Below, piece by piece: positions 1 through 64,000 of a DNA stretch of 64,000 nt. Within the stretch, counting starts at the first letter, position 1. Each line of letters starts with the position of its first letter. The stretch is from Dokdonia pacifica (lineage in GTDB: Bacteria > Bacteroidota > Bacteroidia > Flavobacteriales > Flavobacteriaceae): NCBI RefSeq assembly GCF_900188275.1, contig NZ_FZNY01000005.1, positions 310,001-374,000 on the forward strand, given 5' to 3'. The notes under the pieces are model-generated. The model did not search any database, had not been told where the DNA came from, and saw only the letters and a list, made by a program, of their open reading frames with translations. The translations under genes and the position numbers were made by a program.

Positions 1-2
1 TA

Positions 3-2105
3 ATGAATCCCACGTTTCTTCAAACACCTATAGACTACTTAAAAGGCGTTGGCCCAAACAGGGCAGATTTGTTACGTGCAGAATTGGGAATTCATACCTA
101 TCAAGACCTCATCCATTTATTTCCAAATCGATACATAGACCGAACGCGGTATTATACTATTTCAGAATTAGAACGCAATAGCGCCGATGTGCAAGTAATT
201 GGAAAAGTAACGAGCCTGAAAATGGTAGAAGGAAAAGGCAGACGACTCGTCGCTACTTTTAAAGATGATGGCGGGGTTATGGAACTCGTTTGGTTTAGAG
301 GTCAAAAGTGGATTCGTGAAAGTATCAAACTCAATACGACCTATGTGATTTTTGGAAAAACCAATTATTACAACGGGAAATTTTCGATGCCACATCCTGA
401 AATGGAATTGCTCGCAGACCATAAAAAAAGTTTACGCAGTGCGATGCAACCGGTCTATCCAAGCACCGAAAAATTAAGTAATAAAGGGATCACAAATAAG
501 GTCGTAAATGCATTGATGCAAACGCTCTTTATAGAAGCAAAAAATCACCTCTATGAGAGCCTTTCAAAACCCATTGTAGAAGCCTTAAAATTAATGTCCA
601 AAAGAGAGGCCTTATTAAACATTCATTTTCCGCAATCACAAGGAGATTTAGCAAGGGCGCAATACCGCTTAAAATTTGAAGAATTTTTCTATATCCAACT
701 TCAACTTGCCTTTAAAAATCGGATGCATAAAACCAAAATAAAAGGGTATCCTTTTGAAAAAATTGGAGACAACTTTAATAACTTCTACAACAACCATTTA
801 CCCTTTGAATTAACCGGAGCGCAAAAAAGAGTATTGAAAGAAATTCGTCACGATTTGGGGTCCAATGCACAAATGAGTCGGCTTTTACAGGGAGATGTAG
901 GTTCCGGGAAGACAATTGTAGCGCTATTGTCAATGTTAATCGCACTTGACAACGGTTTTCAAGCTTGTTTAATGGCACCAACTGAAATTTTGTCAGTTCA
1001 ACACTATAATGGATTATTAGAATTATGTAAACCACTGAATACCAGAATTTCATTATTAACTGGATCAACTAAAACTTCAAGTAGAAAAATTATTCACGAA
1101 CAACTCGAAAGTGGTGAATTACAGATACTTATTGGCACACATGCATTGCTCGAAGATAAGGTAAAATTTAAAAACTTAGGGCTTGCCGTGATTGATGAAC
1201 AACATCGTTTTGGTGTAAAACAACGCAGTAAATTATGGCATAAAAATGAATTCCCTCCACACGTATTGGTAATGACTGCTACACCTATTCCGCGTACACT
1301 TGCCATGACCGTTTATGGAGACCTTGATGTATCGATTATTGACGAACTTCCACCGGGTAGAAAATCCATAAAAACAGTACATCGATATGACGCAAATAGA
1401 CTCAAAGTTTTTGCCTTTATTCGAGACGAAATTAAGAAGGGAAGACAGGTCTATATTGTGTACCCATTAATCCAAGAATCTGAAGCGATGGATTACAAGG
1501 ATTTGATGGATGGATATGAGAGTATTTCGAGGGAGTTTCCCCTACCCGATTTTCAGATTTCTATCGTTCATGGAAAGATGAAACCTGCCGACAAGGATTA
1601 TGAAATGCAGCGCTTCATTAATGGCGAAACACAAATTATGGTCGCTACTACGGTGATTGAAGTTGGCGTAAATGTTCCCAATGCTTCGGTAATGATTATT
1701 GAAAGTGCAGAGCGTTTTGGATTGAGTCAGTTACATCAATTACGTGGTCGTGTGGGACGAGGAGCCGAGCAGAGCTATTGTATCCTTATGACTAGTTTTA
1801 AGCTCTCTAGCGACTCTAAAACGAGATTAGAGACCATGACACGCACCAATGATGGTTTTGAGATTGCAGAAGTCGATTTGAAGCTTAGAGGCCCTGGAGA
1901 TATCACAGGTACACAACAAAGTGGTGTATTGCATCTTAAAATTGGAGACATCATTCGGGATAATGACATTCTAAAAGTAGCTCGGAGTTACGCATGGGGT
2001 GTGGTGAAGGATGACCCCACTTTCGCGAAAGCGGAAAACCAAATCATACGATTTATGTATGCGCAAATGGTCAAGTTTAAGAATATCTGGAGCTACATAA
2101 GCTAA
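3..2105 (+). CDS. recG: ATP-dependent DNA helicase RecG
   Basis: RecG is a superfamily 2 helicase that remodels stalled replication forks and Holliday junctions. The 700-residue product is close to the usual RecG length (about 690). An N-terminal wedge/OB region (about 1-250) precedes the helicase core: Walker A GDVGSGKT at 297-304, DEQH box at 398-401 and motif VI QLRGRVGRG at 579-587. The ATG at position 3 gives a full-length N-terminus. The gene ends tail-to-tail with the next minus-strand gene, overlapping it by 4 bp. A copy of the TTTCGCGAAA palindrome lies near the 3' end and encodes TFAKAE. Confidence 0.97.
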   Translation: MNPTFLQTPIDYLKGVGPNRADLLRAELGIHTYQDLIHLFPNRYIDRTRYYTISELERNSADVQVIGKVTSLKMVEGKGRRLVATFKDDGGVMELVWFRGQKWIRESIKLNTTYVIFGKTNYYNGKFSMPHPEMELLADHKKSLRSAMQPVYPSTEKLSNKGITNKVVNALMQTLFIEAKNHLYESLSKPIVEALKLMSKREALLNIHFPQSQGDLARAQYRLKFEEFFYIQLQLAFKNRMHKTKIKGYPFEKIGDNFNNFYNNHLPFELTGAQKRVLKEIRHDLGSNAQMSRLLQGDVGSGKTIVALLSMLIALDNGFQACLMAPTEILSVQHYNGLLELCKPLNTRISLLTGSTKTSSRKIIHEQLESGELQILIGTHALLEDKVKFKNLGLAVIDEQHRFGVKQRSKLWHKNEFPPHVLVMTATPIPRTLAMTVYGDLDVSIIDELPPGRKSIKTVHRYDANRLKVFAFIRDEIKKGRQVYIVYPLIQESEAMDYKDLMDGYESISREFPLPDFQISIVHGKMKPADKDYEMQRFINGETQIMVATTVIEVGVNVPNASVMIIESAERFGLSQLHQLRGRVGRGAEQSYCILMTSFKLSSDSKTRLETMTRTNDGFEIAEVDLKLRGPGDITGTQQSGVLHLKIGDIIRDNDILKVARSYAWGVVKDDPTFAKAENQIIRFMYAQMVKFKNIWSYIS
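2019..2033. repeat. TTTCGCGAAA palindrome copy, in recG
   Basis: The copy reads ACTTTCGCGAAAGCG, one base short of the perfect 14-mer GCTTTCGCGAAAGC. It is read in the frame that gives F-A-K-A near the RecG C-terminus. Confidence 0.8.
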
Positions 2106-3217
2106 TCTAATACCACAAGATTCCAAGGGTGATCTGTCACTTCGAGATTAGTTAAAAGCGCTGCATCATTAGAAAACTTGGCAACACCGCCTTGTGTTTC
2201 GCCATTACTATCGGTATAACGATATCCAATAAGCCATGATTCAAGGCTAGCCGCATAATTCATCGTTGTTCTTTCTAAATTACTCCATCCATTTTCTTCG
2301 GCAAGAACTGTCAATGCTGGCGTAATATCTACCAATGTTGTTTCTTCTGAAGCAATATCATATACCGCCGGTAAATCTTCAATAACAGAAGGCTCTGGCA
2401 ACATAAACGTATAAAACAATTGCCCATTTATAATCGATTCAGATCCGTCTAGCACACGATCAAAAGAAGAAGTCCCATTTTCTAATGGTGTAAAAGTAAT
2501 AGCATCATAACGGATGTATGAATTATTACTTAGAAATACGTAGAAGTCATTAGCATCGCCAAAAGCAAGTCCAAAAATATGAACACCTTCCAATACTTCT
2601 AGATCAATCAAGGAGGTCTCATCTGTATTTACTAAGACAAGTGTAGACTGTTGTCCACCTGAAGTGGTAGATTGATTCTCATAAAAAGCTAATCTTCCAT
2701 TGTGATATGCAGGAATACTATTTTGGCTTAATGCGCCAATTTGGATATCAGACACCACACTGGTATTTAGACTTATGGTACGAAGTCTAAAATTATCCAG
2801 CGCATCAGAATCATTATACCCTGAAAATACTTCTTGTTCAGAATTAATAGTCCAACTACGGAATTCTGTATCTGATTCTTCAAAAAAATTGGTTCCTGAA
2901 GATACTGCACCATTACGGATATTTTTAAGCCATACCATATTTCCCGAATACAAGCCTACCACCTCCCCTGCTACTTCTACTCGTTGTATATTAGGGTTAA
3001 TACCATCCAGTGCAGCTATATTTGAATAGGATCCCATTTGTTCAAACGCTCTAAACTGATATTGAAGTAGCTCGGTACTATTTGAAAAATTAAAAAAGGA
3101 AAAATCTGGAAAATCAGTAGTGGTATCCACAGGAAGTATTTCTGCAGAGTCGTCTGTATCTGAGCAACTGCATAGCAAAACAGCGCTTAACACAAGGGTA
3201 TATATAAAATACCTCAT
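2102..3217 (-). CDS. hypothetical lipoprotein, possibly beta-propeller-like
   Basis: This is a 371-residue envelope lipoprotein of unknown function. A short hydrophobic signal peptide ends in a lipobox (L-C-S-C, cysteine 18) followed by acidic residues, as in many surface lipoproteins of Bacteroidota. The rest is rich in beta-strand-like stretches of the kind seen in WD/propeller proteins (repeated phrases such as NGRLAFYEN and GNMVWLKN), but no catalytic motif is visible. It overlaps the end of recG by 4 bp. Upstream lies the terminator of the neighbouring DUF2911 gene, so it is probably transcribed on its own. The propeller fold is inferred from pattern only. Confidence 0.8.
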   Translation of the reverse strand: MRYFIYTLVLSAVLLCSCSDTDDSAEILPVDTTTDFPDFSFFNFSNSTELLQYQFRAFEQMGSYSNIAALDGINPNIQRVEVAGEVVGLYSGNMVWLKNIRNGAVSSGTNFFEESDTEFRSWTINSEQEVFSGYNDSDALDNFRLRTISLNTSVVSDIQIGALSQNSIPAYHNGRLAFYENQSTTSGGQQSTLVLVNTDETSLIDLEVLEGVHIFGLAFGDANDFYVFLSNNSYIRYDAITFTPLENGTSSFDRVLDGSESIINGQLFYTFMLPEPSVIEDLPAVYDIASEETTLVDITPALTVLAEENGWSNLERTTMNYAASLESWLIGYRYTDSNGETQGGVAKFSNDAALLTNLEVTDHPWNLVVLD

Positions 3218-3271
3218 CAGCTTTTTTTTAGAAAGATACTTAAAAAGCCGCTTAATTTATAGATAGAACAC

Positions 3272-3300
3272 AAAAAAAGCTCATCGAAATGAGCTTTTTT
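3272..3300 (-). terminator. Rho-independent terminator of the DUF2911 gene
   Basis: The arms AGCTCAT and ATGAGCT enclose a CGAA loop and are flanked by A7 and T6 runs. It lies about 20 bp beyond the stop codon of the minus-strand DUF2911 gene. Confidence 0.85.
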
Positions 3301-3322
3301 AAAATGATATATGAGAAAAGAA

Positions 3323-4429
3323 TTAATTGATATCTTCTCCTTTTCTAAGCTTATCTATGTTTGCTTGTACATTTCCTTTAGCTCCTGCATTAGGTGCATT
3401 AGCCAATGCCTTCTCAAGATACTTGATAGCTGTTTTATAATCTCCTTTTGCAGAGTAATATCTTCCTAAACCATATTGTGTAGGCCAAGCATTGTTATTT
3501 TTCTTTGCATTTTCTTTAAAAGCTTTCTCTGCTTTTTCTAAATTTCCATTAGCAATAAGTTGTCTTCCATATTGATGCATTTCCAATGCTGTCGCTTGAT
3601 CTAATACACTTTCTATTTCTGCAATTGCTTCATTTGGTTTTCCCATTTGATTTAAAATCGCCGATTTGATCTGTGCATTTGCAAATGTCTTTTGACTAAA
3701 GAACCACCCAGTTTGTGCACTATTAATCCACTCTAAAGCTTTCTCCATATTTCCAGCTCTAAATGCATATTGCGCTGCATTTTCCCATGCTTGACGGTTA
3801 AACCCAGTTTGATCTCTCAATTTATTACTGATATCATCCATAACAATAGAAGTCACATCAAAACCAATTTTAAAAGGAATGGCTTTTTTCTCCCATTGTA
3901 ATGCAACTGTAGCTGAAGTGGCGTCTACTGCTGTAAATTGATAGGTAAGTAATTCTGTATGTGGAATTGCTGTTGTTGTTACTTTTACACGCAGTGCATC
4001 TTCCTTTTCGTCATAAAAATAACTTCCCCAAGATGATGAATTATTAGAAAATACAATCGTTGCTGTATTATCTTCTGCAAGAGCCACATGCAATCCATAA
4101 GTACCTGCTTTAATAGATTTTCCTTCTACAGTAGCGTCATGTGTAAATGTAATCACTGTATTTTCATCGGCACCAGCACGCCAAGGTGCAGCTGTTGATG
4201 TTCCAAAACCTAGATTTTGAAAACCATAATGTGCAAGAGGTGTCCCCCATATTTCACGACCGCGTACACTAGGTCTCGAATAAGTAATACTTATATCAGA
4301 AATTCCTACCGTTTGGCTCACTGTTGCTTTCTGACTAGTAGCTGGTGTTTTGATTTGTGCCGTACCGTCTATACTAAACACAAGGAAGCAGATTACCGAA
4401 AAGGTAATCCATTGTTGTATATTTTTCAT
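3323..4429 (-). CDS. secreted DUF2911 protein with C-terminal TPR repeats
   Basis: The 368-residue product has an N-terminal signal peptide (about 1-25, ending TAQ). Next comes a DUF2911 domain (about 27-190, with the family phrases SDISITYSRPSVRGREIWG and PWRAGADENT) and then helical TPR-like repeats (about 210-360, such as GLGRYYSAKGDYKTAIKYLE). DUF2911 is common in Bacteroidota and has no assigned activity. The TPR part suggests protein-protein contacts in the periplasm. It has its own terminator. Confidence 0.88.
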   Translation of the reverse strand: MKNIQQWITFSVICFLVFSIDGTAQIKTPATSQKATVSQTVGISDISITYSRPSVRGREIWGTPLAHYGFQNLGFGTSTAAPWRAGADENTVITFTHDATVEGKSIKAGTYGLHVALAEDNTATIVFSNNSSSWGSYFYDEKEDALRVKVTTTAIPHTELLTYQFTAVDATSATVALQWEKKAIPFKIGFDVTSIVMDDISNKLRDQTGFNRQAWENAAQYAFRAGNMEKALEWINSAQTGWFFSQKTFANAQIKSAILNQMGKPNEAIAEIESVLDQATALEMHQYGRQLIANGNLEKAEKAFKENAKKNNNAWPTQYGLGRYYSAKGDYKTAIKYLEKALANAPNAGAKGNVQANIDKLRKGEDIN

Positions 4430-4500
4430 TGTAAGGTTGTTTTTTAGACTTTAAAAGTACAAGACCTTCTCCTATGATAATGTTATGCTCTTGTTAAAAC

Positions 4501-5721
4501 CTACTCCGTCAGTAGATTTTTAACATACTGATCAAAGTCTTCTTTAAAATCTATAAATTTCTGACCAGTTGCTGCACCATTAAAACCTGTATGGATACGT
4601 CTTACTTTGCCTTTTTTATCTATAAAAATAGACGTAGGGTATGAGATAATATGATTGAGCATGGGGAGTTTTTCTTGTGCCAACTTCTTATCCTCGGTTC
4701 CATATTGCGCCAGTAAAATAGGATATGAGATATCCAGTCGATCTTTTAAACGCTGTATACTTTTAAACGCTTTCTCTTCTGTAGGCGCATATTCAAAAGC
4801 CAATCCTATGATTTCAAAATCAGGATTTGGGTTTTCTTTAATATACCTTGCATAAAATTTTGATTCTTCCAAGCAATTAGGGCACCAAGAGCCTAATATC
4901 TGGACGAGTACTACTTTATTTTTATAACCTTGATCACTCAACGATACCATCGTACCATCTGCTTCTGGAAATGTAAATGCTAGTCCATCATATCCTTCTT
5001 TGATATACGTTAAGTCCTTTGCATCGGGAAGTTCATAACTATCATTACGTTTTGAAACAAAAGGTTCTTTCCAATGATTTCCACTATAAAAATGACCTTC
5101 TAATGTACTATCAGTAACTGTTGCTGTAAATAGAAACGCATGTGCGCCATCAAAAGTAGAAAGTTGTAATTGATCTCCGTCTATCGTTCCTTCTAAGAAT
5201 CGATAATCACCGGTGGTGGTTCTAAAAGTACCTGTTACCTCACTTCCATTTTGCTTGAATATCCCCTTAGCAATATAGGTATCTTCTGGTCCGTTTTCAC
5301 TAAACACAGTTTCCCAATTTCCTGTAATATCGGTTATAGGTTTTTTTACGCTTTCGCGAAAGCGTACTCCGTCATCATATACCATTTTAAAAGGAACCAC
5401 TCTATCTAAGCTAGGCTTAATAAAATCTCCTGTAATTTGTTTTCCGTCTTTACTAAATGATCCTTGAAAATATCCTTCAAATACGGGGGTTTGAATACGA
5501 ATAGCATTCCCATTAATTTCAATTTCATCTACCGTGATGCGCTCTTCGGCATTTTGAATAACCAATGTCCCATTATCTTTTACTTCAAAAATAAAAGGAA
5601 GTTCTTTTTGGTCCTGCACTTCTAATGTTGCTCTCCAAAAACCAGTAGTTAAAGTAGGTGTTTGAGTTTCGCACGAAAGTGCACATATGCATAGTATTAC
5701 AATGAGGAAGATTTTTTTCAT
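4501..5721 (-). CDS. TlpA-family thioredoxin-fold lipoprotein
   Basis: This 406-residue lipoprotein (signal peptide with lipobox ALSC, cysteine 17) has a C-terminal TlpA/ResA-like thioredoxin domain (about 245-400). The active site is G-S-W-C-P-N-C, with cysteines 280 and 283, and a cis-proline lies in the YPTSIFID segment. The N-terminal 220 residues form a beta-rich domain of the kind that precedes TlpA modules in Bacteroidota. It probably acts as a periplasmic disulfide reductase whose partner is not evident. A perfect 20-bp copy of the CGCTTTCGCGAAAGCG palindrome lies inside it and encodes RFRES between the two domains. Confidence 0.9.
   Translation of the reverse strand: MKKIFLIVILCICALSCETQTPTLTTGFWRATLEVQDQKELPFIFEVKDNGTLVIQNAEERITVDEIEINGNAIRIQTPVFEGYFQGSFSKDGKQITGDFIKPSLDRVVPFKMVYDDGVRFRESVKKPITDITGNWETVFSENGPEDTYIAKGIFKQNGSEVTGTFRTTTGDYRFLEGTIDGDQLQLSTFDGAHAFLFTATVTDSTLEGHFYSGNHWKEPFVSKRNDSYELPDAKDLTYIKEGYDGLAFTFPEADGTMVSLSDQGYKNKVVLVQILGSWCPNCLEESKFYARYIKENPNPDFEIIGLAFEYAPTEEKAFKSIQRLKDRLDISYPILLAQYGTEDKKLAQEKLPMLNHIISYPTSIFIDKKGKVRRIHTGFNGAATGQKFIDFKEDFDQYVKNLLTE
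5347..5366. repeat. 20-bp palindrome copy, in the TlpA-like gene
   Basis: Perfect palindrome TACGCTTTCGCGAAAGCGTA. On the minus strand it encodes V-R-F-R-E-S. Confidence 0.9.
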
Positions 5722-5780
5722 AGCAGGTATTAAAGTCTATCTGTTGGAGGTTTTCTTACAATATACGCAATCTAGTGTAT

Positions 5781-5818
5781 AAAAAAATCGCTTAAAAACG
5801 AATCTTTAAGCGATTTTA
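5781..5818 (-). terminator. Rho-independent terminator of the endonuclease I gene
   Basis: The arms AAAATCGCTTAAA and TTTAAGCGATTTT enclose an 8-nt loop. It lies about 20 bp downstream of the stop codon of the minus-strand nuclease. Confidence 0.85.
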
Positions 5819-5837
5819 TAATTTCTAAATAATTTTG

Positions 5838-8135
5838 TTACTTCTTTATAAACTTTTTATGGATAGTGCGTTGTCCATCATTAATGGTGATGAAATACAC
5901 TCCTTTACGTAATCCATTTATTGTAGTAGTATTACGAAATGTATTTTGAGCTATTTGCTGTCCTAATACTGTATATACTGCATAATCTACTACTCTATTA
6001 TCTGCCATTTGCAAATGCAGTCCTTGACCTTTTTGTATAAACTGTACATCATAAATTGCAATTTCAGATTTCAATACTCCATCTGTTTTAAGTACTGGAG
6101 TTGCAACCGCATTCCTATTGGAGTCAATGGTTACATTATAATCTTCTACTTCTCCATAAGAGAATGTTTCACAAGGGGTTGGCACCCCGTTCCACTTCAT
6201 TGCCACACGCATTCTGGTAGTTCCTTCAAAAGCGCTTGTAGGGACTGTAAAGGTGTAGGATAAATTTCCTGCACTTGACGTAGAACCTGTCACTACTTTT
6301 TCAGAAGAATCAAAAGTTCCATTTTGATTAAAATCAATCCAAACACCCCAATTTTCGGTGTACGATTGTCCTGAAAAACCAATACTTAATACGATTGAGT
6401 TTGATCCATATCCTATTACTCCAGTTTGATTTGTAAAATCACCATATCCTCCGTTGGCACCTGTTGCATTAGAAATGCCTCCTATTCCTACAAAATCAAT
6501 ATATTCAAAATTCACATTATTACCTCCCGCATTACAGTAATTTAAAACAATCGCATCTGTAGTTACGGTTATTGAATTACTCGCACTGGACACATTAGAA
6601 GCTGCATCTTTTGCACGTACGCTAAATGTATAGGTAGTTCCTGCAGATAAACCGGTTACTGTATACGTAGTATTTGCTGTTGTAGCAATAACTGCATTTC
6701 CGTTATATACATCATAATCTGTAACTGCTACATTATCTGAGGATGCATTCCATGATAATGAAAGCGAAGTCTCTCCTACATTAGATGCAGTAAGATTAGA
6801 AGGTGCTGTGGGTGCTTGTGTATCTGGTGCTGGAGTATTTCCCTCTACTGTATGAGATCCTAGATCACTCGTTGTATTAGATGGAAAGCTATCCCACTCT
6901 GATGTGGTATATGTGGTAGATGGCGATAACACTGTTGGCTTTCTTCGAAGGATAACGTCTTTTGCAAAGTTTGAACTTCCTCCATTAAACGTTCCTATAA
7001 TATCAATAAGGACTCCATTTTTAAATAAGCCTACTGCATCATTACCGTTAAAGCTGATTACTGTGTTTGTGGTAGTTGTATTTGCCACATTTAAAATGGC
7101 TGTATTTGCAGAGCTATGAGCTACGACAAAAACGGCTTCATTATTTAAAGAACCACTTAATGAAAAATCTGAGCTCCAGCTGCCTGCGCCATTGGTTTGT
7201 TTACGTAATGAGTAATTAGCTAATGCTACAGATGTTCCTGTAAAATTGGCAATTTCGACGGCTTTATTAAATGAAGATCCTTCTATATATTCAGAAAAGA
7301 ATAACTCTGTTGCTTCAGCATCTCCATTTCCTGGGTTTCCTGTTGTGTTTCCAAATCTATCTTCGGCTTGCGGTCCTCCCCATATTTGAGTTGCAAATAC
7401 TGGATTATCAATAAAAGGATTTCTATTTCCTTGTATTCCTGCTAGTACGTCATTACGGGTATCTTCAAAAGCACTTACAGGATCTTCTACATTCCATTGT
7501 AGGAATAGATCAATCATATTAGCGTCACTGGCTACTGCATTTCCTACCCCTACATTAGAAGGCAAACAACGGCTATTATAACGGATGTACATATATAACA
7601 TCATACGAGCAACATCGCCTTTCCATTCGTCTCCTGGATAAAAATGACCTTGTGCCGTTACGCCTGCATTTCCAGAACCTGCAGCATACTTTCTATTACT
7701 ACGTTGGGAATTCAATTGAATATCACTTGGGCGAATGTGGTGTGCATCAGATCCTGGGCCTGTACTTCCTAAATTAGGGTTTCCTAAAGATCGTGGGTAG
7801 GCATGTTCTCTATTCCATTCTCCTGCACTTCCTCCGTTTAAGTTTTTATCTCTAGATCTATCTGTTAATGTATTACCATCGGTATCGTCATATCCATATA
7901 TAAGCAATACATTATTAGCATTGGTAGGATCTAAATCTGCCGCTTGCAATGCTTGCCATACTCCAGGGGTATAGCTTAAAAAAGTAGTGTGGGTTTGCGT
8001 GACTTTCGTTGATAATTCATTTTGCAAGGATGTGCCCTGCAATGTTAGATTTACGTCATCATAATACGATGGTACTTGACTAAAAGCAATGGCAGTAACA
8101 CAAAACAGTGCTACCATTAGTAATGATTTCTTCAT
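5838..8135 (-). CDS. secreted endonuclease I with LTD, FN3, GEVED and T9SS sorting domains
   Basis: This is a 765-residue exported nuclease. It has a signal peptide (1-19, ending AFS) and then an endonuclease I (EndA/NucM family) domain (about 22-260) with the motifs EWNREHAYPRS and SDAHHIRPSD. A lamin-tail-like domain (about 285-425, starting FFSEYIEGSSFNKAVEI), an FN3 domain (about 440-530), a GEVED domain (about 560-670, with SYGEVEDYNV) and a C-terminal T9SS type A sorting region (about 695-765, ending KKFIKK) follow. The likely role is extracellular DNA degradation for nutrients or against matrix DNA. A shorter paralogue lies at 31588-32619. Confidence 0.93.
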   Translation of the reverse strand: MKKSLLMVALFCVTAIAFSQVPSYYDDVNLTLQGTSLQNELSTKVTQTHTTFLSYTPGVWQALQAADLDPTNANNVLLIYGYDDTDGNTLTDRSRDKNLNGGSAGEWNREHAYPRSLGNPNLGSTGPGSDAHHIRPSDIQLNSQRSNRKYAAGSGNAGVTAQGHFYPGDEWKGDVARMMLYMYIRYNSRCLPSNVGVGNAVASDANMIDLFLQWNVEDPVSAFEDTRNDVLAGIQGNRNPFIDNPVFATQIWGGPQAEDRFGNTTGNPGNGDAEATELFFSEYIEGSSFNKAVEIANFTGTSVALANYSLRKQTNGAGSWSSDFSLSGSLNNEAVFVVAHSSANTAILNVANTTTTNTVISFNGNDAVGLFKNGVLIDIIGTFNGGSSNFAKDVILRRKPTVLSPSTTYTTSEWDSFPSNTTSDLGSHTVEGNTPAPDTQAPTAPSNLTASNVGETSLSLSWNASSDNVAVTDYDVYNGNAVIATTANTTYTVTGLSAGTTYTFSVRAKDAASNVSSASNSITVTTDAIVLNYCNAGGNNVNFEYIDFVGIGGISNATGANGGYGDFTNQTGVIGYGSNSIVLSIGFSGQSYTENWGVWIDFNQNGTFDSSEKVVTGSTSSAGNLSYTFTVPTSAFEGTTRMRVAMKWNGVPTPCETFSYGEVEDYNVTIDSNRNAVATPVLKTDGVLKSEIAIYDVQFIQKGQGLHLQMADNRVVDYAVYTVLGQQIAQNTFRNTTTINGLRKGVYFITINDGQRTIHKKFIKK

Positions 8136-8458
8136 AAAAAATTATGTTTGGTTAGTGTACTTCTGCAAAAATAAAGATTACAATCTAAGATTCTTATTAT
8201 TAAACTGTTACCTCTACATTACGTCACGAATCTACTAGAAAAATCTTGTTATTCCTATGCATGCATAACACATAACCTCAACAATACTAACAAAAAACAC
8301 ATAAAACAATAACAAACAGATAGTTAACTGTAATTTTATTGTTTATAATTCTTTCTGAAAAATTGTTGAAAATATATACCAGATAGTCTCTTGACTTCTT
8401 TGTCTGCTTATGATCTTATTCTATCTTTGTCATCTTATTAAATTAGTATTTAGAATTC
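8136..8458. other. 323-bp divergent intergenic region between nuclease and pheT
   Basis: AT-rich spacer between two divergent genes. It holds the pheT promoter near its right end and a minus-strand TATTTTTG hexamer-like match at 8166-8173, a possible -7 for the nuclease without a well-placed -33. No ORF or repeat is evident in the rest. Confidence 0.6.
8400..8429 (+). promoter_or_regulatory. Bacteroidota-type promoter of pheT
   Basis: TTG at 8400-8402, 19 bp of spacer, then TATCTTTG at 8422-8429. This matches the sigma-ABfr consensus TTG-N17-23-TAnnTTTG, about 30 bp upstream of the start codon. Confidence 0.75.
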
Positions 8459-10885
8459 ATGAAAATATCCTATAACTGGCTGAAGCAATTTATTAAGATA
8501 GATTGGGATGCAGAAAAGACTGGAGAACTCTTAACAGATTTAGGTCTTGAAGTAGAAGGTATAGAATCCTACCAAAGTGTTAAGGGAGGACTTGAAGGTG
8601 TTGTTATTGGTCACGTACTTACTTGTGAGCAACATAGCAATGCAGATAAACTTAAAGTAACTACTGTTGATATAGGAGGTGATACTCCTGTTCAAATAGT
8701 TTGTGGTGCTCCAAACGTAGCTAAAGGTCAGAAAGTACCTGTTGCAACTATAGGTACTACTTTATATACTGATGAAGGAGAAGCTTGGACTATTAAAAAA
8801 GGAAAAATAAGAGGGGAAGAATCTCATGGTATGATCTGTGCCGAAGACGAACTAGGTCTTGGAAAAAGTCATGATGGGATTATGATTCTAGATCAAAGCC
8901 TAGTTCCTGGAACTCCTGCTGCCGATGTATTTGAGATAGAAAACGACCAAGTATTTGAAATTGGACTTACGCCTAACCGCGCAGATGCAATGAGTCATTT
9001 TGGAACTGCTCGTGATTTACGCGCAGGTTTAATACAACAAGATATTACTCCTGAACTTATCACCCCTTCTAATTCGTCTTTTAAGATTGAGAATAGACTT
9101 AACAAAGTAGATGTTTCCATTATAGATGGGGAGCGTGCTCCTAGATATGCTGGTGTTGTAATAAGCGGTTTAAAAGTAGCCGAGTCTCCTGCATGGATCC
9201 AACATCGTTTAAAAGCTATAGGGTTAACTCCTATCAATAATATCGTAGATGTTACTAATTATGTATTACACGAATTAGGGCAACCACTTCATGCATTTGA
9301 TCTTGCAAAAATAAAGGGCAATAAAATTGAAGTTAAGACTGTAGAAAAAGGAACAAAATTCACCACTCTTGACGGTGTAGAACGTGAATTACACGAAGAA
9401 GACCTCATGATATGTGATGAAGAAAAACCCATGTGTATTGCTGGTGTCTTTGGAGGTATTGATAGTGGAGTTACAGAAGGAACAACAGCAATCTTCCTAG
9501 AAAGCGCTTATTTCAATCCTGTATCTATACGTAAAACTGCAAAACGCCACGGACTTAATACAGATGCATCCTTCCGTTTTGAAAGAGGTATTGATCCTAA
9601 TATTACAGATTACGCACTCATGAGAGCAGCTGTCTTATTATTAGAAGTAGCTGGTGGAGAAATCACAAGTGAAATTGTAGATATTTATCCTAAAAAAATA
9701 GAAGATCAACAAGTATTCCTGAGCTTTGAAAATGCTGCAAAACTTATTGGAGAAGAATTACCAAGAGAAAAGATCAAAGCTATTTTATCGTCTTTAGATA
9801 TCAAGATCAACAATGTAACAGAGTCTGGCTTAGGAATGACTATTCCTGCTTACCGCAATGACGTTACTCGTGAAGCTGATGTGATAGAAGAAGTATTACG
9901 AGTATATGGTTATAATAACATCAATTTTGGAAATAAATTAAATGCTACCATAGCGAACTCTTCCAAATTTGAAGATCATAAAGTACAAGACACTGTTGCA
10001 AATCAACTTGTCGCGCAGGGCTTTTATGAAATCATGGCTAATAGTTTAACAACTCCTAGTTATGTTGATTATTCTGACCTACTAAAAGCAGAGAATAATG
10101 TAATAATGCTTAATCCTTTAGGACAAGAGTTAAGTATTCTCAGAAGGTCTATGCTTTTTTCTGGGCTTGAAGCCATCTCATATAATAACAATAGAAAACG
10201 TTCTGACATTAAATTCTTTGAATATGGAAAAACGTATCATAGCTATGAGTCAGGGACAATAGAAAACAAACATCTTACACTTTTTGTTACAGGGAATCGT
10301 CATTCAGAGCATTGGAAACACACTTCTGAAACTACAGATTTTTTCTACCTAAAAGGAATTGTAAAATCAGTATTAGATAGACTTGGTATCACAAGAGGAA
10401 GAACAGCTACTGTAAAAAATGATATTTTCTCTGAAGCTGTTGGAATACAACTTGGAAAAACAAAACTTGTAGAATATGGTCTTATCAAAAAATCTATTCT
10501 TAAGAAGTTTAACTTGTCACAAGATGTATTTTATGCAGATTTTAATTGGGATAATATATTAGAGGTAGCAAAACGAAATAAAATCAAATTTCAGCCTATC
10601 CCTAAATACCCATCAGTACGTAGAGATTTTGCTTTATTACTAGACACATCAACGCGATTTGAAGAAATTCATACCATTGCAAAACAAACAGAAAAGCAAT
10701 TACTTAAAGACATTCAGTTATTTGATGTTTACGAAGGCAAGAATTTACCAGAAGGCAAAAAAAGTTATGCTGTAAGTTTCTTATTACAAGATGAGAATAA
10801 AACACTTACTGACAAGCAAATTGACAAGGTAATGAACAAGCTGCAATTCCGTTTTGAAAAAGAATTAGGCGCGAGCTTACGATAA
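8459..10885 (+). CDS. pheT: phenylalanine--tRNA ligase beta subunit
   Basis: PheT forms the alpha2-beta2 enzyme that charges tRNA(Phe) (EC 6.1.1.20). The 808-residue product shows the standard bacterial order: an N-terminal catalytic-like segment (MKISYNWLKQFI), an EMAP-type tRNA-binding OB fold (about 40-150, with VCGAPNVAKGQKVPVA), a B3/B4 editing domain (about 215-390), a B5 domain (about 405-480) and a C-terminal FDX-ACB anticodon-binding domain (about 715-808, with PKYPSVRRDFALLLD). pheS is not adjacent, which is common in this phylum. The gene is bracketed by a good promoter and a strong terminator, so it is probably monocistronic. Confidence 0.97.
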   Translation: MKISYNWLKQFIKIDWDAEKTGELLTDLGLEVEGIESYQSVKGGLEGVVIGHVLTCEQHSNADKLKVTTVDIGGDTPVQIVCGAPNVAKGQKVPVATIGTTLYTDEGEAWTIKKGKIRGEESHGMICAEDELGLGKSHDGIMILDQSLVPGTPAADVFEIENDQVFEIGLTPNRADAMSHFGTARDLRAGLIQQDITPELITPSNSSFKIENRLNKVDVSIIDGERAPRYAGVVISGLKVAESPAWIQHRLKAIGLTPINNIVDVTNYVLHELGQPLHAFDLAKIKGNKIEVKTVEKGTKFTTLDGVERELHEEDLMICDEEKPMCIAGVFGGIDSGVTEGTTAIFLESAYFNPVSIRKTAKRHGLNTDASFRFERGIDPNITDYALMRAAVLLLEVAGGEITSEIVDIYPKKIEDQQVFLSFENAAKLIGEELPREKIKAILSSLDIKINNVTESGLGMTIPAYRNDVTREADVIEEVLRVYGYNNINFGNKLNATIANSSKFEDHKVQDTVANQLVAQGFYEIMANSLTTPSYVDYSDLLKAENNVIMLNPLGQELSILRRSMLFSGLEAISYNNNRKRSDIKFFEYGKTYHSYESGTIENKHLTLFVTGNRHSEHWKHTSETTDFFYLKGIVKSVLDRLGITRGRTATVKNDIFSEAVGIQLGKTKLVEYGLIKKSILKKFNLSQDVFYADFNWDNILEVAKRNKIKFQPIPKYPSVRRDFALLLDTSTRFEEIHTIAKQTEKQLLKDIQLFDVYEGKNLPEGKKSYAVSFLLQDENKTLTDKQIDKVMNKLQFRFEKELGASLR

Positions 10886-10904
10886 TATAATACTACATTA
10901 AATA

Positions 10905-10938
10905 CAAAAGCCCTGTTTTATGTAAAACAGGGCTTTTT
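10905..10938 (+). terminator. Rho-independent terminator of pheT
   Basis: The arms CAAAAGCCCTGTTTTA and TAAAACAGGGCTTTTTG have a 2-nt centre (TG) and end in a T run. Confidence 0.9.
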
Positions 10939-10979
10939 GTTTAATGTTTATGAAAACTAGTTTCCAAACTGTATCCATA

Positions 10980-11010
10980 TTGACATGTATTTCAAAACTG
11001 CGTATCTTTA
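10980..11010 (+). promoter_or_regulatory. probable promoter of the 11024-12265 gene pair
   Basis: TTG at 10980-10982, 20 bp of spacer, then TATCTTTA at 11003-11010. It is one base off the TAnnTTTG consensus and about 14 bp before the start codon. Confidence 0.55.
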
Positions 11011-11023
11011 AAAGAAAAAGAAT

Positions 11024-11746
11024 ATGCTACTTCAAAGAACTAATATTCAAGAGAAATTACTCAAAGAGCGTAGTAAAGTAGGCACAGGAGACGATATTTT
11101 AGCACAAGTACGTCATATTTTTGAAGAAGACCGCTTACGCGAAAAGGGAATTATAGATACTTTAAAAGGAGTCCATAACGAAGAATCGACATCGTTTGAC
11201 ATTGACTTGCTTGATAAGGACAGAATCTTCCACAGTAAACAAATTCAAAAAATTTGTATCAATTATAGATTGCGATTTTTGGATACTAAGTATTTTAAAG
11301 GTAAGTACCCACAAAGCGCAATAGATGAAATTAAGTATTTAGAAAACAAACACCGTATCTCAATAAGCAACTTTAAGATTATCGCTCCTTCAAAAATGTT
11401 TGTTCTTGAAAAAGCTGATGATCCTCTACTTTTTGCTCCTATGGGAAATGGTTATTTTTATTTGATTCACAAATGGGGAAATGACCTTCACCCATTGCGT
11501 AAATTATTAATGTGGCCTTATAAATCTTTTGAAAATTTAATTGTTTATATCATACTATTAAGTATACTTGCAACAGCACTCATTCCAGATGGTCTGTTTA
11601 CTAAAGAGCAAAATTTTTCTCAATATATTATGGTGTTCTTTTTTATGTTTAAGTCTATTGCTGCTGTTGTTTTATTTTATGGCTTTGCATTAGGAAAAAA
11701 CTTTAATACTGCTATTTGGAATAGTAAATACGACAAAACACGTTAA
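11024..11746 (+). CDS. conserved hypothetical membrane protein
   Basis: The 240-residue product has a soluble, charged N-terminal part (about 1-165) and two predicted transmembrane helices near the C-terminus (about 168-187 and 203-224), ending in a short basic tail. I recognise no domain. Its stop codon is directly followed by the start codon of the DUF2007 gene, so the two are co-transcribed and probably translationally coupled. The start is the only ATG near the promoter. Confidence 0.75.
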   Translation: MLLQRTNIQEKLLKERSKVGTGDDILAQVRHIFEEDRLREKGIIDTLKGVHNEESTSFDIDLLDKDRIFHSKQIQKICINYRLRFLDTKYFKGKYPQSAIDEIKYLENKHRISISNFKIIAPSKMFVLEKADDPLLFAPMGNGYFYLIHKWGNDLHPLRKLLMWPYKSFENLIVYIILLSILATALIPDGLFTKEQNFSQYIMVFFFMFKSIAAVVLFYGFALGKNFNTAIWNSKYDKTR

Positions 11747-12265
11747 ATGAATATTCTTCCAAAATCTCAATACGAACAGATTTTTCACGGTTCACAAATT
11801 ACCACACAACATATAAAACTAGTACTAGAAGAAGCTGGTATTACAAGTATTATAAGAGATGATGGAGAAAGTGCCTTAAGAGGTGGATTTGGGGCTGCAC
11901 ATACAAATGATGTCAAATTATTTGTAGATAAAAAAGATGTTCTAAAAGCAAAACATATTGTTACAAGTACTGCAGAAAAACTAGAAACTGAAAACATCTC
12001 AGATGAAGATTTAGAAAAGCTTGCACAACAAAAAGACCCTGTTGTTCCTATAACTAAAACTGTATCAAAACAAAAAAAAGAGACCTATCGTAGATCTCCT
12101 TTTAATTTATTTATAAATATTGGGCTTATCATATATTCTGCATGGAGACTTTCACCTTTACTTAGTGGCGGAACACTTTCTACATTTCGGATAATTGTTA
12201 GTTCTGCTATTCTCCTAGTTTGTAGTTTGGCAATTATCATGCATTTTACACAAAAAGACACCTAA
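11747..12265 (+). CDS. DUF2007 domain membrane protein
   Basis: The 172-residue product starts with a DUF2007 domain (about 5-75; phrases such as HIKLVLEEAGITSIIRDDGES and VDKKDVLKAKHIV), a small alpha/beta module described as a putative prokaryotic signal-transducing domain. After a linker it has two hydrophobic helices (about 122-138 and 146-166). The function is unknown. It follows the upstream membrane-protein gene without a gap. Its stop codon lies 2 bp from that of the convergent ABC-F gene, and no terminator is visible between them. Confidence 0.82.
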   Translation: MNILPKSQYEQIFHGSQITTQHIKLVLEEAGITSIIRDDGESALRGGFGAAHTNDVKLFVDKKDVLKAKHIVTSTAEKLETENISDEDLEKLAQQKDPVVPITKTVSKQKKETYRRSPFNLFINIGLIIYSAWRLSPLLSGGTLSTFRIIVSSAILLVCSLAIIMHFTQKDT

Positions 12266-12267
12266 TA

Positions 12268-13896
<1,629 letters not shown>

Positions 13897-14027
13897 CTAT
13901 TTATATTTTTAAGCCTGCAAAAATACCGATTATTAAACAGATTGTGAAGTAGATTTAAAAGTATACGATGATATTCATTGATTTTATTGAAGAATATATA
14001 TACTAAGACGCTATTCTAGTATAAATA

Positions 14028-14225
14028 TCAAGAATCTGCTCTTATTACAAATGCTACAAATAAAATGAAAGCAACTAAAAAACAAAATAATGTTATGAGA
14101 AGATCATAAAGAACTTGATGAAATCCTTTTGAAAAATGAGAAAGTGGCTTAGGCTTTTCACCTTTTAAATAATCAAGTAAATAAAAAACCATGAAACGTA
14201 CAGAAGCTCCTAAAAAGGTAAACAA
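14028..14225 (-). CDS. small membrane protein, start uncertain, possibly frameshifted
   Basis: This is a 65-residue reading frame with two hydrophobic segments (about 3-18 and 40-60) separated by a charged loop. The only usual start codon in frame is TTG at 14223-14225. The open frame continues upstream for about 30 more bases as hydrophobic sequence without a start. An ATG at 14251-14253 lies in the neighbouring frame, and an A7 tract (14224-14230) lies between the two. Either a weak TTG start is used, or an indel in the homopolymer has separated the gene from its start. It looks like a real small flavobacterial membrane protein. Confidence 0.45.
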   Translation of the reverse strand: MFTFLGASVRFMVFYLLDYLKGEKPKPLSHFSKGFHQVLYDLLITLFCFLVAFILFVAFVIRADS

Positions 14226-14473
14226 AAAAATTACGATAGGATATTTTATACATAACTATAAGTAAAACAAAATAGCAACAAGTTACAATTCAATATATAT
14301 AAATTAAAAGCTGTACTTTAGGCAAACTGATAAGCGTTTTAACTTCTAATTAACAAGAGTTTTTCTTTGTAAAAGTTACATTTGAAAGTTAATCGGTAAA
14401 ATATATAGTTATCATTCACACTCAACTACATACAACTATCAAAGGAATTATTCCCATTCTCATATCACTATTT

Positions 14474-15847
14474 GTGTTAAGTGCTTGTGACTCTTCTAAA
14501 AAAGATAAATCTGATGGCACCTATCTAGGAGGAGAAATTATTAATCCTAAATGGAGTTATATATTACTTCAAAAAAACGATAAAATCGTAGATACAATTC
14601 CGCTAGATGCACATAATCGTTTTTTTTATGAGTTTACAGATTTTGATCCTGGTTTATATTGGTTTTGGCATAGAGAAAACCAATTAATACACATAGAACC
14701 TGGTGACAGTATTATGTTACGTGTAAATACACTAGAGTTTGATGAATCTCTTAGCTTTTCGGGCAAAGGATCGGAACGTAGTGGTTTTTTGATCGATTTA
14801 TTTTTACAATGGGAAGAAGAAAATGAGGGATTCATACATCATTATCAAAAAGAACCTAAAGACTTTCAGACTTTACTAGACTCTATACACCAAATACGCA
14901 TACAGAAATTACGTAAGTTTTATGAAAAGTATGATAATGTTTCTGAGAGTTTTAAAGAAATAGCCGAAGCATCTGTTTATTATGACAATTACCGTCGTAA
15001 AGAAAGCTATCCATTTTCGCATTATAAGAAAAATGACAAACTCACTTTTATAGAAGAGTTGCCATCAGACTTTTATAGCTTTCGCGAAAGCATAAACCTA
15101 AATAACTCCAATTTAAGAGATTTATATTCATACCAACGCTATTTGAATGCTTTTTTAGATCACCAAGCCTATAAAGGGTATTGTCAAGACCAATCTTATA
15201 ACACCGTATCTTTTTTACACAATTACAATAAAATAAAAGTCATTGATAAGTACATTGAAAATTCTGAGCTCAAAGACATGAATTTATATAGAACTGGGCG
15301 AAGGTTTATTGAAAATAGTAATGACAAAAAAGGAGTTAATGAAATTTTTAGACTAGTTACGACATCTATTACTTCACCTGAAGTAAAGATGAATGTAGAA
15401 AAACTATATGATTCTCATAAAAAGATGGAGGCAGGAAATATTATTCCTGACTTAATGCTTGTAGATGCAGAAGAACGTATGGTTACACTTTCAAGTAGAA
15501 TACAGAAACCTACCGTGCTTTACTTCTGGTCCTATTACAACCACATGCATTTAGAAGAATCGCATAAAAAGGTAAAAGATTTACAATCAAAATATCCTGA
15601 ATTTAATTTCATAGGAATAAATGTAAATGATGAAAATGACAAGTGGATAAAGCATGTGAAACAGCATAAGTTTAATCCTTCTATGGAATATAGATTTAAC
15701 AATGTTAAAGATTCTAGAAAATCGCTAGTGATTAATAGTTTAAGTAAAACTATTGTTCTTGATCGTAAAGGAAAGATATTAAATAGTCATGCTAATATAC
15801 ATAGTATTGATTTTGAGAACGAACTCCTAGCTTATCTGAATCAATAA
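14474..15847 (+). CDS. thioredoxin-fold lipoprotein without CXXC; true start lies upstream and is not ATG
   Basis: The 457 residues from the GTG at 14474 begin inside a signal peptide: the residues before the lipobox (VLSAC) come from codons upstream, where the frame is open back to 14393 (GIIPILISLFVLSAC). No ATG, TTG or GTG exists in that upstream stretch. The N-terminal part resembles DUF4369-type beta domains (about 15-105). The C-terminal part (about 320-455) resembles TlpA/AhpC thioredoxin folds, but WCxxC is replaced by SYYNHMH, so thiol chemistry is unlikely. A palindrome copy encodes SFRES at about residue 203. Confidence 0.75.
   Translation: MLSACDSSKKDKSDGTYLGGEIINPKWSYILLQKNDKIVDTIPLDAHNRFFYEFTDFDPGLYWFWHRENQLIHIEPGDSIMLRVNTLEFDESLSFSGKGSERSGFLIDLFLQWEEENEGFIHHYQKEPKDFQTLLDSIHQIRIQKLRKFYEKYDNVSESFKEIAEASVYYDNYRRKESYPFSHYKKNDKLTFIEELPSDFYSFRESINLNNSNLRDLYSYQRYLNAFLDHQAYKGYCQDQSYNTVSFLHNYNKIKVIDKYIENSELKDMNLYRTGRRFIENSNDKKGVNEIFRLVTTSITSPEVKMNVEKLYDSHKKMEAGNIIPDLMLVDAEERMVTLSSRIQKPTVLYFWSYYNHMHLEESHKKVKDLQSKYPEFNFIGINVNDENDKWIKHVKQHKFNPSMEYRFNNVKDSRKSLVINSLSKTIVLDRKGKILNSHANIHSIDFENELLAYLNQ
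15078..15091. repeat. GCTTTCGCGAAAGC palindrome copy, in the lipoprotein gene
   Basis: Perfect 14-mer, encoding part of Y-S-F-R-E-S-I. Confidence 0.9.
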
Positions 15848-15865
15848 ATAATAATTTTACAGCAT

Positions 15866-15900
15866 AAAAAAGCCGATTCAAAATGATTGAATCGGCTTTT
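15866..15900. terminator. bidirectional terminator between convergent genes
   Basis: The arms AAAAGCCGATTCAA and TTGAATCGGCTTTT enclose a 6-nt loop, with A and T runs on both sides. It can serve both the lipoprotein gene and the minus-strand aldolase gene. Confidence 0.88.
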
Positions 15901-15927
15901 GTTTTTATGATGAAATTAGAAATAGTT

Positions 15928-16584
15928 TTAGTTATTTCCTTTCTTATAATCTGCTAAAAATTTTGCAAGTCCTATATCTGTAAGAGGGTGTTTTAATAAT
16001 CCTTCTATAGATGATAATGGTCCTGTCATTACGTCTGCGCCAATTTTTGCACAATCAATAACATGCATTGTATGACGTACAGAAGCTGCTAAGATTTCTG
16101 TTTCAAAAGCATAGTTATCATAGATATGACGAATCTCTGCAATTAAATTAAGACCATCTGTAGAGATATCATCTAAACGTCCTATAAATGGAGACACATA
16201 CGTTGCTCCAGCTTTTGCTGCAAGTATTGCTTGTCCTGCTGAAAACACAAGGGTTACATTGGTACGAATACCTTTATCGCTAAAATATTTACACGCTTTT
16301 ACACCGTCTTTAATCATAGGTAGTTTCACTACAATTTGATCGTGTAAAGCTGCTAATTCCTCACCTTCTTTAACCATGGCATCATACTCAGTTGCAATAA
16401 CTTCTGCACTAACATCTCCATCAACGATATTACATATATCAACATAATGTTTTAAGATATTATCGCGACCTGTAATGCCTTCCTTTGCCATAAGTGAAGG
16501 ATTTGTTGTCACACCGTCTAGCACGCCAAGGTCTTGTGCTTCTTTAATTTGAGCAAGGTTTGCCGTATCAATAAAAAATTTCAT
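15928..16584 (-). CDS. fructose-6-phosphate aldolase / small transaldolase (TalC/FSA family)
   Basis: The 218-residue product is the size of the short transaldolase family (MipB/TalC/FSA), class I Schiff-base aldolases of the pentose phosphate region. Family motifs are [10 protein letters not shown] at the start, [13 protein letters not shown] (24-36), the catalytic lysine in VVKLP (Lys 87) and [27 protein letters not shown] chose the ATG at 16582-16584 because MKFFIDTAN is the conserved N-terminus. The open frame extends upstream to a TTG, but that adds non-conserved sequence. Whether it cleaves fructose 6-phosphate or acts as a transaldolase cannot be told from sequence alone. Confidence 0.93.
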
Positions 16585-16682
16585 AGAATAGAGTGTTATT
16601 GTTTTATTTTTTTCAAAAATAGGCAAAGTAACAATCCTAAAATATAAGTGTAGTTTTAATTTATCTCACACTTATGCACAAT

Positions 16683-17486
16683 CTATAGTTTATAATGGTT
16701 TAAAAGCAATTTTTCATACCAAGTATCTGGCAATATTCTCTTCAGTGCAATACTAAACTTCTGCATAAAGAAACCTACTCTATAATGTACTTTCGGGTTT
16801 TTAGAACGCATGATACGGTGTATTACTGTAGCCATCACTTTTGTATCCATTCCTGCTTCTACATGCTCATCCATTAAGCGTAATGTATTTCCGTAGTTTT
16901 CCTTATATGGAGAATCATCAAGAATGGGTGCATGATAACGACCTGCTGCAATATTGGTTGCAAAATCACCGGGAGCCACGGTTGTCATCTTGACATTAAA
17001 CTCTTTAAGTTCCATACGATATGCTTCTGTAGTAATACCTAATGCTCCTTTTGTTGCGCTATAGATACCTCTGTAAGGCAATCCCATATATCCTGCTATT
17101 GAAGTAACATTAATGATCATACCACTACGTTGTTTACGCATAGTAGGTAAGACCGCTTTTATGACCTCTAAAGCTCCAAAATAATTGGTTTCAAAAACAC
17201 GTCGCACTTCATGATCTGGAGTTTCTTCTAATGGTCCCGTAATCCCCATTCCTGCATTGTTAATCACATAATCTATTTGATTTTGTTCTTTCAGGATCGT
17301 GTGAACAGCATTTGTAATAGATACTTGATCAGTAACATCTAAAGAAATCATACGCACCTTTCCATCTAAAGCTGTTTTAGGATTACGGCTTGTTCCATAT
17401 ACCGTATACTCTTTATCAGCTAGATAATGAGCTATTGCTTTTCCTATTCCAGAAGACGCACCAGTAATTAAGACAACTTTAGACAT
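16683..17486 (-). CDS. short-chain dehydrogenase/reductase (SDR)
   Basis: The 267-residue product is a classical SDR using NAD(P)H. The Rossmann glycine motif TGASSGIG is at 8-15, NNAG at 76-79, the catalytic serine at 129 (NVTSIAG) and Y142-x3-K146 in IYSATKGALG. The C-terminal part is longer than the minimal SDR and basic, as in fatty-acid or retinol-type reductases, but the substrate is not predictable. The start chosen is the ATG at 17484-17486 (MSKVVLITG); an upstream TTG would add seven residues. Confidence 0.9.
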   Translation of the reverse strand: MSKVVLITGASSGIGKAIAHYLADKEYTVYGTSRNPKTALDGKVRMISLDVTDQVSITNAVHTILKEQNQIDYVINNAGMGITGPLEETPDHEVRRVFETNYFGALEVIKAVLPTMRKQRSGMIINVTSIAGYMGLPYRGIYSATKGALGITTEAYRMELKEFNVKMTTVAPGDFATNIAAGRYHAPILDDSPYKENYGNTLRLMDEHVEAGMDTKVMATVIHRIMRSKNPKVHYRVGFFMQKFSIALKRILPDTWYEKLLLNHYKL

Positions 17487-17698
17487 GGTTATTTCATTTA
17501 TGCGCAAATATCAAACTACGCACATCAATATGCAAATTATAAACGAAAGGATTATAAATGACTAGTAATATATTTTAAAACATATTAAAAATCCTTTATT
17601 CGCAAGATAATAGATTGAATAAAACTATTGATTACCTCTAAAAAGTCTATAGAAAGTAACGAAGATCACTGTTGAAGTGTACAGCAAATAACAACTAT

Positions 17699-18145
17699 TT
17701 ATCTAATTGCACGTGCTTTATCTAAAAATGCAAAATAACCACTTGTATCCCTTAACATACTATATGCAGAAATACGCTCTTTTATTTTACCATTTGCATC
17801 CAGTGCTAATAAAGTAGGAAAAGCCCCTTCTTTATTGTATTTTTTTTGAAGCTCTTTATTTTTTTTAAATTGTTCTGGTGTAATAATGTCTTCTCTAAAA
17901 GGAACATCTACTTCTAACAATACAAAATCTTTTGATTGTTTTAAAAATTCAGGATTTTGCCAGAAATCTTTTTTAAGCATCTTACAAGGTCCGCACCAGT
18001 CACTTCCAGTAAAATACATTAAAATAGGCTTGTTTGTTTTTTTAGCTACTTTTTTAGCCTGATCAAAGTCAGTAATCCAATTTGCCTCTTGTGCATTTGA
18101 TACAGTAGCTATAGCAATAAAAAGAATAAATAATAAGCGCTTCAT
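17699..18145 (-). CDS. periplasmic thioredoxin-family protein
   Basis: The 148-residue product has a signal peptide (1-18, ending SNA) and a single thioredoxin domain with the active site WCGPC (cysteines 51 and 54) in the context FTGSDWCGPCKML, typical of the Thioredoxin_7/DUF255-like periplasmic group. A cis-proline precedes the TLLALD strand. It probably reduces or isomerises disulfides of exported proteins. It is monocistronic by spacing. Confidence 0.9.
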   Translation of the reverse strand: MKRLLFILFIAIATVSNAQEANWITDFDQAKKVAKKTNKPILMYFTGSDWCGPCKMLKKDFWQNPEFLKQSKDFVLLEVDVPFREDIITPEQFKKNKELQKKYNKEGAFPTLLALDANGKIKERISAYSMLRDTSGYFAFLDKARAIR

Positions 18146-18268
18146 GATAAGATTATTACACTAACAAATTTAAAATTTTATAGGAAATCAACAAACATCA
18201 TAACCATCTGTTTCATTTCTCTTATTGAAAATAACAATAATCTTGCCAAAATATTGTCAATATTTCAT

Positions 18269-18901
18269 TTAAAATTCAATCACTGCATCAGATAGTGTCT
18301 TTCTCACTTTTTTAAAATCAGCAAACATATCATCTTCTGCGCGATACCCAATAGGCATTACTAATACTGATGAAAGTCCTTTTTCAGAAAGCCCTAAGAG
18401 CTCATCATAGCTTTCAGAATTAAATCCTTCCATAGGACAAGCATCTATTTTTTCTATAGCACATATAGTAAGTAAGTTACCCATTGCTAAATATGCTTGT
18501 TTTGTTGCCCAGTTTTCTATAGCCTCTGGAGATTCCTTTTTAAAATGTCCAAAGAGGTACTCTCTAAATGGTTGTAAAATTTCATCTGGAGTATTTCTAG
18601 TCTTTTTTACATTATCAAAATAAGCTTTGATATACTCCTTATCAATATTCTTTTCAATACAAAAAACAAGTACATGAGAAGCATCTGCTACCTGTTGTTG
18701 ATCCATTGATATGGAAACTAGATCATCTTGTAATTTCTGATCCTGAATAACAAGTAATTTTACAGGCTGTAATCCAAAACTAGAAGCCGTAAGGTTAAAT
18801 GCATTTTTAACAACTGCTATTTTCTCAGTGGTTAAGTAACGACCTGCATCAAATTTTTTAGTGGCATATCGCCATTGAAGCGCTTCTAATATATCTGACA
18901 T
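18269..18901 (-). CDS. NAD(P)H-dependent oxidoreductase, nitroreductase family
   Basis: The 210-residue product is an FMN-dependent nitroreductase of the NfsB/dihydropteridine reductase group. The N-terminus LQWRYATKKFD carries the phosphate-binding R-x-x-x-K, SFGLQPVKLLVI contacts FMN, and PMEGFNSESYDELLGL plus the C-terminal PIGYRAEDD are family landmarks. It probably reduces quinones, flavins or nitro compounds as a homodimer. On the minus strand a TATCTTTG match at 18923-18930, about 20 bp upstream of the start, is a likely -7 element. Confidence 0.92.
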   Translation of the reverse strand: MSDILEALQWRYATKKFDAGRYLTTEKIAVVKNAFNLTASSFGLQPVKLLVIQDQKLQDDLVSISMDQQQVADASHVLVFCIEKNIDKEYIKAYFDNVKKTRNTPDEILQPFREYLFGHFKKESPEAIENWATKQAYLAMGNLLTICAIEKIDACPMEGFNSESYDELLGLSEKGLSSVLVMPIGYRAEDDMFADFKKVRKTLSDAVIEF

Positions 18902-19009
18902 AATAATATGTATTAAGTACTACAAAGATACTATCTGATGGTTATAAAATAATACCATAGGAATAGTAAAAACTAATAGCAGTATATACAACATGCTATA
19001 ATAGTAACT

Positions 19010-19040
19010 AAAAAAGCCTTCCTAAAAAAGGAAGGCTTTT
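19010..19040 (-). terminator. Rho-independent terminator of rpmE2
   Basis: The arms AAAAGCCTTCC and GGAAGGCTTTT enclose a TAAAAAA loop, beyond the stop codon of the minus-strand L31 gene. Confidence 0.88.
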
Positions 19041-19065
19041 CTATTATATAATATAATACGAAAGC

Positions 19066-19317
19066 TTATTTTTTAAACTTAGCGTATTTGTTTTTGAATT
19101 TATCTATACGACCAGCTGTATCAACTAATTTAGCTTTTCCAGTATAGTAAGGATGAGAAGTTCTAGAAATTTCTAGTTTGATAAGTGGATACTCCGTTCC
19201 ATCAACTTCAATCGTTTCTTTAGTGTCCGCAGCAGATTTTGTTAAAAACACTTCATCATTTGACATGTCTTTAAATGCAACTAATCTATAATTTTCTGGG
19301 TGTATACCTTGTTTCAT
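19066..19317 (-). CDS. rpmE2: 50S ribosomal protein L31 type B
   Basis: The 83-residue product matches type B L31 throughout: MKQGIHPENYRLVAFKDMS, then YPLIKLEISRTSHPYYTGK and LVDTAGRIDKFKNKY. It has no cysteines, so it is the zinc-independent form, which is the normal single L31 in this phylum. It has a textbook promoter and a strong terminator. Confidence 0.97.
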   Translation of the reverse strand: MKQGIHPENYRLVAFKDMSNDEVFLTKSAADTKETIEVDGTEYPLIKLEISRTSHPYYTGKAKLVDTAGRIDKFKNKYAKFKK

Positions 19318-19355
19318 CTCGTTACTCTATTATTAATGCTCGATTTTTCGAGGTG

Positions 19356-19385
19356 CAAATTTACATATAAATAAATAATTTACAA
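19356..19385 (-). promoter_or_regulatory. promoter of rpmE2
   Basis: On the minus strand: TTG (19385-19383), 19 bp of spacer, then TAAATTTG (19363-19356). This fits the TTG-N19-TAnnTTTG consensus, about 39 bp upstream of the start codon. Confidence 0.75.
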
Positions 19386-19498
19386 ATATAAAAACATAAA
19401 AAATACTTTAAAAAATCGATTTTATTAATTTTAAGAGTACAATGTAACGTTTTGGTATCTTTGTACACAAATGTAACTATAACCAACATTTTAAAGAA

Positions 19499-20023
19499 AT
19501 GAGTAAATCAATGAAATCATCATCGTTAAATTATGGACTCATCGCAGGAGCTGCATTAACATTACTATATGTAATATTATACCTTGTTGATGCCACTTTA
19601 TTAAATAGCTTCACTTTAGGTCTTATAATTTTGTTAGGGTTAATTATACTCGGTTTTGTATCTACAGCAAAAGCAAAAGCAATAAATGGTGGATACTTAA
19701 CCTTTAAAGAAGCCTTTACCGCTTATTTTATTCCTGTAGCTATTGGACTATTAATTCCTACGTTATTTCTATATGTTCTTTTTAACTTTGTAGATCCAGA
19801 AACGGCTGAGTTTCTAAAACAAGAAGGTATAGCTCAGGCAGAAGACCTAATGCGAAATTTTGGCGCTCCTGAATCGGAAATTGAAAAGGCACTTGAAGAT
19901 GCCCAAAATCAGAATCAAAATTCTTTAGGGTCTACCCTTACCCGTTATGCTTTTATTTTAATATTTTTAAGTGTTATAGGGCTTATTGCTGCACTAACCA
20001 TGAAAAAGAAAAAAGAAGACTAA
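19499..20023 (+). CDS. DUF4199 membrane protein
   Basis: The 174-residue product has four hydrophobic helices (about 14-30, 37-53, 74-95 and 148-165). A charged amphipathic stretch (about 100-140, with a glutamine/asparagine-rich end) lies between the third and fourth, and the protein ends in a lysine-rich tail. This is the DUF4199 pattern, a Bacteroidota family of unknown function that often precedes a glycosyltransferase gene, as here: the next gene starts directly after its stop codon. A TATCTTTG -7 match is at 19456-19463. An alternative start is the ATG four codons downstream. Confidence 0.88.
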   Translation: MSKSMKSSSLNYGLIAGAALTLLYVILYLVDATLLNSFTLGLIILLGLIILGFVSTAKAKAINGGYLTFKEAFTAYFIPVAIGLLIPTLFLYVLFNFVDPETAEFLKQEGIAQAEDLMRNFGAPESEIEKALEDAQNQNQNSLGSTLTRYAFILIFLSVIGLIAALTMKKKKED

Positions 20024-20965
20024 ATGCAACTATCTGTTGTCATCCCTTTGCTCAATGAGCAAGAATCTATAAAAGAATTACACCATTGGCTTTCAGAAGT
20101 ACTGGAAGCCAATGGTTTTTCATATGAAATCCTATTTATTGATGATGGTAGCAACGATCAATCGTGGGATGAAATATATACGCTTTCGCGAAAGCATACA
20201 CATGTAAAAGCCATTCGGTTCAGTAAAAACTATGGAAAGTCACAAGCTTTACACGCTGGGTTTGCAGCGGCAGAAGGTGATGTGATTATCACCATGGATG
20301 CAGATTTACAAGATAATCCTGAAGAGATTCCTGAGCTGTATCGCATGATCACAGAAGAAGGATATGATTTGGTTTCTGGATGGAAAAAAAAGCGATATGA
20401 TTCTGTAATCGCAAAAAACTTACCTAGCAAATTATTTAATGCGGCCGCACGCCAAACCAGTGGTTTGAAATTACACGATTTTAATTGCGGGCTTAAGGCA
20501 TATAAAAAAGAAGTAATAAAAACGGTAGATGTATATGGAGAAATGCATCGTTATATTCCCGTATTAGCTAAAAATGCTGGTTTCTCTGCTATTGGAGAAA
20601 AAGTAGTACAACACCAAGCACGTAAATATGGTACTACAAAATTTGGAATGGAACGTTTTATTAATGGTTTCTTAGATTTATTAACCATTTGGTTTCTATC
20701 TAGATTTGCTAAACGCCCTATGCATCTATTTGGAGCATTAGGCGTGTTTATGTTTTTTATTGGATTTTGTTTTTCTCTTTACTTAGGAATAGACAAACTC
20801 TTTATAAATCCAACTGGTCGTTTAATTACAGATAGACCACAATTTTACATTGCCTTAGTAGCAATGCTTATAGGAGTTCAGTTATTTATAGCTGGTTTTA
20901 TAGGAGAACTTCTACAAAGATCTTCTAAGGATAAAGAACGTTATCAAATTAAAGAGACGATATAA
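20024..20965 (+). CDS. family 2 glycosyltransferase, polyprenyl-phosphate sugar synthase type
   Basis: The 313-residue membrane-anchored GT2 enzyme resembles GtrB/ArnC/DPM1-like enzymes that move a sugar from a nucleotide donor to a polyprenyl phosphate. It shows LSVVIPLLNEQESI, the donor-site DDGSNDQSW, the metal-binding MDADLQDNPEEIPE, and two C-terminal transmembrane helices (about 232-257 and 273-296). It is coupled to the DUF4199 gene. The sugar is unknown. A palindrome copy encodes TLSRKH at about residue 53, in a loop of the Rossmann-like part. Confidence 0.92.
   Translation: MQLSVVIPLLNEQESIKELHHWLSEVLEANGFSYEILFIDDGSNDQSWDEIYTLSRKHTHVKAIRFSKNYGKSQALHAGFAAAEGDVIITMDADLQDNPEEIPELYRMITEEGYDLVSGWKKKRYDSVIAKNLPSKLFNAAARQTSGLKLHDFNCGLKAYKKEVIKTVDVYGEMHRYIPVLAKNAGFSAIGEKVVQHQARKYGTTKFGMERFINGFLDLLTIWFLSRFAKRPMHLFGALGVFMFFIGFCFSLYLGIDKLFINPTGRLITDRPQFYIALVAMLIGVQLFIAGFIGELLQRSSKDKERYQIKETI
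20182..20195. repeat. GCTTTCGCGAAAGC palindrome copy, in the glycosyltransferase gene
   Basis: Perfect 14-mer, read in the L-S-R-K frame. Confidence 0.9.
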
Positions 20966-20980
20966 GACGTATTAAATACA

Positions 20981-23629
20981 CTAACGCCTTATCAAGGTAA
21001 AGTGTCCATAATACTCTGCTCCTTCATAATTGATACGATACCAATAGGCACTGGTAGGCATTAAGATCCCTTTATAGGTACCATCCCACCCCCTATCATT
21101 ATAATCCATTGCATAGAGTAGTTTTCCAAATCTATCAAATATGGTTACTTCTAAGCCTTGATAATTAATTGCTTGGTTGACATGCCAAACATCATGAACC
21201 CCATCATTATTAGGAGTGAAATAACGAGGAGCCCCTCGTATTAAAATGATTTCATTATACTCATTACAACCATCCAAATCTCTTACTACTAGATTGTAAT
21301 ATTTAGGAACTAGATTGGTAAAATTACCATTCATTTGAGTAGTCACTCCTCCATCTATAGAATACAATAAATCTATAGATGTATTACTAGGGGTTACTGT
21401 TATAGAATTGTATTGTTGGAAATCTGAAACCTCAATACTAATTTCAAATATTTCTGTTTCAGTAACATTAAACTGTATATTACCTGTACAACCTCCAAAG
21501 CTTTCAACTCCTACATTGTAACTACCGGCTTCGTCTACAATAATACTAGGCGTTGTTTCTCCTGTAGACCATTGGTATGAAGCATATTGATCATCTGTCA
21601 CTAATGCGACTCCTCCATCAGAAGTACAAAAATTTATTTCTTTGTTCTCTTCTTCAACTCCTAATAAAACATCAAAAGTCACCTCCCCTACTGCAAGACA
21701 ATCTGCACTATTTGACACGATATAATAGACACTTAAAAAATCTAATGCAATTATCGAGTGTGGTACCGAACCCAAATCTAATTGATTCACTTGTATAACA
21801 ACATCATCTAATGTTAAGTAAAACGCTACTGTAGAATCATCAGCGTAATTTTGAAGTATTTCACTTCCCAAATTTTGTAAAGCAGCCCAAACGTCTTGCT
21901 TACTCAATAATATATCACACAACTGGTACGTAAAATCAGTACCCGAAGGGTTTACAGAGACATCAAGTGTTACTTCTATGATATTATTACAAGACTGATC
22001 ATCCCCTATCACTAGGTATACTATCTCTCCATTAAAATCATTTAAATAGGTGGTAGGGCTCAAAATAGGATTCTCATCCAATTGAGCATCTTCTAAGGAA
22101 TTATAAAACCTGTACAATAAATTATTGGTTTCAAATTCGGCATTAGCAAAGTCAACTAAGTTAAATACACTCCGTCCGTCATCTACTCCATCAATGTCAC
22201 ATTGTGTAAAAGTAATATCTTCTGGAAGGTCTAATAGAGGTATAATTTGTACAAACTCTACAAAGGTTTTTGGAACGCGGTCAGTAAATTCAAACGTAAC
22301 TGTAACGGTATATAATCCAGCTTCTGTAAAACTATGAGTAGGATTAATAGCAGTAGAGGTATTATCTGCTCCACTGGCAGGGTCTCCAAAATCCCATGAA
22401 GCAGTCGTTACATTTGCATTAGGATCTACTGTAAAAGTAGTTTCGTCATTCTCGCAAATATGATCTATTGTAATAAAAGATTCGAAAAAAGACTGGATAT
22501 ACTGTGGCAACCCAAAGGAACTACTTCTAAATCCTAAGTCTACAGAATTTTGACTAAAATTAACTGAAGGGCCTACTAATTTCGGATTATTAATTACGGA
22601 TATATTCATACCAGGAAGTGCATGATAGATTTTCCTATTCATGGCGATTTGTAATCCCCCTGCGAGATCACTTAATAATCCGTTCTCAAGATCTAGTACA
22701 TTATATCTTGAACCTATAATTGATGGCGCATTTAAATCATATTGCTCAATCACAATACGATCAGATTGCCCTAAATCATCTATAGTTTTTCCACTAAAAT
22801 ATAATTTAGATGAATCTGATGAAAATTCAACTCCATAGTATACAAGTTCATCACTAATCAGTGATTGATTACTTACAATGCCTGTTTCATTATCAAAATC
22901 ATATAAATAAGCAAGCCCGCCTAAGCTAGGTTGAAACAGACAATGTGAAATTGCTAGTTTAGAACCATTAGGAGCAATTTTCATAGCACCTCTAAAATTC
23001 TCAAAGTCATCAATATTTGGACCAATAGTAGAAATTACTGGTGTTGTATCAATTCCTGTAGCATCTAATAGATATGAATAAAATGTGTCTTGAAAATGTG
23101 TAACTACCCAATAATTAACCCCGTCGGCTGTTTCGACAACAGAGATTTTTTCTGAACCTTCTACTAATAAGTTTGTATTCTTTTCTATGACTTCTCCTAG
23201 TCCACCATCGCCTAACATAGAAACAATAGAATAGTTAATTCCATTTCCCATTCCAGTATTTTGATAAGCTTGAACCTCATCAGTAGTAATGATATAAAAA
23301 ATAGTATCACTGCCCGGTAATGGAATAATCACAGCAGATTGTGTAGATGATAAACTCCCTAATAAATTCGTCCCATTAGCCATCACATCGTTATTCCTAT
23401 TCCAAACGGTAGTGCCTTCTGTATAAAAAAGAATTTCTCCTGTATCTTTATCTGAAATTGCAGAGCATCCCTCTGTAGTATCTAATGCTCCATCTTCTAT
23501 TGGTACAGGAATACCTGAGTTAAAATCTAATCCAGCAAAATTTCCAAAATACCAATTTGCTGCATCTCTTTGAGCTAATACTTGAAATGAGACTAGTGTG
23601 AAAACTATAATAGCAACTAATTGTTTCAA
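20981..23629 (-). CDS. secreted protein with PKD domain and T9SS type B sorting domain
   Basis: The 882-residue exported protein has a signal peptide (1-19, ending VLA) and an N-terminal propeller-like region with AANWYFGNFAGLDF and SDKDTGEILFYTEG (about 20-370). A PKD domain (about 395-465, TASWDFGDP) and further beta domains follow. The C-terminal gliding-motility-associated (type B) sorting domain (about 800-882) has FTPNNDGVHDVWHV, DRFGKLLY and WDGTYKG. Type B cargo is exported through the T9SS and often attached to the surface with SprF-like partners. No enzymatic motif is seen, so adhesion is the most likely role. It converges on the glycosyltransferase gene with a 15-bp gap. Confidence 0.92.
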   Translation of the reverse strand: MKQLVAIIVFTLVSFQVLAQRDAANWYFGNFAGLDFNSGIPVPIEDGALDTTEGCSAISDKDTGEILFYTEGTTVWNRNNDVMANGTNLLGSLSSTQSAVIIPLPGSDTIFYIITTDEVQAYQNTGMGNGINYSIVSMLGDGGLGEVIEKNTNLLVEGSEKISVVETADGVNYWVVTHFQDTFYSYLLDATGIDTTPVISTIGPNIDDFENFRGAMKIAPNGSKLAISHCLFQPSLGGLAYLYDFDNETGIVSNQSLISDELVYYGVEFSSDSSKLYFSGKTIDDLGQSDRIVIEQYDLNAPSIIGSRYNVLDLENGLLSDLAGGLQIAMNRKIYHALPGMNISVINNPKLVGPSVNFSQNSVDLGFRSSSFGLPQYIQSFFESFITIDHICENDETTFTVDPNANVTTASWDFGDPASGADNTSTAINPTHSFTEAGLYTVTVTFEFTDRVPKTFVEFVQIIPLLDLPEDITFTQCDIDGVDDGRSVFNLVDFANAEFETNNLLYRFYNSLEDAQLDENPILSPTTYLNDFNGEIVYLVIGDDQSCNNIIEVTLDVSVNPSGTDFTYQLCDILLSKQDVWAALQNLGSEILQNYADDSTVAFYLTLDDVVIQVNQLDLGSVPHSIIALDFLSVYYIVSNSADCLAVGEVTFDVLLGVEEENKEINFCTSDGGVALVTDDQYASYQWSTGETTPSIIVDEAGSYNVGVESFGGCTGNIQFNVTETEIFEISIEVSDFQQYNSITVTPSNTSIDLLYSIDGGVTTQMNGNFTNLVPKYYNLVVRDLDGCNEYNEIILIRGAPRYFTPNNDGVHDVWHVNQAINYQGLEVTIFDRFGKLLYAMDYNDRGWDGTYKGILMPTSAYWYRINYEGAEYYGHFTLIRR

Positions 23630-23764
23630 AGTTTCGGTTGGATTTGTGTAGTTGTTTGAGTCTTGTAATTATTCAAATATCTTCGATAATAAGTATAAAA
23701 TAGTAATTACCGATAAAAATTAACACAAAAACGTATTTTTGTAGTATAATCTTTACGCTAAAAA

Positions 23765-25492
23765 ATGATTTACCACAAACCTGAGATTCTCGAAAAAGCA
23801 AACGCTTGGTTAACTGACACTTTTGATACAGAAACACAAGATGCCATAAAAGACACTATTGCCTATAACCCTGAAGAACTAGAAGACAGTTTCTATAAAA
23901 ATCTGGAATTTGGTACAGGAGGAATGCGTGGTGTGATGGGACCAGGTACCAATAGAATCAATAAATATACATTAGGAAAAAATACGCAAGGACTTTCAAA
24001 TTACCTTAAAAAAACATTTCCAGAAACACCTATAAAAGTTGCTATTGCCTATGATTGTAGACATAATAGTAAAGAACTTGCAAAGGTAGTAGCCGATGTC
24101 TTTTCTGCTAATGGAATAGATGTGTTCTTATTTTCAGACTTACGTCCTACTCCAGAACTAAGTTTTGCCGTAAAACATTTAGATTGCCAGTGTGGTATTG
24201 TACTTACTGCAAGTCACAATCCACCGGAGTATAATGGTTATAAAGTATATTGGGTAGATGGAGGACAACTAGTACCGCCACAGGATAAAGAAATTATCCA
24301 AGAAATAGAAAGCTTAGATTTTAAAGATATTCAATTTCAAGAGCAAGCAGACCGTATTACATATATTGATAAAGAAGTAGATAAAGCATTTATAGATGCT
24401 AGTGTTGCCAATGTAACATCAAATGTGACATCAAGTCAAAAAGAAGAGCTTTCTATTGTCTTTACATCTTTACATGGAACTTCTATAACACTTGTGCCAG
24501 ATACTTTAAAACAAGCTGGATTTACAAACCTTCATATTGTAGAAGAACAAGCAGTTCCCGACGGAAACTTCCCTACAGTAGACTCTCCAAACCCCGAAGA
24601 ATCATCGGCACTTCAAATGGCCCTTACGTTAGGAGAAGAGAAAAATGCAGATATCGTTATTGGAACCGATCCTGATTGTGATCGACTAGGAATTGCTGTA
24701 CGAGGAGACGATGGTAAACTAGCGATTCTCAATGGAAATCAGACCATGATCTTAATGACTGATTATTTATTAGAACGCTTTCGCGAAAGCAAAAACCAGC
24801 AGGACAACCCATTTGTAGGATCAACCATTGTATCTACACCTATGATGGATGTTTTAGCACAATCTTATAATGTAGAGTGTAAAATAGGCCTTACTGGTTT
24901 TAAATGGATTGCCAAGATGATTCAGGATTTTCCTGAGCAATATTTTATTGGAGGTGGTGAAGAGAGTTTTGGGTATATGGTAGGGGATTTTGTAAGAGAT
25001 AAAGATGCTGTTACTTCTACATTACTAGCCTGTACTATAGCTGCTAGAGCAAAAGCGCACCAAAAAACATTATATCAAAAACTAAAAGACCTGTATATAC
25101 AACATGGTTTTTACAAGGAATCTCTGATATCTCTAGTTAAAAAAGGACAATCTGGCGCAGCCGAAATTAAACAGATGCTACTTAATTTGCGTGAAAACCC
25201 TATGAAAGAGATTAATGGCAGTAAGGTTGTACGTGTAGAAGATTATCAATCTCAAACAGCAACAAATAGTATGACAGGAGCTACAGAATCTATTGATATA
25301 CCAGCTTCTAACGTACTTATTTATTACACAGAAGATGGAAGTAAAATTGCTGCTAGACCTAGTGGTACTGAACCAAAAGTAAAGTTTTACATTAGTGTTC
25401 AAGCACCATTACATGATCTAGATAGTTATGACACAATTTCAGCACAACTAGATAATCGTATAGCTGGCATAAAAAATGCGTTAGGCGTATAA
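23765..25492 (+). CDS. phosphohexomutase (phosphoglucomutase/phosphomannomutase family)
   Basis: The 575-residue alpha-D-phosphohexomutase interconverts hexose 1- and 6-phosphates. The phosphoserine loop TASHNPPEYNGYK has the active serine at 150, the Mg-binding loop TDPDCDR has aspartates 302, 304 and 306, the sugar loop is GGGEESFGY, and the C-terminal phosphate-binding loop is ARPSGTEPKVKFY. The length fits the PgcA/PGM2-like branch, which uses glucose phosphates and sometimes pentose phosphates. A TATTTTTG -7 match lies at 23734-23741. A palindrome copy encodes ERFRESKN at about residue 338, and another lies just after the stop codon. Confidence 0.93.
   Translation: MIYHKPEILEKANAWLTDTFDTETQDAIKDTIAYNPEELEDSFYKNLEFGTGGMRGVMGPGTNRINKYTLGKNTQGLSNYLKKTFPETPIKVAIAYDCRHNSKELAKVVADVFSANGIDVFLFSDLRPTPELSFAVKHLDCQCGIVLTASHNPPEYNGYKVYWVDGGQLVPPQDKEIIQEIESLDFKDIQFQEQADRITYIDKEVDKAFIDASVANVTSNVTSSQKEELSIVFTSLHGTSITLVPDTLKQAGFTNLHIVEEQAVPDGNFPTVDSPNPEESSALQMALTLGEEKNADIVIGTDPDCDRLGIAVRGDDGKLAILNGNQTMILMTDYLLERFRESKNQQDNPFVGSTIVSTPMMDVLAQSYNVECKIGLTGFKWIAKMIQDFPEQYFIGGGEESFGYMVGDFVRDKDAVTSTLLACTIAARAKAHQKTLYQKLKDLYIQHGFYKESLISLVKKGQSGAAEIKQMLLNLRENPMKEINGSKVVRVEDYQSQTATNSMTGATESIDIPASNVLIYYTEDGSKIAARPSGTEPKVKFYISVQAPLHDLDSYDTISAQLDNRIAGIKNALGV
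24777..24790. repeat. GCTTTCGCGAAAGC palindrome copy, in the phosphohexomutase gene
   Basis: Perfect 14-mer, encoding R-F-R-E-S. Confidence 0.9.
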
Positions 25493-25501
25493 ACTAATTT
25501 T

Positions 25502-25515
25502 GCTTTCGCGAAAGC
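25502..25515. repeat. GCTTTCGCGAAAGC palindrome copy, intergenic
   Basis: Perfect 14-mer, 10 bp after the phosphohexomutase stop and 12 bp before the ABC transporter start. There is no T run, so it is unlikely to be a terminator. Confidence 0.9.
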
Positions 25516-25527
25516 ATATACATTCTT

Positions 25528-27357
25528 ATGAATTATTTCAAGAAGATTCTGCGCTTTGCGCTTCCATATAAAAGATATGGAATTTTAAATATTATTTTTA
25601 ATGCGCTATACGCACTTTTTGGTACGCTATCATTCATATCGCTAATACCAATGCTTACAGTACTTTTAAAACAAGTACAGCCTAGGTTTATAAAGCTCAC
25701 ATATGAAGATGCATGTTCTCCTAAAGAATATCTTGAAGAAAGCCTCAACTACTTTATAAATACAAAAGTAGAAGAGCACGGTGATGTATATGTATTAGGA
25801 ATCATGGTAGGAATTGTAATAGTAGTATTCTTCCTTAAAAACCTTTTTGGATATCTAGCCAATTTCTTTATTACTTACTTGCGTAATGGTGTTTTAAAAG
25901 ATATTAGAGATGTGATGTATAAACGCATCTTAAACTTAAATCTTAGTTTTTATTCAGAAAAACGCAAAGGTGATACTATCGCAAGAATTACATCAGATGT
26001 TTTAGAAGTACAACACTCTTTCTTATCTATACTAGAGCTTTTTGTAAGAGAGCCGCTTAATATCATTTTTGCAATAGGTAGTATGATCTTTATAAGTGCA
26101 AAGCTTACTTTATTTGTATTTATTTTTATTCCTGTAGCTGGTTTTATAATCTCTCGTATAGGAAAAACACTCAAAAAGAAGTCAAATCAAGTACAAACGG
26201 AGCAAGGGTATTTTTTATCACTTGTAGAAGAAACACTTGCCAACTTAAAAATAATAAAAGGTTTTAGTGCCGAAGATCGGTTACAAGAAAAATTTGAAAC
26301 TTCTACAGAGCGCTTTAAAGACTATAGCAATGCCTTAACACATAGACAAAACTTAGCGTCTCCTGTGAGTGAATTTTTAGGTATCACAGTTATTGGTACA
26401 TTGTTATGGTATGGAGGTAATATGGTTTTAAACGTAGATTCTGGATTAAATGGAGCTACATTTATTGCCTATATGGGACTTGCTTATCAAATACTTACAC
26501 CTGCAAAGGCCATTGCAAAGGCAAGCTATTCTGTAAAAAAAGGAGATGCTGCTGCAGCAAGGATTTTAGAAATTATTGAAACAGAATCTGAAATACAAGA
26601 CGCACCAAATGCGATAACAGCACCACTATTTTCTAAAGAGATTTCTATAGAAAATATTTCTTTTAAATATGATCAAGAAACAGTTTTAGATAATTTTTCA
26701 CTAAAAGTTCCTAAAGGGCAAACCATAGCTCTTGTTGGACAGTCTGGTTCTGGTAAAAGTACCATTGCAAACTTGGTTACCCGTTTTTATGATGTGCATA
26801 AAGGGACTATTAAGTTAGATGGTGTTCCTATTAAAGAAATAACTAAGAAGTCACTTCGTGAGCAAATGGGCTTAGTAACTCAAGATGCTATTCTTTTTAA
26901 TGATAGTATTAAAAAGAATGTAAACCTTGGTAAGGAGGATGCTACAGATCAAGAAATTATAGAAGCCTTAAAAACCGCTAATGCATGGGAGTTTGTTAAA
27001 GAATTACCTGAAGGTATAAATACCAATATAGGTGACGGTGGAGGCAAATTAAGTGGAGGTCAGAAACAACGTCTATCTATTGCTAGAGCTGTATTAAAAA
27101 ATCCGCCTATTATGATTCTGGACGAGGCAACCTCTGCACTCGATACAGAAAGTGAACGTATAGTCCAAAAAGCACTAGAAAACATGATGCAAAATAGAAC
27201 CTCTATCGTAATAGCACATCGTTTATCAACAATCCAAAATGCAGATCAAATTATAGTGATGCAAAAAGGAGCTATTGTAGAGCAAGGAAAACATCAAGAA
27301 CTATTGGACAAAAAAGGAGTCTATAACAACTTAGTTGCTATGCAATCTTTTCAATAA
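25528..27357 (+). CDS. ABC transporter, ATP-binding/permease (MsbA-like)
   Basis: This is a 609-residue half-transporter: an N-terminal six-helix exporter domain (about 1-345) fused to an ABC ATPase (about 365-609). It has Walker A GQSGSGKST at 404-412, signature LSGGQ at 508-512, Walker B IMILDEATSALD and the H-loop IAHRLST. The architecture is that of lipid and peptide exporters such as MsbA, acting as homodimers in the inner membrane. Lipid A-core export is plausible but not proved. It may be co-transcribed with the upstream phosphohexomutase (35-bp gap holding a palindrome copy) and ends at a strong terminator. Confidence 0.93.
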   Translation: MNYFKKILRFALPYKRYGILNIIFNALYALFGTLSFISLIPMLTVLLKQVQPRFIKLTYEDACSPKEYLEESLNYFINTKVEEHGDVYVLGIMVGIVIVVFFLKNLFGYLANFFITYLRNGVLKDIRDVMYKRILNLNLSFYSEKRKGDTIARITSDVLEVQHSFLSILELFVREPLNIIFAIGSMIFISAKLTLFVFIFIPVAGFIISRIGKTLKKKSNQVQTEQGYFLSLVEETLANLKIIKGFSAEDRLQEKFETSTERFKDYSNALTHRQNLASPVSEFLGITVIGTLLWYGGNMVLNVDSGLNGATFIAYMGLAYQILTPAKAIAKASYSVKKGDAAAARILEIIETESEIQDAPNAITAPLFSKEISIENISFKYDQETVLDNFSLKVPKGQTIALVGQSGSGKSTIANLVTRFYDVHKGTIKLDGVPIKEITKKSLREQMGLVTQDAILFNDSIKKNVNLGKEDATDQEIIEALKTANAWEFVKELPEGINTNIGDGGGKLSGGQKQRLSIARAVLKNPPIMILDEATSALDTESERIVQKALENMMQNRTSIVIAHRLSTIQNADQIIVMQKGAIVEQGKHQELLDKKGVYNNLVAMQSFQ

Positions 27358-27389
27358 AAAAAAGCTACTTTTAAAAAAGTAGCTTTTTT
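27358..27389 (+). terminator. Rho-independent terminator of the ABC transporter gene
   Basis: The arms AAAAAAGCTACTTTT and AAAAGTAGCTTTTTT enclose a short loop, immediately after the stop codon. Confidence 0.9.
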
Positions 27390-27684
27390 CAGGTTAAGTT
27401 ATAAGTTTTATAGATACCACATTTGGGGCTCGCGGTATCAAAAAACATATCAAAATAAAATCAACATATGAATTTGGGGTTTCAGTAGGTCGATCATCGT
27501 TCAATGATGGTTCAAATATAATATGAGTTTTTTAAAAAACAAAGAAAAATATGCACTTTATCCGAAAAAATATGCATTTTATCGATGTTTTAAATAACGT
27601 AGTATCCATAACTCGTTCATTTCCAGTGAAAAATTAATATTATTTTAAGATTAAACTTTTTCAAAAAAAAAGAGTCAAAGTATC
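27390..27684. other. ~300-bp leader upstream of the ECF sigma operon
   Basis: No ORF is visible. The stretch contains a GATACC...GGTATC inverted repeat (27413-27439), a small ATCAT...ATGAT dyad near 27493-27511 and a tandem 20-bp repeat at 27544-27584. It is probably the regulatory region of the sigma factor operon. Confidence 0.5.
27544..27584. repeat. tandem ~20-bp repeat upstream of the ECF sigma gene
   Basis: GAAAAATATGCACTTTATCC (27544-27563) is directly followed by a near-identical unit (27564-27584) differing by one extra A and by CAC to CAT and CC to CG. Adjacent units about two helical turns apart suit a dimeric regulator; this function is inferred. Confidence 0.6.
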
Positions 27685-28242
27685 GTGATAGAAACCCAAA
27701 TAGTAGAAAGTCAACTTATAGAGGACTTAAAAAGGCAACCAAATCGTGTTGCTTTTAATACCTTGGTACAACAATACCAAGAACGTCTCTATTGGCATAT
27801 TCGGCAAATGGTAAAGAATCATGAAGATACAGATGATGTTTTACAAAATGTTTTTATAAAAGTACACCGCAGTATTCATTCATTTAAAGGTGATAGTAAA
27901 TTATATACTTGGCTGTATAGAATCGCTACCAATGAAGCCATTACATTTTTAAACAAAAGAGCAAAACAATATCAAATATCTAGTGAAGCTTTACAAGAAA
28001 GACTTATAGACTCTTTAGAAAGTGATCCCTATTTTGAAGGGGATCAAATTCAAATCAAATTGCAAAGAGCCATTCAAACGCTTCCTGAAAAACAACAAGC
28101 AGTTTTTAGGATGAAGTATTTTGAAGATATTACCTATGATGAAATGAGTGACATTATGGATACATCAGTAGGAGCATTAAAAAGTTCATATCACATTGCA
28201 ACCAAAAAAATTACTACGTATTTAAAAACACATAGTTTGTAA
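27685..28242 (+). CDS. RNA polymerase ECF-type sigma factor
   Basis: The 185-residue sigma-70 family factor has only regions 2 and 4. Region 2 (about 22-95) contains HEDTDDVLQNVFIKVHRSI and the -10-binding stretch YTWLYRIATNEAITFL. Region 4 (about 120-180) carries the helix-turn-helix around DITYDEMSDIMDTSVGALKSS. The start is GTG (27685-27687); no ATG is in frame upstream, and the preceding A-rich tract with AGAG may serve as a ribosome site. It heads a three-gene operon with a predicted membrane protein and a periplasmic protein, the usual setting for sigma control by an envelope signal. Confidence 0.93.
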   Translation: MIETQIVESQLIEDLKRQPNRVAFNTLVQQYQERLYWHIRQMVKNHEDTDDVLQNVFIKVHRSIHSFKGDSKLYTWLYRIATNEAITFLNKRAKQYQISSEALQERLIDSLESDPYFEGDQIQIKLQRAIQTLPEKQQAVFRMKYFEDITYDEMSDIMDTSVGALKSSYHIATKKITTYLKTHSL

Positions 28243-28256
28243 AATAATAATCAGGA

Positions 28257-28757
28257 ATGGACACAAATAAAGACATACCAAAAAATACGGATTACCAAGT
28301 TCCCGAAGACTATTTTATAGATTTTCAAGAACGATTAGAGGTTCAAATAGAATTTGAAGAAATTGTGGGTACAAAAAAGACTTCTGGTTTTATAGTACCC
28401 GAAGGTTATTTTTCAACTTTTACAGAAAAGGTTACATCACAAGTTCAAGAAACAACAAAAGTGGTTTCATTATTTAAAACTAAATGGATGTATGCAGTTG
28501 CAAGTGTTGCTGCTATTATTATATTGGTATTCCTATTAAGATCGCCAAATACAATAACACCGTTTGAAGATTTAGAAAGTGATACAATAGCTTCATACTT
28601 AGAAACAGATAATTATTTAATATCTGACTATGAACTAGGTGAATTACTAACCGATGATGAACTAGATGATTTATCGGATAATATACAATTAGAAGACACA
28701 GAGGTACTAGAATACCTTGATATAACAACAGATCCATACGATCTAATGATTCAATAA
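28257..28757 (+). CDS. single-pass membrane protein, likely anti-sigma factor
   Basis: The 166-residue product has a soluble N-terminal part with two copies of a PE(D/G)YF motif (VPEDYFIDF at about 16 and VPEGYFSTF at about 46), one transmembrane helix (about 77-94) and a very acidic C-terminal part outside the membrane. Position, topology and size suggest it binds the sigma factor in the cytoplasm and senses the envelope, but it lacks the zinc-binding HxxxCxxC anti-sigma motif. It lies 14 bp behind the sigma gene. Confidence 0.7.
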   Translation: MDTNKDIPKNTDYQVPEDYFIDFQERLEVQIEFEEIVGTKKTSGFIVPEGYFSTFTEKVTSQVQETTKVVSLFKTKWMYAVASVAAIIILVFLLRSPNTITPFEDLESDTIASYLETDNYLISDYELGELLTDDELDDLSDNIQLEDTEVLEYLDITTDPYDLMIQ

Positions 28758-28763
28758 AATACC

Positions 28764-29222
28764 ATGAAAAAAATAATTATAATCGTACTCTTAGCATTTA
28801 CAACATTCGCAAATGCTCAAAGACCAAATAAAGAAAAAGTAAAGGCTTTAAAAATAGCTCATATTACTGAACGCGTTGCCCTTTCTTCCGAAGAAGCACA
28901 AGCTTTTTGGCCTGTTTACAATACCCATGAAAGTAATATGGAAAATTTAAGGCGTCAAGAGCGCAAGCTCTTAAGTGATCTTAAAAATAATTTTGATCAG
29001 TTATCAGAAGAAGAAAGTAAAACTGCTCTTAATACATTATCTAAGCTTTCACAAGATAAATTAAATGAAAAAGAACGTCTTATAACACAACTTAAAGATA
29101 TCATATCATCAAAAAAAATCCTGACACTATTAAAAGCCGAAGAAGATTTTAAACGTGTTCTTTTTGATCAGATAAGAAAAAGAAGAGGGAAGTTTGGCAA
29201 TCGCTCTAACGGTGGAATGTGA
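28764..29222 (+). CDS. periplasmic Spy/CpxP-like protein, sensor of ECF sigma operon
   Basis: The 152-residue product has a signal peptide (1-18, ending ANA). A charged, almost entirely helical domain follows (about 22-145), with segments such as LSSEEAQAFWPVYN and LRRQERKLLSDLK. This is the pattern of the small proteins annotated in Flavobacteriia as sensors of ECF-type sigma factors, and it recalls Spy/CpxP LTxxQ proteins. It is the last gene of the operon, 6 bp after the membrane protein. Its 3' end overlaps the convergent propeller lipoprotein gene by 17 bp. Confidence 0.8.
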   Translation: MKKIIIIVLLAFTTFANAQRPNKEKVKALKIAHITERVALSSEEAQAFWPVYNTHESNMENLRRQERKLLSDLKNNFDQLSEEESKTALNTLSKLSQDKLNEKERLITQLKDIISSKKILTLLKAEEDFKRVLFDQIRKRRGKFGNRSNGGM

Positions 29223-30294
29223 GTTTAACAAGCTTATTTCTTCCACCTGCATATGCAACACTATCATTTAAGAATCGGAAGCTTAAAAGCGCTTCTTTAG
29301 AAACCTCTTTCCAATGATTTCCTCCATCTTGTGAATAGGAAACCCCTGTAAAACCAAGAGCTATGAGCTCTTTTCCTTTACTATTAGGAACATACTGTAC
29401 GCAACTTTTATATCCTTGATTTGCATTATCTGCGGTAGTTGTCCAGCTTTTTCCACCATCTTTAGTAATCGCTATATTTGAAATAACGCCCTCGGGTTGT
29501 GTATAATCACCTCCATATATAATCCCAGTATAAGCATCATAAAAGTCCATGGTATAGGCTCCTGAAGTTGCCGTTCCTTGTTGTATAGGAGTTTCATATA
29601 ATTGCCATGTTTTCCCTTTATCAGAGCTATATAAAATACGTGACTTTATTCCTCCAGTTACAATCCAAGTATGATCATCTATCACTTTAATATTTGTATC
29701 GCTTGCCGCGAAAGCAGCTTCACCAGCAACAGTTGCTGGTATTGAACTACAATCTTTCTTTTGCCATGTCGCTCCACCATCTCTTGTGATAATAATTGAT
29801 AAACAACCATCTACTGGATCACCCATAGCGATTCCCTCCTGATCATTCCAAAAGGTCATTGCATCATAAAAAACACCTTCTACTTGTTCTATATACACTA
29901 AATCAATTTTTCCAGTTGTTTTATGTATTTGATATAATAATGCAGGATTATCTATACTTAGCACAAAAAAAGCATCTTTTGTATTTGCTAATGATCTAAA
30001 CGCTGGTTTTTTATCTAAAAAATCTATCACTCCGCTATTCTTTGATTTAAAATAAGCAGGAATAATAGTTGAACCTTTTGTTACAGTTTCTGTATTTATT
30101 TCAAAATAACCATACTTGCCATTACTTCCTGCAAAAAGCACTTCTTTATTAGACACCTCTACAGCTCTAATGCTTGTAGAATCAGAATAAATCTCTTCCA
30201 CTGTTACGTTAGAAATAGGAGAAAAAATAACGGTAGCTTCTTTTTTTGCACAAGAACAACAAGAAATAATGAATATAAAAATGATGATTCGCAT
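29206..30294 (-). CDS. Ycf48/BNR-type beta-propeller lipoprotein
   Basis: The 362-residue lipoprotein has a short signal with lipobox (ISCCSC). Its body has at least four Asp-box (BNR) motifs: TRDGGATWQ, SSDKGKTWQ, TKDGGKSWT and SQDGGNHWK. These mark a sialidase-like or Ycf48/HCF136-like propeller. Flavobacterial homologues are often annotated as oxidoreductases without evidence; no redox motif is visible here. It is probably a structural or binding protein on the cell envelope. It converges on the ECF operon with a 17-bp overlap. Confidence 0.85.
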   Translation of the reverse strand: MRIIIFIFIISCCSCAKKEATVIFSPISNVTVEEIYSDSTSIRAVEVSNKEVLFAGSNGKYGYFEINTETVTKGSTIIPAYFKSKNSGVIDFLDKKPAFRSLANTKDAFFVLSIDNPALLYQIHKTTGKIDLVYIEQVEGVFYDAMTFWNDQEGIAMGDPVDGCLSIIITRDGGATWQKKDCSSIPATVAGEAAFAASDTNIKVIDDHTWIVTGGIKSRILYSSDKGKTWQLYETPIQQGTATSGAYTMDFYDAYTGIIYGGDYTQPEGVISNIAITKDGGKSWTTTADNANQGYKSCVQYVPNSKGKELIALGFTGVSYSQDGGNHWKEVSKEALLSFRFLNDSVAYAGGRNKLVKLTFHR

Positions 30295-30362
30295 GGTTTA
30301 AATTTTATCAAAAATAGAACTATTAATAGAAGAAGCAATACCTTTGCACCATAATAGAAATT

Positions 30363-31574
30363 ATGAAATTACATCGCAATCTTGTTTTTGCTGCTGTAGA
30401 TGCTTTAAATCTTATTTTTAATGAAGAAAAGCAAGCAGACAAAGTATTAAAACAAGTACTCAAATTTGATAAACGCTGGGGTGCTCGTGATCGAGGGTTT
30501 ATAGCAGAAACTGTATATGATATTGTACGCTGGAAACGCTTATACTCTGAAATTGCCGAAGTAAAAGCTCCCTACTCTAGACCTAACCTTTTTAGGCTTT
30601 TTGCTGTATGGGCAACTTTAAGAGGAATCACAATTCCTGATTGGAAACAAATAGAACCTGTACCTACAAGACGTATTAAAGGAAAGTTTGATGAATTATC
30701 TAAAATTAGAAAGTTCAGAGAATCTATTCCAGATTGGATGGATAGTGTGGGAGAAGAAGCATTAGGAAAACAGTGGGATAAGGAACTTGCTGCGCTTAAC
30801 CAGCAAGCGCCTGTTGTTTTAAGAGCTAATAGCCTTAAGACGACTCCTAAAGAATTAAGAAATATTCTAGCCGATCAAGATATAGATACTAAACTGGTAG
30901 ATGCCTATCCAGATGCGGTTCAATTACTAGAGCGTAAAAACGTATTTACATCGCAAGCATTTAAAAACGGTTTTTTTGAAGTGCAAGATGCTTCTTCACA
31001 AAGAGTGGCTCGTTATCTAGATGTAACGCCTGGAATGCGTGTTGTAGATACCTGTGCTGGAGCTGGAGGAAAAACACTTCATCTAGCGGCTCTTATGGAA
31101 AATAAAGGGCAAGTCATTGCTATGGATATCTATGAAGGAAAGCTTAAAGAGTTAAAAAGACGTGCTAAACGTGCCGGTGCTCATAATATAGAAACACGTG
31201 TGATTGATAGCACAAAAGTGTTTAAAAAATTATATGGAAAAGCAGATAGAGTGTTAATAGATGCACCATGTACAGGGTTAGGTACCATTAAGAGAAGTCC
31301 TGATCTTAAATGGAAGCTTCAACCAGATTTTGTACAAAAAGTAGTAGACCGTCAAGCATCACTTCTAGCATCTTATAGCAAAATGGTAAAGCCAGGAGGT
31401 AAAATGGTATATGCTACTTGCTCTATACTCCCTAAAGAAAATCAAGAACAAATTAAAGCCTTTTTAGCCACTGAAGAGGGAACAAATTTTACACTAGTTA
31501 AAGACGAAAAAATAAGTCCAGCTAAAACTGGATATGATGGATTCTATATGGCTTTGCTTTCGCGAAAAGCGTAA
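30363..31574 (+). CDS. RsmB/NOP-family rRNA cytosine-C5 methyltransferase
   Basis: The 403-residue SAM-dependent RNA methyltransferase has an N-terminal NusB-like helical region (about 1-130) and a Rossmann domain with VVDTCAGAGGKTLHLA (SAM site). The two family cysteines lie in DAPCTGLG (Cys 303) and ATCSI (Cys 353, the nucleophile in this family). The likely target is a cytosine of 16S rRNA. The last codons (LLSRKA, then stop) are formed by a slightly altered copy of the TTTCGCGAAA palindrome, so the repeat supplies the C-terminus. A TACCTTTG -7 match is at 30339-30346. Confidence 0.93.
   Translation: MKLHRNLVFAAVDALNLIFNEEKQADKVLKQVLKFDKRWGARDRGFIAETVYDIVRWKRLYSEIAEVKAPYSRPNLFRLFAVWATLRGITIPDWKQIEPVPTRRIKGKFDELSKIRKFRESIPDWMDSVGEEALGKQWDKELAALNQQAPVVLRANSLKTTPKELRNILADQDIDTKLVDAYPDAVQLLERKNVFTSQAFKNGFFEVQDASSQRVARYLDVTPGMRVVDTCAGAGGKTLHLAALMENKGQVIAMDIYEGKLKELKRRAKRAGAHNIETRVIDSTKVFKKLYGKADRVLIDAPCTGLGTIKRSPDLKWKLQPDFVQKVVDRQASLLASYSKMVKPGGKMVYATCSILPKENQEQIKAFLATEEGTNFTLVKDEKISPAKTGYDGFYMALLSRKA
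31556..31570. repeat. imperfect palindrome copy at the end of the methyltransferase gene
   Basis: GCTTTCGCGAAAAGC, the 14-mer with one inserted A. It encodes L-S-R-K-A just before the stop codon. Confidence 0.75.
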
Positions 31575-31587
31575 AAAAAATGAAAAA

Positions 31588-32619
31588 ATGAAAAGAATAA
31601 TACTATTATTTACAACAATCTGTGCAATACAACTTCATGCACAACAACCATATTATGACGATGTAGATCTTTCACTTACTGGGTTAGATTTATATTTAGA
31701 ATTACAATTAAAACTATCTGTTTTTAACGAAGATTATACGTATGGAGATGTAAGAGATTCATTTTTAATTACAGATGTTGACCCAACTAACAGTAATGAT
31801 GTCCTGTTAGTATATGGTTTTAATGATACAGATGGTGATTGCACTACAGATAGAACTAGAGATAGTGATAATTTTGGAGGCGATCCTTGTGAATATAATC
31901 GCGAACATGTATTCCCAAGAAGTAGATCTGAACCTCCTATGGGAGATGCTGTAAACAGTGCTACTGGAATTGTAGCCGACCCTCATAATTTACGCCCAAG
32001 TGATGTGCAACGTAATGGAAATAGAGGTTCTAAAAAATTTGATAATGGATCTGGAAATTCTGGAGACGTAAATTCTGGAAATTGGTATCCTGGAGATGAA
32101 TGGAAAGGGGATGTAGCTCGTATTATTATGTATATGTATGTACGATATGGAGAGCAATGTCTTCCTGAATTTACAGGGATAGGGTCTACACAAGGAGATA
32201 CAGATATGTTGCAAGTATTCTTAAATTGGAATGTAGAAGATCCTGTTTCTGAAGTTGAACAACAACGTAACCCTCAGTTAGAAATTGAATATGGTAGTCG
32301 TAATCCTTTTATAGACAACCCAAGTTTTGCAACTTTAATTTGGGGAGGTCCCCCCGCAGAAGATCCTTTTGATCTTTTAAGTACTGATGAGTTTTCTATA
32401 CCTAGTTTAGAAATGTATCCAAACCCAGCAAGTGCATCTGTATCAATAACGACGACACAACCATTACAAGCAATTGCTATTTATGATATTACTGGGAAGT
32501 TAGTATTAGAAACAACATCTGATGTTACGATGTCTTCTATTGTAAATACTTCTAATTTTAAAAAGGGACTTTACCTTGTTCAAACGCAAGGAATTACTCA
32601 AAAACTTATTATTAAATAA
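31588..32619 (+). CDS. secreted endonuclease I with T9SS type A sorting domain
   Basis: The 343-residue nuclease is a shorter paralogue of the product of 5838-8135. It has a signal peptide (1-18, ending LHA), an endonuclease I domain (about 20-260) with YNREHVFPRS and DPHNLRPSDVQ, and directly a T9SS type A sorting domain (about 272-343, with MYPNPASASV and GLYLVQTQ). I chose the ATG at 31588 because it begins the signal peptide; an upstream in-frame ATG at 31534 lies inside the methyltransferase gene. It is 13 bp behind that gene and probably co-transcribed. Confidence 0.92.
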   Translation: MKRIILLFTTICAIQLHAQQPYYDDVDLSLTGLDLYLELQLKLSVFNEDYTYGDVRDSFLITDVDPTNSNDVLLVYGFNDTDGDCTTDRTRDSDNFGGDPCEYNREHVFPRSRSEPPMGDAVNSATGIVADPHNLRPSDVQRNGNRGSKKFDNGSGNSGDVNSGNWYPGDEWKGDVARIIMYMYVRYGEQCLPEFTGIGSTQGDTDMLQVFLNWNVEDPVSEVEQQRNPQLEIEYGSRNPFIDNPSFATLIWGGPPAEDPFDLLSTDEFSIPSLEMYPNPASASVSITTTQPLQAIAIYDITGKLVLETTSDVTMSSIVNTSNFKKGLYLVQTQGITQKLIIK

Positions 32620-32644
32620 TAGATTTTTATCTATATAAAAATAA

Positions 32645-32668
32645 AAAAGCGGGCTATGGCCCGCTTTT
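32645..32668. terminator. bidirectional terminator between convergent T9SS cargo genes
   Basis: The arms AAAAGCGGGC and GCCCGCTTTT enclose a TATG loop. Confidence 0.9.
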
Positions 32669-32688
32669 CTTATATATAAATACACGTT

Positions 32689-35640
32689 TTATTTTACAAT
32701 AATTCGTGCTGTTCTATAAGTTTGAGGATTTTGACTTCCTAAACGAATAATGTATACTCCTGATGCCATAGCACTCATGTCTAATGTCATTCCAAATCCA
32801 GTGCTAGTCTTAGCAATTGGTTTGTATTTAAGCTGTTGTCCAAGTGTATTATAAACAGCTATAAACAAACGATCATCAAAACTTGTTGTGAAATTAATAT
32901 CAAAAATATTATTATCTAATGTACTTACAACGAGTCCTCCATCATCAATAGCTTGCTCTTCTGCGCTTAATGTTCCAGTGATGTTTGCAGTATAATCATT
33001 AGTTCTACCAAATTGTAAATCTCCACAAGGATCTAATACATCTCCAGCTGTACTTTCATCTTCACCTCTAAGTCTCATTCTGTGTTCTCCCGCTGTTACT
33101 GCAGGGATATTTTCAAAATCAACTGTAAATGCAAAATCTGTGTTTGCAGAAGCAACAAATTCATTTGCTACTAATTCTTCAGTTTCAAAAATATTATTAT
33201 CATTAAAATCTATCCATAGTGCAAATACAGAATCATTGAATCCCATCTGTAACACCCCTTCAAACGGGTTACTATCTAGTGCAAAATTAAATACGATATC
33301 TGTATCATCACTGTATCCATCTGGAGAATTTCCACAGTTTGTAGTAATATCTTGATCTGCTAATGCAAATTCTGTAACACCGTCATCAAATCCAGCACAA
33401 TTAGATGTTGGTTGACAAATAGTATTTGTTATTGTTACACAGGTAGTGTCATTAGAAGTGTCTGAATCACCAGTAAGGTTTGTAGATGCACAAAGATTAT
33501 ACTCTTGGAATCCAGATACATCTATAGTTTGAGCAAATGTATAATCAACGGTTTCTCCAGAAGAGATAGTTCCTGTAAATGTTTCTGTTGTAACCGCTCC
33601 ATCTAAATCAAAAGATACTTCAAAACCAGTTTGATCTGCAGATCCAAAATTTTGTATGGTAATGATTACATCTTCAGCATCTGTAAGGTTTTCTCCAGTC
33701 TCTGGAGCTACAATAGCAACAACACCTACATCATCCATTGATAAATGCTTTACTTCTTTTGTCATACAATCATTACAATCAAACTCATCACCAGCTAGTG
33801 AAGTACAAACTGTAATACTATATTCTTGTCCTTCTACCGATAAATCTAAAGTTTGTGTAAATGTATACGTTACTGAAGCTCCTGGAGCAATAGGTCCTGC
33901 TACAACTTCATTGGCAACTACTGTCCCATCAAGACTTAAAGATATAGGAACATTTGAAATTTCTTGAATTCCAAAGTTTCTTACCTGTACCTCTACAGTC
34001 TCTGTAGTAGTTAATGCGCCATCAGATGGAGATAAAATCATACCTGAACCAGCATCTAAATCTAATCCATTTGAAAGGTTAAATGATGCAACACGAGTTA
34101 CCCATGAATTATTAGAAGCGAAATACTCTGCAGTATGCCAGAAAGTAAAATTATCTGGATCCATTGATAATTGTGAATAATCACCAAATCTATTGGTAGT
34201 TGTTTGTACACCTACTCCATCTACAATAGTCTCTTCAGGAATGGTCATTTCTCCTAATGGATCATCTTGATATCTTCCTGTGTATGCTATTCCTACTGGT
34301 GTATCTGGTCCTCCAACATTAAAAGCTAGACCAATATTACCTTGCTCATCTATAGCTCCACTTCCCATAAAACGACTATTTCCGTCTGCTGGTGCATATG
34401 TTCCTTCTTGATAAACGTCCCAATCATCGGTATCAGAATCTCTTAATTCAATCCAACGAACTCCTGCTGTAGAATTATCACCTTCTACATCAACATTAAA
34501 AGTAACTAGCCAAGAATTATGATCTGCAAACGATCTATAATGAGCAGCATAAGAAATTACTCCCGTAATCATGTCAATACGTTGTGCTGCTCCAGGCTGT
34601 TGCAATTCACCAGCACCAAAAGGAGCTAGAAAAGAATCAAAAGGAGCTACAGGGATTTCAAGTGGTGCTGATACTGAAGAATTTCCTGGTGTAACAAAAT
34701 CAATATCAAGTTCCCAAACTTTTAAATGATCAAAAGCTGCTCCCCAACCATCATCCTGTAAATACGTGATATATCCTGGACTAGAAGGATCAAAGTCTGT
34801 TCCTGTAAGGTATGCTGGTTCAGGACTAAATACTGTATTCGGATTATTAATCACACCTGGTAATGTAAACCCTAAAATTTGTGGGTCTGCTCCTCCTGCA
34901 AGCATAACATCTCTTTCAAGAGCAAATATATTTTGTCCTGATTTATTAGCTGTCATATAATATGCATCATGCCAAACAGCATAATGAGGATAATCTGGAA
35001 AAGAACTTAATGGAAATTCATATAAGAAATAAGCGCCTGTGGGATCTGGTGTTTCAGAAACAGCAATCGCTAGTCCATTATTTGAAAGATTAAATTGACT
35101 CACAAACCAACGATCTGCAAGTTGATCATACATAATAATTGGATCTCCGCTATTTTGACCATCACCAATAAAGTTACCTAAAGAGGTAGGTCCAGCAAGT
35201 ACATTACCAGATTTATCAAAAATTTTAACCACTACATTTACAGCATTTACATAGTGATTCGGTCCAACAGCTCCTGATGGATCTGGTGGAAGCGCTCCTC
35301 CTTCTGCAGCAGTAATTCCAACAAAGTTTTCGCCATTATTACAACTAGCTCTCTGCTGAAATGCAGCAGTAGCAGCGTTATTAATTGCAGATTGCCTTAA
35401 AGGGTCTCCATCTAAAGGAAGTGCATTTTCGACTTCATATCCATTTACAGGAAAATTATTAGGTACAATTCTTAAATCGGACTTACCTTCATGTGCTTCT
35501 GAAATAACAGGAAAGTCGCGTAAGGGTATCGTTTTGCCAAGGAAAGTTCCTTGTCCAATTGACTCAGGTGCCGCAGCATCTTGAGCAAACAAGTTAAGCG
35601 TGGCAAATAATGCCAACGCAAGTAAGATAGTTTTTTTCAT
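32689..35640 (-). CDS. large T9SS cargo protein with CARDB-like and GEVED domains (paralogue A)
   Basis: The 983-residue exported protein has a signal peptide (1-20, ending LFA) and a conserved ~480-residue N-terminal domain with PPDPSGAVGPNHYVNAVN, IIMYDQLADRWFVSQF and RWIELRDSDTDDWDVYQEG. Two CARDB-like beta domains (about 550-750), a GEVED domain (about 775-900) and a T9SS type A sorting domain (about 905-983, ending ARIIVK) follow. No catalytic residues are recognisable. It is the tandem paralogue of the next gene. The start is the ATG at 35638-35640; the frame extends upstream but without signal-peptide character. Upstream lies the AGGTAGGAAA element shared with two other cargo genes. 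Confidence 0.92.
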   Translation of the reverse strand: MKKTILLALALFATLNLFAQDAAAPESIGQGTFLGKTIPLRDFPVISEAHEGKSDLRIVPNNFPVNGYEVENALPLDGDPLRQSAINNAATAAFQQRASCNNGENFVGITAAEGGALPPDPSGAVGPNHYVNAVNVVVKIFDKSGNVLAGPTSLGNFIGDGQNSGDPIIMYDQLADRWFVSQFNLSNNGLAIAVSETPDPTGAYFLYEFPLSSFPDYPHYAVWHDAYYMTANKSGQNIFALERDVMLAGGADPQILGFTLPGVINNPNTVFSPEPAYLTGTDFDPSSPGYITYLQDDGWGAAFDHLKVWELDIDFVTPGNSSVSAPLEIPVAPFDSFLAPFGAGELQQPGAAQRIDMITGVISYAAHYRSFADHNSWLVTFNVDVEGDNSTAGVRWIELRDSDTDDWDVYQEGTYAPADGNSRFMGSGAIDEQGNIGLAFNVGGPDTPVGIAYTGRYQDDPLGEMTIPEETIVDGVGVQTTTNRFGDYSQLSMDPDNFTFWHTAEYFASNNSWVTRVASFNLSNGLDLDAGSGMILSPSDGALTTTETVEVQVRNFGIQEISNVPISLSLDGTVVANEVVAGPIAPGASVTYTFTQTLDLSVEGQEYSITVCTSLAGDEFDCNDCMTKEVKHLSMDDVGVVAIVAPETGENLTDAEDVIITIQNFGSADQTGFEVSFDLDGAVTTETFTGTISSGETVDYTFAQTIDVSGFQEYNLCASTNLTGDSDTSNDTTCVTITNTICQPTSNCAGFDDGVTEFALADQDITTNCGNSPDGYSDDTDIVFNFALDSNPFEGVLQMGFNDSVFALWIDFNDNNIFETEELVANEFVASANTDFAFTVDFENIPAVTAGEHRMRLRGEDESTAGDVLDPCGDLQFGRTNDYTANITGTLSAEEQAIDDGGLVVSTLDNNIFDINFTTSFDDRLFIAVYNTLGQQLKYKPIAKTSTGFGMTLDMSAMASGVYIIRLGSQNPQTYRTARIIVK

Positions 35641-35666
35641 AAAGTGTAGTTTTCTTAGTTTAAGAA

Positions 35667-35692
35667 CAACTAAGATATGCATTTTCCTACCT
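35667..35692 (-). promoter_or_regulatory. shared AGGTAGGAAA-N9-TTAGTTG upstream element (copy A)
   Basis: On the minus strand AGGTAGGAAA (35692-35683), then 9 nt, then TTAGTTG (35673-35667). It begins 52 bp upstream of the start codon of paralogue A. The same arrangement precedes two other T9SS cargo genes. Confidence 0.6.
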
Positions 35693-35773
35693 ATATACAT
35701 AATATATTTATATCTATTACGATTTCAGGCACCAAACACCTTATTTCACCTTAAACACCTTGTTTTAAAAAGT

Positions 35774-35820
35774 TTACACAACAAAAAATGCGGGCATTGC
35801 CCGCATTTTTTGTTGTGTAA
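35774..35820 (-). terminator. very long perfect terminator hairpin between the paralogues
   Basis: 22-bp perfect arms (35774-35795 and 35799-35820) with an ATT loop; the inner part is ATGCGGGC/GCCCGCAT followed by a T6 run. It lies just after the stop codon of paralogue B. Confidence 0.9.
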
Positions 35821-35828
35821 CTCTAATT

Positions 35829-38810
35829 CTATTTCACTAAAATCTTTTTTGTTATAAATCGACTTGAACCTGTAGTCATCATTTTAACAAAATAAACACC
35901 AGAAGCTACATTAGACATATCTAACGCCACATTAAATGTATTTCCTTCTCTTTGTACTGGTTTATATTTTAATTGTTGTCCTAGTGAATTATAAACACCA
36001 ATAAATATAGTTCCATCTACTACTGAAGTTAATTGCACGTCAAATTTCTCATTGTCTAAAGTCGAAATTATAAATTCTGAATTTGCAAATGCAATATCAT
36101 CTACTCCTAATGTATCATCAATAATCACTGTATAATCTTGAACTTCTCCAAAAGAAAAACTAGAACATGCTTCATTGATATCACCTGCAGCAGATGTATC
36201 TATCGCTTTTGCTCTTAAGATATGACTTCCTAATGGCGATCCAACAGGTATAGTCAAAGTAAAATCTTCAAGAACTCCTACTTGTTGGAAAAATTCTCCA
36301 GCAATGAGTTGTTCTGAATCTTCAAAATCACCATTATCATTAAAATCAATCCAGACAGATAAAGCTTCTACACCAGGGCCACCTGGCCAGTTTTGCTGTG
36401 CTTGTAATATGTACTCATTTTGACCATCTACATTACTCAATGTAGTAGATAAGTCTGTTCTATTTGCATATCCTTGAGGTCCTCCTTCAGGTTCTGTATT
36501 ACAACCATTCCCACCATCATCAGCATTAATAGTATTTAATACAAATTGCTTGATTCCATCTATATTACAACCTTGAGTAGCCATAGGCATACAGATATTT
36601 AATAATTCAATACTTGTCTCATCATTAGATGGATCTTGATCTCCAGCTAAATTTGTTCTTGCAACAATCGTATGATTTCCAGCTACTGTGACATCTGCTT
36701 GTGTTGTAAATGTATAGCTCACTGTAGAGTTTGCTGGAACGTTTCCTGTAAATGTTTCTACTACTGGAGCTTCTGCATCTAAGATATATTGAACCTCAAA
36801 ATTAGATTGTGCAACTCCTCCAAAATTAGTAATATCTACAGTTACGTCTTCTACTCCTAACATACCTGAAGTAGGTGACGTAATAGCACTTACACCTAAA
36901 TCATCTGCCAATAAATGTGTTACTTCAATAGATGCGTCATCATTTACAGGTTGTTGATCTCCATCTAATAATGTATTGGCTGAAATTACATACGTTTGAC
37001 CTTCTATATTTAAATCTAATGTAGCTGTAAACATATAATTTACAGATTCTCCACCAGGTATAGTTCCTGTAAATGTTTCGTTAGCAATAAGAGCGCCATC
37101 TAATCTTAATTCTAAAGGAATATTAGATTGATCATCTGTCCCAAAGTTTCTTATAATAATTTCTACAGTTTCTGAATCGGTAAGATCACCAGTCTCTGGA
37201 GATATAAAACCGTTTACACCTACATCTGTAGCAAATCCATCTGAAAGTCTAAAAGAAGCAATTCGTGTAGCCCAAACATTATTTGATGAAAAATACTGAC
37301 TCGTATGCCAAAATGTAAATTCATTTGGATCTAATGTCATATGCGCATAATCTCCAAAACGATTTGAATTCGTTTGTACGCCTGGTCCATCAAATATCAC
37401 ATTTTCTTCTACTGTCATTTGTCCTAAAGGATCTGAAGCAAATCGACCTGTATGACGAATACCAACAGGCATATCACCACTACCAATATTATAAGCAAGT
37501 CCTATGTTACCTTGAGCATCCATAGCAGCACTACTCATAAAACGACTATTTCCATCATCTGGCGCAAACGTTCCTTCTTGAAATAATGTCCATGTATCAT
37601 CTGCATCTGTATTTCGAAGTTCTATCCATCTAATCCCTGATGTATCATTTCCATCCACATCTACATTAAATGTAATTAACCAAGAATTATGATCTTCAAA
37701 AACTCTGTAATTTGCCATATAAGATATGATACCACCTTGACCTGCTAATTCTTGAGCAGTTCCTGGCTGATCAATTTCTCCAACTCCAAAAGCAGCAAAT
37801 AACGAATCAAATGCATCTACAGGTATTTCTTGTGGGTTTGCAGAGATCGTAGAGTTTCCAATATCATCCCAATCAATAACAGCCTCCCAAATCAACAATT
37901 GATCTGTATCTATATTTCCATTCCATGAATCATCCTGTAAATACACGAAAAAACCTGGTGAGTTTTCTGGTGTTGCAAAACCTGTTAGGTTTGCAGATGC
38001 AGCGCTAAAAATAGTAGTTGGATTTGCAAATTGTCCTGTAAGATTAAGTCCTACTATTTGTGCATCTGGATCTCCAGCTAGCATAGCATCACGCTCCAAT
38101 ACAAAAACTTCTCTTGGGTTAAATCCACCACCACCACCATTACCATTGGTAGTAAGATAATAGCCATCTGGCCATATAGAGTAATGTGGATAATCTTCAA
38201 ATTGCCCATTAAGAATTTCATAAAGGTTATATGCTCCCGCAGGATCTGAAGTCTCTGAAATAGCAATTAATAAAGAATTTGCTCCCTGTCCAAACTCGCT
38301 CACTAACCACCTATCGGCTAGTTGATCATATAAAACTATTGGATCTCCACTATTAGAAGGGTTTCCTAAAAAAGTTCCTAAGGCTACAGGACCAACCTCT
38401 AAATCACCATCTTTCGAAAAAATTGCAATAGAAGAGTTAACAGCTTGCACATAATGATTAGGTCCTACTGCTCCTGTAGGATCAGGAGGAACAAACCCTG
38501 TTGCACCTATTCCTATAAAATTAGCTTCAATAGCATCTGGTGCTAATAATGGTCCCATTTCTCTTTGTATTGTAGCTTCAGGATCAGACTGACCTTCTAC
38601 TAAATTATCAAAAGAGCCTTCATAACGGTTGGGTACAATAATAAGTTCATCTACGCCAAAGTCATGATTTTGCGCAGTTGGAAGATCTCTAAGTGCTTGT
38701 GTCTTCCCTTTAAAAACAGCTTGAGAAACCTGACTAGGTCCATTGGTCTCTTGTGCAAACATCCCTATACTTAGAAAGAAGATTGCAATAAAAAATAATT
38801 GTTTTCTCAT
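35829..38810 (-). CDS. large T9SS cargo protein with CARDB-like and GEVED domains (paralogue B)
   Basis: The 993-residue protein has the same architecture as paralogue A: signal peptide (1-19, ending MFA), N-terminal domain with PPDPTGAVGPNHYVQAVN, IVLYDQLADRWLVSEF and RWIELRNTDADDTWTLFQEG, two CARDB-like repeats (about 555-750), GEVED (about 770-905, FGEVQDYTVII) and a T9SS type A sorting domain (about 915-993, ending KKILVK). The two genes are in tandem, each with its own copy of the AGGTAGGAAA upstream element and separated by a terminator. This points to a duplication that carried the promoter along. The function is unknown; binding or adhesion is possible. Confidence 0.92.
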   Translation of the reverse strand: MRKQLFFIAIFFLSIGMFAQETNGPSQVSQAVFKGKTQALRDLPTAQNHDFGVDELIIVPNRYEGSFDNLVEGQSDPEATIQREMGPLLAPDAIEANFIGIGATGFVPPDPTGAVGPNHYVQAVNSSIAIFSKDGDLEVGPVALGTFLGNPSNSGDPIVLYDQLADRWLVSEFGQGANSLLIAISETSDPAGAYNLYEILNGQFEDYPHYSIWPDGYYLTTNGNGGGGGFNPREVFVLERDAMLAGDPDAQIVGLNLTGQFANPTTIFSAASANLTGFATPENSPGFFVYLQDDSWNGNIDTDQLLIWEAVIDWDDIGNSTISANPQEIPVDAFDSLFAAFGVGEIDQPGTAQELAGQGGIISYMANYRVFEDHNSWLITFNVDVDGNDTSGIRWIELRNTDADDTWTLFQEGTFAPDDGNSRFMSSAAMDAQGNIGLAYNIGSGDMPVGIRHTGRFASDPLGQMTVEENVIFDGPGVQTNSNRFGDYAHMTLDPNEFTFWHTSQYFSSNNVWATRIASFRLSDGFATDVGVNGFISPETGDLTDSETVEIIIRNFGTDDQSNIPLELRLDGALIANETFTGTIPGGESVNYMFTATLDLNIEGQTYVISANTLLDGDQQPVNDDASIEVTHLLADDLGVSAITSPTSGMLGVEDVTVDITNFGGVAQSNFEVQYILDAEAPVVETFTGNVPANSTVSYTFTTQADVTVAGNHTIVARTNLAGDQDPSNDETSIELLNICMPMATQGCNIDGIKQFVLNTINADDGGNGCNTEPEGGPQGYANRTDLSTTLSNVDGQNEYILQAQQNWPGGPGVEALSVWIDFNDNGDFEDSEQLIAGEFFQQVGVLEDFTLTIPVGSPLGSHILRAKAIDTSAAGDINEACSSFSFGEVQDYTVIIDDTLGVDDIAFANSEFIISTLDNEKFDVQLTSVVDGTIFIGVYNSLGQQLKYKPVQREGNTFNVALDMSNVASGVYFVKMMTTGSSRFITKKILVK

Positions 38811-38836
38811 ATAATGGTTGATTTCTTTACTTTAAA

Positions 38837-38863
38837 ACAATTTAAAGATACAATTTCCTACCT
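38837..38863 (-). promoter_or_regulatory. shared AGGTAGGAAA-N9-TAAATTG upstream element (copy B)
   Basis: On the minus strand AGGTAGGAAA (38863-38854), 9 nt, then TAAATTG (38844-38838). It begins 53 bp upstream of the start codon of paralogue B. Confidence 0.65.
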
Positions 38864-39041
38864 GTAAACGTGTATTATACATATTGAATCTAATTAATTC
38901 AAATCATCACAAATACATACATATTAACAGGCATCAAAAAAATCTGTTTATAATATATACAACCTATGCGTTATTCATCGTGTGTATTTTGCTTAAAAAA
39001 TGTAAATTTGCGCCTTTAAATAACATCACATACTTACCTGT

Positions 39042-42000
39042 ATGATTTACTTCTTCGGAAATCCAAAAGAAACTGTATTTGCAGTTCAAAGTAATCAAGA
39101 TTTAACTCAAGAAGATAGCCAAAAGCTAGTGTGGCTTTTTGGCAATCAACCTAAGATAGAAGCGTCCACAATAGACGCTTTTTTTATTGGACCAAGAGCA
39201 ACAATGATAACACCATGGAGTACAAATGCTGTTGAAATCACTCAAAATATGGGGATTAAAAACATCATTCGTATAGAAAAGTTTTCTTCCTCTACAGAGG
39301 ATGATACTTCTTTTGATCCCATGATTTCTCAAAAATACACTGTACTTAGTCAAGATATTTTCACTTTTGACATAGAACCAGAACCTATTATTGAGCTTGA
39401 TGATATTAGAACGTATAATGAACAAGAAGGACTCGCTTTAAGTGAAGAAGAAGTTGTTTATTTGGAAGAAGTATCCAAAAAAATAGGTAGAAAACTTACA
39501 GATTCGGAAGTTTTTGGATTTAGTCAAGTAAACTCAGAACACTGTCGTCACAAGATTTTTAATGGAACCTTTGTGATAGATGGAAAAGAAATGCCCTCTT
39601 CTTTGTTTAAACTTATTAAAAAAACGTCTGCAGAAAATCCGAATACTATCGTATCTGCTTATAAAGATAATGTAGCATTTACTGAAGGACCTCGGGTTAC
39701 GCAATTTGCACCAAAAACTGCCGATAAGCCAGATTTCTATCAAGAAACAGAATTTGACAGTGTCATTTCGCTTAAAGCGGAAACCCATAATTTCCCAACA
39801 ACAGTTGAGCCTTTTAATGGAGCTGCTACAGGATCTGGAGGTGAAATTAGAGATCGACTTGCAGGAGGGAAAGGATCTTTACCACTAGCAGGCACAGCAG
39901 TATATATGACGCCATATTCAAGACTACTGGAAGATAGACCTTGGGAACAAAATATGCCCGCTAGAAAATGGCTATACCAAAATCCAATAGATTTACTGAT
40001 TAAAGCTTCTAATGGAGCATCAGACTTTGGAAATAAATTTGGACAACCCTTAATTACAGGATCAGTACTCACCTTTGAACATGAAGAAGAAGGACGTAGG
40101 TTAGGATACGATAAAGTAATTATGCAAGCTGGTGGAATAGGTTATGGAAAAAAAGATCAAGCCCTTAAAGACACTCCTAACAATGGTGACAAAATAGTCA
40201 TCTTAGGAGGAGAAAACTACCGTATTGGTATGGGAGGTGCTGCAGTATCATCTGCAGATACTGGTGCTTTTAGCTCTGGTATTGAATTAAATGCCATACA
40301 ACGTTCTAATCCAGAAATGCAAAAACGTGCTGCAAATGCCATACGAGGCCTTGTAGAAAGTGAAGAAAACCCTATTGTTTCTATACATGATCATGGAGCT
40401 GGAGGCCACTTAAATTGCCTTTCTGAACTTGTAGAAGAAACTGGAGGTCATATAGATTTGGATCAACTTCCTGTAGGTGATAAAACACTCTCTGCCAAAG
40501 AAATTATTGGTAATGAATCACAAGAACGCATGGGACTTGTGATTGGTGAAAAAGACATGGAAACACTTAAGCGTATTTCTGAACGTGAGCGTTCACCAAT
40601 GTACGAAGTAGGAAATGTTACCAATGATCATCGTTTTGCTTTTGTGAGTAAAACTACTGGGGAATCTCCAATGAATCTTGCATTAGAAGACATGTTTGGT
40701 AGTTCTCCTAAAACAGTAATGACTGATACAACGATTGATCGCGCATATAAAAACCCGACCTATCAATTAGAAAACTTTCATGATTATCTAGAACAAGTAC
40801 TACAATTAGAAGCTGTGGCTTGTAAAGATTGGCTTACTAATAAAGTAGACCGTTGCGTAGGAGGTCGTGTCGCAAAACAACAATGTGCTGGTCCTATACA
40901 ACTCCCTCTTAATAATGTAGGAGTTATGGCACTAGATTATAAAAGCACTGAAGGTATTGCTACTTCTATAGGACACTCTCCCGTAAGCGGGCTTATCGAT
41001 CCTGTAGCTGGAAGTAAAAATAGTATTGCAGAAGCTTTAACCAATATTGTATGGGCACCACTTACTGATAATTTAAAATCTGTGAGTCTATCTGCAAATT
41101 GGATGTGGCCTTGTAAAAACGAAGGTGAAGATGCTCGTTTATATAAAGCAGTACAAGCTATTTCTGACTTTGCAATAAATTTAGGTATCAATGTGCCTAC
41201 TGGAAAGGATAGCCTTTCTATGAAACAAAAGTATCCTGATGGAGATGTAATTGCACCAGGAACTGTTGTTATCTCTGCTGCTGGAAGCTGTAATAATATC
41301 AATAAAGTTGTAGAGCCTGTTCTTAAAAAAACCAGAGGAAATATTTATTATATAAATATGTCTCAAGACACCTATAAATTAGGCGGATCTAGTTTTGCAC
41401 AAGTATGTAAAACCATCGGTAATGAGGCACCTTCTATTATAGATGATTCCGCTTTCGCGAAAGCGTTTAATACCTTACAATATCTTATTAAAAATGATTT
41501 GATTTTGGCAGGACATGACGTGGCTAGTGGAGGACTTATCACCACCTTATTAGAAATGTGTTTTGCAGATACTGAATTAGGCGCAACTATAGATCTTTCC
41601 GATTTAGGAGAGCAAGATCTTATCAAAGTATTGTTTGCTGAAAACGCTGGAGTAGTATTTCAAGCCAAAGATGACTCCGTAGAAAGCATACTCTCTGAGC
41701 AAGGAATTCCATTTTCAAAAATTGGATCAGTGACACACTCAGATACATTAGAAATTAAAAATCACGGTGTAGAACTTGGACTTACTGTTTCTTCTTTAAG
41801 AGATACTTGGTATAAAACGTCTTATCTATTAGACAGTAAACAAACAGCAAATAATCTTGCTAAAGAGCGTTTTGATAATTATAAACTACAACCTTTAAGA
41901 TATATATTCCCAGGTCATTTTACAGGAAAGCTTCCTCAAATAGATGCTAGCAAACCTCGTCCAAAAGCGGCTATTTTAAGAGAGAAAGGGAGTAATTCTG

Positions 42001-42707
42001 AAAGAGAAATGGCAAATGCTATGTATCTAGCTGGTTTTGATGTAAAAGACGTTCATATGACAGATTTAATATCTGGAAGAGAAACATTGGAAGATATTCA
42101 ATTTATAGGTGCTGTTGGTGGTTTTTCTAATAGTGATGTACTAGGATCTGCAAAAGGTTGGGCTGGAGCTTTCTTATATAATGAAAAAGCAAATAAAGCT
42201 TTAAAAAACTTTTTTGCTAGAGAAAATACAATGTCTATCGGGATTTGTAATGGATGTCAATTATTCTTAGAACTAGATCTCATCAATCCTGAACATGAAA
42301 GACTTGCTAAAATGACTTATAATGATTCCAAAAAACACGAAAGTAGTTTTACAAGTGTTACCATAGGAAATACAAATAGTATCATGATGTCTACCTTAAT
42401 AGGCACAACAATGGGTGTATGGATAAGTCATGGAGAAGGGAAATTTAACCTCCCTATGGAAGAGTGGCATTATAAAATAGTAGCTAAATATGAGTATGCA
42501 AATTATCCAGCAAACCCTAATGGTTCTGATTATGATACTGCAATGCTTTGTGATATAACGGGTAGACACTTAGTAACTATGCCACATATAGAGCGCTCAA
42601 TATTTCCTTGGAACTGGGCACATTATATAGATGGAAAGCATGATGAAGTATCACCGTGGATAGAAGCATTTGTAAATGCTCGTGAATGGATTGAAAAAAA
42701 TAGTTAG
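39042..42707 (+). CDS. purL: phosphoribosylformylglycinamidine synthase, single-chain
   Basis: The enzyme converts FGAR to FGAM with glutamine and ATP in purine synthesis (EC 6.3.5.3). The 1221-residue chain is the large single-polypeptide form (E. coli 1295): an N-terminal PurS-like part, two AIR-synthase repeats (motifs HCRHKIFNG, AETHNFPTTVEPFNGAATGSGG and HDHGAGGHLNCLSE) and a C-terminal glutaminase domain with GICNGCQ (nucleophile Cys 1069) and the late HGEGKF. A TAAATTTG -7 match lies at 39003-39010. A palindrome copy encodes SAFAKAF at about residue 805, in the second AIR-synthase half. Confidence 0.97.
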   Translation: MIYFFGNPKETVFAVQSNQDLTQEDSQKLVWLFGNQPKIEASTIDAFFIGPRATMITPWSTNAVEITQNMGIKNIIRIEKFSSSTEDDTSFDPMISQKYTVLSQDIFTFDIEPEPIIELDDIRTYNEQEGLALSEEEVVYLEEVSKKIGRKLTDSEVFGFSQVNSEHCRHKIFNGTFVIDGKEMPSSLFKLIKKTSAENPNTIVSAYKDNVAFTEGPRVTQFAPKTADKPDFYQETEFDSVISLKAETHNFPTTVEPFNGAATGSGGEIRDRLAGGKGSLPLAGTAVYMTPYSRLLEDRPWEQNMPARKWLYQNPIDLLIKASNGASDFGNKFGQPLITGSVLTFEHEEEGRRLGYDKVIMQAGGIGYGKKDQALKDTPNNGDKIVILGGENYRIGMGGAAVSSADTGAFSSGIELNAIQRSNPEMQKRAANAIRGLVESEENPIVSIHDHGAGGHLNCLSELVEETGGHIDLDQLPVGDKTLSAKEIIGNESQERMGLVIGEKDMETLKRISERERSPMYEVGNVTNDHRFAFVSKTTGESPMNLALEDMFGSSPKTVMTDTTIDRAYKNPTYQLENFHDYLEQVLQLEAVACKDWLTNKVDRCVGGRVAKQQCAGPIQLPLNNVGVMALDYKSTEGIATSIGHSPVSGLIDPVAGSKNSIAEALTNIVWAPLTDNLKSVSLSANWMWPCKNEGEDARLYKAVQAISDFAINLGINVPTGKDSLSMKQKYPDGDVIAPGTVVISAAGSCNNINKVVEPVLKKTRGNIYYINMSQDTYKLGGSSFAQVCKTIGNEAPSIIDDSAFAKAFNTLQYLIKNDLILAGHDVASGGLITTLLEMCFADTELGATIDLSDLGEQDLIKVLFAENAGVVFQAKDDSVESILSEQGIPFSKIGSVTHSDTLEIKNHGVELGLTVSSLRDTWYKTSYLLDSKQTANNLAKERFDNYKLQPLRYIFPGHFTGKLPQIDASKPRPKAAILREKGSNSEREMANAMYLAGFDVKDVHMTDLISGRETLEDIQFIGAVGGFSNSDVLGSAKGWAGAFLYNEKANKALKNFFARENTMSIGICNGCQLFLELDLINPEHERLAKMTYNDSKKHESSFTSVTIGNTNSIMMSTLIGTTMGVWISHGEGKFNLPMEEWHYKIVAKYEYANYPANPNGSDYDTAMLCDITGRHLVTMPHIERSIFPWNWAHYIDGKHDEVSPWIEAFVNAREWIEKNS
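41451..41464. repeat. GCTTTCGCGAAAGC palindrome copy, in purL
   Basis: Perfect 14-mer, extending to CGCTTTCGCGAAAGCG at 41450-41465, read as A-F-A-K-A. Confidence 0.9.
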
Positions 42708-42721
42708 AAAATGTAATTTCT

Positions 42722-42747
42722 AGGTAGGAAATCCTACTATTAAATTG
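42722..42747 (+). promoter_or_regulatory. shared AGGTAGGAAA-N9-TAAATTG upstream element (copy C)
   Basis: AGGTAGGAAA (42722-42731), 9 nt, TAAATTG (42741-42747). It begins 62 bp upstream of the carboxypeptidase start. In this copy GTAGGA-AA-TCCTAC (42724-42737) also forms a perfect 6-bp dyad. Confidence 0.65.
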
Positions 42748-42783
42748 TTTTTATACTATACTACAATAAAACCTCCTTGATTA

Positions 42784-45165
42784 ATGAAAAATATTTACTT
42801 GATTATATTCTTACTTTCTTTTTTTGCTATATCTGCTCAAGAAAAACTAGAAACATACCAACGTGCTAAAATATCTTTTAATCAAGATAGTGACCTATTT
42901 AGATTACAACAGCTTGATATTCCAGCTGATCATGGAATTAAGAAGAAAGATCACTTCATCATTTCAGATTTTTCTGTTAGTGAATTAGAACGTGCTCGTA
43001 TAAATGGTTTTCAAGTAGAAGTACTTATTGAGGATATAAGAGCACATGCTGCAGAACAAAATAGATTAAACACTCCTCTACAGAGAAATGCAAGCTGTAG
43101 TGAAGATACAGGTGCAGTCTACCCTACTCCAGATAACTTCAATTTAGGATCTTTAGGCGGATATATGACATATCAAGAATTTCTAGATGAATTAGATGAT
43201 ATGCATGACCTATACCCTAATTTAATTACTGCCAGAGATGGAATAAGTGATTTCTTAACTGAAGGACAAGCTGACAACTCTGTGACACCATCTATAGGAG
43301 ACAATAGAATAGAATGGGTTAAAATAAGTGATAACCCTAATGAGACTAATGAAGGGGAAGCACAAATACTCTATACGGGTATTCATCACGCTCGAGAATT
43401 TGCTACATTATCAGAGTTAATTTTCTATATGTGGTATTTATTAGAAAACTATGAAACTGATGCTGAAGTACAGAGTATCGTAAATAACACAGAACTTTAT
43501 TTTGTTCCTGTTGTAAATCCTGATGGATATTTATACAATCAAGTATTGGATCCTACAAATGGGCAAGGATTCTGGCGTAAGAATAGAAAAAATGGTAATG
43601 GAGTAGATAACAATCGTAACTATGATTACCACATTAATGGTGATCCAAATAATGGTTCTTGGGGAGGACCAGGCGCTTCAAATAATCCAGGTTCTGAAGT
43701 ATATCACGGCCCTTCTGCATTTTCTGAAGTAGAAAACCAAGCTATCAAATGGTTTGTCGAGCAACACAATTTTGTAATTGCATTAAATAATCACTCGTTC
43801 GGAAGATTATTATACTACCCATTTGGTTATGCAGATGTAGCAACGCCTGATGATGCACTATATCAAGGAATAGGAGCTGAACTAACATCATTAAATGGTT
43901 ATAACGCATTAAGAGATTCTCCTTTCTCTGGAGATAGTGATGATTTTATGTATGGTACGGTAGGAACGCATGACAAGATATTTGCATTTACACCTGAAAT
44001 AAATAATTCTTTCTATCCGCCTTCAAATCAAATTGAAGATATTGCTAGAGAGATGATGTTCTTGAATCTTACAGCTGCAAAAATGACTAATAATTTTGCA
44101 ACATTATCTGATACTTCTTCTCTATTTATTGATACAACTACACCCGATGCTTCTTTTAATATTAGACGTTTAGGCATCAATGGATCTGGAGATTTTACAG
44201 TAAGCATAAATCCAGTATCTAGTAATATTATAAGTGTAGATACTCCTGCTACATTTTCTGGTCTTGCAACATTAGAAGATCAAGACGGTAGTATTGGATT
44301 TACCTTATCAAATAGCATTGTAGCAGGCGATATCGTAGACTATGAACTTGTCGTTAATAATGGCTCTTTTGATACATCAATTTTTATTTCTAAGATATTT
44401 GGAGAATCAGAACAGGTATTCTTTGATGATGGAAGTAGTTCAACAACAAACTTTGAGACAAATGATTGGGGAATTACAGACGATTTCTTTGAGTCGGCAC
44501 CAACTTCTATCACTGATTCTCCAAATGGAAATTATAGCAATGATGAAAATTCATCTATTGTAATAAATACACCTGTAGATTTAACAGATGCATTATCTGC
44601 TTCTGTATCATTTTATGCTAGATGGGAGATTGAAAACACATGGGATTATGTACAGTTTGAAATCTCAACTGATAATGGTTCGACTTGGATTCCTCAGTGT
44701 GGAAACTTTACAACAGAGGGAACAAACATACAACCCCTTGGTGAGCCACTATACGATGGTACTCAATCTGAGTTTGTATTAGAAGAAATTTCTCTTTCAG
44801 ACTATCTTGGAGAAGAAATTATCGCTAGATTTCAATTAGTTTCTGATGACCAAGTAAGAAGAGATGGTTTTTACTTTGATGATCTAGAGTTTCTAGTAGT
44901 AAACGAAGAGGAACTATCTGTAGGAGAAAGTATTCTTGAAAATTTCACTGTTTTTCCAAATCCTGTAAAAGATATTTTAACCGTACAAGCTCCACAAGGA
45001 GCATATACTACAACGGTATACAATATACAAGGACAGCGTGTTTCTGCAACAACAGAACACACTGGAAGTGCTCAGTTAGATTATAGCAGCTATGCAAATG
45101 GTATTTACTTTGTAAAAATAGCTTCAAACAATGCATTAAAGACTATTAAAGTGATTAAAGAATAA
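42784..45165 (+). CDS. secreted M14 zinc carboxypeptidase with T9SS sorting domain
   Basis: The 793-residue exported peptidase has a signal peptide (1-19, ending ISA) and a propeptide-like region (about 20-105). The M14 domain (about 125-425) has zinc ligands His 202 and Glu 205 in IHHAREF and His 337 in NNHSFG, with the catalytic Glu 405 in FTPEINNSF. Beta domains (about 440-700, with a jelly-roll-like stretch SASVSFYARWEIENTWDYVQFE) and a T9SS type A sorting domain (about 715-793, VFPNPVKDILTV and GIYFVKI) follow. It probably trims peptides outside the cell. It carries the AGGTAGGAAA element upstream. Confidence 0.94.
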   Translation: MKNIYLIIFLLSFFAISAQEKLETYQRAKISFNQDSDLFRLQQLDIPADHGIKKKDHFIISDFSVSELERARINGFQVEVLIEDIRAHAAEQNRLNTPLQRNASCSEDTGAVYPTPDNFNLGSLGGYMTYQEFLDELDDMHDLYPNLITARDGISDFLTEGQADNSVTPSIGDNRIEWVKISDNPNETNEGEAQILYTGIHHAREFATLSELIFYMWYLLENYETDAEVQSIVNNTELYFVPVVNPDGYLYNQVLDPTNGQGFWRKNRKNGNGVDNNRNYDYHINGDPNNGSWGGPGASNNPGSEVYHGPSAFSEVENQAIKWFVEQHNFVIALNNHSFGRLLYYPFGYADVATPDDALYQGIGAELTSLNGYNALRDSPFSGDSDDFMYGTVGTHDKIFAFTPEINNSFYPPSNQIEDIAREMMFLNLTAAKMTNNFATLSDTSSLFIDTTTPDASFNIRRLGINGSGDFTVSINPVSSNIISVDTPATFSGLATLEDQDGSIGFTLSNSIVAGDIVDYELVVNNGSFDTSIFISKIFGESEQVFFDDGSSSTTNFETNDWGITDDFFESAPTSITDSPNGNYSNDENSSIVINTPVDLTDALSASVSFYARWEIENTWDYVQFEISTDNGSTWIPQCGNFTTEGTNIQPLGEPLYDGTQSEFVLEEISLSDYLGEEIIARFQLVSDDQVRRDGFYFDDLEFLVVNEEELSVGESILENFTVFPNPVKDILTVQAPQGAYTTTVYNIQGQRVSATTEHTGSAQLDYSSYANGIYFVKIASNNALKTIKVIKE

Positions 45166-45188
45166 ATTCCATACACTAAATATTTTTA

Positions 45189-45223
45189 CAAAAAAGGGCT
45201 AACAAATTGTTAGCCCTTTTTTG
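45189..45223 (+). terminator. Rho-independent terminator of the carboxypeptidase gene
   Basis: Perfect 17-bp arms (45189-45205 and 45207-45223) around a single central A, with the core AGGGCTAACAA/TTGTTAGCCCT and a T6 run. Confidence 0.9.
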
Positions 45224-45376
45224 TAGTAGTAACTATTTCTATGCCTTTAATAGCAAGCATATTATAATTCCTATTGTTAAATAATTCTCGATTCTTAAAA
45301 ATATCCTACATGATTTTAACATAATCAATAAAAAAACCATCATTTTTTCATATTTTGCAAGGATAAATTATAGTAC

Positions 45377-47152
45377 ATGGAAATTACGAGACTTTTTGAT
45401 TTCCCATATTACCAATTAGAGAAAAATAATATTTCTGATGCGCTTTGCACAAAGAAAAATGGTGTTTGGGAAGCTACTTCAACTCAAGAATATATAGATA
45501 AAGCAAATGCGATAAGTAGAGGCTTATTACGTTTAGGCGTAAAACCTAATGACAAGATTGCATTAATATCAATGACCAATAGAACAGAATGGAATATTTG
45601 TGATATTGGAATATTACAACTAGGAGCTCAAAATGTTCCTATATATCCTACCATATCTATGGAGGATTATGCCTATGTTTTAAATCATTCTGAATCAAAA
45701 TACTGTTTTGTTTCTTGTGCTGAGGTTCATGGTAAAATTTCTGCTATCATGGATCAGGTTCCTTCTTTAAAAGGAGTGTATTCTTATGACGAATTAGGTG
45801 ATTGTGATAATTGGACAAAGGTATTAGAGCTTGGTGCTGATGATAGCAATCAAGACGAAGTTGAAAAACTTAAAGACAATGTAAAAACAGATGACCTAGC
45901 AACACTTATATATACTTCAGGTACTACAGGGAGACCAAAAGGAGTGATGTTATCTCATAAAAATATCGTGAGTAATGCACTTGCGAGCTCACATAGACTT
46001 CCAATACCTGAAAATGATGTAAGAGCATTAAGTTTTCTTCCGGTATGCCATATTTATGAGCGTATGCTCATGTATTTATATCAATACATGGGAGTTTCAA
46101 TTTATTTTGCAGAATCATTAGAAACTATAAGTGATAATCTTAAAGAAGTAAAACCAGTTGTGATGACTGCTGTGCCTAGACTATTAGAAAAGGTATATGA
46201 TAAAATCATAGCTAAAGGAGCAGACCTTTCAGGTATAAAAAAATCACTTTTCTTTTGGGCTGTAAAAATAGGATTACAATACAAACCATATGGACAGAAT
46301 GGATGGTGGTATGAGAAAAAGTTAGGATTAGCACGTAAACTTATTTTTTCTAAATGGAAAGAAGGTTTAGGAGGCAATTTAAAACTCATAGCTTCTGGAA
46401 GTGCTGCACTACAACCTAGACTAGCACGTATTTTTAATGCAGCCGAAATGGGAATCATGGAAGGCTACGGTCTTACAGAAACATCACCTGTTTGCTCTGT
46501 AAATGATATGCGTGAAGGAGGTTTTAAAGTAGGAACGGTAGGGAAATTATTACCTGGTGTAGAAGTAAAGATAGCTGAAGATGGAGAAATTCTTGTAAAA
46601 GGGCCTAATGTAATGATGGGCTATTATAAAGATCAAGAAAAAACAGACGAAGTAATTAAAAATGGATATTTCCATACAGGTGATATCGGAGAGATTGATC
46701 AAGATGGATTCTTAAAGATCACTGATCGTAAAAAAGAAATGTTCAAAACATCTGGAGGAAAATATGTAGCACCTCAACTTCTAGAAAATAGATTCAAGCA
46801 ATCTTTATTTATAGAACAAATTATGGTTGTAGGTGATGGAGAAAAAATGCCTGCGGCATTAATTCAACCAAATTTCGAATTTTTAACTGATTGGGCCGAC
46901 AAAAAAGGAATCTCATATACAGATCATGCAGATCTTATTTCTCAAGAACGTGTTGTAAAACGTTATCAAAAAGAAGTAGATGAAGCTAATGAGACATTTG
47001 CCAAATGGGAAAAAGTAAAACAATTCCGTTTAACGCCAGATACTTGGTCTGTAGAAGAAGGTCACCTCACTCCTACTATGAAATTAAAACGTAAAATTAT
47101 AAAAGAAAAATATAAGCCACTGTATAATGATATTTATGGCCATACAGAATAA
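45377..47152 (+). CDS. long-chain acyl-CoA synthetase (AMP-binding, FadD15-like)
   Basis: The 591-residue enzyme activates fatty acids to acyl-CoA with ATP (EC 6.2.1.3). The P-loop TLIYTSGTTGRPKGVMLSH, the A5 motif EGYGLTETSPV, A7/A8 with GYFHTGDIGEIDQDGFLKITDRKKEMFKTS and the C-terminal lysine-containing region (TPTMKLKRK) are all present. The length and the KTSGGKYVAPQ stretch fit the bubblegum/FadD15 group. It is flanked by terminators on both sides, so it is monocistronic. Confidence 0.94.
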   Translation: MEITRLFDFPYYQLEKNNISDALCTKKNGVWEATSTQEYIDKANAISRGLLRLGVKPNDKIALISMTNRTEWNICDIGILQLGAQNVPIYPTISMEDYAYVLNHSESKYCFVSCAEVHGKISAIMDQVPSLKGVYSYDELGDCDNWTKVLELGADDSNQDEVEKLKDNVKTDDLATLIYTSGTTGRPKGVMLSHKNIVSNALASSHRLPIPENDVRALSFLPVCHIYERMLMYLYQYMGVSIYFAESLETISDNLKEVKPVVMTAVPRLLEKVYDKIIAKGADLSGIKKSLFFWAVKIGLQYKPYGQNGWWYEKKLGLARKLIFSKWKEGLGGNLKLIASGSAALQPRLARIFNAAEMGIMEGYGLTETSPVCSVNDMREGGFKVGTVGKLLPGVEVKIAEDGEILVKGPNVMMGYYKDQEKTDEVIKNGYFHTGDIGEIDQDGFLKITDRKKEMFKTSGGKYVAPQLLENRFKQSLFIEQIMVVGDGEKMPAALIQPNFEFLTDWADKKGISYTDHADLISQERVVKRYQKEVDEANETFAKWEKVKQFRLTPDTWSVEEGHLTPTMKLKRKIIKEKYKPLYNDIYGHTE

Positions 47153-47172
47153 TTATTACTAAAAGCTTAAAT

Positions 47173-47209
47173 AAAAACTCCATTACTACTATTGTAATGG
47201 AGTTTTTTT
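47173..47209 (+). terminator. Rho-independent terminator of the acyl-CoA synthetase gene
   Basis: The arms AAAAACTCCATTAC and GTAATGGAGTTTTT enclose a 7-nt loop and are followed by T's. Confidence 0.9.
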
Positions 47210-47230
47210 ATGACCAATTTTCATTTTTTA

Positions 47231-47250
47231 TACGCTTTCGCGAAAGCGTA
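47231..47250. repeat. 20-bp palindrome copy, intergenic
   Basis: Perfect TACGCTTTCGCGAAAGCGTA between the acyl-CoA synthetase terminator and the BlaI-type promoter region. Confidence 0.92.
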
Positions 47251-47273
47251 CACACAATAAAAAACTAAAATAA

Positions 47274-47287
47274 TAGTTACATAACTA
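47274..47287. promoter_or_regulatory. putative BlaI-type operator 1
   Basis: TAGTTACATAACTA is an inverted repeat TAGTTA-CA-TAACTA. It is the upstream member of a pair whose centres are 20 bp apart. Confidence 0.6.
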
Positions 47288-47293
47288 CAAAAA

Positions 47294-47307
47294 TAGTTGT
47301 TCAACTA
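47294..47307. promoter_or_regulatory. putative BlaI-type operator 2, overlapping the -33 element
   Basis: TAGTTGTTCAACTA is an inverted repeat TAGTTG-TT-CAACTA. The TTG at 47297-47299 inside it is placed 20 bp before the -7 element, so binding here would block the promoter. Confidence 0.65.
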
Positions 47308-47327
47308 AAAAAATCGTTATACATTTG
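47297..47327 (+). promoter_or_regulatory. promoter of the BlaI/M56 operon
   Basis: TTG (47297-47299), 20-bp spacer, TACATTTG (47320-47327), matching TAnnTTTG. It is about 86 bp upstream of the BlaI start. Confidence 0.65.
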
Positions 47328-47413
47328 AAATATCAATTACACTATCTTTTAAAATAGAAGATATCATCAATCAAATAAAAATTAAAAAAATACCGTTTGC
47401 ACGGTCTATACAT

Positions 47414-47779
47414 ATGGAGAAATTAACTAATAAAGAAGAGGAAATAATGCATTCCTTATGGCAACTAGAAAAAGCCTTTGTTAAAGAAGTAGTAGCAACA
47501 TTGCCCGCAGGTAATCATTACAACACGGTATCTACAGTGATACGTAATCTTGAAGAAAAAGGATATGTATCGCATACTGCATTTGGAAAGACACACCAAT
47601 ACTACCCTATAATTACGATAGAAGCATACCGTAAGCAATTTATGCAAACTGCAACTCAAAAGTTTTTTGATAGTTCATATAAAGAAGTCGTATCCTTTTT
47701 TGCAAAAGAAGAAAAAATTTCTGCTGCTGAATTGAGAGAAATTCTAGCCATTATTGAAAACAAAGAAAATAAAGCGTAG
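47414..47779 (+). CDS. BlaI/MecI/CopY-family transcriptional repressor
   Basis: The 121-residue winged-helix repressor has EIMHSLWQLEKAFVKEVVATL and a recognition-helix region NTVSTVIRNLEEKGYVSH (about 36-54), then a C-terminal dimerisation helix region (about 80-118). Family members bind short dyads as dimers and are cleaved after their partner M56 sensor is activated. The partner gene follows after 42 bp, and two matching dyads lie in front of the gene, which points to autoregulation. Confidence 0.93.
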   Translation: MEKLTNKEEEIMHSLWQLEKAFVKEVVATLPAGNHYNTVSTVIRNLEEKGYVSHTAFGKTHQYYPIITIEAYRKQFMQTATQKFFDSSYKEVVSFFAKEEKISAAELREILAIIENKENKA

Positions 47780-47821
47780 CAACTAGTAACTATTCTCTTT
47801 GGTGAGAGAAAATCAAAACGT

Positions 47822-50395
47822 ATGGAACCATTCATTTACATTATAAAGAGTATAACGATCCTCTCTATATTTTATATTATTTACCGTATAGTGTTACAAA
47901 AAGACACCTTTTTTACCGCAAATAGACATTATTTATTAGCAGGTATTGTTGCGGCTCTTGTATTTCCTTTTATAGAATACACAAAGATCATTTATAAAGA
48001 CATCCCTATTATAACTACTACTGTTGAAGACTCTCCTATGGTAATGGTCACTGAGACTGTACTACAATCTCCATCAGAACCTTTAGTTATAAATTGGTGG
48101 CAAATAGCACTTATTGTATATACCGTTGGCGTATGTATTATGATGGTACGTTTATGTATACAACTTATCTCTTTACATAAGCTTATCTCTTCCTACCCAA
48201 AAACTTATAGTGACGGGTATACTTATGTTCAAATTACTGATAAATCCATCACGCCTTTTTCATTCTTTAAAACAATATGTTATAATCCCAACCTACATAA
48301 TTCAAAAGAACTCACTATGATCTTAGCGCATGAGAAAATCCACGTGCGTCAAAGACATACCATAGACGTTTTGCTTACACAATGCCTACTGGCGATACAA
48401 TGGCTTAACCCATTAGCCTGGTTATATAAGAAAAGCTTGGAGCAAAACTTAGAATTTATTGCAGACAGTGGAGCTATCCAAGAAGTTCCCTCTTCTAAAG
48501 AATATCAACATACACTGGTTAAGGTCTCATCAACCATCGTACAACCAGCACTTACTAATAATTTTTATCATTCATTAATCAAAAAACGAATCGTTATGCT
48601 AAACAAACAAACATCGCGTAAACGCAACTTATGGAAACTAGGTCTGGTCTTACCAATACTAGCTATATTTATGTATTCCTTTAATGTAAACGAAGTCATA
48701 GAATATCGTGAAGTACCTAATACTCCAGAAAACGCTATAGAGCCTTCTAGTGAACGTATATCTATACTAGAAGAAGAAGTGCCACTTACTAAAAATAATG
48801 ACAATACAAATGACTCTGTAGCTAATAACAAGGCAATAGCAACTCCAAATGAGCAAAAACAGTTTACAATTACAAATACAACTACTGATGCTTATTTAAA
48901 ATCTATAGAGGCTCATTTTGCAAAAACATTTAAAAGTACTTTAATTCGATTTTCAAAAGTAAATCACATAGATGATCAACTCGTAGGATTTGAGTTTCAA
49001 ACAAAAATGGCTGATGATCCGCGTTTTTTCACTCGCTTCTCAGTAGATAATGCTGCAAATTTTAATCCGTTTAATTTAATACCAATTGCTGAACATGAAA
49101 TCTTAATGGCTGATGCCAAAGGGGCTAAGATTAGATTTACACCTGAGCAATCCCTTAGCACTTTTAAAGTACAAGAAACTATGGGGAAAAATCCTATAGT
49201 CGTAGTAAATGGAAAAGTCATTCATTCGGATTCCAATACAATTTCTTATGAAACTGATCAAGGTATACTTACAGTATTGCCATCTAAAGCAATGGCATTA
49301 TATGGAGCCGAAGCAAAAGATGGAGCGATTGTTATAAATGATCCAAACTATACCACTAAGGTAAATGGGAAGTATATAAATACACCTAAAACAAATGCAA
49401 CTACAAATAACACAATAGTTGCTATAGCTTTTAAAGTACGTATTACTAAAAATACTACAGATGCAGAATTAGAAACCATCAAAAAAAATCTTAAAGAAAA
49501 TCATAGTGTGGAAATTGACTACTCTGTGACACGTAACAATAATAATGAGATTACAGGTCTGAAAATAAAGTACAAAACTGCAAAAAACAATACAGGAAAT
49601 TACACTGTTAGTGGAGACTCTCCTATTGCTGACGTATTTATATTTGAAGATGAAGATGGTTATACAGGTATAGGAAATACAGGTTCTTCGGCAGAGATTC
49701 GTGAGCGAATGGAAGAGAGACAAGCTTTATTACAAGAACGATACAAGCAAATGGAGGAGCTACATAAAGAACGACAAGAAGAAATGGAGGTGCTAGAAGA
49801 AGAGCATAAAGAGCGTCGAAGAGAACTTGAAGAAAGAGTTGAGAAACAACAAGAAAAATATAAAGAACGTTTAGAGATTCATGAAGAGAAAATGGAAGAA
49901 CGCCAAAAAGCACTAGAAGAACGAAGAGCTATTTTGGAAGAGAAAAGAGAAGAGATGAGTGAAGTACGCCAAAAAGCACTAAAAGAAAAAAGAAAAGCTT
50001 TAGAAGAAAAGAGAAAAGTACTAGAGGAGAAAAGAAAAGAAATGCATAAAAAGCATTTAAAAAGTGCTCAAGTCGTACATGGATACAATACTAATAGCCA
50101 AAGACTATTCATTACTTCTAGTCCTACTGGTATTATTACAAATGCAAATAATGGAGGAGTTGTCACAAATTTTGTCACAAAAGAAACTTCAAATGCAGAG
50201 TTAAAAAATATTCAGGCGTCATATGCCGAAGATGATATTAAATTCTCATACAAAGGTTTGAAGCGTAATAATCAAGGAGAAATTATTGCTATCACATTAA
50301 AGCTTTCTGATAAAAACAATAAAACATCGGCAACATTTAAAAATAATAATGAAGCTATTCCTATGATATATGTAGGATATACTGGAAATCAATAA
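47822..50395 (+). CDS. BlaR1-like M56 metallopeptidase with coiled coil and three C-terminal modules
   Basis: The 857-residue sensor-like protease has N-terminal transmembrane helices (about 5-25, 36-52, 91-112 and 279-295) and an M56 zinc site HEKIH (170-174). The large outer part is unusual. A TonB-plug-like segment (about 457-500, with NPIVVVNGKVI and ALYGAEAKDGAIVIN) and a highly charged coiled coil of Glu/Lys/Arg repeats (about 622-745) are seen. A ~50-residue module starts with T-T/S-x-A-x-L and occurs three times (about 350, 541 and 784). BlaR1 proper has a penicillin-binding domain instead, which is absent, so the signal is probably not a beta-lactam. Confidence 0.88.
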   Translation: MEPFIYIIKSITILSIFYIIYRIVLQKDTFFTANRHYLLAGIVAALVFPFIEYTKIIYKDIPIITTTVEDSPMVMVTETVLQSPSEPLVINWWQIALIVYTVGVCIMMVRLCIQLISLHKLISSYPKTYSDGYTYVQITDKSITPFSFFKTICYNPNLHNSKELTMILAHEKIHVRQRHTIDVLLTQCLLAIQWLNPLAWLYKKSLEQNLEFIADSGAIQEVPSSKEYQHTLVKVSSTIVQPALTNNFYHSLIKKRIVMLNKQTSRKRNLWKLGLVLPILAIFMYSFNVNEVIEYREVPNTPENAIEPSSERISILEEEVPLTKNNDNTNDSVANNKAIATPNEQKQFTITNTTTDAYLKSIEAHFAKTFKSTLIRFSKVNHIDDQLVGFEFQTKMADDPRFFTRFSVDNAANFNPFNLIPIAEHEILMADAKGAKIRFTPEQSLSTFKVQETMGKNPIVVVNGKVIHSDSNTISYETDQGILTVLPSKAMALYGAEAKDGAIVINDPNYTTKVNGKYINTPKTNATTNNTIVAIAFKVRITKNTTDAELETIKKNLKENHSVEIDYSVTRNNNNEITGLKIKYKTAKNNTGNYTVSGDSPIADVFIFEDEDGYTGIGNTGSSAEIRERMEERQALLQERYKQMEELHKERQEEMEVLEEEHKERRRELEERVEKQQEKYKERLEIHEEKMEERQKALEERRAILEEKREEMSEVRQKALKEKRKALEEKRKVLEEKRKEMHKKHLKSAQVVHGYNTNSQRLFITSSPTGIITNANNGGVVTNFVTKETSNAELKNIQASYAEDDIKFSYKGLKRNNQGEIIAITLKLSDKNNKTSATFKNNNEAIPMIYVGYTGNQ

Positions 50396-50416
50396 GTATC
50401 CTTATATATCGACTTT

Positions 50417-50455
50417 AAATACCTTGAACATTATAAAAGTTTAAGGTATTTTTTT
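50417..50455 (+). terminator. Rho-independent terminator of the BlaI/M56 operon
   Basis: The arms AAATACCTT and AAGGTATTT, extended by GAAC/GTTT pairs, are followed by a T7 run. Confidence 0.8.
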
Positions 50456-50546
50456 GCAAAGTTTTAAATATCTCATATGTAATTTAGGGTAAAAAACAAT
50501 ACTTGGCATTACCTTTGATATAGTATAATAAAACTATAACTCAAAT

Positions 50547-51050
50547 ATGATGATACGCAAAATTTTACCACTACTCCTTTTTTCATTTATTTTATTCTCA
50601 TGCGCTAATGACGATGATATTAATACAGATACTATTGGACAAACTTTTGAAATCAGTAATGTAGACTTTATAACTACAGATGGATTTCAAGGCGTTGTAA
50701 ACGTCGTAGTACCAAACAATATTTCTGTTTTTGAGTCTGATGTTCCGTTAGTATTTATTTTAGATCCAGCAGCAACTGCTGCAAATGGAGTAGATGTATT
50801 TGAACCACTTCCACGAAGTTTCTTTTTTAATAATGGTGGTTTTGCTCAATATAGATTTAATTTCATTTTTGATGATGCAACAGGAATCTTTGACTTAGAC
50901 CTTGTATTAGAAAGTGACGATTTTGATGCATTAGGAAATGATTTTACACAAAATCAAATATTCAGAATTGTAATTGTACCATCTGAATTTGCAGAAACGC
51001 ATAATACAGATAATTTAAATACTGTACTATCAGAACTTAATTTAGATTAA
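50547..51050 (+). CDS. small hypothetical lipoprotein
   Basis: The 167-residue lipoprotein has signal MMIRKILPLLLFSFILFSC with lipobox LFSC, followed by N-D-D-D. The body is beta-rich and acidic, without a recognised domain. Two ATGs are adjacent (50547 and 50550) and either could be used. A TACCTTTG -7 match at 50510-50517 and a terminator at 51071-51109 make it a single-gene unit. Confidence 0.82.
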   Translation: MMIRKILPLLLFSFILFSCANDDDINTDTIGQTFEISNVDFITTDGFQGVVNVVVPNNISVFESDVPLVFILDPAATAANGVDVFEPLPRSFFFNNGGFAQYRFNFIFDDATGIFDLDLVLESDDFDALGNDFTQNQIFRIVIVPSEFAETHNTDNLNTVLSELNLD

Positions 51051-51070
51051 GTTTACACTATACCATTTTT

Positions 51071-51109
51071 AAAAAACTGCTTTTGAATATTTTCACAGCA
51101 GTTTTTTTT
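51071..51109 (+). terminator. terminator of the small lipoprotein gene
   Basis: The arms AAAAAACTGC and GCAGTTTTTT enclose a 17-nt loop and are followed by further T's. Confidence 0.75.
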
Positions 51110-51144
51110 ATGCCTTCACATTTCATAAAATTAAATTTGCCCCT

Positions 51145-51184
51145 ATTACGCATTAAAAAAGGCTTTTTTAATGCGTAATTTTTT
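51145..51184. repeat. 16-bp perfect inverted repeat with T run
   Basis: The arms 51145-51160 and 51164-51179 (ATTACGCATTAAAAAA and its complement) have a GGC loop and are followed by T's. It could act as a terminator, but the previous gene already has one 35 bp upstream. Confidence 0.8.
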
Positions 51185-51514
51185 ACAATTTCTACAGGTA
51201 AAAAATAATTACAAAAAGATGAAACCCCCATTTTTAGGCCTTTTTATGACAAAAGTCCCCTAGAGATTTTAAAAAGCTCCAAAATACCCCCTACAATTGT
51301 TTCATATTTATACAACAACAATAAAATAAGGTTACATATATTAATTTTGTTGTAGATATAATTTTAAATATTGAAACATATATGATTTTTTTACTTACAA
51401 ATTAGTATCCAAATGCATAAAATCTATTAAAAATATTTTGCAGCTTCATACAAACGCCACTTCTTTGCTGTATCAATCAAAAACAACTATTAAAAACTTT
51501 TAAAATTATCTATT

Positions 51515-51643
51515 ATGAAAACGCAAGAAATGACATCTAGAAAACATGTAAGAACAAACAAAGCTTTAGGTATATACACCGTATTTATGGTATCACTATC
51601 TATAAGTTACATCGTCACCAGTTGGTTACAATATGTTGGGTAA
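51515..51643 (+). CDS. small membrane peptide, 42 residues
   Basis: ATG at 51515, stop TAA at 51641-51643. The peptide has a basic N-terminal part (MKTQEMTSRKHVRTNK) and one hydrophobic segment (about 18-38, GIYTVFMVSLSISYIV) ending in SWLQYVG. The positive-inside arrangement fits a single-pass inner-membrane peptide with its C-terminus outside. It lies in the ~1 kb gap. No homologue is recognised; coding is inferred from start, composition and context. Confidence 0.45.
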   Translation: MKTQEMTSRKHVRTNKALGIYTVFMVSLSISYIVTSWLQYVG

Positions 51644-51819
51644 CCTAAAAACATAAACATCAAAAAGTATTTATTAACCACTTAAACTCACTCACACTCA
51701 TGGTACAAATTATTATTGCCGCTTTAGAAGTTATCTTTGGATAACAACCTGACCACTTCCGTCTAAGACCGATGCATATCCTAAGACGTTACTTATCCAC
51801 TTGATGAATTATTATGGGT

Positions 51820-51839
51820 TACGCTTTCGCGAAAGCGTA
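51820..51839. repeat. 20-bp palindrome copy, intergenic
   Basis: Perfect TACGCTTTCGCGAAAGCGTA. Confidence 0.92.
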
Positions 51840-51971
51840 CCATCTCATCACATCATTTTTCACTAAAATATAGAATACAGCCACATTTGCGACTACACAC
51901 GCACGGGAAACTACGTCCTATTTTTAATACAGAACTGACTAGTTTATTGCGTTTTCAAAGCTAGTCAATAC

Positions 51972-52010
51972 AAACCTCCTTGCTCTTGATCAGAAATAGG
52001 AGGTTTTTCT
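51972..52010 (+). terminator. Rho-independent terminator upstream of the 52082 gene
   Basis: The arms AAACCTCC and GGAGGTTT enclose a 19-nt loop and are followed by T5. It ends whatever is transcribed across the preceding gap. Confidence 0.75.
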
Positions 52011-52081
52011 ATATAATATCTTTAGTACTTTTGAAATTAATTTGGCATCAAAATTGAAACTTGATAAAAAAGTCAATGATT

Positions 52082-53266
52082 ATGAAGTACGTCTACACAA
52101 CATTATGTATACTCTTGTGTCTTACAAGTTGCTCATCTGTAAAAAAATCTACCTCTTCTATTTTAAGTGGTGATTATGATGAGGCTATAAATACCTCTGT
52201 ACAGAAACTACGCAAAAACCCTACTAAGAAAAATAAAGAGTCACATATACTGCTTTTAGAAGAAGCCTTTGCAAAAGCTGTACAAAGAGATACAGATCGT
52301 ATTACGTATTTACAAAAAGAAGGAAACCCTACTAAAATAGAAGAAATCTATCAATTATATAAAACGCTACACAGAAGACAAGAAAGTATTAAACCATTGC
52401 TTCCATTACAATTACGAGAGCAAGCTAGAAATGCTGTTTTTGATATTAAAAACTATGATAATGAACTTATCACATCAAAAAGGGAACTTACAGACTTATT
52501 ATATAATCAAGTAATTAATTCACTAGCTGCTGCAAATTCTAAAGTAGATTACAGAAGAGTGCATAATGATCTGGAATACTTAGATGATTTAACTCCTAAT
52601 CACAAAGATGTTCATCAACTTTTAGAAGAAACCCATATTAAAGGAACAGATTATATTGAAGTAGCACTATATAATGATTCTGATATTTTATTACCAAGAC
52701 GATTACAAAATGATCTTTTAGATTTCTCTACATATGGTCTTAATGATTTTTGGAAAGTTTATCACAGTACTCCGCAACAAGGGGTGACCTATGATTACCT
52801 CATGGATGTCTCATTACGAGAAATTAATATCTCACCAGAACGTTTTAGAGAACGAGAAGTGCAAAAAGAAAAAAGTATCAAAGATGGTACAGAATTCTTA
52901 TTAGATGACGATGGTAATTTTGTACTAGATGAAGATGGAGAAAAAATTGAGGTAGATAAAATGATCACTGTTCGTTGTAACTATTATGAAGTATTACAAA
53001 CCAAGGCTGTAAATATTATAGGTCAAGTACGTTATACATCACATACTACAAATCAGGTGATAGAATCATTTCCTCTTGCTAGTGAATTTATTTTTGAACA
53101 TTACTTTGCCACTTATGATGGAGATAAAAGAGCCTTAGATGATGGTTTACTAAGATATACACGTAATAGAGAAGTTCCATTCCCTTCTAATGAGCAAATG
53201 GTATATGATGTAGGGGAAGATCTAAAACAGCGTTTAAAATCTATTATAGTAAAATCTAATTTTTAA
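52082..53266 (+). CDS. hypothetical lipoprotein
   Basis: The 394-residue lipoprotein has signal MKYVYTTLCILLCLTSC (lipobox LTSC). The mature part is mostly helical and charged in its first half (about 20-190, TPR-like, with SGDYDEAINTSVQKLRKNP), then mixed alpha/beta with an acidic stretch (LLDDDGNFVLDEDGEKIEVDK). No known family is recognised. The frame also has an ATG at 52076 and a TTG at 52061; I prefer 52082 because it directly precedes the basic signal N-terminus. A TACTTTTG -7 match at 52026-52033 fits transcription from just upstream. Confidence 0.8.
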   Translation: MKYVYTTLCILLCLTSCSSVKKSTSSILSGDYDEAINTSVQKLRKNPTKKNKESHILLLEEAFAKAVQRDTDRITYLQKEGNPTKIEEIYQLYKTLHRRQESIKPLLPLQLREQARNAVFDIKNYDNELITSKRELTDLLYNQVINSLAAANSKVDYRRVHNDLEYLDDLTPNHKDVHQLLEETHIKGTDYIEVALYNDSDILLPRRLQNDLLDFSTYGLNDFWKVYHSTPQQGVTYDYLMDVSLREINISPERFREREVQKEKSIKDGTEFLLDDDGNFVLDEDGEKIEVDKMITVRCNYYEVLQTKAVNIIGQVRYTSHTTNQVIESFPLASEFIFEHYFATYDGDKRALDDGLLRYTRNREVPFPSNEQMVYDVGEDLKQRLKSIIVKSNF

Positions 53267-53273
53267 AAACAAT

Positions 53274-53306
53274 CTAAAAAGGCTACTCATTTTGAGTAGC
53301 CTTTTT
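53274..53306. terminator. bidirectional terminator between convergent genes
   Basis: The arms AAAAAGGCTACTCA and TGAGTAGCCTTTTT enclose a TTT loop. Confidence 0.9.
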
Positions 53307-53328
53307 AAAGTTATATATCGTACTATTT

Positions 53329-53718
53329 TTATAAATACTGATGCAATACAGGAACGTTTACAGCTCCGTGGCTATCTGCATATACAGCTGTTCCATTTTT
53401 GATAACAATCATTTGTGGGCTCTGATGTATTACTTGAAAACGAGCCGCTACTTCATTAGACACCTCACGGTATGCTTTTAAATCCAAATAATATATATCC
53501 ATTTGAGTAGCATCTATATCATAAGTAGATTCAATTTGTCTTAATACCATACGACTGATTCCACAAGTAGTAGAATGTTTATAAATCGCAACAGGTTTAG
53601 CTTTAGAATCGTTTGCAATTTTATCTAGTTGGCTAATCTCTCTCAAGTGTTGCCAAGGAATTTCTGGTTTTGGTGCTTTAGGTTCTTTAGACCCAAATAA
53701 TCCGTTAAATACGCCCAT
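53329..53718 (-). CDS. ytxJ: bacillithiol-system redox protein YtxJ (monothiol bacilliredoxin-like)
   Basis: The 129-residue thioredoxin-fold protein of the YtxJ/DUF2847 family has YKHSTTCGISRMVLRQIE with the single reactive Cys 52 (family motif TCPIS; here TCGIS). YYLDLKAYREVSNEVAARF and VIHQSPQMIVIKNG contain the cis-proline. YtxJ is linked to bacillithiol metabolism, and many Bacteroidota make this thiol, so a monothiol redox role in the cytoplasm is likely. It shares a bidirectional terminator with the convergent lipoprotein gene, and its upstream region faces the clpB promoter. Confidence 0.92.
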   Translation of the reverse strand: MGVFNGLFGSKEPKAPKPEIPWQHLREISQLDKIANDSKAKPVAIYKHSTTCGISRMVLRQIESTYDIDATQMDIYYLDLKAYREVSNEVAARFQVIHQSPQMIVIKNGTAVYADSHGAVNVPVLHQYL

Positions 53719-53761
53719 ATTCTGATTTTTTATACAAAAATAGTCGTTTAGGGTTTAGTAA

Positions 53762-53775
53762 GCTTTCGCGAAAGC
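53762..53775. repeat. GCTTTCGCGAAAGC palindrome copy, intergenic
   Basis: Perfect 14-mer in the divergent region between ytxJ and clpB. Confidence 0.9.
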
Positions 53776-53795
53776 AAAAAAAGTATCTACATCTT

Positions 53796-53875
53796 ACGTC
53801 ATATTGTAAAAACAACCTACAGAAGCAATACAACAACACGTCAAAACGTCACTAAAAATAAGCCTTCACACGTCA
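53796..53875 (+). promoter_or_regulatory. cluster of four ACGTCA repeats upstream of clpB
   Basis: ACGTCA is found at 53796, 53838, 53846 and 53870, all in the same orientation, with a possible -7 (TACCTTGG, 53891-53898) downstream. This could be a heat-shock or other stress control region for clpB; no CIRCE inverted repeat is present. Confidence 0.45.
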
Positions 53876-53951
53876 TTTTGTCTTATTACGTACCTTGGAA
53901 TAACTATTGACAAGTATCAATCAAAAAACAACTATAAAAATTTAAGAAGCC

Positions 53952-56558
53952 ATGAACTTCAATAATTTCACTATAAAATCACAAGAAGTCATACAGAAAG
54001 CACAACAAATTGTGCAAGAGCTAGGACATCAACAAATTGAGAATGAACATATTTTTAAAGCCATCTTAGAAGTAGATGAAAATGTAACTCCATTTTTATT
54101 GCAAAAACTAGATGTAAATATCCCGTTACTGAAGCAGATTTTAGAAAGTACGCTAGCAAGTTTTCCTAAAGTATCTGGTGGAGATATGATGCTTTCTCGT
54201 GAGGCTGGAAAAGCGATCAACGATACAACGATTATAGCAAAAAAAATGAATGATGAGTATGTATCTGTTGAACATATGATACTTGCTATTTTTAAAACTA
54301 AAAGTAAGATTGCTCAAATCTTAAAAGACCAAGGTGTTACAGAAAAAGCACTAACAGCAGCTATAGATGAACTCCGAAAAGGAGATCGTGTTACTTCTCA
54401 AAATGCAGAAGAGACCTATAATGCACTTAATAAATATGCAAAAAATTTAAATCAACTTGCGAAGGACGGAAAATTAGATCCCGTAATAGGTAGAGATGAA
54501 GAAATACGTCGTATTCTTCAAATTTTATCAAGACGTACTAAAAACAATCCTATCCTAGTGGGAGAACCAGGTACTGGAAAAACAGCCATTGCAGAAGGAT
54601 TGGCACATCGTATTATAGATGGAGATATTCCAGAGAACTTAACAAACAAGCAAATATTTGCATTAGACATGGGTGCCTTAATTGCAGGAGCTAAGTTTAA
54701 AGGAGAGTTTGAAGAACGCCTTAAAGCTGTAATCAAAGAAGTAACTACTAGTGATGGAGATATTGTTCTTTTTATAGATGAGATTCATACACTAGTAGGC
54801 GCTGGAGGTGGTCAAGGCGCTATGGATGCAGCCAATATTCTAAAGCCAGCCCTAGCACGTGGAGAATTAAGAGCAATAGGAGCTACAACGCTAGATGAAT
54901 ATCAAAAATATTTCGAACAGGATAAAGCGTTAGAACGCCGTTTTCAAAAAGTACTAGTAGATGAACCGGATACAGAAAGTGCTATTTCTATCTTAAGAGG
55001 AATTAAAGATAAATATGAGACGCATCATAAAGTACGTATTAAAGATGATGCCATCATCTCTGCCGTAGAATTATCACAACGTTACATTACGAGTCGTTTC
55101 CTTCCAGATAAGGCAATTGACCTAATGGATGAAGCCGCTGCAAAACTTCGCATGGAAATCAATTCTAAACCAGAAGAATTAGATGTCTTAGATCGTAAAG
55201 TAATGCAACTAGAGATTGAAATCGAAGCGATTAAACGTGAAAAAGATGAAGCAAAATTAAAAAGCCTACATCTAGAACTCGCAGAATTGAAAGAAGCTCG
55301 AAATTCGATAAGTGCCAAATGGTTATCTGAAAAAGAAGCTGTAGAACGGGTACAAACGACTAAGCAAGAAATAGAAAATTATAAACTAGAAGCAGAAAGA
55401 GCTGAAAGAGATGGAGATTACGGACTCGTAGCAGAACTTCGTTACGGAAAAATAAAAGATGCACAAGAACGCTTAGAATCTTTACAAAAAGAACTGGTTG
55501 CTCACGAAGAAACTGCACTTATCAAAGAAGAAGTTACAACTGAAGATATTGCGGAAGTTGTTGCAAAATGGACAGGAATTCCTGTAACAAAAATGCTCCA
55601 AAGTGAACGTGAGAAGTTACTTCATTTAGAACAAGAATTACACAAACGTGTAGTGGGGCAACAAGAAGCTATCATTGCAGTAAGTGATGCTGTAAGACGT
55701 AGTCGTGCAGGATTACAAGATCAACGTAAACCTATAGGTTCCTTTTTATTTTTAGGAACGACTGGTGTTGGGAAAACAGAACTTGCAAAAGCATTGGCCG
55801 ATTATCTTTTTGATGATGAAAATGCAATGACACGTATTGATATGAGTGAATACCAAGAACGTCATAGTGTAAGTAGACTTGTAGGAGCACCTCCAGGTTA
55901 TGTAGGATATGATGAAGGAGGACAACTTACAGAAGCCGTGAGGCGCAAACCATATTCTGTAGTTCTGCTAGATGAAATTGAAAAAGCACACCCAGATACA
56001 TTTAATGTGCTCTTACAGCTACTAGATGAAGGAAGATTAACAGATAATAAAGGACGCACAGCAGATTTTAGAAATGCTATTGTTATCATGACTTCAAATA
56101 TGGGAAGTCATATTATCAAAGAGCGTTTTGAAGCTATTCAAGATATGGATAGCGCCATAGAAGCAGCTCGTGTTGATGTACTAGGTTTATTAAAACAATC
56201 TATACGGCCAGAGTTTTTAAATCGTATTGATGACATCGTAATGTTTACACCACTCACCAAGAAAAACATACGTGATATTGTAAAATTACAATTACGAAGT
56301 GTCAAAAAAATGCTTAATAAACAAGGCATTGTACTAGACTCTACAAGACAAGCTATTGACTTCTTAGCAGCAAAAGGATTCCAACCTGAATATGGGGCTA
56401 GACCTGTAAAAAGAACCATTCAACGAGAAGTATTAAATCAATTGTCAAAGGAAATATTAAGTGGAAAAATAGCCACCAATAGTATTATTCTTTTAGATGC
56501 ATTTGATGATGTACTAGTCTTTAGAAATCAGGACGAATTAACAGGCGAAGAAGAATAA
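53952..56558 (+). CDS. clpB: ATP-dependent disaggregase ClpB
   Basis: ClpB extracts proteins from aggregates together with DnaK. The 868-residue product shows the ClpB order: N-domain (about 1-145), first AAA+ with Walker A GEPGTGKT (204-211) and DEIHTLVGAGG, the long coiled-coil M-domain (about 405-525, which distinguishes ClpB from ClpA/ClpC), and second AAA+ with GTTGVGKT (602-609) and LLDEIEKAHPDTFN. The C-terminal D2 small domain includes EYGARPVKR. It is a single-gene unit with its own terminator. Stress-controlled expression is expected from the family. Confidence 0.97.
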   Translation: MNFNNFTIKSQEVIQKAQQIVQELGHQQIENEHIFKAILEVDENVTPFLLQKLDVNIPLLKQILESTLASFPKVSGGDMMLSREAGKAINDTTIIAKKMNDEYVSVEHMILAIFKTKSKIAQILKDQGVTEKALTAAIDELRKGDRVTSQNAEETYNALNKYAKNLNQLAKDGKLDPVIGRDEEIRRILQILSRRTKNNPILVGEPGTGKTAIAEGLAHRIIDGDIPENLTNKQIFALDMGALIAGAKFKGEFEERLKAVIKEVTTSDGDIVLFIDEIHTLVGAGGGQGAMDAANILKPALARGELRAIGATTLDEYQKYFEQDKALERRFQKVLVDEPDTESAISILRGIKDKYETHHKVRIKDDAIISAVELSQRYITSRFLPDKAIDLMDEAAAKLRMEINSKPEELDVLDRKVMQLEIEIEAIKREKDEAKLKSLHLELAELKEARNSISAKWLSEKEAVERVQTTKQEIENYKLEAERAERDGDYGLVAELRYGKIKDAQERLESLQKELVAHEETALIKEEVTTEDIAEVVAKWTGIPVTKMLQSEREKLLHLEQELHKRVVGQQEAIIAVSDAVRRSRAGLQDQRKPIGSFLFLGTTGVGKTELAKALADYLFDDENAMTRIDMSEYQERHSVSRLVGAPPGYVGYDEGGQLTEAVRRKPYSVVLLDEIEKAHPDTFNVLLQLLDEGRLTDNKGRTADFRNAIVIMTSNMGSHIIKERFEAIQDMDSAIEAARVDVLGLLKQSIRPEFLNRIDDIVMFTPLTKKNIRDIVKLQLRSVKKMLNKQGIVLDSTRQAIDFLAAKGFQPEYGARPVKRTIQREVLNQLSKEILSGKIATNSIILLDAFDDVLVFRNQDELTGEEE

Positions 56559-56576
56559 TTGTTGTTGCAATTCTAT

Positions 56577-56605
56577 AAAAAAAGCACCTATATGGTGCTT
56601 TTTTT
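56577..56605 (+). terminator. Rho-independent terminator of clpB
   Basis: The arms AAAAAAAGCACC and GGTGCTTTTTTT enclose a TATAT loop. Confidence 0.9.
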
Positions 56606-56653
56606 ATTAATTTAAGTAGCTTAGAGCCATAATCCAATATAGTAATGTTAACC

Positions 56654-57568
56654 ATGAATAAATCTATAGTACTTATAATTTGTATGATTACCATAGTAAT
56701 TATTACAAGTTGTAAAGAAGAAAAAACTTCAGTACCTCCTCAAGAAATAAGTAAGGAAGATATACAAACTGATCTTGTAAAAGTTCCAGAAAGTTGGGTT
56801 ACAGAAAGAGTGACTAAAGCGAAAAATAGATTGCAAGGGTCTCCCGCTGGAACTATCGTATGGAATGCCATGGAAGCACATGGAGGTTTAACCAACTGGT
56901 ATTCAAAAGGACCTATAGCCTTTCATTTTGATTATAAACCTCTAGATGGAAGTACACGACGTAATACATATCAAACAGTAGATATGTGGCGTAATACAGC
57001 TAGGCATCAACATTATGATGATCGCTCTCAAGAGTTTGGATGGGATGGTTCTCAAGCTTGGACAAAAACGACAGATAGTACCGCTTTTAAATACAACCTT
57101 CGTTTTTGGGCATTAACTCCTTATTATTTTCTTGCACAACCCTTTGTACTTGATGGGGAAGGTGTGATCCTAGAACAGTTAGAAGATAAAAATTTTAAAG
57201 ACAAGATATACAATGTTATTAAAGTAAGTTTTGCAGAAGGTACGGGTGATGCACCAGATGACTATTATGTTCTCTATTTTGGAAAAGAAGATCATACACT
57301 TGGTGTAATTCGTTATATCGTATCCTATCCAGGGTATTTTGAAAAAGGAAAACATTTACCTGAAAAGTTTATGGAGATACAAGGAACTACTACAATAGAT
57401 GGTATTATAGTAAGCAAAGGATACCACACGCATTGGCTACTAGAAGATGAAACACCTGGCGAGCATATCACAACAATTACTGTAGATTCTATTTCTTTTC
57501 AACCAAAAACTAAAAAAGAATATCTTGAGGCACCTCAAGAAGCTACAATTCTAAGGGGATTAAAATAA
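56654..57568 (+). CDS. DUF6503-type lipoprotein
   Basis: The 304-residue lipoprotein has signal MNKSIVLIICMITIVIITSC (lipobox ITSC), then K-E-E. The mature part contains AMEAHGGLTNWYSKGPIAFHFDYKP and FGWDGSQAWTK, the pattern of DUF6503, a Bacteroidota family thought to fold like LolA/LppX-type beta baskets. Lipid or hydrophobic-ligand binding is possible but inferred. An alternative ATG lies 9 bp upstream (56645). The next gene follows after 21 bp and may be co-transcribed. Confidence 0.8.
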   Translation: MNKSIVLIICMITIVIITSCKEEKTSVPPQEISKEDIQTDLVKVPESWVTERVTKAKNRLQGSPAGTIVWNAMEAHGGLTNWYSKGPIAFHFDYKPLDGSTRRNTYQTVDMWRNTARHQHYDDRSQEFGWDGSQAWTKTTDSTAFKYNLRFWALTPYYFLAQPFVLDGEGVILEQLEDKNFKDKIYNVIKVSFAEGTGDAPDDYYVLYFGKEDHTLGVIRYIVSYPGYFEKGKHLPEKFMEIQGTTTIDGIIVSKGYHTHWLLEDETPGEHITTITVDSISFQPKTKKEYLEAPQEATILRGLK

Positions 57569-57589
57569 TATCTTATTTTAAAAATAGCT

Positions 57590-58063
57590 ATGCTTTACAT
57601 TCAATTTGAAATTAAAAACCCAGAAAAGTACTATGCTTTTAAAAAAGTATATAAAATACTTTTTGAGATTAAACCTAAAGGAGAAAGTAGACCGTTTGAG
57701 TTTTGGGAAGATCTCATTCCTGCATATTCGAAAAAATTTTTAGAGGGGTTTTATAAAAAAGAAAATGCCCTTTCAGATCTTATTAGAGAAGACTTCACAT
57801 CTATGATTAATTACTTAGAGTTTGGATTAGATGCAGATTTTATAAACCTCCAAATTCTTAATCCAACAACAGGGCAAGTAGATTTTGCGGCTTTAGGATT
57901 TCCTTATGGAGGTATGGACAGGCTTCTTGTTTTTTTAAAATCATATGATTGTATTCCAAAAGAGATTTACAATGGGTTTTCTGTATGTAAACTCACTTGG
58001 ATAGATAAATACACTTATGAATCAATAGATTTACCTGACAAAACTGAAGCATACTTGAATTAA
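57590..58063 (+). CDS. hypothetical cytoplasmic protein
   Basis: The 157-residue soluble protein has no signal peptide or transmembrane segment. It is rich in aromatic and acidic residues, with phrases such as FEFWEDLIPAYSKKFLEGFYKKE and FAALGFPYGGMDRLLVFLKSY. I recognise no family. Spacing suggests it is read together with the DUF6503 lipoprotein. Confidence 0.75.
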   Translation: MLYIQFEIKNPEKYYAFKKVYKILFEIKPKGESRPFEFWEDLIPAYSKKFLEGFYKKENALSDLIREDFTSMINYLEFGLDADFINLQILNPTTGQVDFAALGFPYGGMDRLLVFLKSYDCIPKEIYNGFSVCKLTWIDKYTYESIDLPDKTEAYLN

Positions 58064-58211
58064 ATAAAACTGTTACACTAGTGATTTTTTAAAAATTTAT
58101 TTAATGATTCTAGAGCTAGAAATATATACTTCTACTAGATACATACCATTAAGTTTGTAATTACAATACTAATTTTTACATTTAAGATGTTATTCAAAAT
58201 GTAAAAAACAT

Positions 58212-60554
58212 ATGCGCCCTCTTTTAATATGTATTTGTAGTCTTTTTTTATTCATAAGCTGTACGCAAACTATCTCTACTCCTGCAACATTAGATACCCT
58301 AACAAAAGAGAGTCCTCGTATACAAGGGGAAAATGCCTACCTAGAATCTCCTTATGTAACCGCAGGTGATCGTGTATATATGGTAGGGCATCAAAATGGA
58401 TCTTTTCCTGAATTAGGCTGGCATATTAAAGATGAAATGGGAGGCATCTGGAACCACCCCATCAAACTAATAGATGGTTTTGATATAGAAATTCAAAAAA
58501 ACAATACTACGGTAGCTTTAGATAGCGCACACACTTTTACAAATTATCCATATGCCAATAAACATGAATATACGTTACAAGAACAAGAATTAAAAGTAGA
58601 TCGCTGGCAATTTGTACCTGATCATAAAGAAGGTATTTTCATTCAACTAGCAATCAGGAACACTAGCAATACAGAGACTAGTTTTGATCTTGCATTTACA
58701 GGTAATGTAGATCTTAGACCTACTTGGCTTGGAAAAGAAACCAATATGATTGATGCGCAAGATATAGCAACCTATGATGCTACTACTGATCACTGGATAA
58801 TGAAAGATCAGAATAACCCTTGGTTTGTTTCTTTTGGATCTGATCACACCTCTATAAAACAAAAGCAAAAAAAATCTTCCTACAGAGGTATGGGAGTAGC
58901 TGGAGAACTCGCCTATCATATCTCAATACCTGCAAAGAGTACTGAAACTATCAATTTTGTAATCGCAGGAAGTTATATCTCAAAAGAGAACGCTATAGCA
59001 ACCTATCAAGATATACATACATCGGCTATAAAAGATATTCAGTCAAAAAAGCAACGCTATGCTCAATTAGCAAAACAATCTAAACTTACCATTCCTGATA
59101 AGGATATCCAAGAAACTTTTGAATGGCTCAAATACAATAGTGATTGGTTAGTACGTACCGTTCCAGAAATAGGTTCTGGAATCACAGCAGGTATTCCTGA
59201 TTACCCATGGTGGTTTGGCGTAGATAGTGAATATGCACTTAAAGGATATATGGCTATTGGACAAACAGAACCTGTATACAATACCATACAACTATTAGAT
59301 AGTGTATCAAATGCTCTGAATGGTAATGGACGTATCATTCATGAGATGTCTACCAATGGAAAAGTATTTAATCCTGGAAATATTAACGAAACGCCACAAT
59401 ACGCATCTCTTATTTGGGAAGTGTACCAATGGAATGGAGATCGTACATTTTTAGAGCGCTACTTCCCTACTATTGAGAAAGGCCTAGATTGGTTACTCAG
59501 TGAGAAAGATGCAAATAACAACCTATTTCCTGATGGGTTTGGAATGATGGAAATTCATGGTCTCGATAGTGAAATGATTGATGTAGCCGTCTATACCCAA
59601 AGAGCCTTTGACGATGCTGCAAAGATGGCTTCAATACTTAACAAAAATGAACTCTCAAAGCGATACGAAGAAATTGCTCTTTCGCTTAAAGCGAAAATAA
59701 ATACAGAATTCTGGTCTGAAGACTATCAGAGCTATGCAGATTTTATAGGAACAGATACACAAGCATTACATCTTATAGAAGATGCCATTGTACGTGCAGA
59801 TACACTTAACAAACCATGGGCCGTTGCTGAGCTTAAAAGCACGCAACAAGCGATCAAAGCAAACCCATCATCACAGCCAAGACCTTTTGTATTACATCAT
59901 AATTGGGTAGTAAATACGCCTATGGAAATGGGAATTGCAGATTCTACAAAGGCATTACAAGCATTACAAACCGCCGAAAAGTTCGTAAATCCTTTCGGAG
60001 TTTTTGTAACAGGAATAGACAGAGATGATTCTGCCGGAAAAGACGATGGGTCTTTTAAAGGAAGTAAAATCTTCTCCTATACAGGTGCCGTCATGACACT
60101 TCCTACTGGTGTACAAATTGTAGCTGAAAATAACTATGGACGTCCCGATCAAGCTCTGAATTATTTGAAGCGAATGAACAGAACCTTTAGCTATGCTTTT
60201 CCTGGAAGTATGTATGAAGTATCTCCAGATTATGGAATGATCACACAGGCATGGAATATTTATGGATATGCAGTTCCTATTGTGCAACAGTTTTTTGGAG
60301 TACAACCCAATGCAGCCCAAAAGAAAGTCACTATACAACCTCAAATGCCGAGTACATGGAATGATGCATCTTTAGAAAATATCAAAATAGCCGATAATGA
60401 AGTCTCTATATATTACACAAAAACGGGATCACAAATCCATCTAAAAGTAATACAAACCAATCCTGAATGGGAAATTACTATTGAGTTACCATCACAAGAT
60501 GGAAATAGTAAGAAATTTACTTCTAAAGGATTAACTCAAGAAGCACATAATTAA
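58212..60554 (+). CDS. glycoside hydrolase lipoprotein, (alpha/alpha)6-barrel, debranching-enzyme-like
   Basis: The 780-residue lipoprotein has lipobox FISC (Cys 17). A beta-sandwich N-terminal domain (about 30-270) is followed by an (alpha/alpha)6 barrel (about 285-700) with GIPDYPWWFGVDSEYALKGYMAIG, NINETPQYASLIWEVYQWNGD and LFPDGFGMMEIHG, and a small C-terminal beta domain. This layout fits amylo-alpha-1,6-glucosidase/GH63- and GH116-like families. Acidic residues in WWFGVDSEY and near MMEIHGLDSEMID are candidate catalytic positions. The substrate is unknown. It lies on the outer surface or in the periplasm. Its stop codon directly abuts the stop of ilvA on the other strand. Confidence 0.85.
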   Translation: MRPLLICICSLFLFISCTQTISTPATLDTLTKESPRIQGENAYLESPYVTAGDRVYMVGHQNGSFPELGWHIKDEMGGIWNHPIKLIDGFDIEIQKNNTTVALDSAHTFTNYPYANKHEYTLQEQELKVDRWQFVPDHKEGIFIQLAIRNTSNTETSFDLAFTGNVDLRPTWLGKETNMIDAQDIATYDATTDHWIMKDQNNPWFVSFGSDHTSIKQKQKKSSYRGMGVAGELAYHISIPAKSTETINFVIAGSYISKENAIATYQDIHTSAIKDIQSKKQRYAQLAKQSKLTIPDKDIQETFEWLKYNSDWLVRTVPEIGSGITAGIPDYPWWFGVDSEYALKGYMAIGQTEPVYNTIQLLDSVSNALNGNGRIIHEMSTNGKVFNPGNINETPQYASLIWEVYQWNGDRTFLERYFPTIEKGLDWLLSEKDANNNLFPDGFGMMEIHGLDSEMIDVAVYTQRAFDDAAKMASILNKNELSKRYEEIALSLKAKINTEFWSEDYQSYADFIGTDTQALHLIEDAIVRADTLNKPWAVAELKSTQQAIKANPSSQPRPFVLHHNWVVNTPMEMGIADSTKALQALQTAEKFVNPFGVFVTGIDRDDSAGKDDGSFKGSKIFSYTGAVMTLPTGVQIVAENNYGRPDQALNYLKRMNRTFSYAFPGSMYEVSPDYGMITQAWNIYGYAVPIVQQFFGVQPNAAQKKVTIQPQMPSTWNDASLENIKIADNEVSIYYTKTGSQIHLKVIQTNPEWEITIELPSQDGNSKKFTSKGLTQEAHN

Positions 60555-61826
60555 TTACACTAAAAACTGAAATAAATCTGGTTTATCATTCAGGTAATCA
60601 CCAAAGAATTTACGTGCATGCATTCTATTAACGAGAGGTTCTAAATCTGTTACTTTTTTTAGTTGAATTCCTACCACGGCAGGCCCTTGCTCCCTACTCG
60701 TTCGTTTAGAATACTCAAAGTGTGTAATATCATCGTCAGGACCTAAAACCTCAGCAACAAACTCCTTTAAGGCACCTGCACGTTGTGGAAAACGGACAAT
60801 AAAATAATGCTTTAAACCTCTGTGTAATAAAGCACGTTCTTTAATCTCTGCTGTACGAGTAATATCATTATTACTTCCACTTACCACACACGCAACATGT
60901 TTTCCTTTAATCTTATCTGCAAATTGATCGAGTACGGCTAGTGTTAAAGCACCAGCGGGTTCTACGACAATAGCATCACGGTTGTATAAATCTAGAATAG
61001 TTTGACACACTTCTCCTTCTTGTACCGTAACTACTTGATCTAAAAACTGACGACATATTTTAAAATTACGCTCTCCTACGCGTTGTACAGCAGCCCCATC
61101 TACAAACTTATCGATATCAGATAAGGTTGTATTTTGACCACGTTCTATAGAAGATTTCATAGCGGGTGCGCCTGCAGGTTCTACTCCTATCACTTTCGTA
61201 TCTGGAGACAATAAATGAAATACCGTACTTAATCCAGCAGATAGTCCTCCACCGCCTATGGGTACAAATACATAATCCAATGGCGTAGTAGATTGCTTAA
61301 TGATTTCTAACCCTACCGTTGCTTGTCCTTCTATAATTTTTTCGTCATCAAAAGGGTGTACAAATGTTTTTCCTTCTTCTAGACAGCAGGTATTCGCTTT
61401 CGCGAAAGCGTCATCAAACGTATCACCTTCTAAAACCACCTTGATCCAATCTCCTCCAAAAAGCTTGACTTGTTCCACCTTTTGAGAAGGTGTAGGCATC
61501 GGCATATAAATCGTACCATGTATCTGTAGTTTTGCACATGCAAAAGCGACACCTTGGGCATGATTTCCAGCACTGGCACATACAATCCCTTTCGTTTTTG
61601 CTACTGAAGATAACGAACTCATCTTATTGTAAGCTCCTCTTATTTTATAAGATCGCACTTGCTGTAAATCTTCTCTTTTTAAAAGAATAGTCGCATCATA
61701 TTTTTTAGAATATGTAAAACTCTGCATTAAAGGTGTTTGAGTAACAACTTCTTTAATAGCTTCTGAAGCATTTTTTACAGCATCAAGCGTAGGATAATAT
61801 GTGGTTTCTGTTTGCATAATTTTCAT
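60555..61826 (-). CDS. ilvA: threonine ammonia-lyase (threonine deaminase)
   Basis: The PLP enzyme makes 2-oxobutanoate from threonine, the first step to isoleucine (EC 4.3.1.19). The 423-residue product has the PLP lysine in SYKIRGA (Lys 61), the substrate loop SAGNHAQGVA, the phosphate-binding GGGGLSAGL and a single ACT-like C-terminal regulatory domain (about 325-415). I chose the ATG at 61826; the ATG at 61817 is also possible. The open frame continues to 61964, but that part is REP-like repeat DNA and not conserved. A palindrome copy encodes DDAFAKANT at about residue 142. Confidence 0.95.
   Translation of the reverse strand: MKIMQTETTYYPTLDAVKNASEAIKEVVTQTPLMQSFTYSKKYDATILLKREDLQQVRSYKIRGAYNKMSSLSSVAKTKGIVCASAGNHAQGVAFACAKLQIHGTIYMPMPTPSQKVEQVKLFGGDWIKVVLEGDTFDDAFAKANTCCLEEGKTFVHPFDDEKIIEGQATVGLEIIKQSTTPLDYVFVPIGGGGLSAGLSTVFHLLSPDTKVIGVEPAGAPAMKSSIERGQNTTLSDIDKFVDGAAVQRVGERNFKICRQFLDQVVTVQEGEVCQTILDLYNRDAIVVEPAGALTLAVLDQFADKIKGKHVACVVSGSNNDITRTAEIKERALLHRGLKHYFIVRFPQRAGALKEFVAEVLGPDDDITHFEYSKRTSREQGPAVVGIQLKKVTDLEPLVNRMHARKFFGDYLNDKPDLFQFLV
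61395..61410. repeat. palindrome copy, in ilvA
   Basis: Perfect CGCTTTCGCGAAAGCG, read on the minus strand as D-A-F-A-K-A. Confidence 0.9.
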
Positions 61827-61827
61827 T

Positions 61828-61991
61828 CTCGCACTTCGGCTACGTTCTGCATAAACACCAGTGGGAATATCATTCTTATTAATTTTATCATTCCTCCTTC
61901 TCGAAGAATCTATTATTAGTGTCATTTCGAGTGCAGTCGAGAACTGATTACTAAAAAACTTCATTGAGCTCTCGACTGCGCTCGAGCTGAC
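61828..61991. repeat. REP-like extragenic repeat element between ilvC and ilvA
   Basis: It contains a large hairpin with arms 61921-61942 (GTCATTTCGAGTGCAGTCGA...) and 61970-61991 (...CTCGACTGCGCTCGAGCTGAC), plus CTTCTCGAAGAATC-like and CACTTCGGCTACGTTCTG-like stretches at its left. Sequences of the TCTCGACTGC-CTCGA-TGACA type are frequent extragenic repeats in Flavobacteriaceae. GC content is higher than in the surroundings. Confidence 0.75.
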
Positions 61992-61995
61992 AACA

Positions 61996-63495
61996 CTAAT
62001 TTAAAACAGCTTCTGGTGTGTCTTCTGTTTTTACTTTTTTCATGGCAGTCATAGCTTTACGCAATCTTGCACCTACTTTTTCTACTGGATGATTACGAAT
62101 GGCATCATTTACAGCAATAAGTTCTTGATTATCTACGCTATTTGATTTCGCGAAAGCGGTACCTATCACATCTACATCAATAGTTTTCATAAAATCAGTA
62201 AGTAATGGCTTGCATGCATGATCAAAAAGATAACATCCATACTCTGCTGTATCAGAAATGATACGGTTCATTTCAAACAGTTTTTTACGAGCTATCGTAT
62301 TTGCAATAAGTGGTGTTTCGTGTAATGATTCATAGTAGGCTGAGTCTTCAATAATACCTGCAGCAGTCATGGTTTCAAAAGCAAGTTCGACACCAGATTT
62401 CACAAAAGCAACCAGTAACGTCCCATGATCAAAATACGTTTGTTCAGAAATATGATCGCCTGTAATTTCTTGTTTTTCGAAAGCAGTTTCTCCAGTGGCA
62501 GCACGCCATGTTAAAAGGTTTTTATCATCTGCTGCCCAATCTTCCATCATAGTTTTAGAAAAATGCCCCGAAATAATATCATCCATATGCTTTTCAAACA
62601 GCGGGCGCATAATTGTTTTTAAGTCTGAAGCTAGTTGAAAAGCTTTGATCTTAGCAGGATTACTTAAGCGATCCATCATGGTGGTAATACCTCCGTGTTT
62701 TAATGCTTCTGTAATCGTCTCCCATCCATATTGAATAAGTTTTGCTGCATACGAAGGTTCGATTCCTTTTTCAACCATTTTATCAAAACAAAGAATAGAT
62801 CCTGTTTGTAATACACCACAAAGAATGGTTTGTTCTCCCATGAGATCACTTTTTACCTCAGCAACAAATGATGATTCTAATACACCTGCTCTATGTCCCC
62901 CAGTTGCAACTGCGTAAGCTTTTGCTTGCTCTAATCCTTTTCCTTGCGGATCGTTATTAGGATGTACTGCAATAAGTGTAGGAACTCCAAAACCACGTAA
63001 ATACTCTTCTCTTACTTCAGATCCTGGGCACTTAGGTGCTACCATAATTACTGTCAAATCTTTACGTACCTGCATTCCTTCTTCAACAATATTAAATCCA
63101 TGAGAGTAAGATAGTGTTGCTCCTTCTTTCATAAATGGCATTACTGCCTTTACAACAGCAGTATGTTGCTTATCTGGAGTTAAATTAAGTACTACATCTG
63201 CATCAGGTATAAGCTCTTCATAGGTTCCTACCGTAAAATCATGTTTGGTTGCATTTTGATAAGAAGCACGTTTTTGATCTATAGCACTTTGGCGTAAAGC
63301 ATAAGAAATATCAAGACCACTGTCTCTCATATTTAATCCTTGATTTAGTCCTTGCGCACCACAACCTACAATAACCACTTTTTTCCCATCAAGGGCTTTG
63401 GTTCCGTTAGAAAATTCATCGGCAGTCATAAAACGACATTTTCCTAATTGTGCTAATTGATCTCTTAATGATAATGTGTTGAAATAATTTTCCAT
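61996..63495 (-). CDS. ilvC: ketol-acid reductoisomerase (class II)
   Basis: The enzyme makes 2,3-dihydroxy-3-isovalerate in valine, leucine and isoleucine synthesis (EC 1.1.1.86), using NADPH and Mg2+. The 499-residue length and duplicated C-terminal knotted domain mark the long class II form, as in E. coli (491). [21 protein letters not shown] (about 40-60) is the Rossmann nucleotide site, and [19 protein letters not shown] and [14 protein letters not shown] are conserved. It lies between ilvN and ilvA on the same strand, separated from each by repeat elements. An imperfect palindrome copy encodes TAFAKSN near residue 449. Confidence 0.96.
62146..62157. repeat. imperfect palindrome copy, in ilvC
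   Basis: TTTCGCGAAAGC; the left arm lacks the GC. It is read as A-F-A-K on the minus strand. Confidence 0.75.
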
Positions 63496-63514
63496 GTGTG
63501 TATCTTATTTTTTC

Positions 63515-63578
63515 ATCTCCGTATAGACGGAGATCTAATCTCTCTCTGTCCTTCGGACATCTCTCCTAAAGGGAGAGA
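63515..63578. repeat. hairpin-rich repeat element between ilvN and ilvC
   Basis: Three consecutive small hairpins: ATCTCCGT-ATAG-ACGGAGAT (63515-63534), TGTCC-TTC-GGACA (63547-63559) and TCTCTCC-TAAAG-GGAGAGA (63560-63578). The whole reads as purine/pyrimidine-strand-biased repeat DNA of the type scattered between flavobacterial genes. Confidence 0.65.
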
Positions 63579-63612
63579 ATTAATAATCTTTTATATTTTT
63601 TAATTATGCTGT

Positions 63613-64000
63613 TTATGCTTTCGCGAAAGCGTACTCATCTTCTTTACTTAACTCTTTTAAAAGTTGAGAAATAGGCATTTCTGATTTTGTGACCGCAATA
63701 CGCCCTGATCTGACAAATTGCATAATCCCAAAAGGTTTTAATTCTCTGTATAATAATTCGATTTCAGAGCGCATTCCAGATTTTTCAAGTACAAAAAACT
63801 GTTTGTTTACTGTTACAATACGCGCATGACTATCTTTTATAATGTTTTGGATTTTTCGTTCTTCAAAGAGTAAATCTGATTTAATTTTAAATAATGCACT
63901 CTCTGTAAAGATGGTTTCCTCATCGGTATGGTAATAGGCTTTAATGACTTCTATCTGACGTTCAATTTGTCCTATAATTTTTTTGATTTGTGATTCTGTT
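63613..64000 (-). CDS. ilvN: acetolactate synthase small (regulatory) subunit, 3' part
   Basis: The minus-strand frame is open from the right edge of the window to the TAA at 63613-63615, about 129 codons. The visible part reads IERQIEVIKAYYHTDEE, then RIVTVNKQFFVLEKSG and LYRELKPFGIMQFVRSGR, which matches the C-terminal half of Bacteroidota IlvN after the ACT domain. The subunit confers feedback control on acetolactate synthase. Its N-terminal part lies outside. The last five residues, AFAKA, are encoded by a palindrome copy directly before the stop. It precedes ilvC and ilvA in one cluster. Confidence 0.92.
   Translation of the reverse strand, partial: TESQIKKIIGQIERQIEVIKAYYHTDEETIFTESALFKIKSDLLFEERKIQNIIKDSHARIVTVNKQFFVLEKSGMRSEIELLYRELKPFGIMQFVRSGRIAVTKSEMPISQLLKELSKEDEYAFAKA
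63617..63630. repeat. GCTTTCGCGAAAGC palindrome copy, at the end of ilvN
   Basis: Perfect 14-mer; on the minus strand it supplies the final codons A-F-A-K-A. Confidence 0.9.

What the first reader, a model, noticed from the sequence alone, without database searches (positions are those of the whole stretch)
35667..42747. Shared AGGTAGGAAA-N9-T(A/T)A(A/G)TTG element upstream of three T9SS cargo genes
The two cargo paralogues (minus strand) and the M14 carboxypeptidase (plus strand) each have AGGTAGGAAA followed after exactly 9 nt by TAAATTG or TTAGTTG, beginning 52, 53 and 62 bp before the start codon. The carboxypeptidase is not homologous to the paralogues, so common descent of the genes alone does not explain it. 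The two-block layout with fixed spacing looks like a promoter for an alternative sigma factor, or an operator. The T9SS is known in some species to be controlled by PorXY and an ECF sigma factor; a link here is inference.
Basis: partly seen in the sequence, partly recalled or inferred. Interest (0 to 1): 0.75.

Follow-up and report, generated by a model that had tools for sequence, protein, structure and literature searches.

The report
Surface-signalling sigma promoter before exported proteins
Three secreted-protein genes in this marine bacterium share a promoter-like element that matches the one in front of a conserved sigma factor/anti-sigma/receptor switch, so the cell probably turns them on together in response to something sensed at its surface.

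Summary
The repeat is real: AGGTAGGAAA-N9-T(A/T)A(A/G)TTG occurs exactly three times in the 5.5 Mb genome, 52-62 bp before three T9SS cargo genes. Its conserved parts are GGTAGGA, 16 nt, TGTT. The same core precedes the fecR-type anti-sigma gene of an ECF sigma/fecR/TonB-receptor locus on another contig, and in 77 of 79 related loci. In 149 family genomes, all 51 with this receptor type carry the extended element, against 16 of the other 98. In 30 relatives, 25 of 27 sites away from that locus precede exported proteins. Sister loci with a changed sigma recognition helix have another -35 box and the same -10. I conclude that it is the promoter of a FecI-type, surface-signalling ECF sigma factor. 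It is not a general T9SS switch: about 6 of 101 cargo genes carry it, and nothing here links it to PorXY/SigP. Against: only one of the three window copies matches the extended form (TGTT-N-TA); orthologues keep the core in about half of cases; one-mismatch sites in this genome barely exceed the control; there are no transcription-start or mutant data, and the signal is unknown.

The parts
35665..35692 (-). Promoter element 1: -35 box GGTAGGA (35691-35685), 16-nt spacer, -10 box TGTT (35668-35665)
32689..35640 (-). T9SS cargo gene 1 (983 aa, signal peptide MKKTILLALALFATLNLFAQ; CTD at window 32710-32913)
38836..38863 (-). Promoter element 2: -35 box GGTAGGA (38862-38856), 16-nt spacer, -10 box TGTT (38839-38836)
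35829..38810 (-). T9SS cargo gene 2 (993 aa, GEVED domain, weak CARDB match, Por_Secre_tail), paralogue of gene 1 (48% identical)
42722..42749 (+). Promoter element 3: -35 box GGTAGGA (42723-42729), 16-nt spacer, -10 box TGTT (42746-42749)
42784..45165 (+). M14 carboxypeptidase with T9SS CTD (793 aa)

Best explanation
Each element is a -35/-10 promoter read by the FecI-type ECF sigma factor encoded on contig C21 of the same genome (sigma, fecR, TonB-dependent receptor; G000:C21 about 910760-914533). The receptor has an extra N-terminal domain that I take to be the one that touches the anti-sigma. By analogy with E. coli FecA-FecR-FecI, a ligand at the outer membrane would change the receptor, FecR would release or activate the sigma, and RNA polymerase would then transcribe fecR-receptor (feedback), a divergent lipoprotein gene and a small set of exported proteins. 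In this genome that set includes the three window cargo genes and probably an M36 peptidase, a DUF1028 protein and a diheme-cytochrome-like lipoprotein. Shown by sequence: the shared element, its conservation at the sigma locus, its co-occurrence with the receptor, its placement before exported genes, and a -35 box that changes with sigma region 4.2. Inferred: transcription from the element, sigma identity, signal flow and ligand.
For: (1) At the home locus the core lies between sigma and fecR, and a second copy faces the divergent lipoprotein gene. (2) fecR was found in 79 of 80 related loci; before it GGTAGGA-N16-TGTT is exact in 68, has one mismatch in 9, and is poor or missing in 2 (L093, L161), mostly 45-50 bp before fecR. 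My ORF rule also found the sigma gene just upstream in 69 of the 79. (3) Of 149 family genomes, 51 of 51 with the full-length receptor type carry the exact GGTAGGA-N16-TGTT-N-TA (124 hits against 4 for the reversed pattern); 16 of 98 others do (28 against 19); Fisher p = 4e-26 (counts copied by hand into). (4) In 30 genomes chosen because they have the locus, 70 hits against 3 for the reversed control (my count of its rows). 27 lie away from the sigma locus, outside ORFs of 120 aa or more; 26 have a same-strand ORF downstream and 25 of these code for an exported protein by a simple rule, against 43 of 194 control genes. (5) Cargo orthologues in the genus or family keep the core (at most one mismatch) with different spacers: 9 of 18 M14 rows and 11 of 18 closer P0001-family rows, this genome's genes included. 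(6) Six loci (one in this genome) whose sigma helix reads VVEYR or VIEYR lack GGTAGG (five have TCAGGA/G, one TAAGGA) but keep TGTT; those reading AVEKR or AIEKR have GTAGGG. (7) The 16-nt spacing is usual for ECF promoters (recalled); TGTT near -10 is reported for two promoters of a Bacteroides ECF sigma (PMC12596196, passages).
Against: No transcription-start, binding or mutant data. ECF sigma genes without FecR were not surveyed in this genome. Elements 1 and 3 lack the TA after TGTT. With one mismatch allowed the genome has 89 core sites against 79 for the reversed control, so only exact sites stand out. The two closest P0001 orthologues (L247, L248, 81% identical) lack the element, as do 9 of 18 M14 rows. 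Eight element-bearing genomes without the receptor type show no listed receptor beside the site (capped list). One exact core site lies inside a gene (C12:350761).
Confidence: 0.87

Rival explanations
1. The element is a promoter for a SigP-type ECF sigma acting with PorXY, a general T9SS regulon.
For: Three T9SS cargo genes share it, and SigP controls T9SS component genes in Porphyromonas gingivalis (PMC7712824, passages).
Against: Of 98 further cargo genes only 3 score 8 bits or more. None of the 6 exact genome sites with an identified downstream gene precedes a T9SS machinery gene. The element is tied to the FecR locus. SM6 promoters, which include T9SS machinery genes of F. psychrophilum, have a CGT box (PMC9723704; gene table).
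Confidence: 0.04
2. It is an operator for a DNA-binding activator or repressor rather than a sigma promoter.
For: A fixed two-block layout can also be a regulator site.
Against: Orientation: 26 of 27 scattered sites in the 30 genomes have a same-strand ORF downstream; the other strand was not scored. The -35 half changes with sigma region 4.2 while the -10 half stays. Whether another promoter lies nearby was not tested.
Confidence: 0.05
3. It is a housekeeping or SM5-type promoter (TAnnTTGY of F. psychrophilum); two of the three window copies read TAAATTGT.
For: Literal match of two copies.
Against: The third copy and orthologue sites such as L249-L255 lack the TAnnTTG, and fecR sites have mostly CTGTT. 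GGTAGGA is the best conserved block and is not mentioned for SM5 in the parts of the paper seen.
Confidence: 0.03
4. Common descent or chance: duplicated upstream DNA or a coincidence.
For: Two of the three genes are paralogues.
Against: The M14 gene has different domains from the two paralogues. Spacers differ. 0.10 matches expected in the window against 4 seen. The core is kept in part of the orthologues.
Confidence: 0.01

Closest known systems
E. coli FecI-FecR-FecA ferric citrate surface signalling (PMC9249621, passages seen)
   Same: ECF sigma, FecR-family anti-sigma and TonB-dependent receptor; two-block promoter recognised by the sigma
   Different: E. coli FecI is reported to control a single promoter, before fecA. 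Here the promoter sits before fecR and also before scattered exported genes. No iron gene was seen among the targets inspected.
P. aeruginosa surface-signalling ECF sigma that regulates virulence factors (PMC2729926, title and start of abstract in the listing only)
   Same: Receptor, anti-sigma and sigma used to control more than uptake genes
   Different: Another phylum; promoter sequence not compared
PorXY-SigP control of the T9SS in P. gingivalis (PMC7712824, passages) and motif SM6 of F. psychrophilum (PMC9723704, passages and part 1 of section 15)
   Same: ECF sigma linked to type IX secretion in Bacteroidota
   Different: They act on T9SS machinery genes. SM6 has a CGT -10 box. Here cargo and lipoproteins are the targets and the -10 is TGTT.
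Bacteroides thetaiotaomicron PM2-like ECF promoters (PMC7366714, PMC12596196, passages)
   Same: TGTT near -10 reported for two promoters assigned to an ECF sigma
   Different: Near-palindromic motif with -10 and -30 elements, linked to oxidative stress; GGTAGGA not mentioned in the passages seen

Membership tests
ECF sigma factor with FecR-type regulator | Sigma with regions 2 and 4, beside a FecR-domain gene | tested here: met
   Pfam Sigma70_r2 and Sigma70_r4_2; FecR and FecR_C. The best NCBIfam model, TIGR02985, is below its cut-off, 110 against 126 bits; the FecI equivalog NF041727 is far below.
FecI-FecR-FecA surface signalling | TonB-dependent receptor with an N-terminal signalling domain encoded next to fecR | tested here: met
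   Plug and barrel, plus an N-terminal match to PF16344 at residues 31-93. That this is the signalling (STN-like) domain is recalled, not tested.
FecI-FecR-FecA surface signalling | Ligand sensing, FecR contact and sigma activation | not testable with these tools
   Needs experiment
ECF-dependent promoter | -35 and -10 boxes with fixed spacing, feedback on the sigma locus | tested here: met
   GGTAGGA-N16-TGTT before fecR in 77 of 79 loci with at most one mismatch
ECF-dependent promoter | Transcription starts a few nt after the -10 box | not testable with these tools
   No RNA data for this organism
SigP/PorXY T9SS regulon | Acts on T9SS genes as a class | tested here: not met
   Cargo: 3 of 98 further genes at 8 bits or more. 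Machinery: no exact site seen before one, promoters not scored directly.
SM5 promoters of F. psychrophilum | TAnnTTGY box | tested here: not met
   Literal match in 2 of 3 window copies, not kept in the orthologue and fecR sites

The most novel reading that the evidence does not exclude
A family-wide surface-signalling regulon of Flavobacteriaceae: a receptor/anti-sigma/ECF-sigma switch that, instead of inducing its own receptor alone, controls scattered secretome genes (lipoproteins, T9SS cargo including M14, M36 and M12B peptidases, and perhaps small RNAs). Targets turn over between genera while the promoter stays fixed. The receptor may sense peptides or cell-surface debris, so that secreted peptidases feed the signal.
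Probability: 0.45. Interest if true: 0.75.

Novelty: new variant of a known kind. Interest (0 to 1): 0.62.

Why it matters
It gives a DNA signature, GGTAGGA-N16-TGTT, that ties a conserved FecI-type switch, for which I found no study, to concrete target genes in many Flavobacteriaceae. It shows one route by which individual T9SS cargo genes could be regulated apart from the secretion machinery. It also offers a natural set of sister sigma factors whose -35 box changes with the recognition helix.

Tried and rejected
A first relaxed search used a spacer one base too short. Its 23 hits all had 2 mismatches; two preceded an ORF, neither secreted, so it served as a spacing control. With 3 mismatches the genome-wide count of the right spacing is 468 against 478 for the reversed control, so weak hits were not used.

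The idea of a general T9SS cargo regulon was tested on 101 of 103 cargo genes (2 dropped for lack of a start) and rejected. With a PWM trained on 74 fecR sites outside Dokdonia, the three window genes score the maximum. At 8 bits or more the other 98 give 3 hits; eight spacing-shifted PWMs give 0 (seven) or 1 (one), the reversed PWM 0, the reverse-complement PWM 1, and 2 of 300 column-permuted PWMs reach 3. The third hit (M12B peptidase) differs at two positions of the pattern and may be chance. Start codons were chosen by a simple hydrophobicity rule.

The receptor threshold in the co-occurrence count (query from residue 9 or earlier, 933 bits or more) was set after seeing the list. G096 (948 bits, match from residue 105, has the element) and G076 (825 bits, no exact element; GGTAGGG instead) were left outside the set. 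Relatedness was not corrected for. In the M14 set one row (L224, contig end) was dropped, and the partial, 34-39% identical matches were not used. Most one-mismatch sites were not inspected. Pfam gave no family for L387, L389, L391, L392, L394, L401, L410 and the lipoprotein of L070. Rfam found only a 5S rRNA in L415. Paper searches listed no report of this element or regulon that I recognised; the ECF re-classification paper is not held, so a predicted motif may already be in print.
Full report
WHAT WAS CLAIMED AND WHAT IS THERE. The three copies of AGGTAGGAAA-N9-T(A/T)A(A/G)TTG are in the sequence at the stated places, 52, 53 and 62 bp before the start codons of two paralogous T9SS cargo genes and an M14 carboxypeptidase. 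Shuffling gives 0.10 expected matches in the window with up to two mismatches; there are 4, three exact. In the whole 5.52 Mb genome the exact pattern occurs only here. All three proteins have a T9SS type A sorting domain.

FINDING THE FIRST RELATIVES. An exact scan of 397 family genomes found the pattern in 5 genomes including this one. In the four others (G053, G273, G069, G283) it lies at one kind of locus: an ECF sigma gene, a FecR-type anti-sigma gene and a TonB-dependent receptor gene. In G053 and G273 it lies between sigma and fecR; in G069 and G283 it lies before sigma and points away from it, towards a divergent gene (in G069 with a lipoprotein start about 400 bp off), and a looser copy precedes fecR. 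One further hit in G273 (L010) precedes another small secreted protein. With the spacing corrected, the home genome shows two more copies at its own version of the locus: between sigma and fecR, and facing the divergent LamG lipoprotein gene. The genome is Dokdonia-like: the receptor of an uncultured Dokdonia (L088) is 90% identical.

THE PROMOTER. 80 loci encoding the receptor, most of them named Flavobacteriaceae, were collected (the best 80 of 556). fecR was found in 79, and the sigma gene just upstream in 69 of these by a simple ORF rule. Before fecR the core GGTAGGA-N16-TGTT is exact in 68, has one mismatch in 9 and is missing or poor in 2 (L093, L161). The profile of 74 non-Dokdonia sites shows GGTAGGA (each letter 0.91 or more), an A/T-rich spacer and TGTTATATA. 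The spacer at fecR is itself conserved, so those sites are not independent; the next paragraphs use more independent ones.

CO-OCCURRENCE. In 149 family genomes, one per genus, the 51 with the full-length receptor type all contain the exact GGTAGGA-N16-TGTT-N-TA: 124 hits against 4 for the reversed pattern. Of the other 98, 16 have it: 28 hits against 19. Fisher p = 4e-26. Of these 16, eight have a copy close to a second receptor type (read from the coordinates); the other eight, with 9 hits, are within what the control gives. Phylogeny is not corrected for.

TARGETS IN OTHER GENERA. In 30 genomes behind named loci there are 70 exact extended hits against 3 for the reversed control. 17 of the 30 show the facing pair at the sigma locus. 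27 hits lie elsewhere, none inside an ORF of 120 aa or more. 26 have an ORF downstream, and 25 of those start with a signal peptide or lipoprotein signal by a simple rule, against 43 of 194 neighbouring control genes, p = 1e-13. Two of the 26 ORFs are far away (L403, 588 bp; L412, 411 bp), and L412 is the one not exported. Targets include T9SS type A cargo (L388, L400), large PKD-domain proteins (L390, also CUB; L403), a DUF4382 and a carboxypeptidase-regulatory-like lipoprotein (L386, L405) and a protein near the SO2930 diheme cytochrome family (L394, 288 bits, below its cut-off of 313). By eye, L396, L401 and L041 of the home genome resemble L394, so that target recurs.

TARGETS AT HOME. Nine exact core sites: the three window genes, fecR, the divergent lipoprotein, the diheme-like lipoprotein (177 bp away), one inside a gene, and two without an ORF but with a terminator-like hairpin downstream, seen by eye. 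Base composition gives about two by chance, by my arithmetic. With one mismatch allowed the genome has 89 sites against 79 for the reversed control, so such sites carry little weight. The cargo test adds an M36 peptidase, a DUF1028 protein and, weakly, an M12B peptidase, all with the T9SS domain. So about 6 of 101 cargo genes are candidates. This small set argues against a general T9SS switch. Only element 2 of the window fits the extended form with TA after TGTT.

CARGO ORTHOLOGUES. Of 18 full-length M14 rows (this genome's included), 9 keep the core with at most one mismatch 61-80 bp upstream. Of 30 rows of the paralogue family, 11 keep it 51-112 bp upstream, all among the 18 closer ones (E of 2e-201 or better, this genome's two included); 0 of 12 distant ones do. 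The two nearest orthologues of P0001 lack it, but their neighbouring paralogues have it. The spacers differ between groups, so the core appears to be under selection in part of the genus.

WHICH SIGMA. This genome has two FecR genes. The second, on C18, has TTTCAGGA-N16-TGTT before it, not GGTAGGA. Among 20 sister loci from other genomes, 15 have (A/G)GTAGGG, 4 TCAGGA/G and 1 TAAGGA, all with TGTT. The sigma helix of region 4.2 reads AVEKR or AIEKR in the GTAGG groups and VVEYR or VIEYR in the other (19 of these 20 sigmas recovered, L423 missing). That the -35 box follows the recognition helix while TGTT stays is, to me, the best evidence that these are -35 and -10 boxes, not an operator. TGTT near -10 is reported for two promoters of an ECF sigma in Bacteroides thetaiotaomicron, though the motif as a whole was not significant there (PMC12596196, passages).

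MECHANISM. Shown: element, locus, co-occurrence, target class, helix-linked change. Inferred from the E. coli Fec system (PMC9249621, passages): ligand, receptor, FecR, sigma, transcription. Starts just after TGTT would leave short leaders of roughly 10-30 nt, in keeping with the 24-nt median reported for F. psychrophilum (PMC9723704).

NOVELTY. The parts are of a known kind. A FecI-type switch with a fixed promoter across the family and a scattered set of exported targets, including T9SS cargo, was not found in the searches listed, which cover only the open library.

Noticed in passing
G000:C21:1310737 (L414 5738-5764), G000:C23:439623 (L415 4624-4650), L393 minus strand: Exact core elements with no convincing ORF downstream but, by eye, a terminator-like hairpin roughly 120-215 nt on: candidate small RNAs of the same regulon in Dokdonia.
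   Followed up: partly
L067, L070, L071, L411: A gene that I recognise as ffh (signal recognition particle) neighbours the sigma locus in several genera.
   Followed up: no
L419-L438 and L418: Sigma subtypes with different -35 boxes (GGTAGGA, GTAGGG, TCAGGA) and one -10 box: a natural specificity series.
   Followed up: partly
G000, whole genome: 103 matches to the T9SS type A sorting domain in a 5.5 Mb genome.
   Followed up: no
window 39042-42707: A gene that I recognise as a phosphoribosylformylglycinamidine synthase lies between cargo gene 2 and the carboxypeptidase gene and ends 15 bp before element 3.
   Followed up: no
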